Source: an uncultured Lachnospiraceae bacterium (GTDB taxonomy: Bacteria; Bacillota; Clostridia; Lachnospirales; Lachnospiraceae). Taken from it: a stretch of 60,491 bases of DNA. This document shows positions 1-60,491 of the stretch, in pieces. Under the pieces are notes generated by a model. That model worked only from the letters and a program-made list of their open reading frames with translations. It was not told the DNA's origin and did no database searches. The DNA is taken from assembly GCA_902779395.1 (NCBI GenBank), contig CACZBK010000018.1, positions 1 to 60,491 on the forward strand, in the 5' to 3' direction. Each line of letters begins with the position of its first letter. Position 1 is the stretch's first letter. Both the position numbers and the translations under genes were made by a program.

Positions 1-62
1 GGGCATAAGTGTAAGTGCGGTAACGCACTCAGCGGAGTGTCACTAATCGGTCGAGGGCTTGT
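1..62 (+). rRNA. 23S ribosomal RNA, 3' end (partial)
   Basis: The first about 60 bases match the conserved end of clostridial 23S rRNA: a GTGCGGTAACGC segment, then ACTAATCGGTCGAGGGCTT. The gene enters from outside the window and its exact 3' end cannot be set from sequence alone. It is followed directly by a tRNA cluster. No 5S rRNA fits in the roughly 100 bases before the first tRNA. Confidence 0.9.
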
Positions 63-101
63 TCTGATAAGGTCTGTTGGTTTGAGAGATTCTGTATTCG
101 G

Positions 102-126
102 TTTTCAAGGTAAAAAACCTTGAAAT
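102..126 (+). other. Hairpin between 23S rRNA and tRNA-Asp
   Basis: TTCAAGG (104-110) pairs with CCTTGAA (118-124) around an A-rich loop. An A-T rich flank follows and no clean T-run. It may be an rRNA/tRNA processing structure. The rest of 63-166 shows nothing recognisable. Confidence 0.4.
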
Positions 127-166
127 TTTAATCAGAATGTTGTAATATATTACAGTATTCATTTAT

Positions 167-240
167 GGCCTAGTGGCTCAGTTGGTTAGAGCGCCGCCCT
201 GTCACGGCGGAGGTCGTCGGTTCGAGTCCGATCTGGGTCG
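167..240 (+). tRNA. tRNA-Asp (GTC)
   Basis: This is a 74-nt cloverleaf. The acceptor GGCCTAG pairs with CTGGGTC (one G-T), the anticodon stem CCGCC/GGCGG surrounds GTC, and a GGTTCGAGTCC T-arm is present. The discriminator is G and CCA is not encoded. It is the first of five tRNAs after the 23S gene. Confidence 0.95.
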
Positions 241-272
241 CTTACCTGAGAGATCAGGTAATAAAAAAGTGG

Positions 273-345
273 GGAGGCTTAGCTCAGCTGGGAGAGCATC
301 TGCCTTACAAGCAGGGGGTCACAGGTTCGAGCCCTGTAGCCTCCA
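273..345 (+). tRNA. tRNA-Val (TAC)
   Basis: The acceptor GGAGGCT pairs with AGCCTCC and the discriminator is A. The D-arm AGCTCAG, an anticodon loop with TAC and the T-arm GGTTCGAGCCC are all present. It is 73 nt long and CCA is not encoded. Confidence 0.95.
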
Positions 346-379
346 CTTTTTTTGAAAAAGAAGTTTGATAATTTAACAT

Positions 380-461
<82 letters not shown>

Positions 462-489
462 GTAGAGGAGAGGATCCTCCTCGGATTGA

Positions 490-563
490 CGCGGGGTGGA
501 GCAGTCTGGAAGCTCGTCGGGCTCATAACCCGAAGGTCACAGGTTCAAATCCTGTCCCCGCTA
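490..563 (+). tRNA. Initiator tRNA-fMet (CAT)
   Basis: The anticodon is CAT. Two initiator hallmarks are visible: three consecutive G-C pairs at the bottom of the anticodon stem (CGGG/CCCG), and an unpaired first position in the acceptor (C1 opposite T72). These distinguish it from elongator tRNA-Met. CCA is not encoded. Confidence 0.93.
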
Positions 564-587
564 TTGTAGATTGAAATGTGAATTATA

Positions 588-747
588 TGCAAAGCTCATT
601 CGTCAGAATGTTGCGTGATTTGATGATAGCAAAGCCCATTCGTCAAATTGCTTCGCAATTCGCCGAATGTACGCTTGTTCGTAAATACGAACAAGCTGCT
701 GTCTGAAATGTATGATGTGCTTACGAAAGCAAGCTTTCGAAGCACAT
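588..747. repeat. Hairpin-rich intergenic repeat between tRNA-fMet and tRNA-Phe
   Basis: A near-identical block occurs twice in direct orientation: GCAAAGCTCATTCGTCAG at 589 and GCAAAGCCCATTCGTCAA at 629. The second copy begins a two-tier palindrome (CATTCG 638-643 with CGAATG 664-669, inner AATTGC/GCAATT). A perfect 11-bp hairpin follows at 673-696, then a longer hairpin at 715-747 with one bulged A. It encodes no convincing protein. It resembles a REP or MITE-type element, or decayed pieces of one; this is inference. Confidence 0.5.
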
Positions 748-792
748 ACATCCATTCCATCCAGTACTTTGCTCCTGCTTCCAATCTTATAC

Positions 793-865
<73 letters not shown>

Positions 866-871
866 CTTAGT

Positions 872-898
872 TAACTCCTGAGAAGGAGTTATTTTTTT
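872..898 (+). terminator. Rho-independent terminator of the rRNA/tRNA operon
   Basis: TAACTCCT pairs with AGGAGTTA around a GAGA tetraloop, and a run of T follows. Its place right after tRNA-Phe suggests it ends the rRNA-tRNA transcript. Confidence 0.9.
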
Positions 899-941
899 GT
901 CTTCTAACTCCTGAATCAGATCAAAAAATGGTACTTTTGGG

Positions 942-950
942 TGATATACT
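942..950 (+). promoter_or_regulatory. Possible extended -10 promoter for the secreted protein gene
   Basis: TGATATACT forms an extended -10 (TG-N-TATACT) about 70 bases before the start codon at 1019. No good -35 hexamer lies at the right distance. Confidence 0.35.
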
Positions 951-1018
951 TTTTATTTTTTTTCGTTTAACATTTATTTTGAAATTAAAACATCAATTCC
1001 ATACGAGGAGGGAAAAAA

Positions 1019-4000
1019 ATGAAAAGTAAAAAAGCTATCAATCGTTTACTGACATTACTGCTTGTATTAGTCATGTCAGTCACAGGCTTTGCCCAAAGCG
1101 GTATACATGTTTTGGCGGCCGGAGAAGAAGCTGCGGTTACTGATGAAGATGCTGTAAGCGATGATGCAGTAACTTCGGATGATTCTGCAATTGAGGAAGA
1201 TGTATCCGATAATGAAGCGGACACACAGGATATAACGACAGAATCCGAAGATACCGATGAGCCTTCGGAGGATGTGATCGTTCCCGAAGAAGAGGATGAA
1301 ACTGTCTCTTATAAGCTGTGGGTTGGCGGAGTACAAGTTACTGATAATAATAAGGACGATATAAAAGAGACTTCACGTCCGGATCTTTATGGGTTGAAAG
1401 GTGATGAGGCCAAGGCAACTTTTAACCCTGTTACTAATACGCTTTACCTTTACAATGTTGTAGGTTTTATAGGCGGTATAGGCATACAGGATGAGGGTAA
1501 AGAAACTTATGAATATGCATATATTTATTATGCAGGTGCAGATACCTTCAATATAGTTGCAGAGGATTGTGACATTGACATTCCCGAAACACTCTATTCA
1601 AATAAGGATTATTGGTTTATCTATTCAGCCGCTGACCTGAATCTGTCCGGTAATATCACAGTTTCCACAGTTGGAAGCAGCAAAAAGATAGGTCGTGGTA
1701 TAGAGACTAAAGGAAGTTTAACTTTTAAGGCAGATTCCGAGTTTCAATGTGAAAGTATTTACTGTCCTATACAAAGCGGCAAGGCAGTAACTGTGGAATC
1801 AGGAGCATATGTTAATACCGATCTGGTTAATAATACCGATAATTCCTTTTATGGAGTTGATCAGAATGCTCTTTGTGTTAAGTCGGGAGGCTTAACTGTT
1901 AATGGTGGTACATTATATCTGTATAGCCATAAAGGCAACTATAACAGTAATGCATTGGATGTAAAAGGTAATCTTACGCTTAATGCAGGATCGGATTTTA
2001 TGGCGGTCAATGAAAGTAAAAGTACACCGGATGTAAGTAAATATGGCTCGCTTAAGGTAAGCGGTGATATTATCGTTGATAAGTCCCTGTATATATATGA
2101 TAAGGAACATGTCAAAAAGGACTCTGACTTCAGATATGTAGTTAATGAGAAGGATGAGCCGTCCATAAATGTTCAGATACAGGTAGATGAGACAGATGGG
2201 CTGAATATATGGATCGGCGGTCAGCAGGTTACTGAAGGAAGAGCTTATGATATATGGGGCCTTGACGTCGGAAGTGCAACATATGATAAAGATACAAAGG
2301 TTCTGACACTTAATAATGCAGGCGGCTTTAAGGGATATTATCAAAAAGCCTGGATCAATTGCGCTGAAGCGATCACGATAAAGGGAAACTTCAGTTTATC
2401 GATGCTTGACGGAAGCGAAGCAGGGTATCTGATCAATAGTTCAAATGATCTTACTCTTGATTGTGATATTGATATGAGCGGTATGAAAGCATTTCCGGAC
2501 AGAGCGATCTCTACTGTGGATAAGGGAAAACTGATCGTTAAAGGTGGCACATACAAGCTAAGAGCAAAGAATCATGCTTTGTATTCTTACACTGACGTTG
2601 AATTAAACAGCGGTGATATTGATGCTTACGCGAGCAGTTTTCAGACAATTTATGCATATAATGGTAATATAAGCTTTAACGGTGCAAAAGTTGACGCAAC
2701 AAGCGTTGTATCCGGGAAATCAGCGGTATATGCATTAAACGGCAATATTTCATTTAACAATGGTTCTGCAGAGCTTAAGGCATACACAGGCACAGCGGCT
2801 GTAGCTGCAGCAAACGGATCTGTCACTCTGGACACTAACTATCTGTGTATAGCTTCTCCGGAAGGAGCTAAGATCCAGGGCGGAAAGATCGTTGATGCAG
2901 ACGATAAAGATGTGAGTGAGGTGGAAATAAAGGCTGTAGAAGGCTATGGACTGTGGCTTGGAAATACAGCTGTTACAAATAACAATACTTCCGATATATT
3001 CGGTGACGGAAAAGCCAGTTATGATCCTGAGACAGGAGTACTTACCCTTAACGGAGTTAAGGATTTCGGAGAGCTCTACAAGTCCGGAGATTCTACTTAC
3101 TGTATTGCATCGACAGGTACAAACGAACTGACGATAAAGGGAAGTGCTGAACTGTCCGGCGCTTCGGTCGGAATAAGCGGATTAAATCTCAATATTGATG
3201 CAGATCTTACAATTAATTGTGATACCGGTATTTTGTCAGGATTGGGAGGAGTAAAGATCAACGGCGGCAAGGTAGTGATCAATTCCGCTAAAGACGGGAT
3301 AAATGCAGAGGTACTTGGTGGTATAGAGGTAAACGGAGGCGAGCTTATTGTTAAAGCCGGTGCAGACGATTCTTACGCACTTAAAGCAACAACGATCAGG
3401 TTAAACGGCGGAAAGATTACCGCTGAAGGAAAAGCAGGGTCGATGCTCGCAAACTCCAAGATAACTCTTTCCGATAAGATGCTTATCTTGGAACCCAAGG
3501 GTGGAAAGCTCAGCACAAGCGGAAAATCAGTAGTTGATGCTGAGGGTAATACCGCAAAGAAGGTTGTGCTGCTTGAAAAGACCGTTCAGTGTACCGTTAA
3601 GTTTGATACTAACGGCCATGGCACCGCACCGGCAGATGTTACACTTTGGAGCGGAGAATGTGTTGAGAGACCGGCAGATCCTGCAGAGGATGGCTGGATT
3701 TTCGTGGACTGGTATAAGGATAAAGAATGCACACAGCCTTATGATTTCAATACACCTGTTACTTCCGATATCACCATCTATGCATACTGGGAGGAGCTTA
3801 GACTTGTTTCGGCAATGAATCCCGTTCCCTTTATCGGTGAGAGCACAGATAATCTTTTGCTTGTAAAGGGACAAAAGTTTACTGCGGATGTGCTTGTTGG
3901 CTGGAGCGTTGATAAAGCTGATAAGAAGTATGTTACCATCAGTAAGAAGGGCAAGCTCAGTGCCAAGAAGGTAACGAAAGCGCCTGTAAAGATCTGGAAT

Positions 4001-4744
4001 AAGGATAAGACCAGATCGATAGATATTACTGTTATCCAGCCTAATTTCAGTGAGAAGACCATAAAGGCCGATGTATCAAATGGACCAAAGCACTGCGGAT
4101 TTAAGGATTTCGATGACCTTCCTGTAGCATATTACGTTTCAAATCCCGAGGTATGCGCCATCAATCTCAGAACCGGAGAATTATATTTCTTCGGAAAAGG
4201 TACATCAACAATTACGGCATATGTTAACGGTAAGGCATATAGCTGCAGGCTTAAGGTAACTGAAGACACTGTTCTTACGAAACATGAAGTTTACATGAAT
4301 GTAAAAAGTAAAAAGAGTCTTAAGCTCAGCGGTGTTAAGTTTGAGAAATTTGAGATTGCTGAGGCTTATGCCGATTTTGCTGAGATAAAAAAGAATACAG
4401 TCATCGCAAAAGACAAAACCGGTTTAGTACAGGTAACGGGAACATCTAAGGATGGTAAGATGTATTTGTTCAATGTATATATCGAAAGGCCTGCTATAAT
4501 AGATCCTTCTACCTTTGGTTATACCGAAAAGGGCAAGGGCAAGTATGAGATAAATATGAAAGTCGGACAGGAAGCCCAGCTTTACTTTGAGACCGACAGA
4601 TATATCATAGTAAAGGCAAGCAAACCGGAGACAGCATATGCATCGGAAGACGGACTTATCTGTGCAATGAAGCCCGGAAGCAGCAAGCTTACTGCAAAGA
4701 TCAACGGAAAGAGCGTGACCATCAAAGTAAACGTTACAGAGTAA
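1019..4744 (+). CDS. Large secreted repeat protein with InlB-type repeat and Ig-like C-terminus
   Basis: This 1241-residue protein has an N-terminal signal peptide (Lys-rich start, hydrophobic stretch, cleavage near residue 33). A very acidic Asp/Glu/Ser/Thr linker to about residue 95 follows. Three modules then begin with the pattern LW-G--VT--N--DI-G, then A-YDP-T--LTLN, near residues 100, 398 and 643; the sequence after each looks like short beta-helix strands. Around residues 856-922 is a Listeria-Bacteroides InlB-type repeat (VKFDTNGHG ... ITIYAYWEE). The last about 300 residues look Ig/Big_2-like and end in KINGKSVTIKVNVTE. No LPXTG motif or C-terminal membrane anchor is present, so attachment is unexplained. 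A GAGGAGG ribosome site sits 8 bases before the ATG. The function is unknown; surface adhesion or carbohydrate contact is a guess from the domains. Confidence 0.8.
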   Translation: MKSKKAINRLLTLLLVLVMSVTGFAQSGIHVLAAGEEAAVTDEDAVSDDAVTSDDSAIEEDVSDNEADTQDITTESEDTDEPSEDVIVPEEEDETVSYKLWVGGVQVTDNNKDDIKETSRPDLYGLKGDEAKATFNPVTNTLYLYNVVGFIGGIGIQDEGKETYEYAYIYYAGADTFNIVAEDCDIDIPETLYSNKDYWFIYSAADLNLSGNITVSTVGSSKKIGRGIETKGSLTFKADSEFQCESIYCPIQSGKAVTVESGAYVNTDLVNNTDNSFYGVDQNALCVKSGGLTVNGGTLYLYSHKGNYNSNALDVKGNLTLNAGSDFMAVNESKSTPDVSKYGSLKVSGDIIVDKSLYIYDKEHVKKDSDFRYVVNEKDEPSINVQIQVDETDGLNIWIGGQQVTEGRAYDIWGLDVGSATYDKDTKVLTLNNAGGFKGYYQKAWINCAEAITIKGNFSLSMLDGSEAGYLINSSNDLTLDCDIDMSGMKAFPDRAISTVDKGKLIVKGGTYKLRAKNHALYSYTDVELNSGDIDAYASSFQTIYAYNGNISFNGAKVDATSVVSGKSAVYALNGNISFNNGSAELKAYTGTAAVAAANGSVTLDTNYLCIASPEGAKIQGGKIVDADDKDVSEVEIKAVEGYGLWLGNTAVTNNNTSDIFGDGKASYDPETGVLTLNGVKDFGELYKSGDSTYCIASTGTNELTIKGSAELSGASVGISGLNLNIDADLTINCDTGILSGLGGVKINGGKVVINSAKDGINAEVLGGIEVNGGELIVKAGADDSYALKATTIRLNGGKITAEGKAGSMLANSKITLSDKMLILEPKGGKLSTSGKSVVDAEGNTAKKVVLLEKTVQCTVKFDTNGHGTAPADVTLWSGECVERPADPAEDGWIFVDWYKDKECTQPYDFNTPVTSDITIYAYWEELRLVSAMNPVPFIGESTDNLLLVKGQKFTADVLVGWSVDKADKKYVTISKKGKLSAKKVTKAPVKIWNKDKTRSIDITVIQPNFSEKTIKADVSNGPKHCGFKDFDDLPVAYYVSNPEVCAINLRTGELYFFGKGTSTITAYVNGKAYSCRLKVTEDTVLTKHEVYMNVKSKKSLKLSGVKFEKFEIAEAYADFAEIKKNTVIAKDKTGLVQVTGTSKDGKMYLFNVYIERPAIIDPSTFGYTEKGKGKYEINMKVGQEAQLYFETDRYIIVKASKPETAYASEDGLICAMKPGSSKLTAKINGKSVTIKVNVTE

Positions 4745-4768
4745 ACCCGGTCAGTGTTTCCGGTATTT

Positions 4769-4795
4769 AAGGCGGATCTTCGGATCCGCCTTTTT
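4769..4795 (+). terminator. Rho-independent terminator after the secreted protein gene
   Basis: GGCGGATC pairs with GATCCGCC around a TTCG tetraloop, extended by AA/TT, with a T-run after it. It separates the secreted protein gene from the reverse transcriptase locus. Confidence 0.92.
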
Positions 4796-4822
4796 GATGC
4801 GTTCCCGGAAGCATGAATATTG

Positions 4823-4851
4823 TTGACTAATACCTGTCAATAAATTAGAAT
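4823..4851 (+). promoter_or_regulatory. Promoter with operator-like inverted repeat, RT locus
   Basis: TTGACT (4823-4828) and TAGAAT (4846-4851) are separated by exactly 17 bases, a good sigma-A promoter. An inverted repeat TTGAC-N8-GTCAA (4823-4840) covers the -35 hexamer and could be an operator. Transcription from here would cover the 160-residue protein, the structured segment and the reverse transcriptase. Confidence 0.7.
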
Positions 4852-4894
4852 TATCTGTGAACTGTTGTTATGATAATTTCAAAGGAGAAAAGCT

Positions 4895-5377
4895 ATGGGA
4901 TTATTTGACAGTATTGTAAAATTGGCTAAAAGTGTTTCCGACAGTGTGGCAGATGCCACCTCGGAAGTTACTTCCAATACTCAGAGTTATCAGGAGGAAA
5001 CCAGACGCCTTGATATGCAGGCCGAAGCCGACGGGCGTCCTTTTGATGAGAAGTTTAAGGAGATAATCGCGTCTATGCCCGGATGTTCGGTTGACTATGA
5101 AGTATCTCCCGATTTCCTGGAGCTTCAGGCAGGCCGCCAGATATATGCACGCGGCGGAAACCGCTGCCCGGCTGATAATTTCACCTATGTTTTAACATAC
5201 AACGGAAAACAGGTATATATCCGTTTGTGGAAAGCATATAGTAAGTATGATCATGCCGCAAACAGGGCGGTGGGCGTACATTGTATGCAGATGGGTATGA
5301 AAGTACTTGACTTCTTTGATTACATGCCAAACGGTGTCAATTACATGAGAGACCGTATAATGCAGGCGTTCGCATAA
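4895..5377 (+). CDS. Unrecognised 160-residue protein upstream of the reverse transcriptase
   Basis: No family is recognised. The first about 50 residues are polar and probably helical (SIVKLAKSVSDSVADATSEV, then a Glu/Gln/Arg-rich stretch). The C-terminal part, about residues 85-160, shows a beta-hairpin-like FTYVLTYNGKQVYIRLW and then a Cys/Met helix and a YMPN--NYMRDRI ending. That arrangement faintly resembles small PD-(D/E)xK-like clostridial proteins, but no catalytic set can be assigned. There is no signal peptide or membrane segment. An AAAGGAG ribosome site precedes the ATG. It lies on the same strand as the RT gene, 172 bases before it, and the space between is filled by the stem-closed structured segment. 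It may be the protein partner of the RT; this is inference from position. Confidence 0.75.
   Translation: MGLFDSIVKLAKSVSDSVADATSEVTSNTQSYQEETRRLDMQAEADGRPFDEKFKEIIASMPGCSVDYEVSPDFLELQAGRQIYARGGNRCPADNFTYVLTYNGKQVYIRLWKAYSKYDHAANRAVGVHCMQMGMKVLDFFDYMPNGVNYMRDRIMQAFA
5334..5361 (+). promoter_or_regulatory. Possible internal promoter for the structured RNA
   Basis: A perfect TATAAT (5356-5361) lies inside the last codons of the preceding gene, with GTGTCA (5334-5339) 16 bases upstream as a 4-of-6 match to the -35. A start near 5368 would fall about 20 bases before the 16-bp stem at 5389, so the RNA could be made separately from the upstream gene. Confidence 0.45.
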
Positions 5378-5388
5378 TAATATTTGTT

Positions 5389-5533
5389 AAAAGGGAAAGA
5401 GAAATGTGATATATCACGCCTGCGGCGGATGCAGCGCGGTGCTTTCAGGGCCTTGCAGGCGGCTGCGCCGGCGTACCATCCTGTAGAAATAAGCATGCTT
5501 AATTTCTTTCAAAGCGTTTTCTCTTTCCTTTTT
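5389..5533 (+). ncRNA. Candidate structured RNA bounded by a 16-bp stem, next to RT
   Basis: Bases 5389-5404 (A-rich, GGGAAAGAG core) pair with 5518-5533 (TCTTTCC core) over 16 pairs with a single G-U. This closes a loop of 113 bases. Inside are a perfect 12-base palindrome GTGATATATCAC (5406-5417), a GC-rich block in which GCCTGC (5418-5423) can pair with GCAGGC (5455-5460), and a hairpin GAAAT-AAGCATGCTT-A-ATTTC (5486-5506). The right arm ends 16 bases before the RT start codon and runs into a T-tract. The arrangement recalls the a1/a2-bounded msr-msd of retrons and the upstream RNAs of DRT2/DRT9-type systems. The RT itself lacks retron motifs. The RNA is predicted from sequence only. Confidence 0.5.
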
Positions 5534-5549
5534 TATTGTCTGAATTCTT

Positions 5550-6758
5550 ATGGATATTATCGATGAATTATCACAAAAAGATAAATGGTATGAATTCTTA
5601 AACTACAGGCTGTCGGTCCGTAAATTTTCTGCAGCGGAAACAGAGGCCTGGGAGGAATATATTGAAAACGAAATATATCTGCCGGCAGTGAAAGAAATGA
5701 TGAACGGCAGTTTTATCCCGCCGATCCCGGTTAAAATGGAGATAAATAAAACCGGCAGCAGTAAAAAACGTGTGGTTTTTTCTTACCCTTCCGATTTTAA
5801 CCGTATCCTAAAATTCATTTCTTATGCTTTATATCGTTATGATGATATCTTTTCCGCTAACTGCTTTGCCTTCCGTCCGAATATCAGCGCAAAAGACGCC
5901 ATTCCCCTGATCAGCAGGGAATTAAACAGAGGAGGCATTTATTCACTTAAAGCGGATATAAGTGATTATTTTAATTCCATCGACAGTAAAAAACTGCTGC
6001 ATCGCCTGGATTTTCTGAAAAAAGAAGATATGCGCCTTTTCAGGGTATTTGAGGCTATGCTCACTGCCGGAAAAGCGTCGGATGCAAAAGGAGAGGTGAG
6101 CATGATGAAGTGCGGGGCTATGGCGGGGATACCCGTAGCACCTTTTTTTGCAAATGTTTACCTGATCGATACAGACCGGTATTTTGAGGATGCAGACCTT
6201 TTATATATGCGATATTCCGATGACATACTGATATGTGCCGGCAGCGAAGAAAAACTTGGGCAGGCAAAAGAGACCCTGTTTGAACGTCTTATGGATGACG
6301 GCCTGAAGATAAACAAAGAAAAACTTAATACATATGCACCCGGTGAGAGTGTGGAATACCTGGGATTTTCCGTATCGGAAAGCTGTATCGATCTGGCGGA
6401 GATAACGAAGACCAAGCTGAAGAACAAGATAAAGCGCAAGGCACATGCCCTCCGCAGATGGTGCATGAGTAAGAAACTTCCGCCGGAGCGCGGGGCGAAG
6501 GGCTTCATAAAAGCCATGAACCGTAAACTATATATCAGGTCCGAAGATGACCTTTTCTCCTGGAGCAGATGGTTTTTCCCAAACATCACTACGGATAAGA
6601 GCCTAAGGGAGCTGGATGCCTATATGCAGCAATATGTGCGCTGGTGTGTGAGCGGCAGGCATTATAAAGGGAATTTCAGGATCAACTATGAAGATATGAA
6701 GGAATGGGGCTATAAAAGCCTGGTCCATGAGTATTATAATGACAGCGGTATGGGCTGA
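5550..6758 (+). CDS. Stand-alone reverse transcriptase (class not assigned)
   Basis: This is a 402-residue RNA-directed DNA polymerase. Visible RT motifs are, in order: an N-terminal KKRVVFSYP-DFNRIL and FAFRPN segment (about 72-112), motif A KADISDYF with Asp136, motif B GIPVAPFFANVYL (193-205), motif C YSDD with Asp224 and Asp225, and motif D/E KINKEKL ... VEYLGF. All three catalytic aspartates are present. The C-terminal 130 residues form a basic, Trp/Tyr-rich extension ending GYKSLVHEYY. There is no HNH endonuclease, no retron NAxxH or VTG motif, and no SQ in motif B as DGR enzymes have. No integrase or group II intron RNA was seen nearby. The ATG follows the structured segment closely and has no good Shine-Dalgarno. 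A role in phage defence with the upstream RNA, like the DRT systems, is plausible inference. Confidence 0.9.
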   Translation: MDIIDELSQKDKWYEFLNYRLSVRKFSAAETEAWEEYIENEIYLPAVKEMMNGSFIPPIPVKMEINKTGSSKKRVVFSYPSDFNRILKFISYALYRYDDIFSANCFAFRPNISAKDAIPLISRELNRGGIYSLKADISDYFNSIDSKKLLHRLDFLKKEDMRLFRVFEAMLTAGKASDAKGEVSMMKCGAMAGIPVAPFFANVYLIDTDRYFEDADLLYMRYSDDILICAGSEEKLGQAKETLFERLMDDGLKINKEKLNTYAPGESVEYLGFSVSESCIDLAEITKTKLKNKIKRKAHALRRWCMSKKLPPERGAKGFIKAMNRKLYIRSEDDLFSWSRWFFPNITTDKSLRELDAYMQQYVRWCVSGRHYKGNFRINYEDMKEWGYKSLVHEYYNDSGMG

Positions 6759-6794
6759 TACAGTCTCATGTCGCAGATATTTGCTAATATTTCT

Positions 6795-6823
6795 TTGCAG
6801 TTAATTTATTACTGTGATATACT
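6795..6823 (+). promoter_or_regulatory. Promoter of the paaK operon
   Basis: TTGCAG (6795-6800) and TATACT (6818-6823) are spaced by 17 bases. Transcription would begin near 6830. That lies beyond the ATG codons at 6814 and 6826 and supports the TTG start at 6856. Confidence 0.75.
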
Positions 6824-6855
6824 TTATGGATATTAAATATTTGGAGGTAAGACCA

Positions 6856-8157
6856 TTGGAGCGTTATTTTCAGGAAGAGATCGAATGTGCTTCAGAGGAG
6901 ACTTTACGTGACATACAGAGCAGAAAACTTGTGGAGCAGGTAAAGCATGTCTGGGATAATGTGCCTTACTACAGAAAGAAAATGGAAGAAAAGGGAGTAA
7001 CACCGGATGATATAAGATCCGTTGATGATCTGCATAAGCTGCCTTTTATTTCCAAGTATGATCTGAGAGATTCTTATCCCTACGGAATGCTGGGCGTGCC
7101 CCTGAAGGATGTGGTGCGTATCCATTCTACCAGCGGTACCACAGGCAAGCGTGTGGTCGCTTATTATACGCAGGGCGATATTGATCTGTGGGAAGACTGC
7201 TGCGCAAGAGCCATAGTGGCAGCCGGCGGCAGTGATGAAGATGTCTGCCAGGTATCTTACGGTTACGGTCTGTTCACCGGCGGTATGGGACTGCACGGCG
7301 GTGCCCATAAAGTAGGCTGTATGACCATTCCGGCGTCTTCAGGAAATACAGACCGTCAGATCATGTTCATCCGTGATCTGAATGCTACAATTATCTGCTG
7401 CACTCCTTCATATGCGGCATATCTGGGAGAGAGCATGAAGGAGATGGGACTCACTCCCAATGATATCCCCTTAAAGGCAGGTATCTTCGGAGCAGAGGCA
7501 TGGAGTGAGGAAATGCGCCGCGAGATCCAGAATACTCTGGGTATCAAGGCTTATGATATCTACGGACTTACAGAGCTTTCCGGCCCCGGCGTGGCGTTCG
7601 AATGCAGCGCACAGACCGGCATGCATATCAATGAAGATCATTTTATCGCAGAGATAATCGATCCCGATACAGAGGAAGTTCTTCCTGAGGGAAGCCAGGG
7701 CGAACTGGTATTCACTGCTATCGACAAGAAAGCTTTCCCGGTGATCCGTTACCGTACCCGTGATATCTGCACGCTCAGACGTGAGAAGTGCAGCTGCGGA
7801 CGTACGCTTATCAAGATGGAAAAACCGAAGGGACGTACGGACGATATGCTCATCATCAGGGGAGTGAATGTGTTCCCGAGCCAGATCGAGACTGTACTTT
7901 TAGAGCATGGCTATCAGGCTAATTACCAGATAATTGTCGGTCGCGAAAACAACACCGATACTCTGGATGTGCATGTGGAGATGACACCGGAGATGTTCAC
8001 CGACGATATCACGGAGATCAACAAGCGTCAGGGTGATCTGGTCAAGGGCCTGCTGAGCATGCTGGGTATCAAGGCAAAGGTTACGCTTGTCGCACCCAAG
8101 AGTATCACCAGAAGTGAAGGAAAGGCAGTCAGGGTAATAGATAACAGAAAGATCTGA
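6856..8157 (+). CDS. paaK: Phenylacetate-CoA ligase (PaaK family)
   Basis: This is an AMP-forming acyl-CoA ligase of 433 residues, expected to convert an aryl acid such as phenylacetate to its CoA thioester in the cytoplasm. It shows the P-loop STSGTTGKRV, the adenylate-binding YGLTELSGPG, RTRDI, and the C-terminal RTDDMLIIRGVNVFPSQIE hinge. The cysteine pair CSCGRT is typical of the PaaK family. The start is taken as TTG at 6856: GGAGGT lies 7 bases upstream, the predicted transcript begins near 6830, and family members start with (M)ERYFQ. An ACT-domain gene follows by 35 bases, a pairing common in anaerobes that handle aryl acids from aromatic amino acids. Confidence 0.9.
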   Translation: MERYFQEEIECASEETLRDIQSRKLVEQVKHVWDNVPYYRKKMEEKGVTPDDIRSVDDLHKLPFISKYDLRDSYPYGMLGVPLKDVVRIHSTSGTTGKRVVAYYTQGDIDLWEDCCARAIVAAGGSDEDVCQVSYGYGLFTGGMGLHGGAHKVGCMTIPASSGNTDRQIMFIRDLNATIICCTPSYAAYLGESMKEMGLTPNDIPLKAGIFGAEAWSEEMRREIQNTLGIKAYDIYGLTELSGPGVAFECSAQTGMHINEDHFIAEIIDPDTEEVLPEGSQGELVFTAIDKKAFPVIRYRTRDICTLRREKCSCGRTLIKMEKPKGRTDDMLIIRGVNVFPSQIETVLLEHGYQANYQIIVGRENNTDTLDVHVEMTPEMFTDDITEINKRQGDLVKGLLSMLGIKAKVTLVAPKSITRSEGKAVRVIDNRKI

Positions 8158-8192
8158 AAGATACATCATTATTATACCGGGAGGGTTACGAT

Positions 8193-8627
8193 ATGAGCGT
8201 TAAACAGATATCTATTTTTCTTGAGAATAAGACCGGCAGACTCGATGAGATGACGGATATACTTGGAAAGAACAATATAAACATGCGTGCCGTATCGCTG
8301 GCGGAAACAGACGGTTTCGGCATAGTGAGGATAATCGTTGACGATCCCTACAGCGCAACTACCGTGCTCAAGGATGCCGGATATATAAACAGGCTTACCA
8401 GTGTAGTCATAGTTGAGGTACCCAATACACCGGGCGGACTTAATAAAGTCCTTAAGGTGTTTACCGAGGCTTCCATAAATCTGGAATACATTTATGCTTT
8501 ATCGGCAGGTAAAGAACCCCAGAAGGCATATATGATATTCCGCGTGAGCGACCATAAGACTGCAGAAGTAGCGCTCGAGCGTGCCGGCATCAGGGTACTC
8601 ACCCAGGAAGACATAGCAGAGCTGTAA
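8193..8627 (+). CDS. Tandem ACT-domain protein
   Basis: This 144-residue protein is made almost wholly of two ACT domains (about 4-70 and 72-142), the small-molecule regulatory fold that usually binds amino acids. Motifs include KQISIFLENKTGRLDEM in the first and EVPNTPGGLNKVLKVF in the second. It follows paaK by 35 bases behind a GGGAGGG ribosome site, so co-expression and aromatic amino acid sensing are likely but not shown. No catalytic domain is attached. Confidence 0.9.
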   Translation: MSVKQISIFLENKTGRLDEMTDILGKNNINMRAVSLAETDGFGIVRIIVDDPYSATTVLKDAGYINRLTSVVIVEVPNTPGGLNKVLKVFTEASINLEYIYALSAGKEPQKAYMIFRVSDHKTAEVALERAGIRVLTQEDIAEL

Positions 8628-8681
8628 CACAGCTGTTTCACATAAGTAAACTGCAGGAATATCAAAAAAGGAGGTAACCAC

Positions 8682-9422
8682 ATGGAAATAGACATCGCTA
8701 AACTCCAGGAACTCATAGACGGTTCCGACAACATAGTCTTTTTCGGCGGAGCCGGTGTTTCGACCGAAAGCGGCATCAAGGATTTCAGAAGCGTTGATGG
8801 TCTGTATCACATGAAGTTTAAGTATCCTCCGGAGACAATGCTCTCACACAGCTTCTTTGTGACCCACAAGGAAGAATTCTTTGATTTTTACAGGGACAAG
8901 CTGCTGGAATGCACCTGCGGGGAGAATCCCGCAAAGCCCAATGCAGCGCATATAGCGCTGGCAGAGCTTGAAAAAAAGGGCAAGCTCAAGGCTGTGATCA
9001 CACAGAATATCGACGGTCTTCATCAGGCGGCCGGCAGCAGAACAGTGTATGAGCTTCACGGCAGCGTGCTGCGTAACTACTGTCAATCCTGCCACAAAGG
9101 CTTTAGCGCTTCGTACCTTTATAAGTCAGACGGGATCCCCAAATGCGATGCCTGCGGCGGCGATATCAAGCCCGACGTGGTGCTTTACGAAGAGGGGCTT
9201 GACTCAGACACAATGAACGGCGCGATCCGTGCCATCATGGATGCAGATATGCTTATAATTGGCGGGACCAGCCTTGTGGTATATCCTGCAGCCGGACTTA
9301 TCGATTATTATCGTGGAAAGAAACTGGTTCTTATCAATTATGATGCGACCGCAAGGGATTCGGTTGCGGATTTTTCAATACACGGAAAGATCGGTGAGAT
9401 ATTCTCACAGATAAAGATCTGA
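8682..9422 (+). CDS. cobB: NAD-dependent protein deacylase, Sir2 family
   Basis: This 246-residue sirtuin removes acyl groups from lysine side chains using NAD. It carries the GAGVSTESGIKDFRS nucleotide motif, TQNIDGLH (Gln108, Asn109, Asp111), catalytic His126 in LHGS, and a zinc ribbon of four cysteines (134, 137, 155, 158). All key residues are intact, unlike the paralogue at 48857. An AAGGAGG ribosome site is present. The stop codon overlaps the next ATG (TGATG), which suggests translational coupling to the ATP-grasp gene. Confidence 0.93.
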   Translation: MEIDIAKLQELIDGSDNIVFFGGAGVSTESGIKDFRSVDGLYHMKFKYPPETMLSHSFFVTHKEEFFDFYRDKLLECTCGENPAKPNAAHIALAELEKKGKLKAVITQNIDGLHQAAGSRTVYELHGSVLRNYCQSCHKGFSASYLYKSDGIPKCDACGGDIKPDVVLYEEGLDSDTMNGAIRAIMDADMLIIGGTSLVVYPAAGLIDYYRGKKLVLINYDATARDSVADFSIHGKIGEIFSQIKI

Positions 9423-10306
9423 TGAAGGGCTGGCTGGCAGTTAATCATTTTGTAAGGACGGAAAAATTTGAGGAGCTGTTTGCGCTGCTTATGGCAGCAG
9501 CAGCTCCTTTTGATGTGGATCTTGAGCGTATCAGTAATTCACAGGCCTGGCTTAGACTGGCAGGATGCGGATATGAGCTTAAGGATAAGCCGGATTTCGT
9601 TCTTTTCTGGGATAAGGATGTGCGCCTGGCTTATGAGCTCGAGGGACAGGGCATCAGAGTATATAATCCGGCGAGGGCAATAGAGCTCTGTGATGATAAG
9701 ACACTTACCTGGCTTACATGTGAGCATGCGGGGATCAGACAGCCGAAAAGCATCATATCGCCGAAGAAGTTTCATGCGGACGGTCTTTTCGATGAAGATC
9801 TGCCGGCTGCCGTGAGAGGGCGTATAGGATTCCCCTGTGTGATCAAGGAAGCCTTCGGCTCCTTCGGGCAGCAGGTTAAGCTGGCTGCAGATGAGTCTGA
9901 GCTTATCGCCTGTGTCAGGGAGTGCGGGGAAAGGCCTTATATCATCCAGGAGTACATAGCTTCTTCGGAAGGCAGGGACATAAGGCTGCAGGTGGTCGGA
10001 GGCAGGATCGTGGCTGCCATGCTTCGTGAAAATCGTGAAGATTTCCGCGCTAATATCACAAACGGCGGGACTGCGACAGACTACACGGCTGCGGTAACGC
10101 CTGCCCAGGCAGGGATGGCAGTGGAAGCCTGCAGGGCATTGGGACTGGATTTCGCGGGAGTGGATATACTCTTCGGTCCGGGTGAGGAGCCGGTACTGTG
10201 CGAAGTAAATTCCAACGCACATTTTAAAAACCTGTATGATTGTACCGGCATTAATGCCGCGGAAGCGATAATGGAGTACATAGTAAATGACCGCGCAGAT
10301 GCCTGA
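9422..10306 (+). CDS. ATP-grasp ligase, RimK-like
   Basis: This 294-residue protein has an ATP-grasp C-terminal half resembling RimK, which joins glutamate or other amino acids to an acceptor. Features seen are FPCVIKEAFGSFGQQV (ATP lid), YIIQEYIASSEGRDIRL, VVGGRIVAAMLR and the metal-binding CEVNSNAHFKNL. The N-terminal 110 residues differ from ribosomal S6 modification enzymes, so the substrate is unknown. It overlaps the sirtuin stop by one base and has no strong ribosome site of its own, fitting coupling. A divergent homologue is encoded on the other strand at 11222-12109. Confidence 0.85.
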   Translation: MKGWLAVNHFVRTEKFEELFALLMAAAAPFDVDLERISNSQAWLRLAGCGYELKDKPDFVLFWDKDVRLAYELEGQGIRVYNPARAIELCDDKTLTWLTCEHAGIRQPKSIISPKKFHADGLFDEDLPAAVRGRIGFPCVIKEAFGSFGQQVKLAADESELIACVRECGERPYIIQEYIASSEGRDIRLQVVGGRIVAAMLRENREDFRANITNGGTATDYTAAVTPAQAGMAVEACRALGLDFAGVDILFGPGEEPVLCEVNSNAHFKNLYDCTGINAAEAIMEYIVNDRADA

Positions 10307-10356
10307 ATACGGCCGGACGCGGCTTGTAATATTATAATGATCAAGGGGGTAACACA

Positions 10357-11214
10357 ATGGACTATGTTTATGAAATGCCAAAGGAAATGCTTGAGGAATG
10401 TGCGCAGAAAGGAACGGTAGAGCGCTTTGAGTACGATTCCTTCACCTATGATGAGGGAGACTCACAGCCTATACATAAGGGAGCCTGGGTGTATCTGCCT
10501 TATGCTTATGATGCTTCGAAGAAATACGATATCCTTTATCTGATGCATGGCGGCAACTTTACCGAAGAGTGGTGGTTTAAGCTCTTTCCCGATACCGTGA
10601 CCATACTGGATAACATGATAGCAAAGGGGCTGAGTAAGCCGCTCATCATAGTAACGCCCACTTTCTACAGGAGTGAAAAAGATAAAGAGGGCATTATCGA
10701 TGAGAGGACAGAGCAGTTTTATCAGGAGCTGCGTAAGGACCTGATCCCCGGTATAGAGAAGAAGTATTCAACATACTGCGGCGGTGATGTATCTGATGAG
10801 AATCTGGTAAAGACCAGGAGACACCGTGCATTTGCGGGATTATCCATGGGATCCATGACTACCTACAGGTCGGCTTTCTACAGAAACTTTGATATCTTCT
10901 CATGGTTCGGGCCTTTTTCGGGCTGCTGCGGACCGCACGGAGATCACGAAAAGGAAGTTAAGCGCATATGCACTACGCTTGAAGAGGGCGATAAGAAGGG
11001 CTATAAACTGGACTACATGTTCTGCGCCAACGGTACGGATGATATCGCGTATGCCGAGCATAAGGATATAATGGAAAAAGCCGTTGCAGTATGTCCTTAT
11101 CTTGAGCAGGGTAAGAATTATGATTTCTTTGTTATCCCGGGAGGGGTACACGATATGAAGGCATGGCAGCTGCATCTTTATCATGCGCTGCAGATATTCT
11201 TTAAGAACGTCTGA
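10357..11214 (+). CDS. Esterase of the alpha/beta-hydrolase fold (CE1/D-like)
   Basis: This 285-residue protein resembles feruloyl and acetyl xylan esterases. It has the strand YDILYLMHGG, an oxyanion-forming region, nucleophile motif GLSMGS, and a C-terminal GGVHDMKAW that supplies the catalytic His. No signal peptide is seen, so it probably acts on imported substrates. An AAGGGGG ribosome site precedes the ATG. It is the last gene before the terminator at 11232. Confidence 0.85.
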   Translation: MDYVYEMPKEMLEECAQKGTVERFEYDSFTYDEGDSQPIHKGAWVYLPYAYDASKKYDILYLMHGGNFTEEWWFKLFPDTVTILDNMIAKGLSKPLIIVTPTFYRSEKDKEGIIDERTEQFYQELRKDLIPGIEKKYSTYCGGDVSDENLVKTRRHRAFAGLSMGSMTTYRSAFYRNFDIFSWFGPFSGCCGPHGDHEKEVKRICTTLEEGDKKGYKLDYMFCANGTDDIAYAEHKDIMEKAVAVCPYLEQGKNYDFFVIPGGVHDMKAWQLHLYHALQIFFKNV

Positions 11215-11221
11215 GGTTTAG

Positions 11222-12109
11222 TCATTGATCGAAAGAGCAGGGGGCGGTCTTCGCATTCTGCTCTTTTTTTACTATATGATCCATGAAAAGCTTTACCACG
11301 TCGATATCGGTATAGCGGTACAGCATGCGGCTTCCGACAACGTCCTCGAGTTCGTTGAATACGGGATGACCCTTATGATAGATCAGGTCTATGCCTGCAT
11401 GGCCTATGGTCATGCGGGATAATATTTTATCGACTATCATTCTTTCTTCCGGAGTGAGTTCGGAAATCCCGGCATTCCCGCCAAGGGAATAATTACTGCG
11501 GAAGTCGGTATTGCTTGTCCGCAGCATGGCAGCCACAACTTTATTTCCCACTATATAGACACGCTTGTCCCTGCCGGGAGTGTCGCAGAATTCTTGATAG
11601 ATGAGCTTTCGGCCTTTCAGATGAGCGGAAGTATTTTTCAGTTCTTCTTCATTCTTTATCAGGAATACTTCATCCCCTCCATGTCCGTCTGTTGTCTTCA
11701 TTATGAAAGGAAAGAACGCAGGCGCGTTCTCATACGTTTTCATGACCGGGATATCCAGCTCTTCCATAAAGCGTATGGCTTTAAGCTTATCGTTGCCAAG
11801 CTCCGCAGTAAGGGAATCGTTATATACCTGAAAACCTGCCTTCTCAAGCCGCCCGGTCAGGGCGGCATCACGGGAGCGGTTGATGAAAATGCTGTCTGCC
11901 GCTTCAGCATCCGGCTCATAAGGATATTTAGCGGGATCGAAGAAGCAAAAAGGGATCCCTTCATTAGCATAGTTAACGCCGCAGCCCGGAGCTCCCATGA
12001 TCATAAGGGAGAATTCCAAACCACGGCGTTTGCATTCGTTTTGGTAAAGCTTTATATATTCGATATTTTTATCAGCATCCGCAGGCTGATAGATCAGTAT
12101 CAATCTCAT
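11222..12109 (-). CDS. ATP-grasp ligase, RimK-like (second copy)
   Basis: This 295-residue ATP-grasp enzyme is distantly similar to the one at 9422. Both share IVGNKVVAAMLR-type and DFRSNYSLGG-type segments and a C-terminal acidic metal site (here NELEDVVGSRMLYR). It shows FPFIMKTTDGHGGDEVFLI as ATP lid. The substrate is unknown. The gene is convergent with the esterase, 7 bases stop to stop, and its last codons overlap the terminator of the opposite strand. No clear Shine-Dalgarno precedes the chosen ATG. Confidence 0.85.
   Translation of the reverse strand: MRLILIYQPADADKNIEYIKLYQNECKRRGLEFSLMIMGAPGCGVNYANEGIPFCFFDPAKYPYEPDAEAADSIFINRSRDAALTGRLEKAGFQVYNDSLTAELGNDKLKAIRFMEELDIPVMKTYENAPAFFPFIMKTTDGHGGDEVFLIKNEEELKNTSAHLKGRKLIYQEFCDTPGRDKRVYIVGNKVVAAMLRTSNTDFRSNYSLGGNAGISELTPEERMIVDKILSRMTIGHAGIDLIYHKGHPVFNELEDVVGSRMLYRYTDIDVVKLFMDHIVKKEQNAKTAPCSFDQ
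11232..11270 (+). terminator. Terminator of the paaK-esterase operon, inside the opposing gene
   Basis: AAAGAGCAG (11232-11240) pairs with CTGCTCTTT (11258-11266), followed by T's. It lies wholly within the last codons of the minus-strand ATP-grasp gene. It is T-tailed only on the plus strand. Confidence 0.88.
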
Positions 12110-12299
12110 AACAGTGGCAAACAGATATCTTATTTTACGGTTATCAGCTCTGTTATCTTATTCTAATACATATTATGTTCCAAATCCATGTTTTTAATGG
12201 TAAAATATGTGTAATTCATGATCATTTGCTGTGATATCACGCTGCCGGCACTATATCTTGCGGTAAATAAAGAGCAGCTGCATATTTCGAAAAAAATGC

Positions 12300-12328
12300 T
12301 TGCAAAGAATAATCCCGCGTGTTATTAT
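12300..12328 (+). promoter_or_regulatory. Promoter of the rpsF-ssb-rpsR operon
   Basis: TTGCAA (12300-12305) and TATTAT (12323-12328) are spaced by 17 bases. The leader from about 12335 to 12417 is about 80 bases. Confidence 0.75.
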
Positions 12329-12360
12329 GAAACTCCGTGAAATATCCTTGCTCCTGGAGA

Positions 12361-12380
12361 ACAGGGGCCATTCGGCCTGT
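12361..12380 (+). promoter_or_regulatory. Hairpin in the rpsF leader
   Basis: ACA plus GGCC pairs with GGCCTGT with a two-G bulge and an ATTC loop, shortly upstream of the rpsF ribosome site. Many bacteria regulate this operon by S6:S18 binding to the leader, so this is a candidate site. The match to the known motif could not be checked. Confidence 0.35.
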
Positions 12381-12417
12381 ACAAAGCAGGTCAGACCATA
12401 AGGAGGTAAAGAGTAGC

Positions 12418-12708
12418 ATGAACAAATACGAATTAGCCGTTGTTGTCAGCGCAAAAGTCGATGATGAACGGAGAAGTGCTACCGTCGAGAAAGCTAAGGG
12501 TTACGTCGAAAGATTTGGCGGCGTGATCTCTGATGTAGAGGACGGCGGTAAGAGGAAGCTTGCTTACGAGATCCAGGACATGAGCGAAGCTTACTACTAT
12601 TTCATCCACTTCGAAGCGGACAGCAGTGCTCCCATTGAGATCGAGAATCGTGTTCGTCTGATGGAAGATGTGATCCGTTATTTATGCGTTCGACAAGACG
12701 AGGCATAA
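12418..12708 (+). CDS. rpsF: 30S ribosomal protein S6
   Basis: This 96-residue protein binds the central domain of 16S rRNA together with S18. The sequence MNKYELAVVVSAKVDDE and the later GGKRKLAYEIQDMSEAYYYFIHFEA are typical of S6. The start is the ATG at 12418, which has AGGAGGT 10 bases upstream. The frame is open further upstream, but that part does not look like S6. It is first in the conserved rpsF-ssb-rpsR order. Confidence 0.97.
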   Translation: MNKYELAVVVSAKVDDERRSATVEKAKGYVERFGGVISDVEDGGKRKLAYEIQDMSEAYYYFIHFEADSSAPIEIENRVRLMEDVIRYLCVRQDEA

Positions 12709-12729
12709 AGAAAAGAGGATTTTAAAGTA

Positions 12730-13188
12730 ATGAACAAAGTAATATTAATGGGACGTCTCGCAAGAGACCCGGACGTAAGATATTCACAGAATGGTGATTC
12801 ACCCATGGCTATCGCAAGATATACTCTTGCAGTAGACAGAAGGTTCAGCAGAGGTAGTGGTTCCAATCAGGAACAGTCAGCGGATTTTATCAGCTGTGTT
12901 GCTTTCGGAAAGAGCGGAGAGTTCGCTGAGAAGTATCTGCATAAAGGAACCAAGATCGCTGTCACAGGCCGTATCCAGACCGGAAGCTATACCAATAAGG
13001 ATGGCCAGAAGGTATATACCACCGACGTGGTAGTGGAGGATCAGGAATTCGCCGAGAGCAAGAATGCAAACGGCGGAAACGGTGGCGGAGCAAGCTACAG
13101 TAATGCAGGTCCTGCCCCTGAGGCCATAGATGACGGGTTCATGAATATCGCTGAAGGCATTGATGATGAAATGCCGTTTGGGTCCTGA
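12730..13188 (+). CDS. ssb: Single-stranded DNA-binding protein
   Basis: This is a 152-residue SSB with one OB fold (MNKVILMGRLARDPDVRY, FISCVAFGKSGEFAEKYLHKG, TGRIQTGSYTNKDG). A Gly/Asn-rich linker follows, with an acidic tail ending DEMPFGS. The usual bacterial tail ends DDIPF, so this MPFGS ending is slightly extended beyond the Phe. It lies between rpsF and rpsR, as is usual in Firmicutes. Confidence 0.96.
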   Translation: MNKVILMGRLARDPDVRYSQNGDSPMAIARYTLAVDRRFSRGSGSNQEQSADFISCVAFGKSGEFAEKYLHKGTKIAVTGRIQTGSYTNKDGQKVYTTDVVVEDQEFAESKNANGGNGGGASYSNAGPAPEAIDDGFMNIAEGIDDEMPFGS

Positions 13189-13222
13189 TGTGAGCTTTGG
13201 TAAATAAACAGGAGGAAAGATC

Positions 13223-13492
13223 ATGGCATTTAACAGAGAGTCTGATAAGGGCGATGCACCCAGAAGAAGAATGGGCACAGGCATTCGCAGACGCAAAAAG
13301 GTATGTGTATTTTGCGGCAAGGACAATGAGATAAGCTATAAGGATGCTAACAAGCTTAAGAAATATGTTTCCGAGCGCGGCAAGATCCTGCCCAGACGTG
13401 TTACCGGTTGCTGTGCAAAGCACCAGCGTGCACTTACTCTGGCTATCAAGCGTGCCCGTCACGTTGCTATCATGCCTTACGTGACAGACTAA
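13223..13492 (+). CDS. rpsR: 30S ribosomal protein S18
   Basis: This 89-residue S18 shows [37 protein letters not shown] in the conserved core and the basic [17 protein letters not shown]. The Cys pair CVFC plus a later CC suggests a zinc-binding form. A CAGGAGG ribosome site precedes it. It ends the operon, with a terminator 46 bases later. Confidence 0.97.
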
Positions 13493-13537
13493 AGCGGATT
13501 TTTGAGAAGGCAGTAATTTAATAAGGATTTTCACTGG

Positions 13538-13566
13538 CCGCTCCGGTTTTCCCGGAGCGGTTTTTT
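13538..13566 (+). terminator. Rho-independent terminator after rpsR
   Basis: CCGCTCCGG pairs with CCGGAGCGG around TTTTC, followed by six T's. Confidence 0.93.
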
Positions 13567-13589
13567 ACGCTGTGAATATCCGATAGGGC

Positions 13590-13619
13590 TTGACTTTATA
13601 AGGCTTTTCGCTTTATAAT
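13590..13619 (+). promoter_or_regulatory. Promoter of ileS
   Basis: TTGACT (13590-13595) and a perfect TATAAT (13614-13619) are spaced by 18 bases. The leader to the ileS ATG at 13772 is about 145 bases. Confidence 0.78.
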
Positions 13620-13649
13620 CTACGCTTATAAGATTACAGGATAGAAAAA

Positions 13650-13682
13650 TACCCGGCCTGTAAACGGGGCGGGTAGTTTTTT
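13650..13682 (+). promoter_or_regulatory. Attenuator-like hairpin in the ileS leader
   Basis: TACCCG (13650-13655) pairs with CGGGTA (13670-13675), followed by G and six T's, only about 25 bases after the expected transcription start. It looks like an early terminator that could be regulated. A second small hairpin (CCCG/CGGG near 13726-13742) lies closer to the gene. The T-box GGTGGTACCGCG motif is not present, so a classic tRNA-sensing T-box is not supported. Confidence 0.45.
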
Positions 13683-13771
13683 ATATCCTTTTCTCTGGTG
13701 ACAGGGGATTTTGTTTTTGCCGATTCCCGAAAACATCCGGGAGAGGAAATATATACGGGAGGAAATTAAGG

Positions 13772-16700
13772 ATGTACAAGAAGGTAGCCAAGGATCAGAA
13801 TTTCGTGGCAAGGGAAAAAGAGATCGAGCAGTTCTGGAAAGATAAGGATATTTTCAAGAAGAGCATATCCGAGCGCGAAGGATGCCCGACCTACATGTTT
13901 TACGACGGGCCTCCTACGGCCAACGGCAAGCCCCACATCGGGCATGTGCTTACCCGTGTCATTAAGGATATGATCCCCAGATACCGGACCATGAAGGGCT
14001 ATAAGGTGCCCCGTAAGGCCGGCTGGGACACTCACGGGCTGCCTGTAGAGATAGAAGTAGAGAAGATGCTGGGCCTTGATGGCAAGGACCAGATCGAGGC
14101 GTACGGCCTCGAGCCCTTCATAAAGAAATGTAAGGAGAGCGTCTGGAAATACAAGGGAATGTGGGAGGATTTCTCCGGCACCGTCGGTTTCTGGGCTGAT
14201 ATGGACGATCCTTACGTTACCTATGATGATAACTACATCGAGAGCGTATGGTGGGCGCTTAAAGAGATCTGGAACAAGAACCTGCTCTACAAGGGCTTTA
14301 AGATCGTGCCTTACTGTCCCCGCTGCGGTACCCCTCTTTCCGCACAGGAAGTGGCTCAGGGCTATAAGGATGTAAAAGAACGCTCCGCTATCGTACGCTT
14401 TAAGTGCGTGGGCGAGGATGCATATATACTGGCATGGACCACCACACCCTGGACCCTGCCTTCAAACGTGGCTCTGTGCGTTAACCCGAATGAGACCTAC
14501 TGCAAGGTGAAGGCCGTGGACGGCAACACCTACTATATGGCTAAGGCTCTGCTGGGTACCGTGCTGGATCAGCTTCTTACCAAAGAAGACAAGGAAGCCG
14601 GCAAGGCTTCCTATGAGATAATCGAAGAATACAAGGGCACCGACCTTGAGAAGAAGGAATATGAGCCTTTATACGACTGCGCAAAGGCATCCGCCGATAA
14701 GCAGAAGAAAAAGGGCTTCTATGTAGTATGCGACGAATACGTTACCATGACAGACGGTACCGGTATCGTTCATATAGCTCCCGCCTTTGGTGAAGACGAT
14801 GCGAACGTGGGCCGCAAGTACGACCTGCCCTTCGTTCAGATGGTGGATGAGAGCGGTCACATGAAGGAAGAAACTCCTTTTGCCGGCATGCGCTGCAAGC
14901 CTACCGAGAAGGAGATAAAGGCCGGCGCAGTGAGCGCAGACCCCGAAGTATTAAAGGAACTCTCCGCAAGAAAGCTTCTCTTTGCGGCTCCCAAGTTTGA
15001 GCACAGCTATCCTCACTGCTGGCGCTGCGACACTCCGCTGCTTTACTACGCACGCGAGAGCTGGTACATAAAGATGACTGCGGTGAAGGAAAATATGATC
15101 CGCAATAACAATAAGATAAACTGGATCCCCGAGTCCATCGGCAAGGGCCGCTTCGGCGACTGGCTGGAGAACCTGCAGGACTGGGCTATAAGCCGTAACC
15201 GTTACTGGGGCACCCCGCTCAATATCTGGGAGTGCGAGTGCGGCGAGTTCCATTCCGTAGGCAGCCGCGCAGAGCTGGCAGAGCTTAGCGGCGATCCCAA
15301 GGCTGCAGAGGTAGAGCTTCACAGACCTTATATCGACGAAGTGACCTTTCCCTGCCCCAAGTGCGGAAAGACCATGCACCGCGTACCCGAAGTTATCGAC
15401 TGCTGGTTCGATTCGGGCGCTATGCCTTATGCACAGCATCATTATCCTTTCGAAAATAAGGAGCTGTTCGAGGCACAGTATCCCGCGCAGTTCATATCCG
15501 AGGCAGTGGACCAGACCCGTGGATGGTTCTATTCGCTGCTGGCTGAATCGACCCTGCTCTTTGACAGCCCCTGCTATCAGAACGTAATAGTGCTGGGCCA
15601 TGTGCAGGATGAGAACGGCCAGAAGATGAGCAAGTCCAAGGGCAACGCCGTTGATCCTTTCGATGCGCTCGAAAAGCACGGCGCAGACGCTATCCGCTGG
15701 TATTTCTACATCAACTCCGCACCCTGGCTGCCCAACCGCTTCCACGACGGAGCTGTTACCGAAGGCCAGAGAAAGTTCATGGATACCCTCTGGAACACTT
15801 ATGCGTTCTGGGTACTCTATGCAGAGATAGACCAGTTCGACGCTACAAAGTATACACTTGATTACGATAAGCTGCCCGTTATGGACAGATGGCTGCTCTC
15901 CCGCTTAAATACCGTAGTGGGTGAGGTTGACGCCGACCTGAATGATTATAAGATCCCCGAAGCTGCAAGAGCTCTGGACCAGTTCGTTGATGAGATGAGC
16001 AACTGGTATGTGCGCCGCGGACGTGAGCGTTTCTGGGCGAGCGGCATGGAGCAGGATAAGATAAATGCTTACATGACTCTCTACACCGCGCTGGTCACCA
16101 TAGCAAAGACCGCAGCGCCCATGATACCTTTCATGGCAGAGCAGATCTATCAGAATCTGGTAGTGAGCATCGATCCTTCGGCTAAGGAGAGCATACATCT
16201 GTGTGACTTCCCTGTTGTTAAGCAGGAGTGGATCGACAAGGATCTGGAAGCTGCAATGGATGCCGTGCTCAAGGTAAAGACCATCGGTCTGGCTGCAAGA
16301 AACGCAGCAAACATCAAGAGCCGCCAGCCTATAGGAAAGATGTATGTTAAGGCGCCTTTCACCATGGAAGACAACTTTGCAGACGTGGTAAAGGACGAGC
16401 TGAATGTGAAGGAGATCATCTTTACCGATGATGTGAGAGAGTTCACCTCTTATACCTTCAAGCCCCAGCTTAAGACCGTGGGACCCAAGTACGGCAAGCA
16501 GCTTAAGGGCATTCAGGAATATCTGGCATCCGTAGACGGCAACGCCGCAATGGATACCTTAAAGAGCGAAGGCGCGCTCAAGTTTGACGTAAACGGCACG
16601 GAAGTGGCGCTGGCAGAGGAAGACCTGCTGATAAGCATAGCCCAGAAGGAAGGCTTTGAAGCATCCGCAGACGGCGATGTGACCGTTGTGATGGATACCA

Positions 16701-16972
16701 ACTTAAGCGAGGAGCTTATCGAGGAAGGCTTTGTGAACGAGCTGATCAGCAAGTTCCAGAACATGCGTAAGGACAGCGGTTTTGAGGTTATGGACCGCAT
16801 CCGTGTGTATGTGAGCGGAAACGAGCGCATAGCCGCTATAATGAAGAAGAACGAAGAAGCCATGGCTACCAAGCTGCTGGCAGATTCCATCGAATACGAC
16901 AAGGCAAATGCCGCGGCAGCCGAATACACCATCAACGGTGAGAAGGTAACGCTGGGCGTGGAGAAAGTCTGA
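13772..16972 (+). CDS. ileS: Isoleucyl-tRNA synthetase, IleRS2-like
   Basis: This 1066-residue class I synthetase charges tRNA-Ile. The HIGH motif is PHIGH (His55-His58) and KMSKS is at 618-622. The editing CP1 domain is present ([12 protein letters not shown], and [15 protein letters not shown]). [10 protein letters not shown], with Thr and Val in those positions, and the long C-terminal region match the eukaryote-like bacterial IleRS2 rather than the common IleRS1. IleRS2 enzymes are in general less sensitive to mupirocin; that is family knowledge, not tested here. GGGAGGA precedes the ATG. The gene is 13 bases upstream of mnmG. Confidence 0.96.
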
Positions 16973-16985
16973 AACAGTTATTGAA

Positions 16986-18917
16986 ATGAGTGTATGTACT
17001 AAGAATACCATACATGAATGTGTGGATGTATGCGTCATAGGAGCCGGCCATGCCGGCTGTGAGGCGGCCCTGGCCTGTGCAAGGCTGGGGCTTAGTACTG
17101 TTATATTCACCGTAAGCGTGGATTCCATAGCGCTGATGCCCTGTAACCCCAATGTGGGCGGATCTTCAAAGGGGCATCTGGTGCGTGAGCTGGATGCGCT
17201 GGGCGGTGAGATGGGCAAGGTCATCGACAAGACATTTATCCAGTCAAAGATGCTCAACCGCTCAAAAGGCCCTGCCGTGCATTCACTGCGCGCCCAGGCC
17301 GATAAGGCGGAGTACACCCGCGAGATGCGCAAGCACCTTGAGCATCAGGAGAATCTGATCATCAAGCAGGGCGAGGTCTGCGAGATCGAGACCGAAGATA
17401 CCCCCGAAGGAAAGCGCATAAAGGGAGTTCGCAGCTATACAGGCGCCTTTTACGAATGCAAGGCGCTGATAATCTGCACGGGAACATATTTAAGCGCCCG
17501 CTGTCTGTGCGGCGAGGCCATTACTTATACCGGGCCAAACGGCCTGCAGGCGGCTACGCATCTTTCGCAGTCGCTTAGAGATAACGGCGTGGAGCTCAGG
17601 CGTTTTAAGACCGGCACACCTGCCCGCATGGACAGGCGCAGCCTGGATCTGTCTAAGATGGAGCCCCAGCACGGCGATACGCCCGTCGTTCCGTTTTCGT
17701 TTTCTACCGATCCGGAAAGCGTGCAGAAAGAACAGGCCGACTGTTATCTGACCTATACCAACGAAAAAACCCATGAGATAATAAGGGCTAATCTGGACCG
17801 CTCGCCCATATACGCGGGCGTGATAGAGGGCACCGGCCCCAGGTACTGTCCGTCCATAGAGGATAAGGTGGTGAAGTTCCCGGAGAAGGAGCGCCATCAG
17901 GTATTCATCGAGCCCGAAGGGCTTCATACCGATGAGATGTATGTGGGCGGCATGAGCAGTTCGCTGCCCGAAGATGTACAGCTTGCAATGTACCGCACCG
18001 TTCCGGGGATGGAGAACTGCCGTATAGTGCGCAACGCCTACGCCATCGAATACGACTGCCTCTCATCCGGGCAGCTTAAATTATCACTTGAGCTAAAGGC
18101 CATAAAGGGCGTGTTCTGCGCCGGACAGTTCAACGGCAGCAGCGGCTACGAAGAAGCTGCAGCCCAGGGACTGATGGCCGGCATAAACGCCGCAAATATG
18201 ATAAGGGGCAGGGAGCCTCTTATACTGGACCGCTCGGAAGCCTATATAGGCGTGCTCATCGATGATCTGGTGAATAAGGAAAATAACGAGCCTTATCGCA
18301 TGATGACCAGCAGGGCGGAATACCGTCTGCTGCTGCGCCAGGACAATGCGGACCTGAGACTGCGCCACTACGGCCATGAAGTGGGCCTTATAAGCGCAGA
18401 GGACGACGAGCAGGTAAGCTTAAAGCAGAGTTTTATCGACAGCGAGGTGCAGCGTCTGCACGAAAGCTTCGTGGGCGCAAATAATGCCGTTCAGGAATTT
18501 CTGGAAAGCATGGGCAGCGCGACGGTCAAGAAGAATACTTCTCTTGCAGAGCTGATCTGCCGTCCGGAGCTTGATTATAAGCTGATAGCGCAGCTCGATA
18601 CAGAGCGCCCGGCTAAGCCTGAGGGCTTTAGCGACAGGCTTTATGATGACGCCGTAAACCAGATAGACATAAATATTAAATACGAGGGGTATATCCGCCG
18701 GCAGCAGGCACAGGTGGAAGGCTTTAAGAAGATGGAGAGCCGCCGTATCCCTGCGGATATCGATTATGATGACGTAAAGAGCCTGCGTCTGGAAGCAAGG
18801 CAGAAGCTTAAGCTTTTCAGGCCCGAGAGCGTGGGCCAGGCTTCCCGCATAAGCGGCGTGAGCCCTGCCGATGTATCCGTTCTGCTGGTCTATATCGAGG
18901 CACGCAGCAGAAAGTGA
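16986..18917 (+). CDS. mnmG: tRNA uridine-5-carboxymethylaminomethyl modification enzyme MnmG
   Basis: This 643-residue FAD enzyme works with MnmE to modify U34 of tRNAs. The N-terminus shows the FAD dinucleotide motif [17 protein letters not shown], then [25 protein letters not shown]. The C-terminus has the helical [15 protein letters not shown] region. The length fits the family (about 620-650). It follows ileS by 13 bases and lacks a strong ribosome site, so coupling is possible. A hairpin, not a clear terminator, follows it. Confidence 0.95.
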
Positions 18918-18934
18918 ACCGCGGAAAAAACCAC

Positions 18935-18968
18935 GGAAAAGCCATGAGGTCCGTCCCCATGGTTTTCC
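18935..18968 (+). other. Hairpin after mnmG
   Basis: GGAAAA-G-CCATG pairs with CATGG-TTTTCC around a GC-rich loop with one bulged G. There is no T-run after it, so it may stabilise or process the mRNA rather than terminate. Confidence 0.45.
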
Positions 18969-18989
18969 AAAATAGTTAAGGTTAGCATA

Positions 18990-19520
18990 ATGACGCCCAG
19001 CAGTATCGCTTATTGGACATTTGAGGAAGATATACCGTATCTTGCTGTGATCGCTGTATTTGCGGTCTTTTTTGTGCTGGCGCTGATATTTGAAAGAAAG
19101 AAGAGCGGCTGGAAGAAATTCTGGCATGCCCTTGCCGTTGCGGGACTGGTGGCCTGGATAGTGCTGATACTGATGCTCACCATCATATACCGCAGGGATA
19201 ACGGATACAGGACTTATAATTTTGATCTGCTGCGGACCTATAAGCGCATCATAAACGGCAGCGACCGCACATTTAAGGACGTGGGCTACAATATGCTGAT
19301 GCTTTTGCCGATGGGACTCTTCATCCCCATCATTTGGGATAAAGCGAAGTTTATACATGTGCTGCTGATATGCGGCGGATTTTCACTCTGCATAGAGATA
19401 ACTCAGTTCATCACCTGCCGCGGCAGCCTGGAGCTTGGAGACCTGCTGCATAACACGATGGGCGCGCTGATAGGGTACTGGATGTGCATGATACTTAAAA
19501 GGATCTTCCGGCGCGGATAA
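18990..19520 (+). CDS. VanZ-like membrane protein
   Basis: This 176-residue protein has four predicted membrane segments (near 10-30, 42-62, 100-120 and 125-165). It carries the VanZ-type core GYNMLMLLPMGLFIP and SLCIEITQFITCRGSLELGDLLHNTMGALIGYW. The VanZ family is membrane-embedded and mostly of unknown role; in one resistance cluster it lowers teicoplanin sensitivity. It stands alone between mnmG and hscC, with its own terminator. Confidence 0.85.
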   Translation: MTPSSIAYWTFEEDIPYLAVIAVFAVFFVLALIFERKKSGWKKFWHALAVAGLVAWIVLILMLTIIYRRDNGYRTYNFDLLRTYKRIINGSDRTFKDVGYNMLMLLPMGLFIPIIWDKAKFIHVLLICGGFSLCIEITQFITCRGSLELGDLLHNTMGALIGYWMCMILKRIFRRG

Positions 19521-19524
19521 CGCT

Positions 19525-19555
19525 AAACCACGGGGCCGGACCTCGTGGTTTTTTT
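19525..19555 (+). terminator. Rho-independent terminator after the VanZ-like gene
   Basis: AAACCACG, extended by GGG, pairs with CC-T-CGTGGTTT around CCGGA, and a T-run follows. Confidence 0.9.
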
Positions 19556-19580
19556 GGCGCATGCATGGTTATTTATGGCA

Positions 19581-19609
19581 TTGCGGTGTATATCTTATTC
19601 TGCTATAAT
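19581..19609 (+). promoter_or_regulatory. Promoter of the hscC-hslO chaperone operon
   Basis: TTGCGG (19581-19586) and TATAAT (19604-19609) are 17 bases apart, with an extended TGC before the -10. No CIRCE inverted repeat is seen, so HrcA control is not indicated. Confidence 0.8.
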
Positions 19610-19642
19610 ACATATTCAGTTTTTTATTGAGAGGATATTAAG

Positions 19643-21325
19643 ATGATCATAGGTATCGATCTGGGGACCACCAACAGCCTGGTGGCATATTACGGAGATG
19701 ACGGCCCCCATATAATACCCAACCGCCTGGGCGGCAGGCTCACCCCTTCGGTAGTGAGCGTGGAGGGCGAGCATATATATGTAGGAGATGTGGCGAAGGA
19801 GCGCATGCTCACGCACCCCGAAGACAGCGCGGCAGTTTTTAAGCGCACCATGGGAACGGATGCAAAGTACCGCTTAAGCGGCAGGCTTTTCCGTTCGGAG
19901 GAGCTGTCCTCCTTTATACTGCGCTCTTTAAAAGAGGATGCGGAGGCATTCCTGGGTGAGGAGATCACCGAGGCTGTTATCAGTGTGCCCGCATATTTTA
20001 ACGATGCCCGAAGAAAGGCTACCAAGCGTTCCGGCGAGCTGGCAGGGCTTAAGGTGGAGCGTATAATCAGCGAGCCCACTGCAGCGGCAGTGGCATACGG
20101 CCTGTACGATATGCAGGATGATGCGAAGGTGCTGGTATTCGACCTGGGGGGCGGTACCTTTGACGTATCCATACTTGAACTGTCCGGCACCATACTGGAA
20201 GTGCGCGCCGTGGCAGGCGATAACTATCTGGGCGGCGAAGATTTTACGGCTGTCATAGAAGATATGTGGTATAAGAAGGCGGAAGTCGACCGCGACAGCC
20301 TTGACGAAAAGACGCTGCGTCACGTGCATAAGCAGGCAGAGAACTGCAAGCTCATCATCGACAGGGAAAGAATGGTGAGCATGAAGTGCATGATCGGCGA
20401 TGAGGAAAAGGAAGTTCAGCTCAGGCTGGATGAATTTGAGAAAAACTGCGAAGAGCTGCTTGAGCGCATCAGGATCCCCGTAAGGAAGAGCTTATCCGAT
20501 GCCAAGCTTAAGCTTTCCGAGATAGATAAGGTAGTGATGGTGGGTGGAGCTACGCGCCTTCCGCTGGTGCGCCGCCTGGTAGGAAAGCTTTTCAGGAGCC
20601 TGCCCGATACATCGGTAAATCCGGACGAAGCCATCGCCGTAGGCGCAGCCATTCAGGCTGCCATGAAGGAAAGGCGGGAGAGCATACGCGAGGTGATCCT
20701 TACGGATGTCTGCCCCTTCACATTGAGCACCGAAGTGAGCATAGAACGTGAGGGCGGCGGCTTTGAAAGCGGCCATGTGTGCCCCATAATCGAGCGCAAT
20801 ACCGTGATCCCCGCCAGCCGCACGGAAACGCTTTACCCTCTTTATGATAACCAGAAGAGTATAAGAGTAAAGGTGCTGCAGGGCGAGAGCCGCTTTGCGG
20901 AGAATAACTTAAATCTGGGCGAGCTGGAGATACCGCTTCCCAAGCGCAAGAAAGAAGAGAACAGTGTGGATGTGACCTACACCTACGATGTCAACTCCAT
21001 ACTGGAAGTACAGGTGCGCGTAAATCTGACCGGTGAGGTGACCAAGCAGATCTTAAAGGGCCGCGATGTCGATATGACAGACGAAGAGATAGCGGCGCGC
21101 ATGGAAGAGCTGGCTTATCTTAAGATCCCGCCCCGCGAGCAGGAAAAGAACAAGCTGCTTCTGGTTAAGGGCGAGCGCCTCTATGAAGAGAATTTCGGCG
21201 AGGACCGCCAGGTCATCGAGCACTATATAAGGAAATTCGAACAGGCACTTAATTCCCAGGATCCCAAGCGCATCGACGCCGCACGGGAAGAATTCAGGGA
21301 TTTCCTGGAGGAGTGGGACAAATGA
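19643..21325 (+). CDS. hscC: Hsp70 chaperone, HscC type
   Basis: This 560-residue Hsp70 has the ATPase motifs IGIDLGTTNSLVAYY, VFDLGGGTFDVSILEL and VVMVGGATRLPLVR. The length and segments such as FKRTMG, ELSSFILRSLKEDAEAFL and AGDNYLGGEDF match the HscC subfamily rather than DnaK. HscC-type proteins pair with special J-proteins; the nearby giant J-like protein at 22294 is a candidate partner, by position only. Its stop overlaps the hslO start (ATGA). Confidence 0.92.
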   Translation: MIIGIDLGTTNSLVAYYGDDGPHIIPNRLGGRLTPSVVSVEGEHIYVGDVAKERMLTHPEDSAAVFKRTMGTDAKYRLSGRLFRSEELSSFILRSLKEDAEAFLGEEITEAVISVPAYFNDARRKATKRSGELAGLKVERIISEPTAAAVAYGLYDMQDDAKVLVFDLGGGTFDVSILELSGTILEVRAVAGDNYLGGEDFTAVIEDMWYKKAEVDRDSLDEKTLRHVHKQAENCKLIIDRERMVSMKCMIGDEEKEVQLRLDEFEKNCEELLERIRIPVRKSLSDAKLKLSEIDKVVMVGGATRLPLVRRLVGKLFRSLPDTSVNPDEAIAVGAAIQAAMKERRESIREVILTDVCPFTLSTEVSIEREGGGFESGHVCPIIERNTVIPASRTETLYPLYDNQKSIRVKVLQGESRFAENNLNLGELEIPLPKRKKEENSVDVTYTYDVNSILEVQVRVNLTGEVTKQILKGRDVDMTDEEIAARMEELAYLKIPPREQEKNKLLLVKGERLYEENFGEDRQVIEHYIRKFEQALNSQDPKRIDAAREEFRDFLEEWDK

Positions 21326-22206
21326 GTGACCGGCTGATACACGGACTCTCTGCTAATAAGGAGATCCGTTTTATTGCTGCATATACAAAAGATACCGTTG
21401 AAGAGGCGAGGAAGATCCATAATACATCGCCGCTGTGTTCTGCTGCGCTTGGCAGGCTTCTTACCGCCGGAGCCATGATGGGCAGCATGTGTAAGAGCGA
21501 AGAAGACCTGATAACCTTAAAGATAGACGGAGACGGTCCCATCAGACAGATGACGGTGAGTGCGGATCCGCAGGCTAAAGTCAAAGGACTGATGTATGAC
21601 CCGTCAGTAGAACTGCCTCTTAAGGCAAATGGCCATCTGGATGTGGGCGGCGGCATCGGCGCCGGCATGCTCACGGTCATGAAGGATCTGGGCCTTAAGG
21701 AGTCATATACAGGTCAGACGCCCCTTACGTCCGGTGAGATAGGTGATGACCTGACCTATTATTTTGCGACCAGTGAGCAGACGCCATCAGCCGTAGGCCT
21801 GGGAGTATTGGTAGATACAGACGGCAGCATAAAGCATGCAGGCGGGTTTATCATACAGCTCCTTCCTTTTGCATCGGAGGAGACCATAAGCATGCTTGAA
21901 AAGACCCTGGCCGGCATGAGCTCTGTCACCGATCATTTTGCTGCGGGAGAGAGCCTTGAAGAATTTATGAAGGCTCTCCTGGGTGATATCGGGGTGGAGG
22001 GGGAACTTACACCGGAATATCACTGCAACTGTGATAGAGATCGTGTAACAAAAGCTCTTATCAGCCTTGGCAGGGATGAGCTTGATAAAATGATAGCAGA
22101 AGGAAAACCGGTAACGCTGCACTGCGACTTCTGCAATAAAGATTACACGTTTGAGACAGATGAGATAACAGATCTTCTTCGGACAGGGCACGCAGGAATT
22201 GACTGA
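21322..22206 (+). CDS. hslO: 33 kDa redox-regulated chaperone Hsp33
   Basis: This is a 294-residue holdase activated by oxidation. The C-terminal zinc switch has all four cysteines (CNC ... CDFC). The N-terminal domain shows GRLLTAGAMMGSMCK and LDVGGGIGAGMLTVMKDLG. The ATG at 21322 overlaps the hscC stop and has GGAGGAG 8 bases upstream, so it is preferred over the GTG at 21313. The coupling to an Hsp70 gene places both under one promoter. Confidence 0.95.
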   Translation: MSDRLIHGLSANKEIRFIAAYTKDTVEEARKIHNTSPLCSAALGRLLTAGAMMGSMCKSEEDLITLKIDGDGPIRQMTVSADPQAKVKGLMYDPSVELPLKANGHLDVGGGIGAGMLTVMKDLGLKESYTGQTPLTSGEIGDDLTYYFATSEQTPSAVGLGVLVDTDGSIKHAGGFIIQLLPFASEETISMLEKTLAGMSSVTDHFAAGESLEEFMKALLGDIGVEGELTPEYHCNCDRDRVTKALISLGRDELDKMIAEGKPVTLHCDFCNKDYTFETDEITDLLRTGHAGID

Positions 22207-22293
22207 TGCGGCAGAAGCGCGAAGGAAGACTGTGCCTGTGAGCCGGTATGAGAATTAAGTAGCGTTACATAGCAATATAAGCGAGGTATGGGC

Positions 22294-25200
22294 ATGGATA
22301 TAAAAGAAGCTTGGAAGATCCTTCAGATGGATCCCACAGAAGATGAAGCTGCCATAAAGAAGCAGTATAAGCTTCTGCTGCCTAAGCATAATCCGGAGGA
22401 TGATCCGGAGGGCTTTAAAAGTCTGCGTGAGGCATATGAGCTCGCCCTTAACCCTCCTAAGGAAGAAGAGGGGCCGCAGGAACCGGATGACGATATCGCC
22501 CTGTGGCTTAAAAAGGTAGGGCCTGTATATGAGGATATGTATCTGCGTCGTGATGCGGAGCAGTGGAAAGAACTGCTTTCCGATCCGCTATGCCAGGGCC
22601 TTGATACCGCATATGAGACCAGGGAAAGACTCCTTGTATTTATTATGAGCCACCAGTATCTGCCCAAAGAAGTATGGAAGCTCTTAGATGATACGTTCCG
22701 CATTGTCGAGGAAAAAGAGGAGCTGCTAGAAAAGTTCCCCGAAAATTTTCTGGATTATGTGATATATCAGATCGATAACGACACCTTCGGCGACTACGAA
22801 CTCTTTGAGCAAAAGGACGGGGAAGAGCCGGATTACGACGGATATATCAATCTTTTCTATGAGATAAACCGTATGATCACCGGTCTTGATAATGATATAG
22901 AACAGGTAAGGGTTGAAGACGGCCAGGATGAGATGCGTGAAGGTCCTGCGGTATTTCTTACCTCAGCTCAGATATTTGAAAAGAATAAAGAACTGGATGA
23001 TGTCAGGAGGTCTGTACATGAAAAGATCGCCGAGCTTGATCAAAAGGGCGTTTATCATCCCTACAGGGATGTGGAGGAGATCCGTCTGGCCCTGATCGAA
23101 GATGAAACGACCCTCTCTGACGGCCGCAGTATAGAAGTACTCGCGCATGAGCTGAGTGAAAAGTATGACGAAGCTTATGTGTACAGGGTATGCGGGGAAG
23201 CATATGCTGCCTGTGATAAATGGGAAGAAGCAAAGCAGTGCTGGGAAAAAGCTCTTGAAAAGATACCCGATCACGCTATGGTGCATTATGATATGGCAAG
23301 GTATGAACAGCACCTCGGGGATTTTGAAAAGGCAGAGAATATCATCCGTGATCATATCCAGCATCTGAACGGTTCGCCCAAGGTGAAGAATTTCTTCATG
23401 CAGGTGCAGCATTCCCGGGAAGGGCAGTATCTGGAGAGGCTTGAGAAAGATCCCGATGATCTGGATGCGTGGATAGAGGTATGCTGGAGCCGTTTCCACA
23501 GTGACCGTATCAAAGAAACTCTGGAGATGCTGGATCAGAAGACCTTCACACCGGGTACTTCCGAATATTATGATTATGTTGATATGAAGGGGCGCTGTCT
23601 CCTTGAGATGGAAGAGTATGAGGAAGCACTCAAATATCTTGAGGAATGGGAAAAGGCGCTAGAGGAGCTGCCCGATGACGGCAGTGAAAAGTATAAAAAG
23701 AGGAAAAAAACACTGGGCTATCAGCGCTTTGTTTTTGCCGAGTGCTACGGGCATCTTGCGATCAGGAGAGAGGAGCCCGGACTTTTTGATAAGGCTATAG
23801 AATACATAAAGGCTGCGATAGAGGTTGAATGGGATGAATCCATGATGCTTCCGTACAGGGATCTTCTGCAGCGGCTGCGCCTTCGTGCGGGCAGATACAA
23901 GGAAGTGATTGATGACTGTGATGAGCAGATAAGGAAGGATAAGAATAACCTGCCTGCTTATATGCGCAGACAGGAGGCATATTATCAGCTCAGGGATGCT
24001 CAGGGCGTGGTGGATGATTATCATTCAATACTGGCTCTTTACCGTGATTATTACAGACCTTATCTTCTGGCGCTTCGTGTGTTCATCGCATACGATCAGT
24101 TTGAGGATGCCGATCAGGTACTTAACGCGGCAAAGGAAAACGGCATAAGCAATGTGGCGATCTCACTTGAGGAGCTTAAGCTCATGCATGAAAGAGGCCT
24201 CAGAGAAGAGGCGATGGATGAGTTTTGGAAAAAGGCTAACAGCCTTCTGGAAGAAGTGAAAGCACAGGATCCTCCCGGCCCCGAAGCTTATGAAGATGAT
24301 GTGGTCACAGAGGATATGGTCAGCTTTGAGATGGCCAGGGTTCTTACCGAACAGGAAAAAAAGGATGAGGCGCTCGCGCTTGTAAACAGCTGTATAGAGA
24401 AGGGTACGGGACTCCGTAATATCTATATGCTCCGGGCCAATCTCCTCCGCATGATGAAGAGATATGATGAAGCTATAGGGTTTTATAAGGAGATAGCCGA
24501 AAAAGAGCCGGATAATACCGCACCTTGGTATTATCTTGGAGAATGCTACAGGGCCACAGAAGGAGATGACGGATCCGCCATTTCCTGTTATAAGCATGTG
24601 CTGGAGATGGACGAAGAAGAAGACCGTGCCGTATACGAGCTGGCACGCTGCTATCAGCGGCGCTATGAGAAGTACGAGGCGCTTAAGGATTACGAAGAAT
24701 CAAAGAAATACTTTGATAAGCTTGTAGAGATGAACCCCTCTGCTTTTGTTATGGCTGCCAGGGCAGATCTGCTTACTCACAGCGGTGATCTTGATGCGGC
24801 CATTGCCGATCTTCAGTCTGCACTTGATAAGAGTGAAGGCGGAGAGGATGATGCTTATGATGATTCTTACCGTCTCTACAGGATAGGGGATATGCATTAT
24901 CTTATGCGCCGGACTGATGAGGCGGAGAGGATATTCCGTGAATGTATAGAAAAATACGGATCGATACAGACGGCTCCGATATTCCAGTTGGCGGATACGC
25001 TTGGCAGTAAAGGACAGTGGAGGGAAGCCGTAAACATACTGGAAAAATATCTGGATGAATATAAGGATCGGGGTAATTATCTGAATAAACTGGCAGAAAT
25101 GTATATCTGCTGCGGTGATGAGGAAACAGCCAACAGATATTACGATAAGATGCATGAGATCGATTACCTGAATGACTGGCAGATATATGACGCAAAGTTT

Positions 25201-25968
25201 GAGACGATGATGCAGATCCATCCGCAGGATTTTGATCTGTATTTTAAGGAATACGACCAAAAGATGCGTGAAGTGCTGGGAGTAAAGTGGAAACATATCC
25301 ATCTTCCTTCGGAAGTGCTTGAGACATTCAGTTATAAAAAAGAAGATAATGAGACACTTAAGAATCTGGCTACATATTTCACCGTAGTGGGAGATAAGCT
25401 GCTCTATGCAAGAAAGCTTGATAAGGCATATGATTACCTAATGAAGGGCAGTATCCTTAAGAAGAAGCTGGGGATGAGCCGCATAGGCCTTTTCAGGAGT
25501 CTTGCGCTGTGCTGTAAACTGGCATCTTTAAAGCCTTTCCGCGGAGGATCGAATTTCGGTGACTGGAAGTGGAGAGCGGATCTGTATGCTGATGCAGAGA
25601 TAAGGGACTGTATCAGGGCAAAGAACCCTCCGAAGCATATAAAGGAAATGCAGGGTGAGAACATGGATACGGAGGAATATTATCTTAAGTCCCAGCCTGC
25701 TGATAATGCCATACGCTATGAGAGGCTTGCCCTCATGTATCTGATAAAAGGCGATGAGAAGAAATTTGCGGAGTATCTGGACCATATCGATGACGGGTGC
25801 TTCTGCTTATCCTGCCGTTACCAGGAATGTTATGACAGGCTCATAGTCCTTGGGTATATGGCGGAATTCAAAGGAGACAAGGCCAAGGCGAGAGAATACT
25901 TTGCAAGGGCCGTGGCGATCTCCCCCACAGATATTGAAAATACGATGTGTCTGTGGGCAAATTCCTGA
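22294..25968 (+). CDS. Giant TPR protein with degenerate N-terminal J-like domain
   Basis: This is a 1224-residue cytoplasmic protein. The first about 60 residues match the shape of a J-domain (AWKILQMDPTEDEAAIKKQYKLLL, then EGFKSLREAYELAL). The catalytic HPD is replaced by HNP in KHNPEDDPEGF. The rest is tetratricopeptide-like helical repeats with many AxxxY, ALxYLEEWEKAL and YKEIAEKEPDN units. There is no signal peptide or membrane segment. The start at 22294 is chosen because GAGGT directly abuts the earlier ATG at 22288. It lies 87 bases after hslO and may work with the HscC-type Hsp70. Loss of HPD suggests it does not stimulate Hsp70 in the standard way. Confidence 0.85.
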   Translation: MDIKEAWKILQMDPTEDEAAIKKQYKLLLPKHNPEDDPEGFKSLREAYELALNPPKEEEGPQEPDDDIALWLKKVGPVYEDMYLRRDAEQWKELLSDPLCQGLDTAYETRERLLVFIMSHQYLPKEVWKLLDDTFRIVEEKEELLEKFPENFLDYVIYQIDNDTFGDYELFEQKDGEEPDYDGYINLFYEINRMITGLDNDIEQVRVEDGQDEMREGPAVFLTSAQIFEKNKELDDVRRSVHEKIAELDQKGVYHPYRDVEEIRLALIEDETTLSDGRSIEVLAHELSEKYDEAYVYRVCGEAYAACDKWEEAKQCWEKALEKIPDHAMVHYDMARYEQHLGDFEKAENIIRDHIQHLNGSPKVKNFFMQVQHSREGQYLERLEKDPDDLDAWIEVCWSRFHSDRIKETLEMLDQKTFTPGTSEYYDYVDMKGRCLLEMEEYEEALKYLEEWEKALEELPDDGSEKYKKRKKTLGYQRFVFAECYGHLAIRREEPGLFDKAIEYIKAAIEVEWDESMMLPYRDLLQRLRLRAGRYKEVIDDCDEQIRKDKNNLPAYMRRQEAYYQLRDAQGVVDDYHSILALYRDYYRPYLLALRVFIAYDQFEDADQVLNAAKENGISNVAISLEELKLMHERGLREEAMDEFWKKANSLLEEVKAQDPPGPEAYEDDVVTEDMVSFEMARVLTEQEKKDEALALVNSCIEKGTGLRNIYMLRANLLRMMKRYDEAIGFYKEIAEKEPDNTAPWYYLGECYRATEGDDGSAISCYKHVLEMDEEEDRAVYELARCYQRRYEKYEALKDYEESKKYFDKLVEMNPSAFVMAARADLLTHSGDLDAAIADLQSALDKSEGGEDDAYDDSYRLYRIGDMHYLMRRTDEAERIFRECIEKYGSIQTAPIFQLADTLGSKGQWREAVNILEKYLDEYKDRGNYLNKLAEMYICCGDEETANRYYDKMHEIDYLNDWQIYDAKFETMMQIHPQDFDLYFKEYDQKMREVLGVKWKHIHLPSEVLETFSYKKEDNETLKNLATYFTVVGDKLLYARKLDKAYDYLMKGSILKKKLGMSRIGLFRSLALCCKLASLKPFRGGSNFGDWKWRADLYADAEIRDCIRAKNPPKHIKEMQGENMDTEEYYLKSQPADNAIRYERLALMYLIKGDEKKFAEYLDHIDDGCFCLSCRYQECYDRLIVLGYMAEFKGDKAKAREYFARAVAISPTDIENTMCLWANS

Positions 25969-26041
25969 ATAGAGCGATAATATGAGGAAGAACTGAAAAC
26001 CTGTTTGTTTCGGGTTATCATTAATAGGAGGAAAAAGTAAA

Positions 26042-28315
26042 ATGGTAAAACTGTACGAAGGCGGAGCGTTCCTTGCGGGCGGTGAACTTTTCACCGATGA
26101 AGCTGCCGCAGCCGCAAAATGCGGTAAGGAAGTAAACGTCAAAGAAGCAAAGAAAGGAACGATAGCTTACGGGATACTGACAGGGCATAATAAGTCCGGC
26201 AATGACGAAAAGCTCAATATCCGTTTTGACAAGCTTACATCCCATGATATTACTTTCGTGGGCATTATCCAGACTGCAAGGGCTTCGGGACTTAAGAAGT
26301 TCCCCATGCCTTATGTGCTCACAAACTGCCACAACTCACTCTGTGCTGTAGGCGGTACCATAAATGAGGATGACCACGTATTCGGTCTTTCCTGTGCAAA
26401 GCGTTACGGCGGCGTATATGTTCCGCCCCACATGGCTGTCATCCATCAGTTTGCAAGAGAGATGCTGGCTACCGGTGGCGGCATGATACTGGGATCCGAT
26501 TCCCACACCCGTTACGGTGCACTCGGAACCATGGCTGTAGGCGAGGGCGGTCCCGAGCTGGTCAAGCAGCTTTTAAACCAGACCTATGATATAGATATGC
26601 CCGATGTTGTGGCTGTTTATCTTAAGGGCGAGCCCGCAAGAGGCGTGGGTCCTCAGGACGTGGCACTCGCTATAATCGGAGCAGTGTTCAAGAACGGGTA
26701 TGTAAAGAATAAGGTAATGGAATTCGTAGGCCCCGGCGTGGCAAAGCTCTCCGCTGATTTCCGTATAGGCGTGGACGTTATGACCACCGAGACCACCTGC
26801 CTTTCATCCATCTGGCAGACAGATGAGCAGATAAAGGAATTTTATGATATCCACGGCCGCAGCGGCGATTATAAAGAGCTTAAGCCTGCCGATGTTGCAT
26901 ATTACGACGGTGTGGTAGAGGTCGATCTTTCGGCTGTTAAGCCCATGATAGCCCTGCCTTTCCATCCTTCAAACACATATACCATAGACGAGCTCAACGC
27001 AAACCTTGACGATATCCTTGTCGACTGCGAGGCAAAGGGCAAGGTAAGCCTTGACGGCGCTGTGGACTTTAAGCTGCGCAACAAGATCCATAACGGAAAG
27101 CTCCTTGTGGATCAGGGTATCATCGCAGGCTGCGCAGGCGGCGGATTCGAAAACATCTGCGCCGCAGCCGATATCATGGACGGCGCAAATATCGGATCGG
27201 ATGAATTCAACTTAAGTGTATATCCCGCATCCGTGCCCGTATATATGGAACTGATAAAGAATGGCGCCGCTGCCAAGCTTTTGAAGACCGGCGCGATAAT
27301 AAAGACGGCGTTCTGCGGTCCCTGCTTCGGCGCAGGCGATACTCCCGCAAATAACGAATTTTCTATCCGTCATTCAACCAGGAACTTCCCCAACCGCGAA
27401 GGTTCCAAGCTTCAGAGCGGTCAGATCGCTTCGGTTGCACTTATGGATGCACGTTCCATCGCAGCTACCGCAGCCAACAAGGGTTATCTTACCCCTGCTA
27501 CCGAGGTTCCGGAAAAGATCGGAAAGTACAAGTATTTCTTCGATAAGAGCATTTACGAGAACCGCGTATTCGATTCAAAGGGCGTGGCAGATGAGAGCGT
27601 AGAGGTCAAGTTCGGTCCTAATATCAAGGACTGGCCGGCAATGGTTGCCCTCACCGATAACCTGCTGCTCAAGGTAGTGAGCGAGATCCACGATCCCGTT
27701 ACCACCACCGACGAGCTGATCCCTTCGGGCGAGACTTCATCCTACAGGAGCAATCCCCTGGGCCTGGCAGAGTTCGCTCTTTCCAGAAAGGATCCCGCAT
27801 ACGTGGGCCGCGCAAAGGAAGTATATGCACAGGAAGAGAAGAGGCGCAAGGATGTGGCACTCGATCAGATGAGCGACGAAATTACCGAGGCTGTTAAGAC
27901 CGTATGGAAGCAGTTCCCCGATGTTACGAGCGCTAACTGCGGTATAGGTTCGACTATCTTTGCGGTTAAGCCGGGTGACGGTTCTGCGCGTGAGCAGGCT
28001 GCAAGCTGTCAGAAGGTACTTGGCGGCTGGGCCAACATCGCAAATGAATACGCTACAAAGCGTTACCGTTCAAACCTTATCAACTGGGGTATGCTGCCCT
28101 TCGTTATCCCCGAAGGAGAGCTGCCTTTCAAGAACCTTGACTACATCTTCCTGCCCGGCATAAGAAAGGCCGTGGAGGAAAAGGCAGATGTTATCAGGGC
28201 TTATGTGATAGCAGACGGCAGCTTAAAGGAATTCGATCTTAAGCTGGGCGCGCTCACGGATACCGAAAGAGAGATAATACTTAAGGGTTGCCTGATAAAT
28301 TACAATAGGGTATAA
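26042..28315 (+). CDS. Aconitase-superfamily hydratase (YbhJ-like)
   Basis: This 757-residue protein of the aconitase superfamily resembles E. coli YbhJ. It shows [19 protein letters not shown] and a [11 protein letters not shown] segment. Later come cysteines fitting a 4Fe-4S cluster ([16 protein letters not shown]) and a C-terminal swivel-like domain with [16 protein letters not shown]. The substrate is unproven; citrate cycle aconitase activity should not be assumed. A TAGGAGG ribosome site is present. A terminator follows 14 bases after the stop. Confidence 0.85.
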
Positions 28316-28328
28316 TAACGCATCATAG

Positions 28329-28370
28329 GCCGCAACGGGGTGGTCCTCACCCGGTTGCGGCTTTTATTTT
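28329..28370 (+). terminator. Rho-independent terminator after the hydratase gene
   Basis: GCCGCAAC (28329-28336) pairs with GTTGCGGC (28354-28361), with inner GGGTG/CACCC, followed by TTTTATTTTT. Confidence 0.92.
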
Positions 28371-28377
28371 TGAGGAC

Positions 28378-28452
28378 TTTGAGGACACGGGGACGGTCCT
28401 TCTGTCCTCATACTTCGATGAGGACAGCAAGGACCGTCCCCGCGTCCTCAAA
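28378..28452. repeat. 75-bp inverted repeat with GGGGACGGTCC core
   Basis: Two arms of about 33 bases pair almost perfectly. The left arm reads GAGGACAC-GGGGACGGTCC-TT-CTGTCCTCA and the right arm is its complement with one mismatch and one bulged C. The loop is TACTTCGA. It lies between a terminator and the symporter ribosome site, with no open frame. GGGACGG-core palindromes of this kind are scattered in clostridial genomes and resemble REP/REPIN or MITE units; that link is from memory and unchecked. Confidence 0.7.
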
Positions 28453-28474
28453 TGCTTATTAAGGAGGTAGTATT

Positions 28475-30034
28475 ATGGAACAGTTGGCAGCAGTAAATGA
28501 CGCGGTTAATACTTTTGTCTGGACCAAGGTGGGTGTGTGGCTCCTTATAGCTACAGGTCTTCTGATGACTATACTCACAGGCTTTTTCCAGGTGACAAGG
28601 ATCGGCCACTGGATGAAAAAGACCGTGGGAAGCCTTTTTGACAAGAAGGTAACAGGGCATACCGGGGAGCATGCATCCATATCACAGTTCCAGGCGCTGT
28701 GTACGGCTCTGGCGGCTACAGTGGGTGTAGGCAATATCGCCGGTGTTTCGGCAGCCATAATCACGGGAGGACCCGGTGCGGTATTCTGGATGTGGCTGGC
28801 AGCTTTCTTTGGTATGATGACAAATTATTCCGAAAATATCCTGGGTATCTATTTCCGCCGCAAGAATCATCACGGCGAATGGTCCGGCGGAGCAATGTAC
28901 TATCTGGAAGACGGCCTTGGCGGATATAAAGGCATGAAGGGCATAGGCAAGGTGCTGGCGATCATCTTTGCCATCTGCGCCGCACTGGCATCTTTCGGTA
29001 TCGGCAACATGGGCCAGATCAACAAGATAGTCATCAATTTTACTTCCGCTTTCGATATCAAGCCGCTTTCTGATGTTGTCCTGTATTCATCGGGCGATAA
29101 AGATGTGACGCTTTATATGCTGATAGTGGGTGTGATCCTCATGATACTGGTGGGCATTGTGGTCATCGGAGGCCTGCAGCGTATAGCTGTCGTGGCAGAG
29201 ACCATCATCCCTTTTATGGTGGTGGTGTATGTTATAGGTTCACTGATCATAATCTTTACGCATATCAGCCATGTGGGAACAGCCTTCGGACATATCTTCA
29301 GCATGGCGTTCACGCCCAGGGCTGCATGGGGCGGTGCGACCGGCGTGGCTTTCTCAACGATTATCACCCAGGGCTGCAAGAGGGGCGTGTTCTCCAATGA
29401 GGCAGGTCTTGGCTCCTCCGTTATGGTACATTCCAACTCGAACGTCAAGGAACCTGTTAAGCAGGGCCTCTGGGGCATCTTCGAAGTATTTGCCGATACA
29501 ATCATCGTATGTACCATGACAGCGCTGGTGATCCTTACTTCCGGTGTCATCGACCTTGATAAGGGCGTGACCGAATACGGCGATGCTACCCTGGTTGCAG
29601 AAGCGTTCAATACCATCTTTAAAATAGGCAATATAGAGTACGGCCGCTATTTCATAGCCATCGCGATACTGCTCTTTGCCTTTACCACCGTTCTGGGATG
29701 GTCCCATTACGGTACCAAGGCTGTGGAATACCTTGCAGGAAAGAGCGCGCCGGCAGTAACAAAGGTATACAAAGTGATTTTCGTTCTTATGATCCTTTCG
29801 GGAGCACTTATGACCAGTTCCATCGCATGGGATATCTCAGACACCTTTAACGGTCTTATGATGATCCCCAACCTTATAGGTGTGGTCGCAATGAGCCCTC
29901 TTGTGATGAAGCTGACGAAGAATTACGTACAGCGCCGTATCAAAGGAGACAAAAAGGTCGAGCCCATGCTTTCTTATGATCCGGAGATACAGAAGGAGAA
30001 CGCAAAGGCCATAGCAGAGACAGGCGAAGACTGA
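28475..30034 (+). CDS. Sodium:alanine symporter, AGCS family
   Basis: This is a 519-residue inner-membrane carrier that takes up alanine or glycine with sodium. It has about 10-11 hydrophobic segments. AGCS signatures are FQALCTALAATVGVGNIAGVSAAI and GCKRGVFSNEAGLGSSVMVHS. The N-terminus lies in the membrane without a cleavable signal. AAGGAGG precedes the ATG. No terminator is visible between it and glgP, but glgP has its own strong promoter. Confidence 0.94.
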   Translation: MEQLAAVNDAVNTFVWTKVGVWLLIATGLLMTILTGFFQVTRIGHWMKKTVGSLFDKKVTGHTGEHASISQFQALCTALAATVGVGNIAGVSAAIITGGPGAVFWMWLAAFFGMMTNYSENILGIYFRRKNHHGEWSGGAMYYLEDGLGGYKGMKGIGKVLAIIFAICAALASFGIGNMGQINKIVINFTSAFDIKPLSDVVLYSSGDKDVTLYMLIVGVILMILVGIVVIGGLQRIAVVAETIIPFMVVVYVIGSLIIIFTHISHVGTAFGHIFSMAFTPRAAWGGATGVAFSTIITQGCKRGVFSNEAGLGSSVMVHSNSNVKEPVKQGLWGIFEVFADTIIVCTMTALVILTSGVIDLDKGVTEYGDATLVAEAFNTIFKIGNIEYGRYFIAIAILLFAFTTVLGWSHYGTKAVEYLAGKSAPAVTKVYKVIFVLMILSGALMTSSIAWDISDTFNGLMMIPNLIGVVAMSPLVMKLTKNYVQRRIKGDKKVEPMLSYDPEIQKENAKAIAETGED

Positions 30035-30046
30035 TCTTTAAAAAAT

Positions 30047-30075
30047 TTGATTTATAGCTCTATTTATAGTATAAT
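30047..30075 (+). promoter_or_regulatory. Promoter of glgP
   Basis: TTGATT (30047-30052) and TATAAT (30070-30075) are 17 bases apart. The start codon is about 50 bases downstream. Confidence 0.82.
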
Positions 30076-30124
30076 ACCGTCATTGGTGTGACATGACACT
30101 ATCAATAAACAGGAGGAACTACAT

Positions 30125-32635
30125 ATGGCAGCAAAGAAGAGCGTAACGGCCGTGACATCCGAGTCAGGGGCCACTTTAAGAGACAGTTTTGATAAGGAGC
30201 TGTTTAAGCGCAGCGTACTGTACAACATAAAGACGCTTTACAGAAAGACCTTAGAGGAAGCATCTCCCCAGCAGGTATTTCAGGCAGTGTCCTATGCGAT
30301 CAAGGATCAGGTCGTTGATATGTGGCTGGAGACCCAGAAACAGTATGAGAAGAAAGATCCTAAGACTGTCTACTATCTGTCGATGGAATTCCTTATGGGA
30401 CGTGCCATGGGCAACATGATGATCAATATGAAAGCCTATAAGGCCGTAGCCGAGGCGCTTAAGGAGCTGGGGCTTGACCTTAACGTAGTGGAAGACCAGG
30501 AACCGGATGCAGCACTTGGTAACGGAGGTCTGGGACGTCTGGCAGCCTGCTTCCTTGATTCGCTGGCAACGCTTGGATATGCGGCATATGGCTGCGGTAT
30601 ACGTTACCGCTACGGTATGTTCAAACAGAAGATAAAAGACGGTTATCAGGTGGAGGTGCCCGATAACTGGCTTAAGGACGGCAATCCTTTTGAACTCCGC
30701 CGCCCCGAATATGCAAAGGAAGTCCGTTTCGGAGGCTATGTAAATGTCCGCACCGATGAGAACGGACGTAACAATTATTATCAGGAAGGCTATCAGGCAG
30801 TAAAGGCCATTCCTTACGATCTGCCCATAGTAGGTTACGGAAACGGCATCGTAAACACCCTTCGTATCTGGGATGCGGAGCCTATCGATGTATTCCGTCT
30901 TGATTCCTTTGATAAGGGTGATTATCAGAAGGCAGTTGAGCAGGAAAATCTTGCGCGCAATATCGTTGAGGTCCTTTATCCCAACGATAACCATTATGCA
31001 GGCAAGGAGCTCCGCTTAAAGCAGCAGTACTTCTTCATCAGTGCATCCGTACAGGAAGCTGTTGCGAAGTATATGCGCCAGCATGATGACATCCGCAAGT
31101 TCTATGAGAAAGTTACTTTCCAGCTTAACGATACCCACCCTACCGTGGCTATCGCAGAGCTTATGCGTATACTGATGGATGAGTATTATCTCACCTGGGA
31201 TGAGGCATGGGAGGTTACAACCAAGACCTGTGCGTACACAAATCATACCATCATGGCCGAGGCACTTGAGAAATGGCCCATCGAGCTCTTCTCACGTCTG
31301 CTGCCCAGGATCTATCAGATCATTGAAGAGATCAACCGCCGCTTCATCCTTGATATCGAGAGGAAGTTCCCCGGCGATCAGGAGAAGATCCGCAAGATGG
31401 CTATTGTATACGACGGCCAGGTAAAGATGGCTCATCTGGCTATCTGCGCGGGCTATTCCGTAAACGGTGTGGCGCGTCTGCATACAGAGATATTGAAGAA
31501 GCAGGAACTCAGGGATTTCTATGAGATGTTCCCCGAGAAGTTCAATAATAAGACCAACGGTATCACACAGAGACGTTTCCTTCTTCACGGAAATCCCCTG
31601 CTGGCTGACTGGGTTACCGACCATATCGGTGATGAGTGGATCACCGACCTTTCCAAGATAAAGAAGCTTAAGGTTTATGCAGAAGATGAGAAGGCGCAGC
31701 AGGAGTTCATGAACATCAAGTATCAGAACAAGGTGCGTCTGGCAGCCTACATTAAGGAGCATAACGGTGTGGAAGTTGATCCCAGATCCATCTTTGATGT
31801 TCAGGTCAAGCGTCTGCATGAATATAAGAGACAGCTGCTCAATATACTGCACGTGATGTATCTGTACAATGAGCTGAAGGAGCATCCGGATATGGACTTC
31901 TTCCCCCGCACGTTTATCTTCGGTGCAAAGGCAGCAGCCGGCTACATGAATGCAAAGCTTACCATCAAGCTCATCAATTCGGTGGCTGATGTTGTGAACA
32001 ACGATCCCGCTATCGGCGGTAAGATAAAGGTAGTGTTCATTGAGGACTATCGTGTATCGAATGCGGAGATGATATTTGCCGCTTCCGATGTTTCGGAGCA
32101 GATCTCCACTGCCAGCAAGGAGGCATCCGGTACCGGTAACATGAAGTTCATGCTCAACGGTGCCCTTACCATAGGTACGATGGATGGTGCTAATGTTGAA
32201 ATAGTTGAAGAGGTCGGGGAAGAGAATGCATTTATCTTCGGTCTGTCCTCTGACGAAGTAATACAGTATGAGAACTACGGCGGATATAATCCTATGGATA
32301 TATTCAATAACGATCCTGATATCCGTAAGGTGCTGATGCAGCTGATCAACGGCAGTTTCGCGCCTCATGATCCGGATCTGTTCCGCCCTCTGTACAATTC
32401 ACTGCTCAATACACAGAACACTTCAAGAGCAGATACATACTTCATCCTCAAGGATTTCAAGGCCTATGCAGAAGCTCAGAAGAAGGTTGAAGCTGCATAC
32501 AAGGATGAAAAGCGCTGGGCTAAGTCGGCGATACTCAACACCTCATGCTCCGGCAAGTTCACTTCCGACCGTACCATACAGGAGTATGTTGATGATATCT
32601 GGCATCTTGATAAGGTGAATTTAAAGAAAAAATAA
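30125..32635 (+). CDS. glgP: Glycogen/alpha-glucan phosphorylase
   Basis: This 836-residue GT35 enzyme releases glucose 1-phosphate from glycogen or maltodextrin. Visible landmarks are YYLSMEFLMGR, ALGNGGLGRLAACFLDSLATL, the active-site region FQLNDTHPTVAIAELMR, and the PLP-lysine motif EASGTGNMKFMLNGALTIG. Length and motifs are complete. An ACAGGAGG ribosome site is present. It is followed by a GH31 glycosidase, so the two probably serve storage or dietary glucan breakdown. Confidence 0.96.
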   Translation: MAAKKSVTAVTSESGATLRDSFDKELFKRSVLYNIKTLYRKTLEEASPQQVFQAVSYAIKDQVVDMWLETQKQYEKKDPKTVYYLSMEFLMGRAMGNMMINMKAYKAVAEALKELGLDLNVVEDQEPDAALGNGGLGRLAACFLDSLATLGYAAYGCGIRYRYGMFKQKIKDGYQVEVPDNWLKDGNPFELRRPEYAKEVRFGGYVNVRTDENGRNNYYQEGYQAVKAIPYDLPIVGYGNGIVNTLRIWDAEPIDVFRLDSFDKGDYQKAVEQENLARNIVEVLYPNDNHYAGKELRLKQQYFFISASVQEAVAKYMRQHDDIRKFYEKVTFQLNDTHPTVAIAELMRILMDEYYLTWDEAWEVTTKTCAYTNHTIMAEALEKWPIELFSRLLPRIYQIIEEINRRFILDIERKFPGDQEKIRKMAIVYDGQVKMAHLAICAGYSVNGVARLHTEILKKQELRDFYEMFPEKFNNKTNGITQRRFLLHGNPLLADWVTDHIGDEWITDLSKIKKLKVYAEDEKAQQEFMNIKYQNKVRLAAYIKEHNGVEVDPRSIFDVQVKRLHEYKRQLLNILHVMYLYNELKEHPDMDFFPRTFIFGAKAAAGYMNAKLTIKLINSVADVVNNDPAIGGKIKVVFIEDYRVSNAEMIFAASDVSEQISTASKEASGTGNMKFMLNGALTIGTMDGANVEIVEEVGEENAFIFGLSSDEVIQYENYGGYNPMDIFNNDPDIRKVLMQLINGSFAPHDPDLFRPLYNSLLNTQNTSRADTYFILKDFKAYAEAQKKVEAAYKDEKRWAKSAILNTSCSGKFTSDRTIQEYVDDIWHLDKVNLKKK

Positions 32636-32651
32636 AAGTTCCTTCGGATCG

Positions 32652-32691
32652 TGCGCTCAGAAAGACAGCTTCTTCTGCCGTCCTGAGCGCA
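32652..32691 (+). other. Hairpin between glgP and the GH31 gene
   Basis: TGCGCTCAG (32652-32660) pairs with CTGAGCGCA (32683-32691), with an inner CAG/CTG. No T-run follows. It may partly terminate or stabilise the glgP message, with GH31 expressed by readthrough. Confidence 0.5.
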
Positions 32692-32755
32692 GCCGGAGAT
32701 ATTGACGAAACGGTATTCTTTCAGAGAACGAAAGCATGACAGTTGGAGGTTATGA

Positions 32756-34744
32756 ATGATATTTACAGAAAAGGATAACGCACTCATAGTCTGTGCAGCT
32801 AATGAGACCCTGCGCATAGAGCCCTGGGGAAAGAACGCACTGAGGGTAAGAGCTACCGTCCTTCCGGATTTTTCCGGAAATGACAAGGCCCTGACGGAGC
32901 CGGTAAAGAGCACCAAGAGCAGGATAAAGATCGGCAAGAAGTTAAGCAGCATCACCAACGGTCATATACGCGCCGAGGTGAACGAGAGCGGCATGATCGC
33001 TTTCTTTAAGGACAACGAGCGTGTACTGTACGAATACAACAGATGCTACGGCACTCCTCTTACCAAAGAGAGCCGCTGCCTTAAATATGTGGCCAGGGAA
33101 TTTGTTGGCCTGGCATCCGACAGCTATAAGCTTACTGCACGTTTTGAGCGCAACGAAGGCGAAAGGATATACGGAATGGGCCAGTACCAGCAGCCCTATC
33201 TGGACCTTAAAGGCTGTACTTTAGAGCTTTCACAGCGCAATTCGCAGGTAGCGATCCCCTTTGCGCTTTCGAATAAGGGCTACGGTTTCCTCTGGAATAA
33301 CCCGGCTACGGGCCGCGTGGCCTTCGGACGCAACCTTACCGAATGGGTGGCAGACGAGACGGATGAGCTGGATTACTGGATCACCGTAGACGATACTCCT
33401 GCAAAGATAGTCGAGAATTATACGGCTGTTGTGGGACGCGCTCCTGTATTGTCATCCGACCTTCTGGGCTTCTGGCAGTGCAAGCTGCGTTACCGTACGC
33501 CGGAAGAAGTGCTCTCTGTAGTGCGCAAATACAAGGAGCTTAATATTCACCTTGACATTATCATAATCGACTTTTTCCACTGGCCTTATCAGGGCAGCTA
33601 CCGTTTTGATGAGAAATACTGGCCCGAAGATGAACTCAAGGCAATGGTGGATGAGATCCACAGCTATGGAACAAAGATCATCGTAAGCGTATGGCCTTCC
33701 GTTGATAAGAGGTCCGAGAATTATCAGGAGATGGCGGATCTGGGATATCTTACCAGAACAGACCGCGGGACCATCGAGACCTATGATTATCAGGGCGAAT
33801 GCGCGACCATAGATGTTTTCAATCCCGAGGCAAGACAGTATCTCTGGAACAAGCTTAAAGAGAATTATAAGAGACTGGGCATTGACTATTTCTGGCTTGA
33901 TAATGCGGAGCCGGACAGCGCGGTATACCAGTTCGACAATATGCGTTATTATACCGGCCGCAGCGCCAAGGTGGGTCTTGAATATCCCAAGAACTATCTT
34001 AAGGTTGTATCGGAAGGCGCAGTGAACGACGGCGAAAAGATGCCTATATCACTTATCCGCAGCGCATGGGTGGGAAGCCAGAAGTACGGCCCCGTATTAT
34101 GGAGCGGTGATGTGCCTTCGACCTTTGAGGCGTTCCGTGACCAGCTCGCAGGCGGGCTCAATGCCGGCATAGCAGGCATTCCCTGGTGGAATACGGATAT
34201 CGGCGGCTTCATGACTGACGATGTAAACGACCCTGAGTTTAAGGAACTTCTGATGCGCTGGTTCGCATTCGGCGTGTTCAGCCCCGTAATGCGTCTTCAC
34301 GGAGACCGCGGGCCTTATGATATCCCTCCTCTGGATAACAGGGATTTCGGCGGCGGCTATCTGCATACAGGTCAGGATAATGAGATATGGAGTTACGGCA
34401 GGGAAGAGCAGAAGATAATGACAAAGTACATCCGTCTTCGTGAGAGCTTAAAGCCTTACATTGCCGGACTTATGAAGGAAGCACACAGGAACGGTTCACC
34501 CGTGATCCGTACCATGTTCTACGAATTCCCCGAGGACGAAAAGTGCTGGGAATGCGAGGACCAGTACATGTTCGGACCCGATTATCTGGTAGCACCGGTG
34601 TTTGAATACGGTGCAAGGGAGCGCAGCGTATATCTGCCTGAAGGCAAATGGGAGAACATCTTCACAAAGAAGACCGTTACAGGCGGAAAGACAGTTAGCG
34701 TGGCAGCACCCATAGACCAGATACCGGTATTTAAGAAGGTATAA
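32756..34744 (+). CDS. Glycoside hydrolase family 31 (alpha-glucosidase or alpha-xylosidase)
   Basis: This is a 662-residue GH31 enzyme. The N-terminal beta domain is followed by a TIM barrel with DFFHWPYQGSYRFDEKYWPE and the nucleophile motif WLDNAEPD (Asp382). The late barrel segment is GIPWWNTDIGGF and the HGDRGPYD loop holds likely substrate contacts. The FFHWPYQG pattern is more usual in alpha-xylosidase-like members, but the glgP neighbour favours glucan, so specificity is open. There is no signal peptide; it acts in the cytoplasm. GGAGGT is 5 bases before the ATG. The next gene begins directly after the stop. Confidence 0.9.
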   Translation: MIFTEKDNALIVCAANETLRIEPWGKNALRVRATVLPDFSGNDKALTEPVKSTKSRIKIGKKLSSITNGHIRAEVNESGMIAFFKDNERVLYEYNRCYGTPLTKESRCLKYVAREFVGLASDSYKLTARFERNEGERIYGMGQYQQPYLDLKGCTLELSQRNSQVAIPFALSNKGYGFLWNNPATGRVAFGRNLTEWVADETDELDYWITVDDTPAKIVENYTAVVGRAPVLSSDLLGFWQCKLRYRTPEEVLSVVRKYKELNIHLDIIIIDFFHWPYQGSYRFDEKYWPEDELKAMVDEIHSYGTKIIVSVWPSVDKRSENYQEMADLGYLTRTDRGTIETYDYQGECATIDVFNPEARQYLWNKLKENYKRLGIDYFWLDNAEPDSAVYQFDNMRYYTGRSAKVGLEYPKNYLKVVSEGAVNDGEKMPISLIRSAWVGSQKYGPVLWSGDVPSTFEAFRDQLAGGLNAGIAGIPWWNTDIGGFMTDDVNDPEFKELLMRWFAFGVFSPVMRLHGDRGPYDIPPLDNRDFGGGYLHTGQDNEIWSYGREEQKIMTKYIRLRESLKPYIAGLMKEAHRNGSPVIRTMFYEFPEDEKCWECEDQYMFGPDYLVAPVFEYGARERSVYLPEGKWENIFTKKTVTGGKTVSVAAPIDQIPVFKKV

Positions 34745-35548
34745 ATGTTCGGCTATGTCCAGATCCGGAAAGCGGAATTAAAAGTTAAGGATTATGAGCT
34801 GTATCACAGTTTTTACTGCGGCCTGTGTCATGCATTAAAAGACAGACACGGCCTTAAGGGGCAGATCACCCTGACATATGACTGTACCTTTCTTGTAATC
34901 CTGCTCAGCTCGCTTTACGAGCCGGATGTTGAGAAGAGCATGTCGCGCTGCATAGTGCATCCCGCAAAGAAGCATGCAATGAGCGTGACGGATGCTTCCC
35001 GCTACTGTGCGGATATGAACGTATTATTATCATGGTATCACTTTAAAGATGACCGTGAGGATGAAAAGAGTATAAAGGCTGCGGGGGGGCTTGCGCTCTA
35101 CCGCAGCGATTTTTTAAAGATAAAGGATAAATATCCTTATCAGTGCCGCGGCATCGCAAAAGCCATGAAGGAGCTGGCTGCGGTGGAAAAGTCAGCCGCA
35201 GATGAGGCGTTGGATAAGGGAGCAGACTGTTTCGGAAGGCTTATGATGAGCCTCTTTGCATACAGGCCGGGCGATATATTCGAACATGATCTAAACGGCA
35301 TGGCCTTTCATCTTGGGCGCTTTATTTATATTATGGATGCCTGGGACGATAAGGAAGAGGACGAAAAGAAAGGGCGTTATAATCCGCTCAAAGGGGGCGA
35401 AGACATAGAGGCGCTGCTCTTTGATGAGATGGCCAAGTGTTCTTATTATTTCGAAAAACTGCCGTGTGTGCAGTATGGGGATATACTCAGGAATATCCTC
35501 TATGCGGGGGTGTGGAACAGGTACGATAAGAAAAAGTCCCGCATGTGA
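34745..35548 (+). CDS. DUF5685 family protein
   Basis: This 267-residue protein starts [32 protein letters not shown], a pattern I recognise as DUF5685. It contains a CGLC pair near residue 25-28 and further Cys and His that might bind metal. It is mainly alpha-helical with no signal peptide. The ATG directly follows the GH31 stop. Genes of this family are often beside a small J-domain gene, as here. Function is unknown. Confidence 0.75.
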
Positions 35549-35571
35549 ACATATACAATATCGAGGTAAAT

Positions 35572-36111
35572 ATGAAAGACGCATATGAAGTACTGGGCAT
35601 TTATCATACTGCCAGTGACGATGAAGTAAAACAGGCTTATAAAGAGATGCTTCGCAAGTATCATCCCGATAATTATGCGGGTACCGACAATCCGCTGGCA
35701 CCTCTGGCAGAAGAAAAATTCAAGGAAGCCCAGGAGGCGTACAACGAGATAATGAAGGTACGTGCCCAGGGTTATTACGGGCCGCTGGGACCGGAGAACG
35801 GAATGCAGACGGGTAACCCCTTCGGACAGGGAAATGTAAACAGGGGACCTTATCCGCATAGCGGACAGAACGGATATAACGGGGCAAACGGCGCCCCCGG
35901 CGGCGGAGCCTTTGGAGGTCAGGGCGGTCAGGGCGGCGGAAACTACCAGCAGCCCTATCAGCAGAATTATCAGAATAACGGGAATTACTACGGACGTCCC
36001 GCAAACTATAACGGAATGGACAGCTGCGGTACCGGTAATCTCTGCTGTGATCTGTGGTGCGCCGATACACTTTGTGAGTGTATGGGCGGCGATATCTGCG
36101 GCTGCTTATGA
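35572..36111 (+). CDS. Small J-domain protein with Gly/Asn-rich and Cys-rich tail
   Basis: This is a 179-residue protein. Residues 1-62 form an intact J-domain ([24 protein letters not shown], then [10 protein letters not shown] with HPD). A low-complexity Gly/Asn/Gln/Tyr linker follows, then a tail of about 30 residues with nine cysteines ([20 protein letters not shown] and beyond). The start ATG 35572 has GAGGT 4 bases upstream; an earlier GTG at 35545 has none. The Cys tail may bind metal or sense redox state. The following gene overlaps by ATGA. Confidence 0.82.
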
Positions 36112-36662
36112 GTAAAACAAAGGCGCTGGCCTTATCGGGACTGTTCACGGCACTTTCGGTGATATGCCTTATCCTGGCAGATACCCTGCTTATAAAAAGT
36201 TCCGGTTTCTGCTTTCTCCTGGCAGCATTCGTGTGCGGATATACTGCAGAGCTGAGCAAAATGCCGTTTGGTATCGGAAGTACGGCTGCAGCTTTTCTGC
36301 TTGGGATGATCATCATGCCTTTCAAGCTCCATTGCTTCAGCTTTCTGGGATTGGCGGTTTTTGTGCTGATATGTCAGTACATTAATGAGCGAAGCCGGAC
36401 AAAAAAGCCCTTTGGCAGGGGAACGGCCGTCATCATAACCGTACTGTCGTGGAATGTTCTCTTAGCCGCAGGCATTGCTTTGTATAGTATTTTTATAGGA
36501 AATATCAGTGAACTGGCAGCGGGTACCGTATTCGATTCTACTCCATTGCCGCTTTTTATTGTATTGATGATCATTGTGCTTGAAGCCCTTGGGCCGGTAA
36601 TATGCATTGCCTATGGGCAGTTTATAAATTTTATGAACAGGATGGTAAGTAAAATACTGTAA
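36108..36662 (+). CDS. Polytopic membrane protein, ECF S-component-like
   Basis: This 184-residue protein has about five hydrophobic segments (6-30, 32-50, 58-90, 104-128, 145-175). The opening [21 protein letters not shown] and overall size resemble ECF-type substrate-binding membrane proteins or DUF2232, but no ligand can be named. Its ATG overlaps the J-protein stop (ATGA). Confidence 0.7.
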
Positions 36663-36751
36663 CTCTGAGCGTAAAGTCAAAAAAACAGAGCTTTAAATGC
36701 TTTGCCTGACTTTTCCGCACAGGGATCCTATTGACAAAGGAGGAAACAAAA

Positions 36752-37066
36752 ATGGCAGCGATCACATTAACATCATCAAATTTTGAAGAAGAAGTATTAA
36801 AGAGCGATGTACCCGTACTGGTGGACTTCTGGGCGAGCTGGTGCGGACCCTGTAAGATGCTGGGGCCCATGGTTGAGCAGGTTGCGGAGGAATCCGACGG
36901 AAGCTATAAGGTAGGCAAGGTCAATGTGGACGATGAAGGAGATCTTGCAGAGAAGTATGGTATCATGAACATCCCTGCACTCAAGGTTTTCAAGGGCGGA
37001 GAAGTTGTAAAGGAATCAGTAGGCATGATACCGAAGGATAAGATAAAGGCCCTGCTTGAAGTATAA
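36752..37066 (+). CDS. trxA: Thioredoxin
   Basis: This 104-residue thioredoxin has the active site WCGPC (Cys31, Cys34) and cis-proline region NIPALKVF. It transfers electrons from TrxB to protein disulfides. The start ATG at 36752 follows AAAGGAGG; the frame is open upstream to a TTG, but that adds a non-conserved piece. trxB follows by 11 bases. Confidence 0.96.
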   Translation: MAAITLTSSNFEEEVLKSDVPVLVDFWASWCGPCKMLGPMVEQVAEESDGSYKVGKVNVDDEGDLAEKYGIMNIPALKVFKGGEVVKESVGMIPKDKIKALLEV

Positions 37067-37077
37067 GGAGATGAAAT

Positions 37078-37977
37078 ATGACTGATATCATCATAATAGG
37101 CGCGGGAACGGCAGGCCTGTCCGCGGCTATATATGCATTAAGAGCCGGAAAGAGCGTGCTTCTTATGGAGCAGCTCACCTACGGCGGTCAGATAATAAAT
37201 ACGCCTGAGGTAGAGAATTATCCGGGCATAAAGAGTATTTCAGGTTTCGACTTCGCCCAGGGGCTTTATGAGCAGGCCGAAGCTCTGGGGGCAGAGCTTA
37301 AATACGAGCAGGTTACCGGTATAGAGGACGGAGAAGTCAAGAAAGTCAGGACTGCCGGCGGTGAGTATGAGTGTAAGGCCATCATCCTGGCTACAGGTGC
37401 AAAGAACAGACCTCTGGGTCTTGATAAGGAAACTGAATTCATAGGCAGCGGCATTTCCTATTGTGCTACCTGTGACGGAGCTTTCTTTAAAGGCAGGGTA
37501 GTAGCCGTAAACGGCGGCGGGAATACCGCGCTGGAGGATGCGCTCTTCTTATCGAATTACTGCAAAAAAGTGTATCTGATACACCGCCGCGATGAGTTCC
37601 GCGGTGAGGCGAAGCAGGCAGAAAAGCTTAAAGAGAAAGAGAATATTGAATTTGTCCTGAATGCAACCATCACGGAGCTTCTGGGTGATGATGAGCTTAA
37701 GGGCGTAAAAGTACATGATAAGATAAGCGGCGTGGATAAGGACATAGAGCTGGACGGTCTTTTTATAGCCATCGGACAGATGCCCGAAAATGCAGCATTT
37801 GCGCCTCTTATCGAGCTTGATAAGGGCGGATACATAGTGGCAGGTGAGGACTGTAAGACCAATGTAGAAGGTATCTTTGCAGCCGGTGACTGCCGTACCA
37901 AGACCGTGCGCCAGCTTACTACGGCAGCTGCAGACGGGGCGGTGGCTGCCCTGGCAGCCTGTGCATACGCAGACTGA
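37078..37977 (+). CDS. trxB: Thioredoxin reductase
   Basis: This 299-residue flavoprotein reduces thioredoxin with NADPH. It has the N-terminal FAD motif IIGAGTAGLSAAIYA, the redox pair CATC in SYCATCDGAFF, the NADPH motif GGGNTALEDA, and C-terminal GIFAAGDCRTK. All motifs are complete. AAGGAGA precedes the ATG. ispE starts 3 bases after the stop. Confidence 0.96.
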   Translation: MTDIIIIGAGTAGLSAAIYALRAGKSVLLMEQLTYGGQIINTPEVENYPGIKSISGFDFAQGLYEQAEALGAELKYEQVTGIEDGEVKKVRTAGGEYECKAIILATGAKNRPLGLDKETEFIGSGISYCATCDGAFFKGRVVAVNGGGNTALEDALFLSNYCKKVYLIHRRDEFRGEAKQAEKLKEKENIEFVLNATITELLGDDELKGVKVHDKISGVDKDIELDGLFIAIGQMPENAAFAPLIELDKGGYIVAGEDCKTNVEGIFAAGDCRTKTVRQLTTAAADGAVAALAACAYAD

Positions 37978-37980
37978 ATC

Positions 37981-38886
37981 ATGGAAGATATAAGTATAAA
38001 AGCTTACGCAAAAATAAACCTGACCCTGGATATAACAGGCAGGCGTGAAGACGGATATCATCTGCTGCGCAGCATCATGCAGCAGATATCCGTTTATGAT
38101 GTTGTTGAGCTGAAAAAAGCCGATGATATCAGCCTTAAGGTAGTATCGTCAAACGCATCGGGCTTAAGCCATGAGGTAGTGCCGGAGGATGCCCGGAATA
38201 TAGCATGGAAGGCAGCGGAACTGATACTTAAGGAAGCGGGTATTTCCGGCGGTGTTGAGATAATACTGCATAAGAATATCCCTGCGGCAGCAGGACTGGC
38301 CGGCGGAAGCACCGACGCGGCAGCAGTGCTCAGGGGGATAAGCCGGCTGTACGGGCTTGGCTATGATAGCGGAAAGCTCTGTGAACTGGGTGTCAAGCTG
38401 GGAGCAGATGTGCCGTTTTGCATATTGGGCGGGACTGCACTTGCCGAAGGTATAGGCGATAAGCTTACAGTGCTGCCGTCACCTGAGAAAGCATATATAC
38501 TGCTGGCAAAGCTCCCTGTGGCAGTATCGACCAGGCAGGTATATGAGGCATATGACGCGCTCTCCGTAACAGAGAGGGAAGATCTGAGCGGCAGACTGAC
38601 GGAGCTGCTCATGGACCACGGTGCGGATATAAAGGCTGTATCTGCCTGCCTTATGAACGTGCTGGCGGAAGTTACTCAGGATCAGTATCCCGTGATAGGG
38701 CAGATGGCCGGCAAAATGAAGGAACTTGGTGCCGAAGGGGCTTTAATGAGCGGTTCGGGACCTTCCGTATTTGGATTGTTTGCAGATGAGATTATGGTAA
38801 ATAAGGCATGTGATGCCATGAAAAAAAGCTATCCCGATGCATTTTGCACGGTGTGCGGCTTTATCGGCGGTGAGGAAAATGACTAA
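37981..38886 (+). CDS. ispE: 4-diphosphocytidyl-2-C-methyl-D-erythritol kinase
   Basis: This 301-residue GHMP kinase of the non-mevalonate isoprenoid pathway has the substrate end AYAKINLTLDITGRREDGYH, the ATP motif PAAAGLAGGSTDAAAVL and the C-terminal GSGPSVFGLF. No good ribosome site is visible before the ATG, so translation may couple to trxB. It overlaps the DUF1934 start by 8 bases. Confidence 0.95.
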   Translation: MEDISIKAYAKINLTLDITGRREDGYHLLRSIMQQISVYDVVELKKADDISLKVVSSNASGLSHEVVPEDARNIAWKAAELILKEAGISGGVEIILHKNIPAAAGLAGGSTDAAAVLRGISRLYGLGYDSGKLCELGVKLGADVPFCILGGTALAEGIGDKLTVLPSPEKAYILLAKLPVAVSTRQVYEAYDALSVTEREDLSGRLTELLMDHGADIKAVSACLMNVLAEVTQDQYPVIGQMAGKMKELGAEGALMSGSGPSVFGLFADEIMVNKACDAMKKSYPDAFCTVCGFIGGEEND

Positions 38887-39331
38887 AGATATACTGATAT
38901 CAATAAAGGGACTGCAGTTTGATGATCCTTCGAGCGATCATCATGAGAATGTGGAGCTTATAGTTCCGGGAACTTATTATGAAAAAAACGGTACCAAGTA
39001 TCTGATCTATGATGAAGATGTTCCGGGACTTAATGAAAAGACACGCACAATGATGAAACTGAGACCGGAAAGGGTAGAGCTTTCCAAGAACGGTCCTATG
39101 GCTGTTTCCATGGTATTTGAAAAGGGGCAGAAGAACTTAAGCCGTTACAACACCCCTTTCGGCGGCCTTATGGTAGGCCTTGATACCACTGATATTAATA
39201 TTGCAGAGAATGAAGATGATCTGAGTCTTGATATCAGATATCATCTGGATCTGAATTACGAATACTTTGCGGATTGCCGTGTATCCGTAAAAGCCTGCTC
39301 CAAGGAGATGGGCATGACCATGTTTACTTGA
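38879..39331 (+). CDS. DUF1934 (YwiB-like) beta-barrel protein
   Basis: This 150-residue protein begins MTKDILISIKGLQF and resembles the YwiB/DUF1934 family, a small calycin-like barrel of unknown role. Typical features are the YYEKNGTKYLIYDED strand pair and RYNTPFGGLMVGL. The ATG at 38879 has GAGG just upstream and overlaps ispE. Its 3' end overlaps the convergent minus-strand gene by 8 bases. Confidence 0.8.
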   Translation: MTKDILISIKGLQFDDPSSDHHENVELIVPGTYYEKNGTKYLIYDEDVPGLNEKTRTMMKLRPERVELSKNGPMAVSMVFEKGQKNLSRYNTPFGGLMVGLDTTDINIAENEDDLSLDIRYHLDLNYEYFADCRVSVKACSKEMGMTMFT

Positions 39332-39800
39332 TGGGCTTTGCTCCTGCCTTCTCCTGGGCTTTTTCAAGAAGCTGCTTAAATTTGCTTTTCTTTTTCTGAT
39401 CTTTCTGTATCTGGGTTCCGTGAATTCCTTTGACTCCCATAAGATACATACCTGATACCTCTGCCTTGACCTCTTTTCTGACGGGGACAAGGTCGAAGAT
39501 CTTCTCGTCACAGAAGAGAGTAAGTATCTGGGGGCCAACTTTTACTTTTACCATAGGAGTCTTAACGTTCTTTGCCATCTTGGGCATTTGCGACATTACA
39601 GCTTCCGGCAGTTTGGCATCTTTTATCTTCATGCGTTTTTTATCGATGACCAGCAGTGAAACGGTCTGCTTGTTGGCTTCGAGCATAGCCTGCTGTTCAG
39701 CCTGCTGTTTCTGGAGTTTCTTTCCTGCAAAATACAGTACCACCAGAAGGACTATTATCACGACCAGTACTATAAGTAACACGATCAACCATTTGGGCAT
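39324..39800 (-). CDS. Single-pass membrane protein of unknown function
   Basis: This 158-residue protein has a single hydrophobic N-terminal segment (about 3-26, rich in Val/Ile/Leu) and then a soluble basic domain. The core VSLLVIDKKRMKIKDAKLPEAV, and PMVKVKVGPQILTLFCDEKIFDLVPVRK, looks like a compact beta fold. The last 30 residues are Lys-rich. AAGGAGA precedes the ATG on the minus strand. No family is named. The N-terminal segment probably anchors it in the membrane. Confidence 0.75.
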   Translation of the reverse strand: MPKWLIVLLIVLVVIIVLLVVLYFAGKKLQKQQAEQQAMLEANKQTVSLLVIDKKRMKIKDAKLPEAVMSQMPKMAKNVKTPMVKVKVGPQILTLFCDEKIFDLVPVRKEVKAEVSGMYLMGVKGIHGTQIQKDQKKKSKFKQLLEKAQEKAGAKPIK

Positions 39801-39866
39801 TTCTCAAATCTCCTTCATATGTATATTCAGAGCAACTTCTGGCATTCTATCACACTTTTCAAATGC

Positions 39867-39894
39867 TTGCAATATGTACAGTTTCTGCTAAAAT
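39867..39894 (+). promoter_or_regulatory. Promoter of the FakA-C-like gene cluster
   Basis: TTGCAA (39867-39872) and TAAAAT (39889-39894) are 16 bases apart, with TGC before the -10. It drives the genes from 39930. Confidence 0.68.
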
Positions 39895-39929
39895 ATTTAT
39901 AACTATGTTTATTTTACGGAGGTTAGAGT

Positions 39930-40190
39930 ATGGACTCAATAGAATTTCGTTACGACACACAGCTTCTGATCGATGGTGATGATCTTGATGAGGATGAGAT
40001 CAATGATTATATTACCGCTAATTTTGTAGGCGATTCGCTTCTGGCGGTAGGAGGGGACGGGGATCCCATAAAGATCCACTATCATACAAATGAGCCCTGG
40101 AAGATACTGGAATACTGCCGCAGCCTGGGCGAGATCTACGATATAGTCGTAGAGGATATGGACAGACAGTCGAGAGGGCTTCAGGGCTGA
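39930..40190 (+). CDS. Stand-alone domain like the FakA C-terminus
   Basis: This 86-residue protein matches the final part of FakA/DAK2-related proteins: EFRYDTQLLI, GDSLLAVGGDGDPIKIHYHTNEPWKILEYCRSLGEIYDIVVEDMDRQ. In full-length FakA this segment follows a kinase and a middle domain. Here no kinase precedes it, but the gene has its own promoter, GGAGGT-type ribosome site and stop, so it looks like a real short gene. It may be a decayed remnant or a freestanding regulator. Four bases separate it from the glycosyltransferase gene. Confidence 0.75.
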   Translation: MDSIEFRYDTQLLIDGDDLDEDEINDYITANFVGDSLLAVGGDGDPIKIHYHTNEPWKILEYCRSLGEIYDIVVEDMDRQSRGLQG

Positions 40191-40194
40191 TAAG

Positions 40195-41286
40195 ATGAGT
40201 GGAATGGAAAGCTTGATCGCCCTTGTTCCGGCATACTGTCCGGAAAAGAGCATGGTCGAATCGGTTACGGCACTCAGCCGGGAGTTCCCTGCTGTAGTGA
40301 TAGTTGATGATGGATGCGGAGAGGAATATGCGCCCATTTTTGATGCGGTGCGGGAACTTCCTGGAGTAGTGATACTTAAACACCCGGAGAACAGAGGCAA
40401 AGGCTGTGCCCTGAAGACCGGCTTTAAGTATGTGCTGGAGAAGCATCCGGATGCCAAAGGCGTGGTAACGCTTGATGCAGACGGACAGCATACCGTAAAG
40501 GATACGCTGCATTGCTGCGAGGAGTTTCTTAAGAAGCCTGACAGCATCGTTTTCGGCTGCAGGGATTTTGAATCGGATGAAAAGATACCGCCCCGAAGCC
40601 GTTTCGGAAACAGGCTTACGAGCAGACTGATGAAATTCTTCTGTGATATAAAGCTTTCCGATACGCAGACGGGACTGCGAGTTCATTCGATGAAATACCT
40701 TAAAGAGCTTACGGAGGTTGAAGGCGAACGGTACGAGTATGAAATGAATGTCATATTTAAATTAAAGGATATGGATGTTCCTTTTGTAGAAGTACCCATT
40801 GAAGTAATATACCTTGATAACAATTCCAGCTCGCATTTCAATCCGATAAAGGATTCGATCAAGATATACAAGGTGTTTTTCAAGTTCTGCGTATCATCTT
40901 TCGGGTCGTTCCTTATAGATATTGCTGTTTTTACAGTGCTGTGGAAGCTGATAGAGGCTTATGCGCAGGAAGGCAGTGCGTTACTTCTTTACGAAACATA
41001 TATAGCAACAGCGATCGCCAGAGTATGCTCCGGATTGTTTAATTACAATTTTAACCGCTGGATATTCAAGTCCAAGAGCAAGGTGAGCTCCAGCGGCCCG
41101 AAGTATCTGCTTGTCTGGCTTATACAGATGTGTATATCCGCATTTTGTGTTGATAATCTTATAAAGCTGATAAGCTGGAACAAGAGCGTGGTCAAGTTTA
41201 TTGTAGATACGATATTGTTCTTCATCAGTTATAAGGTGCAGCAGCTGTGGGTATTTAAAAGTAAAAAGGAGAAGGATCAGGCATGA
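40195..41286 (+). CDS. Family 2 glycosyltransferase fused to GtrA-like domain
   Basis: This 363-residue protein joins an N-terminal GT2 domain (1-230) of the dolichyl-phosphate mannosyltransferase type to a C-terminal GtrA-like membrane domain (231-355, four segments). GT motifs seen are VDDGC, NRGKGCALKTGF and DADGQH (metal binding). It probably transfers sugar to polyprenyl phosphate and supplies a sugar donor at the membrane. It overlaps the next gene by ATGA. Confidence 0.9.
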   Translation: MSGMESLIALVPAYCPEKSMVESVTALSREFPAVVIVDDGCGEEYAPIFDAVRELPGVVILKHPENRGKGCALKTGFKYVLEKHPDAKGVVTLDADGQHTVKDTLHCCEEFLKKPDSIVFGCRDFESDEKIPPRSRFGNRLTSRLMKFFCDIKLSDTQTGLRVHSMKYLKELTEVEGERYEYEMNVIFKLKDMDVPFVEVPIEVIYLDNNSSSHFNPIKDSIKIYKVFFKFCVSSFGSFLIDIAVFTVLWKLIEAYAQEGSALLLYETYIATAIARVCSGLFNYNFNRWIFKSKSKVSSSGPKYLLVWLIQMCISAFCVDNLIKLISWNKSVVKFIVDTILFFISYKVQQLWVFKSKKEKDQA

Positions 41287-41996
41287 TAGGCATAATATGT
41301 GCAATGCAGGAAGAACTTAAGGAGATCAAAGCCGGAATGGAGCCCGATGGCGAGCTTAATTATTCCGGCGTTGATTTTTATCTGGGAAAACTTGAAGGAC
41401 AGGATGTGGTTTGTGCCGTATGCGGTGTAGGCAAGGTTTTCGCTGCCATCTGTGCCCAGACCATGATACTTAAGTTTCATCCGGACCTTATCATTAATGT
41501 GGGGGTTGCCGGGTCTCTGTCCAAAAGTCTTGGTGTAGCTGATATCGTGATAGCGCGCAGGCTGGTACAGCATGATATGGACGTTACCGCACTGGGTGTG
41601 CCCAGGGGACAGATACTTGGCAGTGATATACGGTATATCTCCACATCGGAGGAAATACGTGATGCCCTCTTTTCTTCCATAATGATGCTCAATGCTGAAG
41701 GAGCATTCGGAAAGCGCGAGGTCAAGGCTCTGCAGGGAACCATAGCATCGGGTGATCAGTTCATTTCATCAAAGGGGCAGAAGCAGCTGATAGCTGAGGA
41801 GTTTGAAGCGATTGCCTGCGAAATGGAAGGAGCATCCATAGCTCAGGTCTGCTATGTAAATAAAATGCCTTTCTGTGTGCTGCGTGCAATTTCCGATTCG
41901 GCGGATGACAGTGCTAAAATGGACTATCCGGCATTTGTGGAACTGGCAGCTGCTAACAGCGCGAAAGTTATAAAACGCTTTTTGAAAAACCGCTGA
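41283..41996 (+). CDS. mtnN: 5'-methylthioadenosine/S-adenosylhomocysteine nucleosidase
   Basis: This 237-residue enzyme of the purine nucleoside phosphorylase fold splits MTA and SAH to adenine and the thioribose. Landmarks are IGIICAMQEELKEI, INVGVAGSLSKSLGVADIVIA, the ribose-contact CEMEGASIAQVCY and catalytic-aspartate ISDSADD. Complete. AAAGGAGAAGG precedes the ATG. Confidence 0.95.
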   Translation: MIGIICAMQEELKEIKAGMEPDGELNYSGVDFYLGKLEGQDVVCAVCGVGKVFAAICAQTMILKFHPDLIINVGVAGSLSKSLGVADIVIARRLVQHDMDVTALGVPRGQILGSDIRYISTSEEIRDALFSSIMMLNAEGAFGKREVKALQGTIASGDQFISSKGQKQLIAEEFEAIACEMEGASIAQVCYVNKMPFCVLRAISDSADDSAKMDYPAFVELAAANSAKVIKRFLKNR

Positions 41997-42069
41997 TACA
42001 GACGGGCATAATGAACGTTAATGAAAGTTCTGTATTTTAAACAAGCCTTATCAGGATCAAGGAGGTCAT

Positions 42070-45000
42070 ATGAAAAAAAGAAGCAAAATGAACAGGATTC
42101 TTTCCTTTGTACTCAGTCTGAGTCTTATCGGGAATGATATCCTGCCGACTGTTGCTGCAGGCGATGGCGTTCCGGAAGCGGAGATCATTGCAGTCAGTGA
42201 AGATGCGGTATCGGATGACAAAGCCTCATCTGAAGGACAGACTGAAGAGGCAGATACGGTTCCGGAAGAAATGCCTGTTGAGGAGATCGCAGCGGAAGCC
42301 GAAGCCGGAGCAGATGTGGATGCCGGTGATGATGATTTTGTTTTTGTACCGGGGTATCTGCCTGTTCCGGATGAACCTGTCTCTCCTGCAGTTGATCCGG
42401 CAATAAGCTTCAAAGAAACACGTGATGCACTGAATTCAGATCCTTCGGAGGAATACGGGGTTGATCTTTCTACAACGGAGGCCCGGTCTGCATTATATAC
42501 AGACAGGGCATTTCCTTATTCTCATGAGGAGGAATGGTTAGATTATTATATAGATAATTATCCCGCTACCAGAGATCAGAATCCATATGGTTCATGTTGG
42601 GCTCATTCAGCTATGTGCCTGGCTGAATTCAATCTTATCAATCATGGAAAAGCGGATAAAAACATAGATCTGAGCGAGCTTCATCTTGTGTACTGGAGTT
42701 ATAATAACGGAACTGCTTCTGAGGCAGCAGGAGATACAGGGGACAGTATCGGTTTTTCTCCGACATATAATGCTGCATCCGTTCTTGATAACGGCGGAGA
42801 TGTAGGGCTTGCGTCCCAGGGGCTTATGCGTCAGCGTGGGTTTGCGGATGAGAGTGTTGCTCCGTACACTAAGGCAGCCGAGATTGCCGGAGGCAGCAGG
42901 CTGAAAGCTGATACAGAAAGAGATGACAGCTATTATCTTAAAAATGCATATAAGATAGATATAGAGGATAAGAATAACAGAAATAAGATAAAAGAGGCGT
43001 TGATCGAACATGGTGCCGTAGGCGTATCTATTTATGCCGCCCAAAACAAAAGCTCATATTATTATAAATACTTTAATCCTGAACACGCAGCATATTATTG
43101 CGGTGATAAACAAAAAACAAATCATGCTGTTACCATAGTAGGCTGGGATGATGATTTTCCTGCCGGATATTTTGCAAGTAATCCCGGGACTGATGGAGCC
43201 TGGCTGATAAGAAACAGCTGGTCAACTACAGTAGATGATAATTATTTCTCGTATTTTTGGCTGTCATATAAGGATGTCCCTTTGAAAGGCGGCTGGATAT
43301 ATGAGGTGGAAACGGAGTTTCCGTATGATAATCATTATTATTATGATTCTGCGTTACATGGCAGCGGTGTATTCGGAAATGATGATAACCCCACTAATCT
43401 GAAATACTATGCAAATGTATACAAAGTTAACGGAGATGCCGATCAGGAGGAGCTTGAAGCGGTAACGTTCGAAGTATCCAGGCTGCAGAACAGCGGTGAG
43501 GATTATCATGTAGAAATATATAAGAATCCCACCGGAAGCAATCCCTGCAGCGGAGAAAAAGTAGGCGGAACAGGCAGCGGAAAGTTATATTATATCGGAA
43601 ATTATACTGTTCCTCTGGAAAAGCCGGTTGTTCTGGATAAAGGTGATTCCTTCAGTGTAGTAGTATGTTTTGAGAACGACGGTTCATGTGTTACGATTGA
43701 AGGGGCTTTAAAAAACTATGAAGGTGTTAACAGTACGGTGAATTGCGAGACCGGACAAAGCTTCAGTTCGTCAAACGGAAAAAACTGGACCGATTCCGCA
43801 AAGAATTATCTATCTTATGGATATGGAAACTTTGTTATAACAGCTTTGACTAAGGATGTGACTAGGGAAGGGATTGCTTTATCAGATTCCAAACTGTCAC
43901 TTTCCACTAAATCATATACCGCGGATTTAAATGCCGTAGTTACGGATGCTGACGGAAATACAAAGGATGATGCTGTTGTATTATGGAGCACCTCGAATAA
44001 AAATGTAATAACAATAGATAAAACAAGCGGAAAAAAAGTAAGTATCACAGCCGTTGGAGACGGTACGGCAACTGTTACCGCAACCAGCGGGGAATATAAG
44101 GTAAGCTGTACGGTTACAGTAAAGCTTTCAAAGGCTGCAAAGCCCGTATCAAATAAGGAAGCAGGATCCGAGCTGGCTTTTGGCGAGAAGATCGAATTAA
44201 GCTGTGATACCAAAGATGCCGGGATCTATTACACTCTTGACGGGACCGATCCTACACAGGCCTCAAGCAAATATGAGGACGGCATAAGCTTCGGTCTGGA
44301 GGATGCAGGTAAAACGATAAACATTAAAGCTGTTACTTATGCGGATCATTATAATCCGAGCGATGTGGCAGACTGGGAATATACCGTCGAAGAAAGCAAG
44401 GTAGGCTTAAATCTTTCAAAAAAAGCAATAACGCTTTCTTCCAATGAACCTGAAGTAACTGTCACTGCAAAGGTACTGAATGAAGATAATTCAGAAGATA
44501 CAGATGCGGTGATAAGCTGGAATATCGCGGACAGCTCTGTCGCAGTAATAGATAAGGTAAGCGGAAACAGCGTTAGCGTTACCGCCGTAGAGGAAGGTAC
44601 AACCGTTATCACCGTAACGAGCGGAGAATATGAAGCTTCATGTGATGTGACCGTAGTATTTTCAAAAGCTGAAAAGCCGGTATCCGATAAGACCGAAAAA
44701 ATACTGTATGTCGGGGATATGATATCGGTAAGCTGTGCGACGGCCGGGGCAAAGATATACTATACGGATGACGGAACGGATCCTGATACCGGATCGATGT
44801 TTTATACTGGAAAGATAAAAGTCACTTCCGATATGGTTAAAGAAAGCAGCATAACGTATAAATTCCGGGCCTTCGCGGATTACTATAAACCCAGCGATGT
44901 GCTTACATACGAATTCAGTGTACAGAGCAGGGCGGGTATCGTGTTATCGGAAAAAAACCTGAGCCTTACATCGGAAAAGCCTGAAGCAAAACTTACAGCT

Positions 45001-47178
45001 GTTGTATATACCGATGAAGGTGAAGAGGATAAGGCTGCAGTAGTCAGCTATAACAGCACGGACACAAAGGTCGTAACTGTCAGTGAAGGTAATATAAGCG
45101 CTGTGGGGAACGGTACGGCTTTGATAATAGCAAAGAGCGGTACGCTTTCGGCTAACTGCGTTGTGTCGGTTAATTTTACTAAACTCGCATCGCCTGTAGC
45201 GGATAAAGCTGACGGATCAGAGCTTAAACTTGGAACGGAACTGACACTCAGCAGTACGGACAGTGTGGCAGAGATCTACTATACTTTGGATGGCAGTGTG
45301 CCTGACAGCGATTCTCTTAAGTATACCGGGCCGATAACTATAGGGGCAGAATATGCCGCATCGGAACTGGTCCTTAAGGCTGTTGCCATGGCGGATCATT
45401 ACACAGACAGTGATGTGGCAAGCTATACATATACCGTTGAAGACAGATCTGCTATAGAGCTTTCCGATATCAAGATATCATTTACGGAGGCAGGAGCAGC
45501 AAAAGAGCTAAAAGCTGTTGTTTATGATGCGGCCGGGAATATCAGCAGCAATGCTGCAGTAGTATGGAGCAGTTCTGACGAGAAGGTTGTGACAGTGAGC
45601 AACGGCAGCGTTACGGCAGTTGCGGATGGAAATGCAGTGATCAAAGCAGCAAGCGGCAGACTTTCTGCTGAGTGTGCCGTTACTGTATTCCTTGGTGAAA
45701 GAAAGCAAGCTGTTCCCAATAATATTATCGTAGTTCCGGAGAACATCGAGTTTGGTACAGCGGGAGAAACGATGCAGCTCAAGGTGGTGGTCGAGGATCA
45801 GTACGGTCTGGTCATCGAAGAGCCTTCGTTAAGCTTTGACAGCAGCAATAAAAAAGTGGCTGCCGTAAATGAGAGCGGTCTGGTGAGCGCGCTTTCAGAC
45901 GGAAAAGCTACCATTACAATAAAGAGTGGCGATGTTAAGGCAAAGTGTTACGTTGGAGTAGGTCAAAAGAGCGGAGCCGGAGATGAATCAAGATCTGCAT
46001 TTGATACGGTTCCCGATTTTTCACAGGATACATTATATCTGGTAGCTGGCCAGAAATTTGATCTGCATTATCCTTCGTGGAATATAATCGTTATTACGAA
46101 TAAGTCGGTAAGCATTTCAAAGAAGGGTATACTCACTGCAAAGAAAGCCGGCACTGCAAGGATAGCTTCGTCTGACGGATCAATGGAATACAACATCCAG
46201 GTAATCAAACCTGAGATGAGTTTAAAGAGTGCCGGGATTAAAACCGGTGATACGCTGCAATTATCACTCAGCGGGATAAATGATGAATATCCCGTATTCT
46301 GGTACAGTTCGGCACCTGCTGTTGCCTCAGTGGAAGACGGCGAGGTATATGGCATATCAAAAGGCAGCGCTAAGATCATAGCGGTCGTAAACGGTAAGGA
46401 GTATTCCTGCAAAGTAATGGTCAAGGACATTCTTTCCGTGAAATTTGATGCATCTGTAAAGAACATAACACTTTCTCCTTTACAGAGTATTAATACAAAG
46501 ATCAAAGGCGAATGGAAATCCGACAGTGAAATGACAGCTGTATATAACGGAAGCAAAACGGCATATGCCGACAGCATCGTCTATATAACATCAGCCGGTA
46601 AGATAACAGCCATAGGAGTCGGAACAACGGTGCTCACAGCACCAAACGGTACCGAGTATACAGTGACCGTATCCGATCCCGTAGAGCAGGTGCAGTATAT
46701 CGCCGTCGGCAAAAAGAAGACGCTGAAATTCCCTTCCGTAAAGAATGCTAAGGCACAATGGGAATCGGAAGATCCGGGTATTGCATATGTTAATGAAAAA
46801 GGTGTAGTAAGTACATATCAATATACGGCAGGTGAGACAGCGGTTAACTGTACTTATAATCCTTATGGTATAGAAGGGGCAGGCTTCACCTATACGGCAG
46901 TGATCTATGTGGAGGATCCGCGTATAGACCTGCCTTCCGAAAAGACTAATACATATACATTAAGCGCAAAGACAGGCGACAGGATCGATCTGGATTTCCT
47001 GAATGATGATTCGCATGCCGTATACCAGCCGGTGGTGTTTAAGAGCAACAGACCTGCGGTGGCTTTCGTGGATGAAAATGATGTGATACGTGCGAATGAA
47101 GCGGGCAGTGCAAAGCTCACAGCCAGGATAAACGGAAAGAGCATAAGCATCAAAGTAACTGTGACCGCGGCAGATTAA
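42070..47178 (+). CDS. Giant secreted papain-like protease with Ig and CHB_HEX_C repeats
   Basis: This 1702-residue protein has a signal peptide (about 1-32) and an acidic linker to about residue 112. A C1A papain-fold peptidase spans about 150-400: catalytic Cys176 in SCWAHS, His352 in NHAVTIVGW and Asn382 in RNSW; the oxyanion Gln lies in ATRDQNPYGS. Then come four Big_2-type Ig repeats (starting IALSDSKLSL, LNLSKKAITL, IVLSEKNLSL, IELSDIKISF) alternating with CHB_HEX_C-like units (IYYTLDGTDP, IYYTDDGTDP, IYYTLDGSVP), and more Ig-like domains. The final part resembles the C-terminus of the 1019 protein. There is no LPXTG. AAGGAGGT precedes the ATG. Likely a secreted or loosely wall-bound protease. 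Confidence 0.88.
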   Translation: MKKRSKMNRILSFVLSLSLIGNDILPTVAAGDGVPEAEIIAVSEDAVSDDKASSEGQTEEADTVPEEMPVEEIAAEAEAGADVDAGDDDFVFVPGYLPVPDEPVSPAVDPAISFKETRDALNSDPSEEYGVDLSTTEARSALYTDRAFPYSHEEEWLDYYIDNYPATRDQNPYGSCWAHSAMCLAEFNLINHGKADKNIDLSELHLVYWSYNNGTASEAAGDTGDSIGFSPTYNAASVLDNGGDVGLASQGLMRQRGFADESVAPYTKAAEIAGGSRLKADTERDDSYYLKNAYKIDIEDKNNRNKIKEALIEHGAVGVSIYAAQNKSSYYYKYFNPEHAAYYCGDKQKTNHAVTIVGWDDDFPAGYFASNPGTDGAWLIRNSWSTTVDDNYFSYFWLSYKDVPLKGGWIYEVETEFPYDNHYYYDSALHGSGVFGNDDNPTNLKYYANVYKVNGDADQEELEAVTFEVSRLQNSGEDYHVEIYKNPTGSNPCSGEKVGGTGSGKLYYIGNYTVPLEKPVVLDKGDSFSVVVCFENDGSCVTIEGALKNYEGVNSTVNCETGQSFSSSNGKNWTDSAKNYLSYGYGNFVITALTKDVTREGIALSDSKLSLSTKSYTADLNAVVTDADGNTKDDAVVLWSTSNKNVITIDKTSGKKVSITAVGDGTATVTATSGEYKVSCTVTVKLSKAAKPVSNKEAGSELAFGEKIELSCDTKDAGIYYTLDGTDPTQASSKYEDGISFGLEDAGKTINIKAVTYADHYNPSDVADWEYTVEESKVGLNLSKKAITLSSNEPEVTVTAKVLNEDNSEDTDAVISWNIADSSVAVIDKVSGNSVSVTAVEEGTTVITVTSGEYEASCDVTVVFSKAEKPVSDKTEKILYVGDMISVSCATAGAKIYYTDDGTDPDTGSMFYTGKIKVTSDMVKESSITYKFRAFADYYKPSDVLTYEFSVQSRAGIVLSEKNLSLTSEKPEAKLTAVVYTDEGEEDKAAVVSYNSTDTKVVTVSEGNISAVGNGTALIIAKSGTLSANCVVSVNFTKLASPVADKADGSELKLGTELTLSSTDSVAEIYYTLDGSVPDSDSLKYTGPITIGAEYAASELVLKAVAMADHYTDSDVASYTYTVEDRSAIELSDIKISFTEAGAAKELKAVVYDAAGNISSNAAVVWSSSDEKVVTVSNGSVTAVADGNAVIKAASGRLSAECAVTVFLGERKQAVPNNIIVVPENIEFGTAGETMQLKVVVEDQYGLVIEEPSLSFDSSNKKVAAVNESGLVSALSDGKATITIKSGDVKAKCYVGVGQKSGAGDESRSAFDTVPDFSQDTLYLVAGQKFDLHYPSWNIIVITNKSVSISKKGILTAKKAGTARIASSDGSMEYNIQVIKPEMSLKSAGIKTGDTLQLSLSGINDEYPVFWYSSAPAVASVEDGEVYGISKGSAKIIAVVNGKEYSCKVMVKDILSVKFDASVKNITLSPLQSINTKIKGEWKSDSEMTAVYNGSKTAYADSIVYITSAGKITAIGVGTTVLTAPNGTEYTVTVSDPVEQVQYIAVGKKKTLKFPSVKNAKAQWESEDPGIAYVNEKGVVSTYQYTAGETAVNCTYNPYGIEGAGFTYTAVIYVEDPRIDLPSEKTNTYTLSAKTGDRIDLDFLNDDSHAVYQPVVFKSNRPAVAFVDENDVIRANEAGSAKLTARINGKSISIKVTVTAAD

Positions 47179-47205
47179 CGTAAACTGGTATTTTTCCGAT
47201 AAATA

Positions 47206-47214
47206 TGTTACAAT
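47206..47214 (+). promoter_or_regulatory. Possible extended -10 promoter for the secreted YPD-repeat protein
   Basis: TGT-TACAAT (TG at 47206-47207, TACAAT 47209-47214) gives an extended -10 about 30 bases before the chosen start. The -35 is weak. Confidence 0.4.
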
Positions 47215-47244
47215 GAAATGTGCACCATATATGAGGGAAGATAT

Positions 47245-48819
47245 ATGAGAAAAAAGCGGGTAAAAAAACTTATTGCTCCCCTGATCGCGCTGATCGCGAT
47301 CCTGACAGCTGCACCCATCATCGCCGGAGCGGCGTCCAAGGTAAACGGCAAGAGTATCGTGACCAATAACATACATGATAACGACTATTCCGCACGTAAG
47401 CGTGTGGCTGACTGTTATGTGGTGGATAACGGTAATTCAACTTTCAGCCGTGTAGAGAACATGGGGGATATAGTCCTGATAGAAACCTATAATTCGGGAC
47501 TTACGCTTTTGGGTCAGTCGTTTATCGGTATGGAACTGCCGGTATTCGGAGGTTTCTGGGGTGGTGCAAAGTATAATTATGTGATGTTCGGCCGGGATAA
47601 CCCCGGGCATGATGATAATCTGGAAGTCCTGCGTCTTGTGCGTTTTGATAAGTCCTGGAACAGGCTGGGATCGACTTCCGTATATGGTGGGAATACTGCA
47701 TTTCCGTTTTACGGATGTAATACCGATTTTTCGGAATACGGTGATACCGTATATGTGCGTATGGGGCATATGACCTATGGCGGTCAGCAGGCTGTCATGA
47801 CAATGGCTGCCCGCACTACGGATAATGCCCTTATACAGCTGCAATGTGATGTTAGCGGTCTTTCATACGGGGCATATGCCGACAGTGCCGCTACCTTTAT
47901 CGATGCCAGCGACGGTGAAGTGAGTACCCTTGATCATTGTCTGGGGACACCTCATGCTGTAGAGTTTGGAAAGTATACCGCACCTGCAGGCGGCAATTTC
48001 ATATCGTGGTGTTATACCGCTGATGCTCTTTCGCTAAGAGGAGCTGCCGGAAGCAATACACCGGGGACCAGTATCGGAGGCTATGAGGTTTCATCGCAGT
48101 ACAGACTGGCAATAGGTGTCACGGATTCTTATGACGGCAGTTCACCCAACAGGAATATATTCATAGCTACGGTACCTAAGAGCAGCTATTATACCGATGA
48201 GGTGCGTATCGCCTATGCTACGGGTTATGCTTACGGAGATCTTGAATCGGCTATGACCCCTTTTGTGGTGAAGCTGAACATGGATCAGTTTGTGGTCATA
48301 TGGGAGAACCGCAGCGGATATGCGGAGACAGAGACCGTAAACTGGGTATTTATTAACGGGTCCGGACAGCTGACTTCCCAGGTGTATTCCATGACAGGAT
48401 GTTTATCCGATTGTCAGCCGATCCTATTCAATGGTAAGATAGTATGGTATACCACCAATGCTGCAAAGTGTACGGTTTATTCATTCTCTGCGGCTAATTC
48501 CGGGGTTGCACCCAGCTACAGTGCGCGTCAGGCTATAGTTAATAGAGGAACAGATTATTCAAAAGTATATGATTTTGCTTATTATATAAACCGTTATCCC
48601 GATATGCGTGTTCTGTATGGAAACAATCCTTCGGGAGCACTCCAGCACTTTGTGAACAACGGTATGGCAGAGGGCAGACAGGGGTGTGAGAATTTCAATC
48701 CCATAGCCTATAAGAATAATTATGCCGATCTGAGAAACGCCTTTGGAAACGACTGGAAACAATACTACATGCATTTTATTAATTACGGATATGCGGAGGG
48801 CCGTAATGCAAGGCGATAA
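47245..48819 (+). CDS. Secreted protein with YPD/EGR C-terminal repeats
   Basis: This 524-residue protein has a signal peptide (MRKKRVKKLIAPLIALIA, cleavage near residue 31). Most of the chain, with many WD/GG turns, looks like a beta-propeller or similar beta-rich domain of unknown ligand. The last about 85 residues hold two copies of a repeat seen in clostridial wall-associated proteins: YDFAYYINRYPDMRVLYG ... HFVNNGMAEGRQG, then FNPIAYKNNYADLRNAFG ... HFINYGYAEGRNA. The start is ATG 47245 with GAGGG 7 bases upstream; an ATG at 47218 in frame has no ribosome site. Confidence 0.8.
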   Translation: MRKKRVKKLIAPLIALIAILTAAPIIAGAASKVNGKSIVTNNIHDNDYSARKRVADCYVVDNGNSTFSRVENMGDIVLIETYNSGLTLLGQSFIGMELPVFGGFWGGAKYNYVMFGRDNPGHDDNLEVLRLVRFDKSWNRLGSTSVYGGNTAFPFYGCNTDFSEYGDTVYVRMGHMTYGGQQAVMTMAARTTDNALIQLQCDVSGLSYGAYADSAATFIDASDGEVSTLDHCLGTPHAVEFGKYTAPAGGNFISWCYTADALSLRGAAGSNTPGTSIGGYEVSSQYRLAIGVTDSYDGSSPNRNIFIATVPKSSYYTDEVRIAYATGYAYGDLESAMTPFVVKLNMDQFVVIWENRSGYAETETVNWVFINGSGQLTSQVYSMTGCLSDCQPILFNGKIVWYTTNAAKCTVYSFSAANSGVAPSYSARQAIVNRGTDYSKVYDFAYYINRYPDMRVLYGNNPSGALQHFVNNGMAEGRQGCENFNPIAYKNNYADLRNAFGNDWKQYYMHFINYGYAEGRNARR

Positions 48820-48856
48820 AGACATAATGCTTTGAGGATATTAACGGAGGGGGAAT

Positions 48857-49597
48857 ATGTCTGATCAGAGCGAAGAAATCAGAAAAGTAAAAGAAATGAT
48901 CGAGGATTCATCCAGGATCGTGGTGATGCTTGGTGTAGGCGCTATTATCGAAAGCGGCGGCGAGAATCTCTGGTCTTCCAGGGAGTGTTACCGCATAGAG
49001 GATATCTACCATAAATCACCGGATGAGATGATGAGTGTGGGATACTACAGTGCCCGCAGGGATAAGTTTTTTGAATTTTATAAAAGGGAGATAATCGGCT
49101 GTGACCTTAAGCCGGCACCGTTATACAATGATCTGAAGCGTCTGCAGGAGAGAGGGAAGATATTAAAGATCATCACTCAGAGTTATTTTGATCTGCACAA
49201 TGAAGCGGGGCTTAAAGATGTGGTTGAGCTTCACGGTAACGTAAAGAATAATCATTGCAGTGAGTGCGGAAAAAAATTTACGGTTGAGTATATAAGGGAG
49301 TCGAAAGGTGTACCTTTGTGTGATGTATGTAAATCGGCAATACGTCCCGGTATATTGCTTTTCGGTGAGACTATACATAACGATCTGATGACGGAGGCTG
49401 TTAATGCCTGTGAGGAAGCTGACCTGATACTGGTACTGGGAACCAATATGTACGATAACATGGTCAAGTTCTGTACGGAAGATTATAAGAGTGACCGTGT
49501 GGTACTGATAACAAAAGAGGAACATTTCACGGACCGTTATGCAGATATTGTGATACATGGGTGTGTAAGTGACATACTGCCGAAAGTGATCGCATAG
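48857..49597 (+). CDS. Degenerate sirtuin paralogue
   Basis: This 246-residue Sir2-fold protein is the same length as the sirtuin at 8682 and aligns with it around Gln108 and His126 at identical positions. The zinc cysteines are kept (CSEC ... CDVC), as is His126 in LHGN. Yet the NAD motif QNID is QSYF (Asn109 to Ser, Asp111 to Phe), GAGVS is GVGAI, and DFRS is NLWS. These residues bind NAD or shape its pocket, so deacylase activity is doubtful. It may be a binding protein or use NAD differently. A GGAGGGGG ribosome site is present. It follows the secreted protein by 37 bases. Confidence 0.85.
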   Translation: MSDQSEEIRKVKEMIEDSSRIVVMLGVGAIIESGGENLWSSRECYRIEDIYHKSPDEMMSVGYYSARRDKFFEFYKREIIGCDLKPAPLYNDLKRLQERGKILKIITQSYFDLHNEAGLKDVVELHGNVKNNHCSECGKKFTVEYIRESKGVPLCDVCKSAIRPGILLFGETIHNDLMTEAVNACEEADLILVLGTNMYDNMVKFCTEDYKSDRVVLITKEEHFTDRYADIVIHGCVSDILPKVIA

Positions 49598-49642
49598 ATC
49601 TGAGCTTAACGGGGTGAAAGCACTTTTTTAGAGGGATAAGCT

Positions 49643-50716
49643 ATGAATGAAGAACAGGCAGTAAACTTAAACAATGAAACCGCAACGGATCCGATGATAC
49701 CCGGTACTTATCAGATCCGCAGGATCGCTACGCGTCTTAGTCCCATAGAGCTGCTTAAGGTGGCTGAACATCTTGCGGCAGAAGGGTACGATAAGAAGCT
49801 TTTCAGCCTCCTGTCCCGAGTGTTTACCGAGCATAAAGGTTTTGGCTATACTGATCAGGAAGGGATAAAGGAGCTGATAGAGTCCATTGCTTCTTCCGAT
49901 ATGCCTGCGGAACTTAAGATGCAGAGCTTTACGTCCTTTGAGATACCCAGGGAGCTGCGTCCGGATACAGATACAGCCAGGAAGTGGGTGCTTGAATGTG
50001 CGCCCAAGAGGAAGAATATAGCAGCCTTTTTCATGGCTTCGTATCATTACGGTGCGGATATGTATGATATCATCTGCGTCGACCGTGAGATAAATAAGGT
50101 TTATATAGAATCGTCATCAGCCGAAGATGCTCTTCTGCTTTTTGAAGCTGTAATGGAAAAAGAGGATAAAGAGTTCATCACGGGTATGATACGTAATGTG
50201 AAGAACTATTATCACCGTGTAAAGTATAAAGATCTTGAGCTGGTAAGGAGAATAACGGAAAAGGTATTTGTTTCAAAACAGGTTTTTTTCACTTCGAAGA
50301 TACTGTATTGTCTGGCCTTTTATATACCGGCGGAATGTCTGCCTCATGACAGGGAATTGTATAAGATACTTAAGATCTCCGTCAACTATGAGGAGAAGAT
50401 CACCAAGGAGTTTGTAAAGCGTTATCATATGGATTTTGACTTGTCCGAGGAGGCGCTTTGCAGGTATTATCTTGGAAATAAAAAAAGTGAAAATGAAAAA
50501 GCACTGGTATCGCGTTTTGCATCCCACGTGGTGCAGGTTAAGGATGAACAGCTGCGGAGAAAACTGATACATGGTGCTTTCAAAAGGGGAGGGCTCTTCC
50601 GTATGTATGCAGGCTGTATGCAGGACGGTAAGGTGGATGAGCAGAAGCAGAAACGTTTCCGCTACACTGATGAGCAGATCGAATGGGTAAAGACCCTCCC
50701 GGGATTAAATTCTTAA
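49643..50716 (+). CDS. Helical protein of unknown function
   Basis: No family is recognised in these 357 residues. It is predicted almost all-helical, with Lys/Glu-rich amphipathic stretches, no signal peptide and no membrane segment. The region from about 150 to 300 has tandem helices such as YKDLELVRRITEKVFVS and YKILKISVNYEEKITKEFV, suggestive of a repeat scaffold. It starts 45 bases after the degenerate sirtuin behind an AGAGGG site, so the two could be co-expressed. It is convergent with the SulP gene, 4 bases between stops. Confidence 0.7.
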   Translation: MNEEQAVNLNNETATDPMIPGTYQIRRIATRLSPIELLKVAEHLAAEGYDKKLFSLLSRVFTEHKGFGYTDQEGIKELIESIASSDMPAELKMQSFTSFEIPRELRPDTDTARKWVLECAPKRKNIAAFFMASYHYGADMYDIICVDREINKVYIESSSAEDALLLFEAVMEKEDKEFITGMIRNVKNYYHRVKYKDLELVRRITEKVFVSKQVFFTSKILYCLAFYIPAECLPHDRELYKILKISVNYEEKITKEFVKRYHMDFDLSEEALCRYYLGNKKSENEKALVSRFASHVVQVKDEQLRRKLIHGAFKRGGLFRMYAGCMQDGKVDEQKQKRFRYTDEQIEWVKTLPGLNS

Positions 50717-50720
50717 TATA

Positions 50721-52379
50721 TTAAGCGGCTTTGTCAACAAGCTTTCCGGCCCATGCGATGGCATCATCGATATGCGGCCGGAAGTTTTCTTTTCCGATCA
50801 TATTTACAAAGCCGCCCTTTTTCATCGTATTCATGGGCTGCTCGTTAACGTGTGAGAATACCAGAGTGATGCCTGCAGTTTTACAGCGTTCATAGAACTG
50901 CTCAAGCGAATGCATTGCGGTGGCATCAAGTGCGGGTACACCGCGCATACGGAGTATAACGACCTTCGTGGTCTCGCTGAATTCAATGGTAGCAATGCGT
51001 TCAGCATCACCGAAAAATATGGGACCTGATATCTCATAAACACGTACATGCTTCGGGATAGGCTTTAATTCTATCCCGTCCGGATCTTCTTCGGGGTCAT
51101 AGGATTTCCAGCCTTTTATCTGAGTTTCTTCACTCATACGCTTCATAAACAGGATGAGAGCCAGAACCATTCCGATTTCTATGGCTATAACAAGGTCGAA
51201 TACTACGGTCAGTACAAAAGTACTGACAAGTACTATTATATCGCTTTTAGGTGCGGTCTTGCACAGATGTACGAAAGTACGCCACTGACACATGTTATAA
51301 GCTACCATAAAGAGAATAGCTGCTATTGTAGGCATGGGTATCAAAGCAGCGTAAGGCATGAGGATCACCAGCACCAGCACCAGTACTATGGAATGAACGA
51401 TGCCTGCTACAGGGGTACGGCCGCCGTTTTTTATATTGGCAGCGGTACGTGCGATGGCACCGGTGGCGGGGATGCCGCCGAACAATGCGGATCCTATATT
51501 TCCGCAGCCCTGAGCTATAAGTTCCATATTGGAACGGTGATGTGAATTGATCATACTGTCGGCGACCACGCATGAGAGCAGGGATTCGATTGCAGCCAGT
51601 ATGGCGATGGTAAATCCGTCTCCCGCTACAGCTTTTAATGTTTCTATGCTGAACTGCGGTATATGTAAGACCGGAAGTTTATTGCTTATTATAAACTGAT
51701 TTTCGATGGTGTTTACGGGAAGATCTGCGAATTTTACAATAAGGATCCCTGCGATAACAGCGATAAGTGACCCGGGGATCTTTTCATTTATTTTAGGCCA
51801 GATGATCAGTATAAGAAGGCTTATCGCGCCTACAAGCAAAGCCCAGGGATTGAAAGTGCCGAAATTTAATGCAACAGCTTTGATCTTATCCATGGTCTCG
51901 ACAGAAGGCGTCCCTGCCGGATAGTTCAAACCGAAGAAATCCTTTAGCTGCCCTATAAGGATAGTAACTGCTATACCTGAGGTAAAACCGGTTGTTATAG
52001 TATAAGGAATGAATTTGATCAGACCGCCAAGGCGGAAGAGTCCCATAAGTATGAGAATAACACCTGCTACTATGGTAGCAAGCATAAGACCTTCCATGCC
52101 GGAGCGTGCCACGATACCGGCAACGATCGTTGCAAAGGCAGCGGTGGGGCCGGCGATCTGTACACGGCTGCCGCCAAGGAACGATATGATAAATCCGGCC
52201 ACGATGGCAGTATAGAGGCCTTCCTCCGGACCGACACCGGATGCGAGGGCCAGCGCTATGGAAAGCGGAAGAGCGATTATAGCTACGATCACTCCGCTAA
52301 GCACATCGGTAGCGAACTGCTTGCCGCTGTATTTCTTTATTGTACTGAATAACATTGGTTTGATTTTGTCTTTGTGCAT
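50721..52379 (-). CDS. SulP-family anion transporter with STAS domain
   Basis: This 552-residue SLC26/SulP carrier has about 12 hydrophobic segments in the first 400 residues (for example VAIIALPLSIALALASGVGPEEG and SRVQIAGPTAAFATIVAGI) and a C-terminal STAS domain (VRVYEISGPIFFGDAERI, then VVILRMRGVPALDATAMHSLE). SulP proteins move sulfate, bicarbonate or dicarboxylates; the substrate here is unknown. The start is taken at MHKDKIKPM (52379), with AGAGGA upstream on that strand; a 41-residue upstream in-frame extension is a less likely start. Confidence 0.9.
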   Translation of the reverse strand: MHKDKIKPMLFSTIKKYSGKQFATDVLSGVIVAIIALPLSIALALASGVGPEEGLYTAIVAGFIISFLGGSRVQIAGPTAAFATIVAGIVARSGMEGLMLATIVAGVILILMGLFRLGGLIKFIPYTITTGFTSGIAVTILIGQLKDFFGLNYPAGTPSVETMDKIKAVALNFGTFNPWALLVGAISLLILIIWPKINEKIPGSLIAVIAGILIVKFADLPVNTIENQFIISNKLPVLHIPQFSIETLKAVAGDGFTIAILAAIESLLSCVVADSMINSHHRSNMELIAQGCGNIGSALFGGIPATGAIARTAANIKNGGRTPVAGIVHSIVLVLVLVILMPYAALIPMPTIAAILFMVAYNMCQWRTFVHLCKTAPKSDIIVLVSTFVLTVVFDLVIAIEIGMVLALILFMKRMSEETQIKGWKSYDPEEDPDGIELKPIPKHVRVYEISGPIFFGDAERIATIEFSETTKVVILRMRGVPALDATAMHSLEQFYERCKTAGITLVFSHVNEQPMNTMKKGGFVNMIGKENFRPHIDDAIAWAGKLVDKAA

Positions 52380-52464
52380 AGATTTGTCCTCTGTAATATG
52401 TATATTTTGACCAAACACAAGCACAAAGTATAGCACTATCAACAGAAAATGCAAGAGGAAATTA

Positions 52465-52493
52465 TTTACATTTTTCGTTTTTTGGTCTATGAT
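52465..52493 (+). promoter_or_regulatory. Promoter of guaA
   Basis: TTTACA (52465-52470) and TATGAT (52488-52493) are 17 bases apart. The leader of about 98 bases shows no purine riboswitch core. Confidence 0.72.
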
Positions 52494-52597
52494 ATTTGTC
52501 ATCCTTTGTGAAGCGAAAATAAAGGCATCAGATCCGGGATCGGTGCAGTTTTAATTTCCTTCGGCAGGACCCATAAGTATAATATGGAGGAGATCTT

Positions 52598-54220
52598 ATG
52601 AACCGGGAGAAGATCATTGTTCTTGATTTCGGCGGCCAGTATAATCAGCTGATCGCAAGACGAGTTCGTGAATGCAATGTATATTGTGAAGTTAAGCCGT
52701 ACACCTTGCCCATTGACGAGTTGAAGGCAATGCAGCCAAAGGGGATCATTTTTACCGGCGGTCCCAACAGTGTTTATGATGAGACTTCGCCGCATTACGA
52801 TCCGGCTATACTTGATCTGGGGATCCCCATCCTGGGCATCTGCTACGGCTCGCAGCTGATAGCGTATATGGCAGGTGGGAAAGTTGAGACAGCGCCTGTA
52901 AGTGAATATGGTCATACCGAAGTGGAAATAGACCGCAGCTCCGTGCTCTTTAGTGACGTGGAGGATACCACGGTCGTATGGATGAGTCATACCGATTATA
53001 TCGCCGGGCCTCCCGCAGGCTACCGTATAACGGGGCATACCCCGGTCTGCCCTGTAGCGGCAATGGAAAATGCAGAGAAAAAGATATATGCAACCCAGTT
53101 CCATCCCGAGGTAATGCACACCAGGGAAGGTATGAAGATGCTTCGGCATTTTGCGCTTGATGTGTGCGGCTGCAAGGGCGACTGGCAGATGGGCTCCTTT
53201 GTGGAGAACAGTATTAAGTCTCTTCGTGAAAAGATCGGCAGTGGAAAAGTGCTCTGTGCGCTTTCGGGCGGCGTGGATTCTTCTGTGGCAGCAGTTCTGC
53301 TTTCTAAAGCAGTGGGAAAGCAGCTGACCTGCGTGTTTGTAGATCACGGACTGCTTCGTAAAAACGAAGGGGATGAAGTGGAAGCAATCTTCGGGCCCAA
53401 AGGGGATTATGAACTGAATTTTATCCGCGTGAATGCAGCGGAGCGTTATTATGAAAAGCTTAAAGGCGTGGAAGAGCCGGAACGCAAACGAAAGATCATT
53501 GGCGAGGAGTTCATCCGAATCTTTGAAGAAGAAGCGAAAAAGATCGGAGCGGTGGATTATCTGGTGCAGGGGACCATTTATCCGGATGTGATAGAAAGCG
53601 GTCTGGGAAATTCCGCTGTGATCAAGAGCCATCACAATGTCGGAGGTCTTCCTTCGGTAGTTGATTTTAAGGAGATAATAGAACCGCTTCGAATGCTGTT
53701 TAAGGATGAGGTGAGAAGGGCAGGTCTGGAACTGGGTATTCCCGATCATCTGGTATACCGCCAGCCTTTCCCCGGTCCGGGACTGGGCGTACGTATCGTT
53801 GGTGAAGTGACTGAGGAAAAAGTGCGTATCGTGCAGGATGCGGATGCCATCTATCGCGAGGAGATCGCAAAGGCAGCAGAAGCATGGCGCCGGGAGAACG
53901 CCGCCGGACAGGTATACAAAAACGCCGGCATATCCACAAAGGATGCGCCTCGTATCGATCCGCCCTGGATGCCGTCCCAGTACTTTGCAGCTCTTACCAA
54001 CATGCGTTCCGTCGGAGTCATGGGCGACTTCCGCACCTACGATTATGCGGTAGCCCTGCGCGCCGTGATCACCAGCGATTTCATGACCGCCGAGTGCGCC
54101 GACATCCCGTTCCCCGTCTTACAGACCGCGATGCGCCGCATCGTCAACGAAGTGAAAGGCGTCAACCGCGTATTCTACGACCTGACGAGCAAACCGCCCG
54201 GAACGATTGAGCTGGAATAG
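52598..54220 (+). CDS. guaA: GMP synthase (glutamine-hydrolysing)
   Basis: This 540-residue enzyme makes GMP from XMP. It has the class I glutaminase triad region (GICYGSQL with the nucleophile Cys, and the later QFHPEV His/Glu), the PP-loop [12 protein letters not shown] and a C-terminal dimerisation domain ending [16 protein letters not shown] precedes the ATG. From about 53870 to the stop the gene is visibly richer in G/C and in codons such as CGC, GCC and CCG than its first two thirds. The 3' end of guaA is a known insertion site for genomic islands, and a defence island follows. Confidence 0.96.
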
Positions 54221-54260
54221 TACCGGGTGGTTTGTAGGTAGGAATTTAATAACAGTAAAT

Positions 54261-54302
54261 AAAGGCTTTCGATGGTGTAAATCAGCACCTTCGGAAGCCT
54301 TT
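54261..54302 (+). terminator. Terminator-like hairpin after guaA
   Basis: AAAGGCTT (54261-54268) pairs with AAGCCTTT (54295-54302), with an inner GGTG/CACC. The T-run is short, so efficiency may be modest. Confidence 0.65.
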
Positions 54303-54544
54303 TAGCGTTAATAGATAACGATTTGATAACAGAGAAAGAAGTGACGGGTACATCATGGGTACGGAAAGATTCGTTTCAAAGCGCAAAATAAAGTGCAGTA
54401 CTATAAAATTGTGCTTTATCATATTTTGCATTCGAAATCAATTTATATGTTGACAATGCACGAAAATAAGCTAATGTTCAGAGGATGGTATCGGAAGGCG
54501 ATTTTAATTACATCATCAATTGCTTAACTACATCATATTTGGAA

Positions 54545-54620
54545 TAATGATGCAATTAATATTGACAATGAGTATAATGAGTGTTATTATTTAAATGCAT
54601 CATTATACCCACTCATGAGT
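54545..54620. promoter_or_regulatory. Operator-like repeats around the Fic-hsd promoter
   Basis: TAATGATGCA (54545-54554) is an exact inverted repeat of TGCATCATTA (54596-54605), enclosing the promoter. ATGAGT occurs twice in the -35/-10 spacer (54568-54573 and 54577-54582), and a palindrome ACTCATGAGT follows (54611-54620). This is a dense set of likely regulator sites, perhaps for the wHTH tail of Fic or an unseen regulator. Confidence 0.6.
54562..54590 (+). promoter_or_regulatory. Strong promoter of the Fic-hsdM-hsdS operon
   Basis: A perfect TTGACA (54562-54567) and TATTAT (54585-54590) are 17 bases apart. The start would be near 54597, about 50 bases before the Fic ATG. Confidence 0.85.
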
Positions 54621-54648
54621 GAATTGATGTTTGAATGAGGATATTGAA

Positions 54649-55707
54649 ATGAGAAATTTTGATTACAGTAAAAAATGGGAAAAACTACTGACACCGGAAA
54701 TAGTGGCGCTGCTTACGCAGATCCATGAGTATAAAGGTGAGCAGTCACTTTTTATAGAAGCGAAGGCAGATTCACTGACGCAACTTGTTGAGATTGCGAA
54801 GATTCAGAGTACCGAAGCATCCAACAAGATTGAAGGTATCTATACTTCCGATGCGAGACTGAAAGCACTTGTTAAAGATAAGACTACGCCTAAGACGAGA
54901 AGCGAGCGAGAGATTGCCGGATACAGGGATGTACTTAATACGATCCATGAGAGTCATGATTACATCTCGATAAGACCCAATATGATCCTTCAGCTTCACA
55001 GAGATTTATATAAATTTGAAGGTTATGATATCGGAGGAAAGTATAAAGCAGCGGATAATATCATTGAGGAAGAGGACGAACAGGGCAACAAGTTTGTAAG
55101 ATTCAGACCGGTTCCTGCATGGGAAACGCCTGAGTCAATCGAGAGTCTTTGCAATGAGTTTGATAAAGCTCTCGGAACCGGAACAATAGATCCGCTTCTT
55201 CTGATACCAATGTTTATACTGGATTTTTTATGCGTCCATCCGTTTAATGACGGCAACGGAAGAATGAGCAGACTGCTTACATTGCTGATGCTGTACAGGG
55301 CCGGATACATCGTAGGAAAGTACATCAGTATTGAGAATCTGATTGAAAAGACTAAAACATCATATTATGAGTGCCTGCAGGAAAGCTCTCTTAACTGGCA
55401 TGAGGAAGAGAATAATTATGTTCCGTTTGTACAGTATATGCTTGGTGTTGTAGTGGCCGCATACAGAGATTTCTCTGACAGAGTAGAGACTTTGGTTACC
55501 AGCGGCCTTTCAAAACCGGAGCGCGTGGCTGAATTGATAAAAAATACTTACGGCGAGATCACAAAGTCGCAGATTATGGAGAAATGCCCTGACATAAGCC
55601 GCATAACTGTTGAGAGGGCACTGTCAGAACTTCTGTCATCGGAAAGCATAATAAAGATTGGTGGCGGCAGATATACAAAATACGTTTGGAACAGAGATAA
55701 GGAATAA
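54649..55707 (+). CDS. Fic-domain protein with inhibitory helix and C-terminal winged helix
   Basis: This 352-residue protein is predicted to AMPylate or otherwise nucleotide-modify proteins. The complete Fic motif HPFNDGNGR starts at His197. The N-terminal inhibitory motif S-N-K-I-E-G (Ser58, Glu62, Gly63) would hold the enzyme off. The C-terminal 90 residues (SKPERVAELIKNTYGEITKSQIMEKCPDISRITVERALSELL) look like a winged-helix DNA-binding domain, so it may regulate its own promoter. The ATG at 54649 has TGAGG 8 bases upstream; the earlier TTG lacks a site. It is followed by hsdM after 12 bases. Confidence 0.92.
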   Translation: MRNFDYSKKWEKLLTPEIVALLTQIHEYKGEQSLFIEAKADSLTQLVEIAKIQSTEASNKIEGIYTSDARLKALVKDKTTPKTRSEREIAGYRDVLNTIHESHDYISIRPNMILQLHRDLYKFEGYDIGGKYKAADNIIEEEDEQGNKFVRFRPVPAWETPESIESLCNEFDKALGTGTIDPLLLIPMFILDFLCVHPFNDGNGRMSRLLTLLMLYRAGYIVGKYISIENLIEKTKTSYYECLQESSLNWHEEENNYVPFVQYMLGVVVAAYRDFSDRVETLVTSGLSKPERVAELIKNTYGEITKSQIMEKCPDISRITVERALSELLSSESIIKIGGGRYTKYVWNRDKE

Positions 55708-55719
55708 AGGAGAACGATA

Positions 55720-57216
55720 ATGACCGGAGAACTTGGTAATAAGATTGATAGTTTGTGGGAAATCTTTTGGAACGGCGGGATCACAAATCCGCTTGATGTT
55801 GTTGAGCAGATGACATACCTCATGTTTATAAAGGATCTGGATGATACAGATAACCTCCGTGCAAAGGAAGCTGCCATGCTTGGGCTTTCTTACAAGAGCA
55901 TATTTGCAGATGAAGTTGAGATCGGAGACCGTAAGGTTGATGGTAATCAGCTTAAGTGGTCTACCTTCCATGATTTCCCGGCACAGAGAATGTACTCAGT
56001 TGTCCAGGAATGGGTATTCCCTTTTATAAAGAATCTTCATGGAGACAAGAACTCTGCCTATAGCAAATACATGGATGATGCAATCTTCAAGGTAAATACA
56101 CCATTGATGCTCTCCAAAATTGTTGATGCTATGGATGAGATTTATTCCATGATGGAAGAATTGCATCAGACAGATATCCGCGGTGATGTATATGAGTACC
56201 TTCTTTCCAAGATCGCTCAGTCCGGTGTTAACGGCCAGTTCAGAACACCGAGACATATCATCCGTATGATGGTAGAGATGATGGATCCGAAGCCTACAGA
56301 CTTTATCTGCGATCCGGCTTGCGGAACTTCAGGATTCCTTGTAATCAGCGGAGACTACTTAAGAGAAAAATACAAGAAGGAAGTACTTCTTGATAAACAG
56401 AACAGAAATCACTTCATGAATGATATGTTCCATGGATATGACATGGACAGAACCATGCTCCGCATTGGCGCCATGAATATGATGACACATGGCGTTGAGA
56501 ATCCTTTTATTGAGTATCGAGACAGTTTATCTGATCAGAACCCGGATAAGGATATGTATACCCTTATTTTGGCGAATCCTCCGTTTAAGGGAAACCTTGA
56601 TGCGGATACTATATCAACAAACCTTCAGAAGGTCTGCAAGACCAAGAAAACAGAGCTTTTATTCCTGGCATTGTTTGTGAGAATGCTTAAGATTGGCGGA
56701 AGATGTGCTTGCATCGTTCCTGACGGAGTACTATTTGGTTCTTCCAACGCTCACAAGGCAATCAGAAAGGAAATCGTAGAAAATCAGCGCCTTGAAGCAG
56801 TAATCTCCATGCCTTCAGGTGTGTTCAAACCTTACGCCGGAGTATCTACTGCAATACTTATCTTTACCAAGACTGGTCATGGCGGAACAGATGATGTGTG
56901 GTTCTATAATATGACCGCTGACGGCTTCAGTCTTGATGATAAGCGTACTGAGATTAAGGATAACGATATTCCTGACATTATCAGCCGTTTCAAGAATCTT
57001 GAGGCTGAAAAGGACAGAAAACGTACGGACAAATCCTTTATGGTTTCCAAGAAGGAAATTGCTGATAACGACTATGATCTTTCTATCAACAAGTACAAGG
57101 AAGTTGAATATGTAGCGGTAGAGTATCCGCCAACATCGGAGATCATGGCTAATATCAGAGAAATTGAGAAGCAGATCAGTAAGGAAATGGATGAGCTTGA
57201 GAAGTTAATAAAATAG
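55720..57216 (+). CDS. hsdM: Type I restriction-modification system, methyltransferase subunit
   Basis: This 498-residue N6-adenine methyltransferase has an HsdM N-terminal helical domain, the SAM-binding CDPACGTSGFLV (motif I) and NPPF catalytic motif in LILANPPFKGNL. Later segments (RCACIVPDGVLFGSSNAHKAIRK) are typical. Complete. GGAGAA precedes the ATG. It pairs with HsdS at 58178 to set DNA methylation. Its base use is less AT-rich than the genes after it. Confidence 0.94.
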   Translation: MTGELGNKIDSLWEIFWNGGITNPLDVVEQMTYLMFIKDLDDTDNLRAKEAAMLGLSYKSIFADEVEIGDRKVDGNQLKWSTFHDFPAQRMYSVVQEWVFPFIKNLHGDKNSAYSKYMDDAIFKVNTPLMLSKIVDAMDEIYSMMEELHQTDIRGDVYEYLLSKIAQSGVNGQFRTPRHIIRMMVEMMDPKPTDFICDPACGTSGFLVISGDYLREKYKKEVLLDKQNRNHFMNDMFHGYDMDRTMLRIGAMNMMTHGVENPFIEYRDSLSDQNPDKDMYTLILANPPFKGNLDADTISTNLQKVCKTKKTELLFLALFVRMLKIGGRCACIVPDGVLFGSSNAHKAIRKEIVENQRLEAVISMPSGVFKPYAGVSTAILIFTKTGHGGTDDVWFYNMTADGFSLDDKRTEIKDNDIPDIISRFKNLEAEKDRKRTDKSFMVSKKEIADNDYDLSINKYKEVEYVAVEYPPTSEIMANIREIEKQISKEMDELEKLIK

Positions 57217-57227
57217 AGGGAGAAAAG

Positions 57228-58154
57228 ATGGCACAAGTTTCCAGAAGAGGCGGATTTTCGGATAGAAATGGTATCAAGAATATTAACATGGAAATCCAGC
57301 TAAAAGATTTTGATAAAAGAACGAGGATTCAACTTCAAAATATGATAAGTAATCTATATGGAGAAGTATATAGTTATGATTTGAATATGTACAATGACGA
57401 TATACAAGAGTATTTAAGATTTGTGTTAAGTGAAATATATTCAGAGCCTATAAATGTTAAGGAGACATATCGGGATAGTGCTGTAATTGATTTGATAAGA
57501 AAGACTATTCTTGAGGCCGATTATGATGATGTTTTGACACTTATCGAAGGAATCGTTCAATATTGGAGTGCTTACCTTAAAGAGATAGGTCATGGTGGTA
57601 TTCATTATGATTCCTTTTATGAGGGGATAACATCTACATCAATTTTTGAAAAGGTGAATCAAGTTTTAAAAAAAGAATTTGTAGGATATAGGTTTGTGAA
57701 TGAAATAATAGTTCCAATCAGTGATGAGAATGAAATAGATGCTATTAGTGAGGCGTTGGACACAAAATATAAACCAGTATATGACCATTTATCAAAAGCA
57801 AATGGGTTATTAGCTGATAGGGATAATCCAGATTATGAAAATTCTATAAAGGAAAGTATAAGTGCAATAGAGGCTATATGCGAAATAATAACTGGAACAA
57901 AAGGCAGAGAGGCTACGTTAGGAAAAATGTTGAAGAAAATAGAGGAGAGAGGCATAGAAATTCACTCAGGCTTAAAATCGGCATTTAATATTCTTTATGG
58001 CTATACTTCTGATGCCAGTGGAATTAGACACGCTGGGGATCTGGGAGGGAAGTCCTCAACTTTCGAAGAAGCTAAGTTTATGTTGGTATCGTGCAGTGCA
58101 TTTATCAATTATTTGACCGCACTATCAGCAAATTATAAAGGAGGGCAAATCTAA
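57228..58154 (+). CDS. AbiJ/HEPN-like protein inside the type I operon
   Basis: This 308-residue protein starts FSDRNGIKNINMEIQ, which resembles the AbiJ N-terminal domain 4 (FS-R-G ... Q). Its C-terminal half has a helical bundle with SGIRHAGD near the end, a candidate HEPN-type RNase motif (R-H), and KESISAIEAICEII upstream. Such proteins cause abortive infection by cutting RNA. It lies between hsdM and hsdS, 11 bases and 23 bases away, on AT-rich DNA. The position recalls PrrC, an anticodon nuclease inside a type I system. RNase activity is inferred, not shown. Confidence 0.7.
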   Translation: MAQVSRRGGFSDRNGIKNINMEIQLKDFDKRTRIQLQNMISNLYGEVYSYDLNMYNDDIQEYLRFVLSEIYSEPINVKETYRDSAVIDLIRKTILEADYDDVLTLIEGIVQYWSAYLKEIGHGGIHYDSFYEGITSTSIFEKVNQVLKKEFVGYRFVNEIIVPISDENEIDAISEALDTKYKPVYDHLSKANGLLADRDNPDYENSIKESISAIEAICEIITGTKGREATLGKMLKKIEERGIEIHSGLKSAFNILYGYTSDASGIRHAGDLGGKSSTFEEAKFMLVSCSAFINYLTALSANYKGGQI

Positions 58155-58177
58155 ATTGAGATTTGTAGGGGTGATAG

Positions 58178-59332
58178 ATGGAATATAAAAAATTAGGTGA
58201 ATTATGTGATGTCGTTTCGGGAGGAACTCCATCAAGGTCTAAGCAAGAGTATTGGAATGGTGATATTCCATGGATTAAAATTGGAAATATTAAATCAAAA
58301 TATGTTTCTGAAGCTGATGAGTTTATTACGGAAGCAGGCTTGTCGGGGTCTTCGGCTAAGATGTTAAAAAAGGGGACTATTTTATATACGATTTTTGCAA
58401 CACTAGGAGAGGCAGGAGTGCTCACTATTGATGCATGTACAAATCAGGCTATTGCTGGAATAACTATAAAAGATGAGTTCGTAATATATAGAGATTATTT
58501 ATTCTATTATTTGAAGTCTAAGAAAAATTACGTAAATGAAGTGGGACGTGGTGTAGCTCAAAATAATATTAACATGTCCATATTACGAGGATTTGAGGTT
58601 CCAATCAGAAAGCTTCATGAACAACAGGAAATAACTAATATACTGGATAAGACATCATCAATTATTGAAGGCAGAAGACAAGAATTAGACAAATTAGATG
58701 AACTCATCAAAGCCCGATTTGTCGAGATGTTTGAAAATGGTAGTGATGAAAATACTTATAGACTTGAAGAAATTGCAGATATAGTTTCAGGAATAACAAA
58801 AGGCAGGAAAACTAAGGAGACCGAATTCAGAGAAGTACCCTACATGGCTGTTTCCAATGTTAAGGACGGATATATCGACTGGACGACAGTAAAAACTATA
58901 TTGGCTACAGAAGATGAAATAAGACAGTACAAATTAATGCCCAATGATGTACTCATGACTGAAGGCGGTGATCCGGACAAGCTAGGAAGAGGTGCTATTA
59001 TTTCTAATCCACCAGAAGATTGTATTCATCAGAATCATATCTTCAGAGTAAGGTTGGATGAAAAAAGAGTTTTGCCACGATATTTTTCAGCTTATTTGCA
59101 GAGCCCGCAAGCAAAGAAGTATTTTCTAAAAGCAGCAAAACAAACAACAGGAATAGCAAGTATAAATATGACTCAGCTACGAGGATTACCAACAATTATT
59201 CCGACAATTGATAGCCAGAGAGAATATGCTGAGTTTTGTAAACAAGTCGACAAATCAAAAGTTGTAGTACAGAAGGCGTTGAATGAAACGCAAACCCTTT
59301 TCGATAGCCTAATGCAGGAATATTTTGGATAG
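58178..59332 (+). CDS. hsdS: Type I restriction-modification system, specificity subunit
   Basis: This 384-residue protein has two target recognition domains. The first starts YKKLGELCDVVSGGTPSR and the second YRLEEIADIVSGITKG. They are joined by the conserved coiled segment QQEITNILDKTSSIIEGRRQ ... DELIKARFVEMFENG. It directs methylation by HsdM to a bipartite site; the site cannot be read from sequence. AT-rich. GGGGTG-type site is upstream. Confidence 0.93.
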   Translation: MEYKKLGELCDVVSGGTPSRSKQEYWNGDIPWIKIGNIKSKYVSEADEFITEAGLSGSSAKMLKKGTILYTIFATLGEAGVLTIDACTNQAIAGITIKDEFVIYRDYLFYYLKSKKNYVNEVGRGVAQNNINMSILRGFEVPIRKLHEQQEITNILDKTSSIIEGRRQELDKLDELIKARFVEMFENGSDENTYRLEEIADIVSGITKGRKTKETEFREVPYMAVSNVKDGYIDWTTVKTILATEDEIRQYKLMPNDVLMTEGGDPDKLGRGAIISNPPEDCIHQNHIFRVRLDEKRVLPRYFSAYLQSPQAKKYFLKAAKQTTGIASINMTQLRGLPTIIPTIDSQREYAEFCKQVDKSKVVVQKALNETQTLFDSLMQEYFG

Positions 59333-59340
59333 GAGAAATC

Positions 59341-59772
59341 ATGAACTGGGATGCAATAACGGGAATAGGAACAATCGGAGCTACTTGTGTCGGAATCATT
59401 GGCATATGGTTAAATTTGTATGAAAAAACAAAGAAGTTGCTAATTAAGGCAGAGTATGCACCTCGATTTGTTATATATGCAACTAATGACTCTATGCGGA
59501 CTGTGATTATAACTAAAATAGTGTTTAGCATTGATACTCATGTCTTTTATGTGGATATCCGTGATGGATTGCAGGAACTCCGTATACAACCAAGCGGAGT
59601 AGATAGAATTACCTTTAATGGAAGCAGTGTAGTACAGTCTTATCATAAGGCTGGAATGGAAAAGTTGTGCAATCCGACTGATAAGATAGGTATTACCATT
59701 CATGATAATTATAAAAGAAAATACAAGATAAGAACTGATTTGACTATAGGGATGTTTGAAAGTGATTTGTAA
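59341..59772 (+). CDS. Small N-anchored membrane protein in the defence island
   Basis: This 143-residue protein has one hydrophobic segment (about 7-25: ITGIGTIGATCVGIIGIWL) and a basic, beta-rich soluble part. No family is recognised. Eight bases separate it from hsdS and AGGAGAAATC precedes the ATG, so it belongs to the same operon. Its role is unknown; small membrane proteins of this shape are common in defence islands. Confidence 0.72.
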   Translation: MNWDAITGIGTIGATCVGIIGIWLNLYEKTKKLLIKAEYAPRFVIYATNDSMRTVIITKIVFSIDTHVFYVDIRDGLQELRIQPSGVDRITFNGSSVVQSYHKAGMEKLCNPTDKIGITIHDNYKRKYKIRTDLTIGMFESDL

Positions 59773-59885
59773 ATGAGGTTTGCTTATGACTATCACAGCA
59801 TAAATGATACTTGGTGATATAAAAAGTTGTTTGAGATGTTACGAAAACTGCACTAAAATGTCACTAAAAAGGCATAAAAACTTCA

Positions 59886-59914
59886 TTGTGTATATTTAGG
59901 TAAGGCTTTATCAT
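59886..59914 (+). promoter_or_regulatory. Promoter of the 64-residue protein
   Basis: TTGTGT (59886-59891) and TATCAT (59909-59914) are 17 bases apart, about 27 bases before the ATG at 59941. The stretch 59773-59885 shows nothing else. Confidence 0.6.
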
Positions 59915-59940
59915 ATTATCAAAAACAAGGAGGGAAGGCC

Positions 59941-60135
59941 ATGAGTGATTATAAGATTTCAGTTGGCATTGTGCCAACGGATGCGTACGAAAAAGCAAAA
60001 AGAGATATGCTAAAGGCAATAGAGTCAATACGATTGCTTGCTCCTGTTCAACAACAAAAGTTGGCAGAAGAATTACTTGGCACTGTCGGCTTTGCAAACT
60101 TTTGTCAATTGCTTGACCGTTATTATAGTCGATGA
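59941..60135 (+). CDS. 64-residue protein of unknown function
   Basis: This small acidic-to-neutral helical protein (YEKAKRDMLKAIESI, and PVQQQKLAEELLGTVGF) has no cysteines near a motif and no membrane segment. A strong AGGAGGG ribosome site and its own promoter support a real gene. It precedes a HipA-like gene by 47 bases and could be an antitoxin-like partner; that is only positional. Confidence 0.65.
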   Translation: MSDYKISVGIVPTDAYEKAKRDMLKAIESIRLLAPVQQQKLAEELLGTVGFANFCQLLDRYYSR

Positions 60136-60182
60136 ATGAAATAAGTGGTCTGATTAATTGGAATGCCAAATAGGAGCTTTTT

Positions 60183-60491
60183 ATGGAATATATTTTAAAA
60201 CTATTTGATATAGAGCTTATTAAATTTAATATTATTGAGAACTTAGCTGATCCGGTGTTGCGGATCACATGGATAAATGAAAAGAAAAAGCATCTACTTC
60301 CTTTGGGAATGGAATTAAGCGACAAAGGCCTTGCCTCTTGGATGAAAAACAGAACTATCCCGAAAAACCGGGCATATGTTAATTCTTTCCTCGCAAAGTG
60401 CGGACTGAACGCCAACAGACCTATGGATGTTATATCGGTTTGCAGAGGTTTATCATTAAATGATTCATACTGGGTAGTAGAAGAAGGATTT
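60183..60491 (+). CDS. HipA-like kinase, N-terminal part (runs off the window)
   Basis: An open frame of 103 codons continues past the window end, so the protein is partial. It begins MEYILKLFDIELIKFN. It contains LLPLGMELSDKGLASWMKNRTIPKNRAYV and ends in the segment GLSLNDSYWVVEEGF, which I recognise from the N-termini of clostridial HipA-like/CtkA-like proteins. The kinase domain would lie beyond the window, so this is a provisional call. No Shine-Dalgarno is evident. Confidence 0.65.
   Translation, partial: MEYILKLFDIELIKFNIIENLADPVLRITWINEKKKHLLPLGMELSDKGLASWMKNRTIPKNRAYVNSFLAKCGLNANRPMDVISVCRGLSLNDSYWVVEEGF

Follow-up and report, generated by a model that had tools for sequence, protein, structure and literature searches.

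In the text of PMC13174585 that was available, what marks the RNA-templated class 2 DRT systems studied to date is a conserved, cis-encoded non-coding RNA (ncRNA), and the accessible part of PMC12039810 describes, for DRT2, a pseudoknotted RNA adjoining a stand-alone reverse transcriptase (RT). The RT group UG26 is listed among viral RT classes, with no function given in the portion consulted, in PMC10504277. No functional study of UG26 and no defence test of the unit described below were found in the searchable literature, the papers on DRT9, DRT10, DRT3 and myRT (main texts) and a DRT3 review do not mention UG26, and searches for the RT-5 RNA, for COG2852 together with reverse transcriptase, and for DRT11-DRT14 returned no relevant literature.

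The window, the whole stretch of 60,491 nucleotides that was analysed, carries on its + strand a row of a 160-aa open reading frame (the partner gene), a structured spacer whose closing stem has 16 bp, and an RT of 402 aa (Table 1). A long gene ending at 4744 precedes the row, and an AMP-binding, phenylacetate-CoA-ligase-like gene follows it from 6814. The compact three-element unit on one strand proposed in the preliminary description was borne out, with both frames open and the RNA between them. Its flanking signals fared less evenly. The terminator placed near 4769 is legible at 4771-4795 (GGCGGATC-TTCG-GATCCGCC-TTTTT) but absent from the output of the terminator/promoter scan, and the promoter proposed ahead of the unit is present as a promoter-like site, but the region 4700-6900 holds 5 such sites compared with 4.5 in shuffled sequences, so that this site alone is without significance.

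Table 1 Features of the three-part unit and the sequence ahead of it (window positions)
Feature	Position	Strand	Remark
Promoter-like site ahead of partner gene, TTGACT-17-TAGAAT	4823-4851	+	10/12 matches
Partner gene, 160-aa open reading frame	4895-5377	+	Open frame
RT-5 RNA, outer stem through U-tract	5389-5533	+	Putative ends
Outer stem, 5′ strand	5389-5404	+	16 pairs with 5518-5533
First small hairpin, SL1	5406-5417	+	
Pseudoknot strand GCCUGCGG	5418-5425	+	Pairs with 5453-5460
Long inner stem, 5′ strands	5427-5442	+	5427-5430 and 5434-5442
Mini-hairpin GCC(UUGCAGGC)GGC	5450-5463	+	8-nt loop is the pseudoknot 3′ strand
Long inner stem, 3′ strands	5465-5481	+	5465-5474 (one extra base in the window) and 5478-5481
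Last hairpin, SL3	5485-5507	+	Ahead of the loop
Conserved loop UUCAAAGCGU, proposed template region	5508-5517	+	UUYAA start
Outer stem, 3′ strand with U-tract	5518-5533	+	Possibly also the RNA's terminator
Reverse transcriptase, 402-aa open reading frame, RT_UG26	5550-6758	+	YSDD is residues 222-225

The RT matches the PADLOC profile RT_UG26 (PDLC03764) over nearly its full length (486.9 bits, residues 1-398); PADLOC gives this candidate DRT group a name only, and its model includes neither RNA nor mechanism. Runner-up profiles were generic RT (117.3 bits), UG27 (99.7), UG17 (95.4), Cas1_IIIb (93.4) and Drt9 (88.7), making UG27, UG17/DRT10 and DRT9 the closest UG models after UG26. A search against RT class profiles, as had been suggested, thus places the RT by sequence in a candidate-defence group and not in a known non-defence group. 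A 63-sequence alignment that includes the window RT shows no variation at D136, Y222, D224 and D225 and almost none at S223, in agreement with the intact YSDD and catalytic aspartates reported earlier. Tyr395-Tyr396 near the C-terminus of the window RT are candidate priming residues, and a tyrosine is present at 395 or 396 in 59/63 RTs. A retron RT was rejected (NCBIfam retron_St85_RT, the sole retron model among the matches listed, 56.6 bits against a cut-off of 235), in line with the absence of a retron signature stated previously. A group II intron RT/maturase was likewise rejected (NCBIfam TIGR04416, 113.2 against a cut-off of 300); fold similarity is nonetheless greatest to group II RTs.

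Upstream of the RT, the Rfam model RT-5 (RF03026) matches in full (model positions 1-104) with 67.4 bits, the gathering score being 45.7. The match is limited to 5414-5521, and the outer stem, the pseudoknot and the loop were worked out here from 66-71 sequences. The fold of 5378-5549 (-54.9 kcal/mol, z -2.42) was equalled by 5/200 shuffles, so that the fold energy alone is moderately unusual; the RNA lies beyond chance because it is conserved, as seen in the Rfam RT-5 match and in covariation over 66 sequences. The consensus fold of these 66 comprises the outer stem (the 16-bp closing stem noted previously), SL1 and a two-part long inner stem. It also has a mini-hairpin, and pairing of the 8-nt loop of this hairpin with the strand preceding the inner stem forms a pseudoknot. 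Overall, 97.1% of cells are paired and both-side changes occur in 25/29 pairs, the values for the pseudoknot being 98.7% and 6/8. Cells changed on both sides number 367, compared with 106.6 in shuffled data and 58-94 with partners slid, in an analysis where the pseudoknotted structure was chosen on the same alignment as it was scored, which favours the result, but hardly to such a degree. The presence of a strongly covarying pseudoknot in the RT-5 RNA is well supported. As a candidate RNA promoter, TATAAT with at most one mismatch lies just upstream at 38/67 loci versus 57/268 control windows (exact TATAAT at 11/67 loci versus 4/268 controls, the window not being in the exact set).

Co-occurrence of the stem and the partner gene with RT homologues in other genomes had been set beforehand as the test of the unit, and both were observed. 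The window's family was sampled with 299 genomes from 298 genera, of which 33 had the RT (E ≤ 1e-40) and 31 had RT-5 (30 above the cut-off), all 31 being RT carriers, which gives the RT the adjoining cis-encoded, structurally conserved ncRNA seen in DRT2, DRT9, DRT10 and DRT3a. RT-5 was not found in the two other RT-bearing genomes (G193 and G293), whose RTs, 30-31% identical to the window's, probably belong to another group. The partner gene was detected at 51/70 RNA loci. No shared alternative partner was found at the 19 loci lacking a partner match, where the cross-matches were nearly all antisense ORFs over the RT and the remainder single ABC-transporter-like or same-strand, RT-internal ones. 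RT-5 was present in 22/392 genomes of an order sample, where it also occurred in two further families, and in 2/398 of a phylum sample, namely the window's own genome and G180 of the same family. The UG26 profile matched 17/291 in a class sample at 1e-40, with E < 1e-130 in 13, of which 11 lie outside the window's order-level relatives; nhmmer found RT-5 upstream of the RT in 12 of the 13 strong matches and did not find it at the remaining one (L101). Over all 113 locus upstreams, which include repeat views of the same locus, an nhmmer profile built from 44 of the RNAs detected the RNA in 104, corresponding to 71 distinct RNAs. At L099, one of the 12, RT-5 precedes the RT by about 1.2 kb and does not directly adjoin it.

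The loop between SL3 and the outer stem starts with UUCAA or UUUAA in 64/70 RNAs and is followed by the 3′ strand of that stem. On a midpoint-rooted RT tree of 68 rows, the label UUC versus other requires 2 changes, compared with 23 if shuffled, and a single row (L028) lies across the main split from its label type. Loop types therefore track the main split of the RT tree, and the RNA and the RT have descended together. That the partner protein, the RT-5 RNA and the RT are a single inherited unit is well supported.

The window's 160-aa protein has no match in Pfam, NCBIfam or PADLOC, and sequence searches of Pfam, PHROGs and the PDB with the partner gave no consistent match. PADLOC RTasCOG2852 (PDLC03793) matches 27/49 partner proteins at 0.1 (best 2.4e-68). 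It does not match the window's partner or the four further UUC-loop partners examined (L009, L010, L023, L005), all five of which join the family through profile comparison; the family is well supported and is covered in part by RTasCOG2852. The partner has an N-terminal MGLF segment followed by a C-terminal domain at about residues 46-160, probably of PD-(D/E)XK-like fold with unconserved acids. The catalytic acids of a Vsr-like/COG2852 nuclease are not conserved across the 49 members: the strand position at which the acid would be expected (residue 110, assigned by eye) is Glu in 19/49 and Arg in 11, the window having Arg. The N-terminus falls in the best tenth of shuffles for amphipathicity in 23/46, which is suggestive only of an amphipathic segment. 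In three cases (L038, L040, L087) the partner domain lies inside longer proteins of 371, 293 and 478 aa and not in the short MG-type form.

All three parts are in families already catalogued in databases, so the terms unrecognised protein and new RT system in the preliminary description cannot be kept: RT_UG26, RT-5 and, for part of the partner family, RTasCOG2852 were named before. We take the likely sources of the names UG26, RTasCOG2852 and RT-5 to be Mestre et al. 2022 and Weinberg et al. 2017. As far as the literature could be consulted, the catalogued parts are uncharacterised; tying the three into one unit was worked out here, and others may have linked them earlier.

The neighbourhood was surveyed at 14 loci with 117 ORFs of at least 90 aa, of which 94 were scanned (partners and some short or antisense ORFs were dropped). 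PADLOC at 1e-10 gave mad3 in 6, type IV restriction models in 2 and 1, PDC-S07 in 2 and the others singly (among the 25 of 39 families listed), and a defence-island context was rejected, few of the 94 proteins matching defence models. One scanned protein is RT_UG26 itself, most likely a split RT (L018). Among the Pfam families (25 of 80 listed), ABC transporters, tRNA synthetases and metabolism rank first. Class I (valyl-type) tRNA synthetases account for 4/94 neighbours, in the upstream flanks of L004, L008, L010 and L011, where, to judge from their size and location, they seem to be the large ORFs immediately 5′ of the unit, which suggests that a tRNA synthetase flank is a recurring site of the unit. 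The unit was found neither in viral_contigs nor, at 1e-20, in plasmids, and phages yielded 9 records with 24-27% identity; carriage of UG26-class RTs, given in the available text of PMC10504277 among the RT classes of 22 deep-sea viruses, was not reproduced by the searches here.

DRT9, DRT10 and DRT3a keep their templates at a position equivalent to that of the UUYAA loop. DRT10 (UG17; PMC12632851) resembles the unit in having an ncRNA with a central stem and, behind a stable stem-loop, a template loop, together with a partner gene and a C-terminal priming residue, the template loop and the priming residue being candidates here. It differs in that the partner here is not SLATT and is probably PD-(D/E)XK-like; no SLATT gene lies beside the RT and ncRNA in the window, where the RNA is preceded by a gene without a Pfam family and the RT is followed by an AMP-binding one. 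The loop is also conserved here, with A/A′ homology mostly of 2-4 nt and weak covariation, whereas DRT10 template loops are reportedly poorly conserved (PMC12632851). Unlike DRT9 (UG28), the unit lacks a universal poly-U template, the longest U run being 2-3 nt in 49/70 RNAs (16 nt from the loop start), and unlike DRT2 it has no endless reading frame and has an additional partner gene.

The unit is most likely an anti-virus system in which a stretch of the system's own RNA would be copied into repetitive DNA, the UG26 RT being likely to carry out RNA-templated, protein-primed DNA synthesis. With a probability of roughly 0.55, we read it as a DRT-type UG26 defence system making RNA-templated, tyrosine-primed tandem repeats that the partner senses or acts upon. 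The RT-5 RNA would be a discrete transcript ending at the U-tract of the outer stem and bound by the RT, to which the UUYAA loop, between the last hairpin and the outer stem, would be offered as template. DNA synthesis would be primed on a tyrosine of the RT's own C-terminal tail, and the RT would copy the loop, slip back via microhomology and repeat, giving a long tandem-repeat cDNA. Candidate repeat units for the window, complementary to the loop and 8-11 nt long, are ACGCTTTGAAA, perhaps the actual unit at 11 nt, or CGCTTTGAA. The partner, with a dead-nuclease-like domain and an amphipathic-looking N-terminal segment, is most likely a sensor or effector, and its reaction to the repeat DNA, or to its loss, in phage infection would halt the cell. 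The loop as repeat template is, from the RNA alignments, a weakly supported proposal. In a speculative, on balance unlikely, extension, UG26 would represent a second telomerase-like RT of bacteria, its template being fixed and not free. The pseudoknotted RT-5 RNA would direct tandem repeats, nearly all with a TTRAA core, primed on the C-terminal tyrosine of the RT, and a dedicated protein of catalytically dead nuclease fold would read the repeat DNA and attack the membrane with its amphipathic N-terminus.

The RNA might instead be a scaffold or activator only, with UUYAA binding protein and the DNA untemplated or otherwise templated, as with class 1 Abi/DRT enzymes. Conservation of the loop, set against the reportedly poorly conserved DRT10 loops, could signal binding, and the weak A/A′ covariation points the same way; we nevertheless consider this explanation doubtful, given that UG27, UG17/DRT10 and DRT9 come closest among the UG models and that PMC13174585, in its available text, ties a conserved cis-encoded ncRNA to RNA-templated class 2 systems. 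Pseudoknotted RNA beside a stand-alone RT, described in the accessible part of PMC12039810, would also suit copying of a long RNA part by rolling round the outer stem to yield a never-ending gene, as in DRT2. Such an endless ORF was rejected, since central-region concatemers are stop-free in just 14/70 RNAs and, with rough boundaries, central-region lengths in the 70 are evenly spread modulo 3 (25, 25, 20), leaving this route very improbable. An equally slim chance is given to retron-like copying of an RNA part into a discrete msDNA, in which the outer stem would be the a1/a2 stem: the closing stem and the RNA directly upstream of the RT speak for it, and against it stand the sub-threshold retron score and a UG26 model far ahead.

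A different kind of explanation makes the unit a domesticated RT-RNA pair with a housekeeping role in Clostridia-type bacteria. The window's neighbours do resemble housekeeping genes, few surveyed neighbours match defence models, and phage or plasmid carriage was not found. The patchy spread in the family (33/299 genomes) and the varied neighbours, however, fit an accessory trait, and the relatives tested in the literature are defence systems; we regard this role as improbable, if less so than either the rolling or the retron-like scheme. Three sparsely described database entries, one for an RT group, one for an RNA motif and one for a partner family, are here joined into one testable system. 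Its borders are drawn, its pseudoknot is backed by covariation, and it has a candidate template as well as candidate residues for priming. Should the loop be the template, DRT10-type repeat synthesis, and with it the telomerase link, would extend to a second RT group, one whose product is conserved and whose partner protein is different; if the dead-nuclease, membrane-attacking reading were true, the partner would be a new kind of DRT effector.

Several more distant or altered RTs were encountered. The window's own genome (G000) carries a second RT, merely 27% identical (L002, contig C27:12555-13238), beside which no RT-5 was found. The RT at L111 is 32% identical (284 bits to RT_UG26), with no RT-5 detected by nhmmer and a differing, structured-looking leader ahead of this RT (near 995, RT orientation), and possibly represents a sister group with its own RNA. 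A 1271-aa ORF in G193 (L093:156-3971) has a C-terminal RT about 31% identical to the window's and a long N-terminal part with cysteine-rich stretches that look radical-SAM-like on visual inspection; such a fusion, if true, would be unusual for an RT. At L018:5001-6230, where the RNA and the partner both match, the RT frame stops at 179 aa, and the remainder is probably in the next ORF.
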